This document shows positions 1 through 6,431 of a stretch of DNA of 6,431 nucleotides, piece after piece. The notes beneath the pieces are model-generated. The model was given only the letters and a program-made list of their open reading frames with translations, made no database searches and was not told where the DNA came from. The stretch is from CAYFZR01 sp046760505 [NCBI: Candidatus Hydrothermarchaeota archaeon]. Lineage in GTDB: Archaea > CAYFZR01. Numbering within the stretch: position 1 is the first letter of the stretch; the number at the start of each line of letters is the position of its first letter. The position numbers and the translations under genes were made by a program. The stretch lies in assembly GCA_046760505.1 (NCBI GenBank), contig JBHIEG010000057.1:1-6431 (forward strand). The letters are read 5' to 3'.

Positions 1-248
1 CTACAAGACAGGGAGGAATTCCCTATTTTATTAAAGATGGCGAAAATGGGATTTTAGTTGACTATGGTAGACCGGATCATATCGCTAGGGCAGTAGAGAA
101 ATTATTATCTGACCGGGAACTTCGAGAAAAAACAGGTAAAAAGGGAAAGGAGGCAGCCTGGACTCTTAACTGGGATATAATTACTGAAAAGATTTTAGAG
201 GTTTATGAGTCAATCATGGAGGAACATGGCAAGAGGAGATCAAGATAG
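1..248 (+). CDS. Glycosyltransferase family 4 (GT-B), C-terminal end, partial
   Basis: The open frame enters from the left edge (first full codon at 3) and ends at TAG 246-248, leaving 81 residues. It begins TRQGGIPYFIKDGENGILVD, which matches the C-terminal nucleotide-sugar-binding loop of GT4 enzymes (GGIPEVIxDGxNGLLV-like). An amphipathic helix follows (IARAVEKLLSDRELREKTGKK), then the usual closing helix with W-x-x-I/EKILEVYESI. In the family this half binds the sugar nucleotide donor, and the enzyme moves a sugar onto a lipid, glycan or small-molecule acceptor at the cytoplasmic face of the membrane. Donor and acceptor cannot be inferred because the N-terminal acceptor domain and catalytic residues lie outside the window. 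The tail is basic (GKRRSR). It is convergent with the sugar operon, so it is probably a separate transcription unit. The family call is firm; the specific function is unknown. Confidence 0.85.
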   Translation, partial: TRQGGIPYFIKDGENGILVDYGRPDHIARAVEKLLSDRELREKTGKKGKEAAWTLNWDIITEKILEVYESIMEEHGKRRSR

Positions 249-265
249 GCGTTTGCTCTCCTCTT
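231..265 (+). terminator. Stem-loop at the glycosyltransferase stop, possible terminator
   Basis: Arms AAGAGGAGA (231-239) and TCTCCTCTT (257-265) are exact reverse complements. After one mismatch (240 against 256) another CAA/TTG pair set closes a 9-nt loop, giving about 12 pairs. The stop codon 246-248 lies in the loop. No run of T follows directly; the nearest is TTTT at 273-276. It may be a weak Rho-independent terminator or simply a 3'-end stabilising hairpin. The structure is visible; the terminator role is inference. Confidence 0.45.
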
Positions 266-267
266 AA

Positions 268-486
268 AGTGCTTTTGCGTTAGTGGGTGCGGCTATTTTC
301 ACAGGCTTTATCATTAATGCTGATATACGTATCATTGCTGCGTCCCTCTGCCTTCCCTTTATCTTTATTAACCTCCTCGGTATTAAGGAAACAGGCAGGA
401 CTCAGGTCGTTCTTGTCGCTGGATTACTGGCACTTATGGTTCTCTATGTAGTTCGTGGTCTGCCGCGCTCACACACATGCCCTTAA
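268..486 (+). pseudogene. Amino acid permease (APC family) internal fragment
   Basis: The frame opens after TAA 265-267 and runs to TAA 484-486. From 268 it reads SAFALVGAAIFTGFIINADI, a hydrophobic stretch, then FINLLGIKETGRTQ, then a second hydrophobic helix ending YVVRGLP near 462. The N-x-x-G-x-K-E-x-G-x-x-Q signature between two helices is typical of APC superfamily amino-acid permeases, which usually have about 450 residues and 12 helices. Here only about two helices (65 residues) are left, with neither the N-terminal substrate motif nor the later helices. After RGLP the last six residues (RSHTCP) do not continue the family. A GTG at 283 could be read as a start but has no convincing ribosome binding site. 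I read it as a relic, not a functional small gene. The family assignment is from memory of the signature, not an alignment. Confidence 0.65.
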
Positions 487-501
487 AACTCCAGCCTTCA
501 C

Positions 502-576
502 TCACGGCTTTTTGTTAGGGAAGACTGGGTAGGCATCTATTCCCTGAACCCCACTAGAGAGAACTTTGGCCAGCAT
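502..576 (-). pseudogene. ComM/YifB Mg-chelatase-like ATPase, N-terminal fragment
   Basis: On the minus strand ATG at 576-574 opens a frame of 24 codons ending at TGA 504-502. The first 18 residues, MLAKVLSSGVQGIDAYPV, match the invariant N-terminus of the YifB/ComM family (MLAKV-S-a-v-GIDAY-V-VEVDIS), AAA+ Mg-chelatase-like proteins of about 500 residues linked to DNA uptake or branch migration. After PV the sequence departs at once (FPNKKP, stop), and no other part of the protein is seen on either side. AAAGG precedes the ATG, but only about 1 nt away. It is best read as a truncated remnant left by a rearrangement. Confidence rests on one short but highly characteristic stretch. Confidence 0.6.
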
Positions 577-617
577 CCTTTTATCCGGTCATAATCTAGT
601 GCACTTTAGGAGTGATG

Positions 618-1583
618 TCAACGACGCCTTCGGTGTCGGGAGTAGGTATCAAAGCCAACAGCTCCTATGATAATAATCCCTTTGAACAAGTATTGCATGT
701 AAATGCTAACATTTAGCATATTAAACCCGTTACCTAATACAGTAAGTAGAAGCACCCCCACGACGGTTCTGGGGATACTTCCTTCCCCTCCCAGGATACT
801 AGTTCCTCCTATGACCACAGCAGCGATAGCATCTAACTCATAGTTGGTGCCACCAAGAGGGCTAGCAAGATTTACACGTGAAGCGAGGACTATTCCAGCC
901 AGCGCGGCCAAGGCACCGCTGAGTACAAAAGCAATTGTTCGGTAAAAGTTGATAAAAATGCCAGATAATTGGCTGGCTTCAATATTTCCTCCAATGGCAT
1001 AAATATACTTTCCGAACTTGGTACTATTCAAAACTATATGGGTAACAATTATCACAATAAGGAAGATTAAGATTGGCACAGGGAGACTATCAAGGTAACC
1101 TTGCCCAAAAAACAGAAAATCTTTTTTTACTCCTCGAATTGGATAGCCATTAGAATATATATACAGCATCCCTCTGGTAATGACCATTGTTCCAAGGGTA
1201 ACAATAAAGGAGCTCATAAACAGTCTTGTTACCAGTAGCCCATTTGCCAGTCCGATTGCTGCCCCGATAGCGATAGAAGCAATCACAGCTAACCAGAGAG
1301 AATGATTGTTTGAGAGAGTAACTGCTACTGCTCCAACAAAACCACAAATTGACCCAACCGATAAATCAAAGTTTCCTGAAACGATTATAAAAGTCATACC
1401 ACAGGCAATGATGCCAATGATAGAAGACTGCCTAATTATGTTCACCATATTTCCCACTGTTAAAAACCGATCTGAATAAATAGAAAGAAAAACAAAAAGA
1501 GCCAAGAACCCTAATATAATGCTGTATCTACTTAGTTCTACCTGTCTAATTTTTTGGCTAATTCCTTGACTTATTAATTTCAT
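618..1583 (-). CDS. Sugar ABC transporter permease, CUT2 (RbsC-like) family
   Basis: This 321-residue integral membrane protein is the channel subunit of a CUT2 sugar importer and would work as a dimer with the ATPase encoded upstream. After a short cytoplasmic N-terminus the first helix is about residues 20-36. The CUT2 hallmark GMTFIIVSGNFDLSVGS lies at 62-78, and the coupling-side signature YELDAIAAVVIGGTSILGG at 248-266 leads into the last helices. The C-terminus is basic (RHRRRR), as is usual on the cytoplasmic side. Length matches RbsC/XylH-type permeases. The segment normally reading GS-x-x-G-T is GSIPRTVVG here, an unusual Pro-Arg pair near 271-272. The start is ATG 1583-1581, with GAGAGGA seven nt upstream. 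It is last in the block, 41 nt after the TIM-barrel gene, so the two are probably cotranscribed. The substrate is unknown; pentoses, hexoses and polyols are all used by this family. Confidence 0.93.
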   Translation of the reverse strand: MKLISQGISQKIRQVELSRYSIILGFLALFVFLSIYSDRFLTVGNMVNIIRQSSIIGIIACGMTFIIVSGNFDLSVGSICGFVGAVAVTLSNNHSLWLAVIASIAIGAAIGLANGLLVTRLFMSSFIVTLGTMVITRGMLYIYSNGYPIRGVKKDFLFFGQGYLDSLPVPILIFLIVIIVTHIVLNSTKFGKYIYAIGGNIEASQLSGIFINFYRTIAFVLSGALAALAGIVLASRVNLASPLGGTNYELDAIAAVVIGGTSILGGEGSIPRTVVGVLLLTVLGNGFNMLNVSIYMQYLFKGIIIIGAVGFDTYSRHRRRR

Positions 1584-1624
1584 GCATTTTTCCTCTCTCG
1601 TACTTGCAAAATTGGGCTCTTAAA

Positions 1625-2872
1625 TCAAAGTTTTAGAGCTTCTGCTACCAAATCAATATTTTTCTTGGGAGTAGAGAACATGTCCCAGGAAAGGACAATT
1701 CCATCAGCATACTTTTGTAAATACCAGATGGATTGTTTCAATTTTGATGGGTCTGGCTTGCAAATTCCGCGAACACTGACAGTTTCCACTCCACCGTAGA
1801 TGGGAAAGCTCGCCTCTGTTTGTTTCTTGGCAAGCAAAACCTCCTGGGGAATAATCTCCTCACTAACACCTCCCTTTTGATAAATCTCATTTACCGAACA
1901 AGGAAGATCACAATGAAAGTAACCTTGAAGAAAGCTTAGGACCGACTCTTCCCTCAAATCTCTATTCATTTTAATAAGGCCTTCAACAATACTTTTAATT
2001 TCGTAAGGGATACCAGCAGGAGCAAATGTCTTTATATAGATCATGGGCTTAATCCAGTCTGCATATTTAAATAAATAGGAATAATTTTGACCAGTAGTGG
2101 GGGCAAGAGAGGGTGTAAAGCAGTCTAATCCGATCTTTAATTCATTTTTGTAAAAAATCTCTCGGGCACGCTTAATAACTTCCTTTATAGAATTAAATTT
2201 AAAATGCAGATGATCATTAATGATCTGATTCTCTCTAAAAGAAGAAAATAAGGTATTTAGAGCTTTTGATTGTGCGGGAACCTGTGAGGGCTTGATCTTC
2301 CTTATCTCTTTTATCAATCGCTCCAGTTCTAACCGAGCCTTATTTAAACTAATGCCCATATGCTCTGCCTTTCTCAAGCACCCTTGGCAAAAGCAACAAA
2401 AAGTTGACAAAAGACCACTGGCTGGGGAGTAGTAGCGTATTCTATCCAGAAAGACCCCCTTATAACCAGAGTTTCTTAATTTTTTTGATAAGCTTTCAAA
2501 GTTCTTCTTCAACACAGATTCAAATTCCCGACTATTGGGGCAGGCAAACAGAAAATTTTCTCCTGTATCCATCAACCATTTGGAACTAACCCTGCCTTTA
2601 TTGTACCCAACTACCTGAAAAGAACTCCGAAAATTAGGAATTTCTGATAAAACCGGGTACCAGAAATAAACTTGGGTATTGTAAATACCAGCCTTCCTTA
2701 AACATTCCTCATACAGTAAAGGATTATCACCCCATCCAATGATGATAATGTCTATGTGAAACTTATGTTCGATATAATCGATAATTCCTGTGAGGTGAGT
2801 TTTTTTTAGCGCCTCAGGTCTTGCCGAAGGAATGAAAACTTGGATACAGGTAACACACTTTTTGTCTACCAA
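1625..2872 (-). CDS. Cysteine-rich TIM-barrel protein, putative glycoside hydrolase-like
   Basis: I do not recognise a named family. The protein has no signal peptide or membrane segment. It looks like an alternating beta/alpha barrel: a strand ending FLDRIRYYSP (about 141-150, with D143, R144, R146), a cluster CCFCQGC (159-165), GLDCFTPSLAP (248-258), YADWIKPMIY (270-279), GGVET (360-364, E363) and a last strand GIVLSWDM (391-398). D or E at strand ends plus a C-x-C-x-x-C insert after strand four recalls uncharacterised glycoside-hydrolase-like barrels (GH10/GH42-like fold); this is resemblance, not a match. About twelve cysteines, including CVTC at 6-9 and C321-x3-C325, suggest metal binding. 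The TTG at 2872 is chosen because AAGGA lies seven nt upstream; a TTG at 2887 in the same frame adds five residues but lacks such a site. It sits between the ATPase and permease genes of a sugar importer, so a role on the imported compound is inferred. Confidence 0.75.
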   Translation of the reverse strand: MVDKKCVTCIQVFIPSARPEALKKTHLTGIIDYIEHKFHIDIIIIGWGDNPLLYEECLRKAGIYNTQVYFWYPVLSEIPNFRSSFQVVGYNKGRVSSKWLMDTGENFLFACPNSREFESVLKKNFESLSKKLRNSGYKGVFLDRIRYYSPASGLLSTFCCFCQGCLRKAEHMGISLNKARLELERLIKEIRKIKPSQVPAQSKALNTLFSSFRENQIINDHLHFKFNSIKEVIKRAREIFYKNELKIGLDCFTPSLAPTTGQNYSYLFKYADWIKPMIYIKTFAPAGIPYEIKSIVEGLIKMNRDLREESVLSFLQGYFHCDLPCSVNEIYQKGGVSEEIIPQEVLLAKKQTEASFPIYGGVETVSVRGICKPDPSKLKQSIWYLQKYADGIVLSWDMFSTPKKNIDLVAEALKL

Positions 2873-2944
2873 GTACCTATCCTTCAAAATATAAATTTTC
2901 TCAAGATGGGCCCCCAGAGTTTATTGACACAAGACAACACATTT

Positions 2945-2973
2945 TTTAGAAATTTTGAATACAAGTCAGTCAA
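2945..2973 (-). promoter_or_regulatory. Possible sigma70-type promoter upstream of the TIM-barrel gene
   Basis: On the minus strand TTGACT (2973-2968, five of six to TTGACA) is followed after exactly 17 nt by TCTAAA (2950-2945, four of six to TATAAT), with A-rich sequence upstream. It lies in the 156-nt spacer after the ATPase gene and would leave a leader of about 65 nt. This would allow the TIM-barrel and permease genes to be expressed apart from the ATPase. AT-rich spacers give such matches by chance, so this is tentative. Confidence 0.3.
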
Positions 2974-3043
2974 AGATTTTATCTCATGTTTTGTTCTTTT
3001 TCTAGAGCTTAAAATCCCTACTACACATTTTTATTTAGTCTTG

Positions 3044-3802
3044 TTATTTACCAGTTCCTATAAACATGAGTTTTACGATTTCATCTTTGTTTGTCTTTGC
3101 TGTTTCTTTGACGACCACCCTACGTCCCTGTTTTAAAACAAAAATCCGGTCTGAAACCGTAAAGATGTCTTCCAATCTGTGAGTAATAAATATTATAGAG
3201 ATACCATGCTCTTTCAAACGTAATGTTAGTTCCAGAACCTTACCTATCTCTTTCAGGGCAAGATTTGCCGTTGGCTCGTCCATTATCACAACTTTTGGAT
3301 TAAAGCTGGTAGCTTTTCCCACAGCTACCGCCTGCTGCTGGCCACCAGAAAGACGATCAATTCTTGTTCTGGGATTCTTGATATCTATTTTCAGTCTGTG
3401 GAGTACCTCAAGCGCTTCCCTCTCCATCCTTTTTTTTCTCAGAAAACCACCAAAGACTCTCCCCCGGGTGACTTCTCTACCGAGAAATAGATTACCGGCA
3501 ACATCCAGATTTGGACACAACGCGAAGTTCTGGTAAACCATCTCAATTCCAAGTTGTCTTGACAGGTGAGGACTGGTAATATGTATCTCTCTACCTTCGA
3601 AGAAAACTTTTCCTTCGTCAGCCTGATAGGCTCCAGTTAAAATCTTCATAAGAGTTGACTTCCCCGCGGCATTATCTCCCACCAGACCCAAGATTTCATC
3701 ATTTCTAAGCTCGAGATTTACCTTGGTGAGGGCTTGTAATCCGCCAAAAGACTTAGAGATACTCTTCATCTCGACTATATTCTTTTTTTCCATACTATTC
3801 AT
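3044..3802 (-). CDS. Sugar ABC transporter ATP-binding protein, single domain
   Basis: This is the ATP-hydrolysing subunit of the sugar importer, cytoplasmic and acting as a dimer on the permease. Counting from ATG 3802, all nucleotide-binding motifs are present in order: Walker A GDNAAGKST (42-50), Q-loop VYQNFAL (Q91), signature LSGGQQQAVAVGKA (151-164), Walker B VVIMDEPTANL (171-181, catalytic E176) and switch His in ITHRL (H208). At 252 residues it has one ATPase domain, whereas RbsA/MglA-type CUT2 ATPases are two-domain proteins near 500 residues; FrcA-like members are single-domain, so this is the likely subgroup. The ATG at 3802 is preferred because GAGGG lies eight nt upstream. ATGs at 3817 and 3796 are in frame, but the first has its AGGA too close and the second too far. 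It lies 344 nt after the binding-protein gene and 156-171 nt before the TIM-barrel gene. Confidence 0.93.
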   Translation of the reverse strand: MNSMEKKNIVEMKSISKSFGGLQALTKVNLELRNDEILGLVGDNAAGKSTLMKILTGAYQADEGKVFFEGREIHITSPHLSRQLGIEMVYQNFALCPNLDVAGNLFLGREVTRGRVFGGFLRKKRMEREALEVLHRLKIDIKNPRTRIDRLSGGQQQAVAVGKATSFNPKVVIMDEPTANLALKEIGKVLELTLRLKEHGISIIFITHRLEDIFTVSDRIFVLKQGRRVVVKETAKTNKDEIVKLMFIGTGK

Positions 3803-3837
3803 TTTCAATGCCCTCATTCCTGCCGTTAGTAAAATCG

Positions 3838-3870
3838 TGGCTTGCCTCCCTGACGTTCTTTAGGCAGCCA
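3838..3870 (-). promoter_or_regulatory. Bulged hairpin in the ATPase 5' leader
   Basis: TGGCTTGCCT (3838-3847) and AGGCAGCCA (3862-3870) pair over nine base pairs with one bulged T, loop of 14 nt. It sits about 36 nt upstream of the chosen ATPase start. In minus-strand RNA it would expose AGGGAGG-like sequence partly in the loop. A role in translation control is speculative. Confidence 0.25.
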
Positions 3871-4087
3871 AGTTCCTACTCCATCTCATATTCCAAAATA
3901 ATAACGTAGCAGAAAATAGCAAAAAATAAAGAGAATCTAACGCGTTTCTTCCCTTTAAATGAGAAAATTTGAGAATTAGAATAATTTCTCAATTATCTTT
4001 TTGCATGTATCCCTTTCTTCGATGTAATGTATACGTAGGCACCCCGCCTCGTCGTGCTTTACTCTCTAATTAGTCCATTTAATTTTT

Positions 4088-4128
4088 TAAATCTCCTTGT
4101 GGGACTGACTTGCCCACAAGGAGATTTA
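4088..4128 (-). promoter_or_regulatory. Perfect 16-bp stem-loop after the binding-protein gene
   Basis: The arm at 4088-4103 (TAAATCTCCTTGTGGG) and the arm at 4113-4128 are perfect reverse complements, separated by a 9-nt loop. It begins 33 nt after the binding-protein stop. In the direction of transcription it is followed by A-rich, not T-rich, sequence, and on the other strand by GATAAGTAATC, so it lacks the U-tract of a standard Rho-independent terminator. In many importer operons a strong hairpin after the binding-protein gene protects the upstream mRNA from 3' exonucleases, giving excess binding protein over membrane subunits; that is the most likely role here. Confidence 0.7.
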
Positions 4129-4161
4129 GATAAGTAATCACCACCACTTTACGACTTTGAA

Positions 4162-5115
4162 TTAGAACTCAGGGACGATTTCATCTACATTTTCTTTGGT
4201 CACTTTGATCTGGTTCACCGGTACAAATTCAGGGATGGTTTCGCCTTCAAGGTACTTAACAGCCATTTCTACCCCAACTCTTCCCTGGGTAACAGGAGAA
4301 ATCCACGTATCTCCATACATTTTCCCCTCTCTTATGGCATCCAATCCAGCTTTTGTTCCATCAATACCAACAACCGCAATCTCTCCCAGCTTTCCCGCTG
4401 CCTCGATTGCTTGAAGAGCACCTAGAGCCAATCCATCAAAGTGAGTGAAAAGAAAATCGATCTGCACGCCTGTCTGAAGATAATCCTCCATGATCTTCAT
4501 GGCTTTTTCTGGATCCCAACCAATTGCTGCCTGAATTCCGATGATTTTTATTTGTGGGTTCATCCCGATCTTCTCTATAAAGCCTCTTGTTCGATTTATT
4601 TGAGGGGGGGTTCCCGGGTGTCCCTCGATAATCAGCACATTTCCACCCTTCTTCCCCAAAACCTCTAAGGCCATCTCACCGCAGAGACCACCGGTATATG
4701 TCTCATCCTGACCTATATAACTTATAAGTCCAGGATATTTACTATGAGGATCTATGCCAACCGCGTTAACCAAAGCCATAATTGGTATACCTGCCTCTTT
4801 AGCTTTTTCTACCGCCGGTATAGCCCCTATTGCATCAGCAGGAATGATAATAATCAAATCAACCCCTCGAGATATAAAATTCTCAACTTGAGTTAGTTGT
4901 TTCTCTGCATCCCATTCTGCGAACATGTAAGCCAATTCCACTCCGAGTTCTTCAGCAGCTTCATCGCATCCTCTCTGCATCGCCGCAAAATATTCTACCG
5001 CTCCTGGAATGGAAATTCCTATAGTGTACTTCTTTGGCTCCGCGTAAACCAATTGGGGAAGTAAGAATATTAAACACCCCAACAACAGTAAGGTTATAAT
5101 TTTCCTTAAACGCAT
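4162..5115 (-). CDS. Sugar-binding protein of CUT2 ABC transporter (periplasmic-binding type 1)
   Basis: This 317-residue protein is the extracytoplasmic receptor that captures the sugar and delivers it to the permease. Residues 1-25 are a signal peptide: MRLRK, a hydrophobic core, then LVYA before EPKKY, a good signal peptidase I site. LLGC at 11-14 looks like a lipobox, but hydrophobic residues continue after the Cys, so lipidation is less likely. The mature part follows the ribose-binding-protein fold: YTIGISIPGAVEYFAAMQRG (30-49), QVENFISRGVDLIIIIPAD (76-94), EGHPGTPPQINRTRGF (164-179, usual position of a ligand-binding Arg), FTHFDGLALGALQAIEAAG (223-241) and VVGIDGTKAGLDAI (248-261). ATG 5115-5113 has an ideal AAGGAGG five nt upstream. 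The gene stands 127 nt after the NagB-like gene and is followed by a strong hairpin. The ligand is unknown; D227 and D252 suit polyhydroxylated sugars. Confidence 0.94.
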   Translation of the reverse strand: MRLRKIITLLLLGCLIFLLPQLVYAEPKKYTIGISIPGAVEYFAAMQRGCDEAAEELGVELAYMFAEWDAEKQLTQVENFISRGVDLIIIIPADAIGAIPAVEKAKEAGIPIMALVNAVGIDPHSKYPGLISYIGQDETYTGGLCGEMALEVLGKKGGNVLIIEGHPGTPPQINRTRGFIEKIGMNPQIKIIGIQAAIGWDPEKAMKIMEDYLQTGVQIDFLFTHFDGLALGALQAIEAAGKLGEIAVVGIDGTKAGLDAIREGKMYGDTWISPVTQGRVGVEMAVKYLEGETIPEFVPVNQIKVTKENVDEIVPEF

Positions 5116-5242
5116 TTGTTCCTCCTTGTAGTAATTAGAATCTAATGTAAGGGTCTTATACTCTTAAAATAGGTATCACCTCCTCCACTTGATTTTTGAC
5201 CCTTTTTGGCGCCTTGAACTTCAAGAAAACATCATCTCCACC
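5116..5242 (-). promoter_or_regulatory. Leader region of the binding-protein gene
   Basis: This 127-nt spacer holds three signals. The AAGGAGG ribosome binding site at 5121-5127 serves the binding protein. AGGAGGTGAT (minus strand, 5184-5175) is a near-complete complement to the 16S rRNA 3' end, yet no convincing start codon follows at normal spacing. A 13-nt palindrome CTTGAA-C-TTCAAG lies at 5213-5225. No clear -35/-10 pair was found, so the gene may depend on readthrough from upstream. Operator function of the palindrome is a guess. Confidence 0.35.
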
Positions 5243-6094
5243 TTACTTTGGTCCGACCTTCGGAGAATCTGCCGTATAGGAATCCACGTTAATTATACAA
5301 TCTGCATGTTCTTGAACAAAGGTGACAGGGTACTCCACACTTATCTCCCCTAGACAGGCTATTCGGAAGATCGTCCTCTGCCAGTCCCCACCGTCACAAT
5401 AGAGGCGAATCCTCTTGGAGGAAAGAATCTCTCTCATTCCAATGGTTACTGCCATAGGGGGTATCATCGAGGAGTTTCCTCCTGTTCCACCAATGCTGTT
5501 GATTACCACTGTATCAGGGGCTAATTGCACAACTCTGGTAAGCGAGTTCTTGAATTCGTCCCAGGATATGTTATACCACCTATTTATGAGCGGCTCATTA
5601 AAGGCAATGTGACCGTGATAGCCAATTCCTCCGTAGCAAGTATCAATCCCCCCAACTTCTTTAATTTTCTCAGTAATCTCGTCGATACGAAAAGGATGAG
5701 GAAAGTGAATGTGATCCTCAGGAATTCTTATCTCCTCATCAAGAAGGTCAAAAAGATTTTTTCTCATAAACCCCTCAAAGCTCATGGGATGATTTAAAGG
5801 AATAGGCCTTCCCTGCCAGTCCAGATATTCATCCATATTAAAGGTATGCACATTTTTCCAGCTTATTTTCCCCCGGTTTGAGATCTCCGCCAAGATAGGA
5901 TATTGAGGAGTGGGACCCACTGGCAAAATTATCCTGGTGGACTTTTCCTGAGCATTGTTCTGTTTGATTTCATCGGCTATGCTTTTAGCAAAGTGCTGGT
6001 ACAGGCTCTTGGTATCTGACAGAATATTCACCTTTACCTTGCTTACCTTAGGTAGCTTCTCCAGGGGCACGGCGAGTATTTGCGGTAAACCCAT
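5243..6094 (-). CDS. Divergent glucosamine-6-phosphate deaminase/isomerase (NagB) family protein
   Basis: NagB-family enzymes convert glucosamine-6-phosphate to fructose-6-phosphate plus ammonia in the cytoplasm. This 283-residue protein keeps the family framework: LPVGPTP (57-63), FNMDEYL (85-91, D88 at the place of catalytic D72 of E. coli NagB), LNHPMSFEGFM (100-110), GGIGYHGHIAFNEP (155-168, H162 and E167 for H143 and E148) and MAVTIGMREIL (214-224). By eye alignment, several positions differ from E. coli NagB: T41 is V59, G43 is P61, D141 is H160, R172 is I201 and K208 is W238. The T41-G43 loop, R172 and K208 help hold phosphate, so the substrate may not be glucosamine-6-phosphate. It carries about 18 extra N-terminal residues. 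ATG 6094 has AAGGAGG nine nt upstream. It sits 49 nt after the ROK gene, suggesting cotranscription. The gene symbol nagB is withheld because of the altered site. Confidence 0.85.
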   Translation of the reverse strand: MGLPQILAVPLEKLPKVSKVKVNILSDTKSLYQHFAKSIADEIKQNNAQEKSTRIILPVGPTPQYPILAEISNRGKISWKNVHTFNMDEYLDWQGRPIPLNHPMSFEGFMRKNLFDLLDEEIRIPEDHIHFPHPFRIDEITEKIKEVGGIDTCYGGIGYHGHIAFNEPLINRWYNISWDEFKNSLTRVVQLAPDTVVINSIGGTGGNSSMIPPMAVTIGMREILSSKRIRLYCDGGDWQRTIFRIACLGEISVEYPVTFVQEHADCIINVDSYTADSPKVGPK

Positions 6095-6143
6095 GGGAAT
6101 ATGCCTCCTTATTTAAGGCTCCTCTCTTAAAGGCAATTTTTGA

Positions 6144-6431
6144 TTACTTAATAACCGCCAGGCCTTCCATTTTCAAGGGTTTAAGTACCTTTACCGATGC
6201 ACCAACTAAAACCCCATCCTCCCCTAACTTGGAAAATTCTATCCTTGGAACAAAGGGAATTATCCTTTTAATGTTCGACTTTATCTCCTCCAGGTAATCA
6301 TCTGGCAAAATTGAGATCCCACCTCCTATAATCACCAATTCCGGGTCAAGCACACAGGATATGTTGCTAATGCCGTAGGCAAGAAATTTCAATGTCTCCT
6401 TAAGAATCCCCCTGGCAATGCTCTCACCCTT
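6144..6431 (-). CDS. ROK family protein (sugar kinase or repressor), C-terminal end, partial
   Basis: The frame enters from the right edge in phase (first codon 6431-6429) and stops at TAA 6146-6144, leaving 95 residues. It reads KGESIARGILKETLKFLAYG, then ISNISCVLDPELVIIGGGIS, then the closing LGEDGVLVGASVKVL. This is the standard C-terminal ROK arrangement: a helix, the D/N-P-E-x-V-I-I-G-G-G motif and the G-x-x-G-A segment of the second actin-like ATPase lobe. The TTG at 6392 is only an internal codon; the protein is truncated by the window. ROK proteins are either cytoplasmic sugar kinases (glucose, fructose, N-acetylglucosamine, N-acetylmannosamine) or DNA-binding repressors with an N-terminal helix-turn-helix. 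The deciding N-terminal half and the zinc/catalytic motifs are not visible. Its place directly before a NagB-like gene favours a role in sugar-phosphate formation or sensing for this locus. Confidence 0.88.
   Translation of the reverse strand, partial: KGESIARGILKETLKFLAYGISNISCVLDPELVIIGGGISILPDDYLEEIKSNIKRIIPFVPRIEFSKLGEDGVLVGASVKVLKPLKMEGLAVIK

What the first reader, a model, noticed from the sequence alone, without database searches (positions are those of the whole stretch)
5243..6094. NagB-family enzyme with altered phosphate and relay residues
The fold motifs and the catalytic Asp/His/Glu positions (D88, H162, E167) are retained, but positions equivalent to E. coli NagB T41, G43, D141, R172 and K208 are V, P, H, I and W. 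The first two and the last two help hold the substrate phosphate, and D141 supports the catalytic His. This points to a subfamily acting on another phosphorylated or non-phosphorylated sugar. Residue comparison is by eye from recall of the E. coli sequence.
Basis: partly seen in the sequence, partly recalled or inferred. Interest (0 to 1): 0.6.

Follow-up and report, generated by a model that had tools for sequence, protein, structure and literature searches.

The report
NagB-like enzyme missing its phosphate loop
This gene belongs to an uncharacterised branch of the enzymes that strip ammonia from glucosamine-6-phosphate; the branch has a shortened phosphate-gripping loop, so it probably works on sugars that are not phosphorylated there.

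Summary
The ORF at 5243-6094 (-) is a real NagB-fold protein (model pLDDT 96; best PDB matches are GlcN6P deaminases). It belongs to a distinct clade seen in Chloroflexi, Acidobacteria, Armatimonadetes, Planctomycetes, Clostridia, Vibrio, Haloarcula and Lokiarchaeota. In 52 of 52 members examined the NagB phosphate loop P-T-G-G-T-P is shortened by two residues to P-x-G-P. None has Asp141; none has Arg at the aligned position 172, though 23 carry one a residue later; 4 keep Lys208. Catalytic Asp72 and His143 are kept in 52 and Glu148 in 48. Thirteen of 34 genomes with this clade also carry a NagB over the family cut-off. Deacylase candidates lie nearby in 22 of 48 loci. In seven clostridial clusters with an SsuA-type transporter the linked NagA-like protein lacks NagA's conserved phosphate-site Arg (0 of 7 keep it; 15 of 18 unlinked NagAs do). 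Best reading: a deaminating aldose-ketose isomerase for hexosamines without a 6-phosphate, acting before a kinase; in Clostridia possibly for a sulfo-amino sugar. The substrate is inferred, not shown.

The parts
5243..6094 (-). NagB-like enzyme, 283 aa, member of the short-phosphate-loop clade (P0001)
5912..5923 (-). codons of the shortened loop P58-V59-G60-P61 (E. coli P40-T41-G42-G43-T44-P45)
   Evidence: coordinates worked out by hand from the residue numbers and checked
6144..6431 (-). ROK-family sugar kinase, C-terminal 95 aa, cut by the window end; upstream in the same orientation, 49 bases away
4162..5115 (-). periplasmic sugar-binding protein (Peripla_BP_4; RbsB/AlsB-like)
3044..3817 (-). 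ABC transporter ATPase, 257 aa, related to the first half of MglA/YtfR-type proteins
618..1583 (-). ABC permease, AraH/RbsC-like (BPD_transp_2)
1625..2887 (-). 420-aa protein of unknown family between the ATPase and permease genes

Best explanation
A NagB-fold deaminating aldose-ketose isomerase of an uncharacterised clade, rebuilt to take a hexosamine (or close aldose) with no phosphate at C6. The sugar enters through the neighbouring RbsB/AraH-type ABC transporter. The NagB-like enzyme opens the ring with H162/E167, moves a proton between C2 and C1 with D88, and releases NH3 if C2 carries an amine. The free ketose is then phosphorylated by the neighbouring ROK kinase and enters glycolysis. 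In relatives a deacylase (NagA-like, PIG-L or Amidohydro_2) would come first and a PfkB, FGGY or PFK kinase after. Shown: fold, clade, loss of phosphate-binding residues at their aligned places, gene context. Inferred: absence of a C6 phosphate, the amine, the order of steps, the sugar.
For: Fold: model pLDDT 96.0, pTM 0.93; VIA Z 30.6 to 2bkv and 30.4 to 1dea, both NagB. D72/E73 and H143 in 52 of 52, E148 in 48 of 52; G43-T44 deleted in 52 of 52, D141 in 0 of 52, R at aligned 172 in 0 of 52, K208 in 4 of 52. In simulations of S. mutans NagB, Ser37, Thr38 and Lys194 hold the phosphate (PMC8369159, passages). NagB over the TIGR00502 cut-off in 13 of 34 of the same genomes. Deacylase candidates in 22 of 48 loci: NagA-like 11, PIG-L 4, Amidohydro_2 7. 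In the SsuA-type clusters 0 of 7 linked NagA-likes keep the conserved Arg, against 15 of 18 NagAs of the same set of genomes with no NagB variant of this kind beside them (Fisher p 0.0002). Changing this Arg abolishes activity in M. marinum NagA (PMC6016474, passages). Kinases nearby: ROK (window), ribokinase or ribokinase-like (L001; L023, L112), FGGY (L023, L032), PFK (6 loci). A GlcNAc 2-epimerase-family gene overlaps the start of the first of two NagB-like genes in L032.
Against: No activity data. Basic residues that could form another anion site: R/K at 244 in 51 of 52, at 227 in 47, at 228 in 46, at 240 in 29; Arg at 202, next to the R172 place, in 23. The window kinase could act first, giving a phosphorylated substrate. 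The linked PFKs keep the equivalents of R243 and R252, so that test is inconclusive. The Chloroflexi-phylum loci L104-L108, among the closest to the window, have Gfo/Idh/MocA and xylose-isomerase-like neighbours and no deacylase detected, which suggests a non-amino substrate there. Of 13 clade-linked NagA-likes one keeps the Arg (L140) and five have loop insertions that make the comparison unclear. In M. smegmatis NagA the conserved Arg points away from the ligand and its neighbour Arg-219 makes the contact (PMC6016474). In 21 of 34 genomes no NagB over the cut-off was found, so there the clade member might be the only deaminase.
Confidence: 0.47

Rival explanations
1. An aldose-ketose isomerase for a non-amino sugar or keto-sugar (for example an inositol- or 3-keto-sugar-derived hexose, or a sugar acid), with no deamination.
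For: L104-L108, 55-57% identical to the window protein, carry IolG-like Gfo/Idh/MocA dehydrogenases and xylose-isomerase-like TIM barrels, with no deacylase detected. L005, equally close, has UroD-family and Gfo/Idh neighbours, though also an Amidohydro_2 relative. The chemistry needs the same D72/H143/E148.
Against: Deacylase candidates in 22 of 48 loci fit an amino sugar better. The window has a ROK kinase and no dehydrogenase in view.
Confidence: 0.25
2. A GlcN6P or other hexosamine-6-phosphate deaminase whose phosphate is held by different residues (R240, R244, an Arg at 202 in relatives, or a shifted loop).
For: ROK kinase upstream in the same orientation; R244 conserved as R/K in 51 of 52, K/R frequent at 227, 228 and 240, Arg at 202 in 23 of 52; NagB is the nearest solved fold.
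Against: Thr41 and G43-T44 changed or deleted in 52 of 52 and K208 in 48 of 52; the window has no Arg at or next to the R172 place. The linked NagA-likes lost the matching Arg in 7 of 7 SsuA-type clusters. A NagB over the cut-off coexists in 13 of 34 genomes.
Confidence: 0.2
3. A 6-phosphogluconolactonase-like hydrolase.
For: Same Pfam family PF01182; 6PGL structures match at Z 20-24.
Against: TIGR01198 scores 28.6 bits against a cut-off of 124.45; the GHIAFNEP and MDEY signatures are those of the NagBs; NagB structures match at Z 25-31, above the lactonases.
Confidence: 0.03

Closest known systems
Glucosamine-6-phosphate deaminase NagB (E. coli b0678; TIGR00502)
   Same: Fold, D72/E73, H143, E148, GHxAFNEP signature
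   Different: Phosphate loop two residues shorter; D141 and R172 places changed, K208 usually lost; TIGR00502 score below cut-off; 30% identity to E. coli NagB
E. coli AgaI and YieK (NagB paralogues)
   Same: Same superfamily; position 141 is Asn in AgaI
   Different: 22% identity; both keep a full-length G-[AS]-T-P loop
6-phosphogluconolactonase (PF01182, TIGR01198)
   Same: Same superfamily fold
   Different: Signatures and score do not fit
Single-histidine LarA clusters of Blautia wexlerae and Streptococcus plurextorum (PMC12611868)
   Same: The cluster LarA of L016 is close to PDB 9q3j (1060 bits) and 9q2u/9q3k (832 bits). The paper lists 'glucosamine-6-phosphate isomerase', aldolase and TIM near the B. 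wexlerae gene, and a PFK-type enzyme and TIM near the S. plurextorum gene
   Different: Whether the B. wexlerae 'isomerase' belongs to this clade was not tested. The passages read do not discuss it further. The clusters here also show NagA-like, SsuA-type and, in three loci, TauE/SafE genes
Sulfoglycolysis, sulfo-EMP (isomerase, kinase, aldolase for sulfoquinovose; recalled)
   Same: Logic of isomerase, then kinase, then aldolase, with mutarotase and exporter genes
   Different: Here a deacetylase and a NagB-type enzyme would replace the sugar isomerase; no sulfosugar shown

Membership tests
PF01182 Glucosamine_iso / NagB fold | Pfam score over gathering cut-off; NagB fold | tested here: met
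   39 bits vs 27; Z 30.6 to 2bkv
Canonical GlcN6P deaminase (TIGR00502 equivalog) | Score over curated cut-off | tested here: not met
   116.5 vs 236.9 bits
Canonical GlcN6P deaminase | Catalytic Asp72, His143, Glu148 | tested here: met
   D88, H162, E167
Canonical GlcN6P deaminase | 6-phosphate site T41-G42-G43-T44, R172, K208 | tested here: not met
   V59, two-residue deletion, I201 (no Arg next to it in the window), Q239
Canonical GlcN6P deaminase | Asp141 relay to His143 | tested here: not met
   H160; 0 of 52 clade members have Asp; 15 of 18 references do
Canonical GlcN6P deaminase | GlcN6P to Fru6P + NH3 activity | not testable with these tools
   needs an assay
6-phosphogluconolactonase TIGR01198 | Score over curated cut-off | tested here: not met
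   28.6 vs 124.45 bits
Sulfo-EMP-type pathway (clostridial clusters only) | Sulfonate-type importer, isomerase, kinase, aldolase and exporter in one cluster | tested here: inconclusive
   SsuA-type SBP below its family cut-off (132.8 vs 163.5); SsuA-type genes in 7 loci (two of them only 24-26% alike), PFK, TIM-like and close LarA in 6, TauE/SafE in 3; PFK phosphate residues not lost

The most novel reading that the evidence does not exclude
The clade's clostridial members run a previously undescribed glycolysis for a sulfonated or sulfated amino sugar (a GlcNAc analogue with sulfonate or sulfate at C6): SsuA-type import, NagA-like deacetylation and NagB-like deamination without phosphate sites, then dedicated PFK, aldolase, TIM and single-histidine LarA, with a C3 organosulfonate leaving through a TauE/SafE exporter. 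The window's enzyme is an environmental cousin that uses the same phosphate-free chemistry.
Probability: 0.25. Interest if true: 0.82.

Novelty: new variant of a known kind. Interest (0 to 1): 0.55.

Why it matters
NagB is taken as a phosphosugar enzyme; the three annotated clade genes inspected here are called 'hypothetical protein' (two) or '6-phosphogluconolactonase' (one). A clade that spans bacteria and archaea and uniformly has a shortened phosphate loop implies amino-sugar routes in which deacylation and deamination precede phosphorylation. It also gives a concrete partner set and a testable substrate class for the single-histidine LarA nickel enzymes, whose substrate is unknown.

Tried and rejected
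Identifying the host genome: none is held for the window. Viral-contig scan: 4 pattern matches, no relative. Rfam on the window: nothing at gathering cut-off. PFK as a second test of the missing C6 phosphate: inconclusive, the PPi-type PFKs keep R243/R252 equivalents in the linked rows. 420-aa window protein: no Pfam or NCBIfam family, two meaningless PDB rows, homologues in 1 of 301 genomes of the L005 phylum, 2 of 251 and 3 of 247 genomes of two other phyla and 0 of 34 clade-carrying genomes; single-sequence model useless (pLDDT 34.9), so no fold search was run on it. Paper searches for a known sulfo-amino-sugar route or a phosphate-free NagB listed nothing relevant; the library lacks most subscription papers. 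A MurNAc-type reading for L023/L032/L035 was considered and left as a lead.

Rows and counts. L037 (runs off its contig) was dropped from the 52; of the hits, L098 and L100-L103 were not added to the tree. The 18 references include four that are not ordinary NagB (L057, L064, AgaI, YieK). NagA: one search lists 38 rows of 147 bits or more in 18 genomes; 28 were examined and the other ten, with three undecided ones refetched. They fall into 13 beside a clade member (7 SsuA-type with H-Q-H, 5 with a loop insertion, 1 with Arg), 7 beside some other NagB variant (left out), and 18 others (15 with Arg; L129, L135 and L177 without). 'Others' means no such NagB variant seen in the fetched locus of about 4-5 kb; L124 and L132 sit beside an ordinary-loop NagB. 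The seven were grouped after the alignment had been seen; over all 13 linked rows it is 1 of 13 against 15 of 18 (p 0.00004). Earlier partial counts are replaced by these.

Full report
What is there. The ORF at 5243-6094 (-) is intact, 283 aa. It matches Pfam PF01182 over its cut-off (39 vs 27 bits), but scores far below the curated cut-offs for GlcN6P deaminase (116.5 vs 236.9) and 6-phosphogluconolactonase (28.6 vs 124.45). Its nearest solved relatives by sequence are NagBs. An AlphaFold model from 50 sequences has pLDDT 96.0 and pTM 0.93; the best PDB matches are NagB (2bkv Z 30.6, 1dea Z 30.4), with 6-phosphogluconolactonases at Z 20-24.

The clade. tblastn on plasmids gave 56 records; of the 25 listed, four stand out at 39-44% identity (two Vibrio nigripulchritudo, two Haloarcula) and the rest are at 33% or less. 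L005-L038 group with the window, L039-L084 do not. A scan of 301 genomes of the L005 phylum (Chloroflexi) gave hits in 11, and flanks were taken for ten places. In a tree of 70 sequences 52 clade members separate from 18 reference NagB-family proteins with local support 0.98. L037 was dropped because it runs off its contig.

The residues. E. coli NagB was taken from MG1655. At E. coli positions 43-44 the clade has a gap in 52 of 52. Position 41 is V/L/I/C/Y in 52 of 52, against T in 17 of 18 references. D141 is kept in 0 of 52 (H 23, N 19, T 7, others 3; references D 15 of 18) and K208 in 4 of 52 (references 16 of 18). D72, E73 and H143 are kept in 52 of 52 and E148 in 48 of 52. R172 needs care: no member has Arg at the aligned column, but 23 of 52 have Arg in the next column, among them L005 and L104-L108; the window has Ile-Gly-Gly there. 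In the first alignment several of these Args fell on column 172. Simulations of S. mutans NagB assign phosphate contacts to Ser37, Thr38 and Lys194 and a gate role to Arg159 (PMC8369159, passages read); I equate these with E. coli G43, T44, K208 and R172 by motif, not by a call. W238 is conserved in 46 of 52. Basic residues that could still make an anion site are R/K at 244 (51 of 52), 227 (47), 228 (46) and 240 (29).

Not simply the housekeeping enzyme. In 13 of 34 genomes with a clade member a NagB over the TIGR00502 cut-off is also present, two of them as 635-aa frames. In the other 21 none was found over the cut-off; most of these are metagenome assemblies.

The neighbourhoods. Window: ROK kinase (cut by the window end), NagB-like enzyme, sugar-binding protein, ATPase, a 420-aa unknown and a permease, all on the minus strand. 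Across 48 clade loci (the window, 37, ten; some are short) a BLAST at E 1e-8 and half-length cover finds a deacylase candidate in 22: NagA-like 11, PIG-L 4, Amidohydro_2 7. The 47 other loci show NagA in 5 and neither of the others; that set is mostly Bacteroidota, so the comparison is confounded by taxonomy. Kinases near clade members are ROK (window), ribokinase or ribokinase-like (L001, L023, L112), FGGY (L023, L032) and PFK (six loci). In L032 a GlcNAc 2-epimerase-family gene overlaps the start of the first of two NagB-like genes.

The clostridial clusters. L016, L018, L020, L021, L022 and L028 hold an SsuA-type transporter, the NagB-like gene, a NagA-like deacetylase, PFK, class II aldolase (cut by the locus end in L020 and L028), a TIM-like protein and a LarA-like protein; L019 has only the transporter, NagB-like and NagA-like genes of this set. 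I call them clostridial from most of the record titles; L028 is titled 'Bacilli' and L020 and L022 only 'bacterium'. L016, L020, L022 and L028 have an aldose-1-epimerase-type gene, and L021, L020 and L028 a TauE/SafE exporter. The L016 LarA matches PDB 9q3j (Blautia wexlerae, 1060 bits) and 9q2u/9q3k (832 bits). The paper on those structures (PMC12611868; passages and section 2.6 read) reports a 'glucosamine-6-phosphate isomerase', aldolase and TIM near the B. wexlerae gene, no lactate racemisation by the S. plurextorum protein, and an unidentified 316.5-Da covalent ligand, speculatively modelled as a phosphorylated aldose. That model, if right, would speak against a pathway free of phosphate at that step.

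A second enzyme tells the same story. Of 38 NagA rows of 147 bits or more in 18 genomes, 13 lie beside a clade member. In the seven from SsuA-type clusters the protein reads H-Q-H where E. coli NagA has Arg227; five have a loop insertion and one (L140) keeps Arg. Of 18 NagAs with no such NagB variant beside them, 15 keep the Arg. Fisher p is 0.0002 for 0 of 7 against 15 of 18 and 0.00004 for 1 of 13; the grouping was made after seeing the alignment and related genomes are not independent, so these are indicative only. Seven rows beside other NagB variants were left out. The corresponding Arg is essential in M. marinum NagA, although in M. smegmatis it points away from the ligand; mycobacterial NagA is inactive on GlcNAc and accepts GlcNAc-6-sulfate with 7-fold higher Km (PMC6016474, passages). 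The equivalence of Arg227 with that residue is by motif and recall. The same test on PFK was inconclusive.

Interpretation. Two successive enzymes with altered 6-phosphate grips, deacylases and kinases nearby, and retained NagB catalytic residues fit deacylation and deaminating isomerisation before phosphorylation. SsuA-type import, TauE/SafE export and a private set of lower-glycolysis paralogues make a 6-sulfonate or 6-sulfate amino sugar the boldest reading for the clostridial clusters. For the window the simplest version is a free hexosamine turned into a free ketohexose, then phosphorylated by the ROK kinase. L104-L108, close relatives with IolG-like dehydrogenases and xylose-isomerase-like neighbours, warn that some members may not act on amino sugars at all.

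Noticed in passing
window 1625-2887 (-): 420-aa protein of no Pfam or NCBIfam family, with rare homologues at 26-33% identity in scattered genomes.
   Followed up: partly
window 3044-3817 (-): The sugar ABC ATPase has one nucleotide-binding domain (257 aa), whereas its best family matches (MglA, RbsA) have profiles of about 500 positions.
   Followed up: no
L002, L003, L005, L031, L032: Two clade paralogues lie on the same locus, up to about 8 kb apart, divergently transcribed in L002 and L003.
   Followed up: no
L001 11965-12861: On a Vibrio nigripulchritudo conjugative plasmid the clade member lies by nucleoside hydrolase, adenosylhomocysteinase, adenosine deaminase, ribokinase and a NupC/NupG transporter, which the amino-sugar model does not explain.
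   Followed up: no
L023, L032, L035: Clade members near a MurNAc-6-P etherase/GKRP-like SIS protein; in L023 also FAD-oxidase, Fe-S and ETF genes like those of lactate dehydrogenase complexes, hinting at a lactyl-sugar route.
   Followed up: partly
L057 540-1328, L064 331-1140: Another NagB variant with loop ATGNT and Asn at position 141, full-length loop.
   Followed up: no
L175, L182, L183, L184: NagA-like genes beside a different NagB-like type with signature GENGHIAFNDP.
   Followed up: no
L016 19098-20801: A methyl-accepting-chemotaxis-like protein (by eye) with a C-terminal part that clusters with the SsuA-type binding proteins.
   Followed up: no
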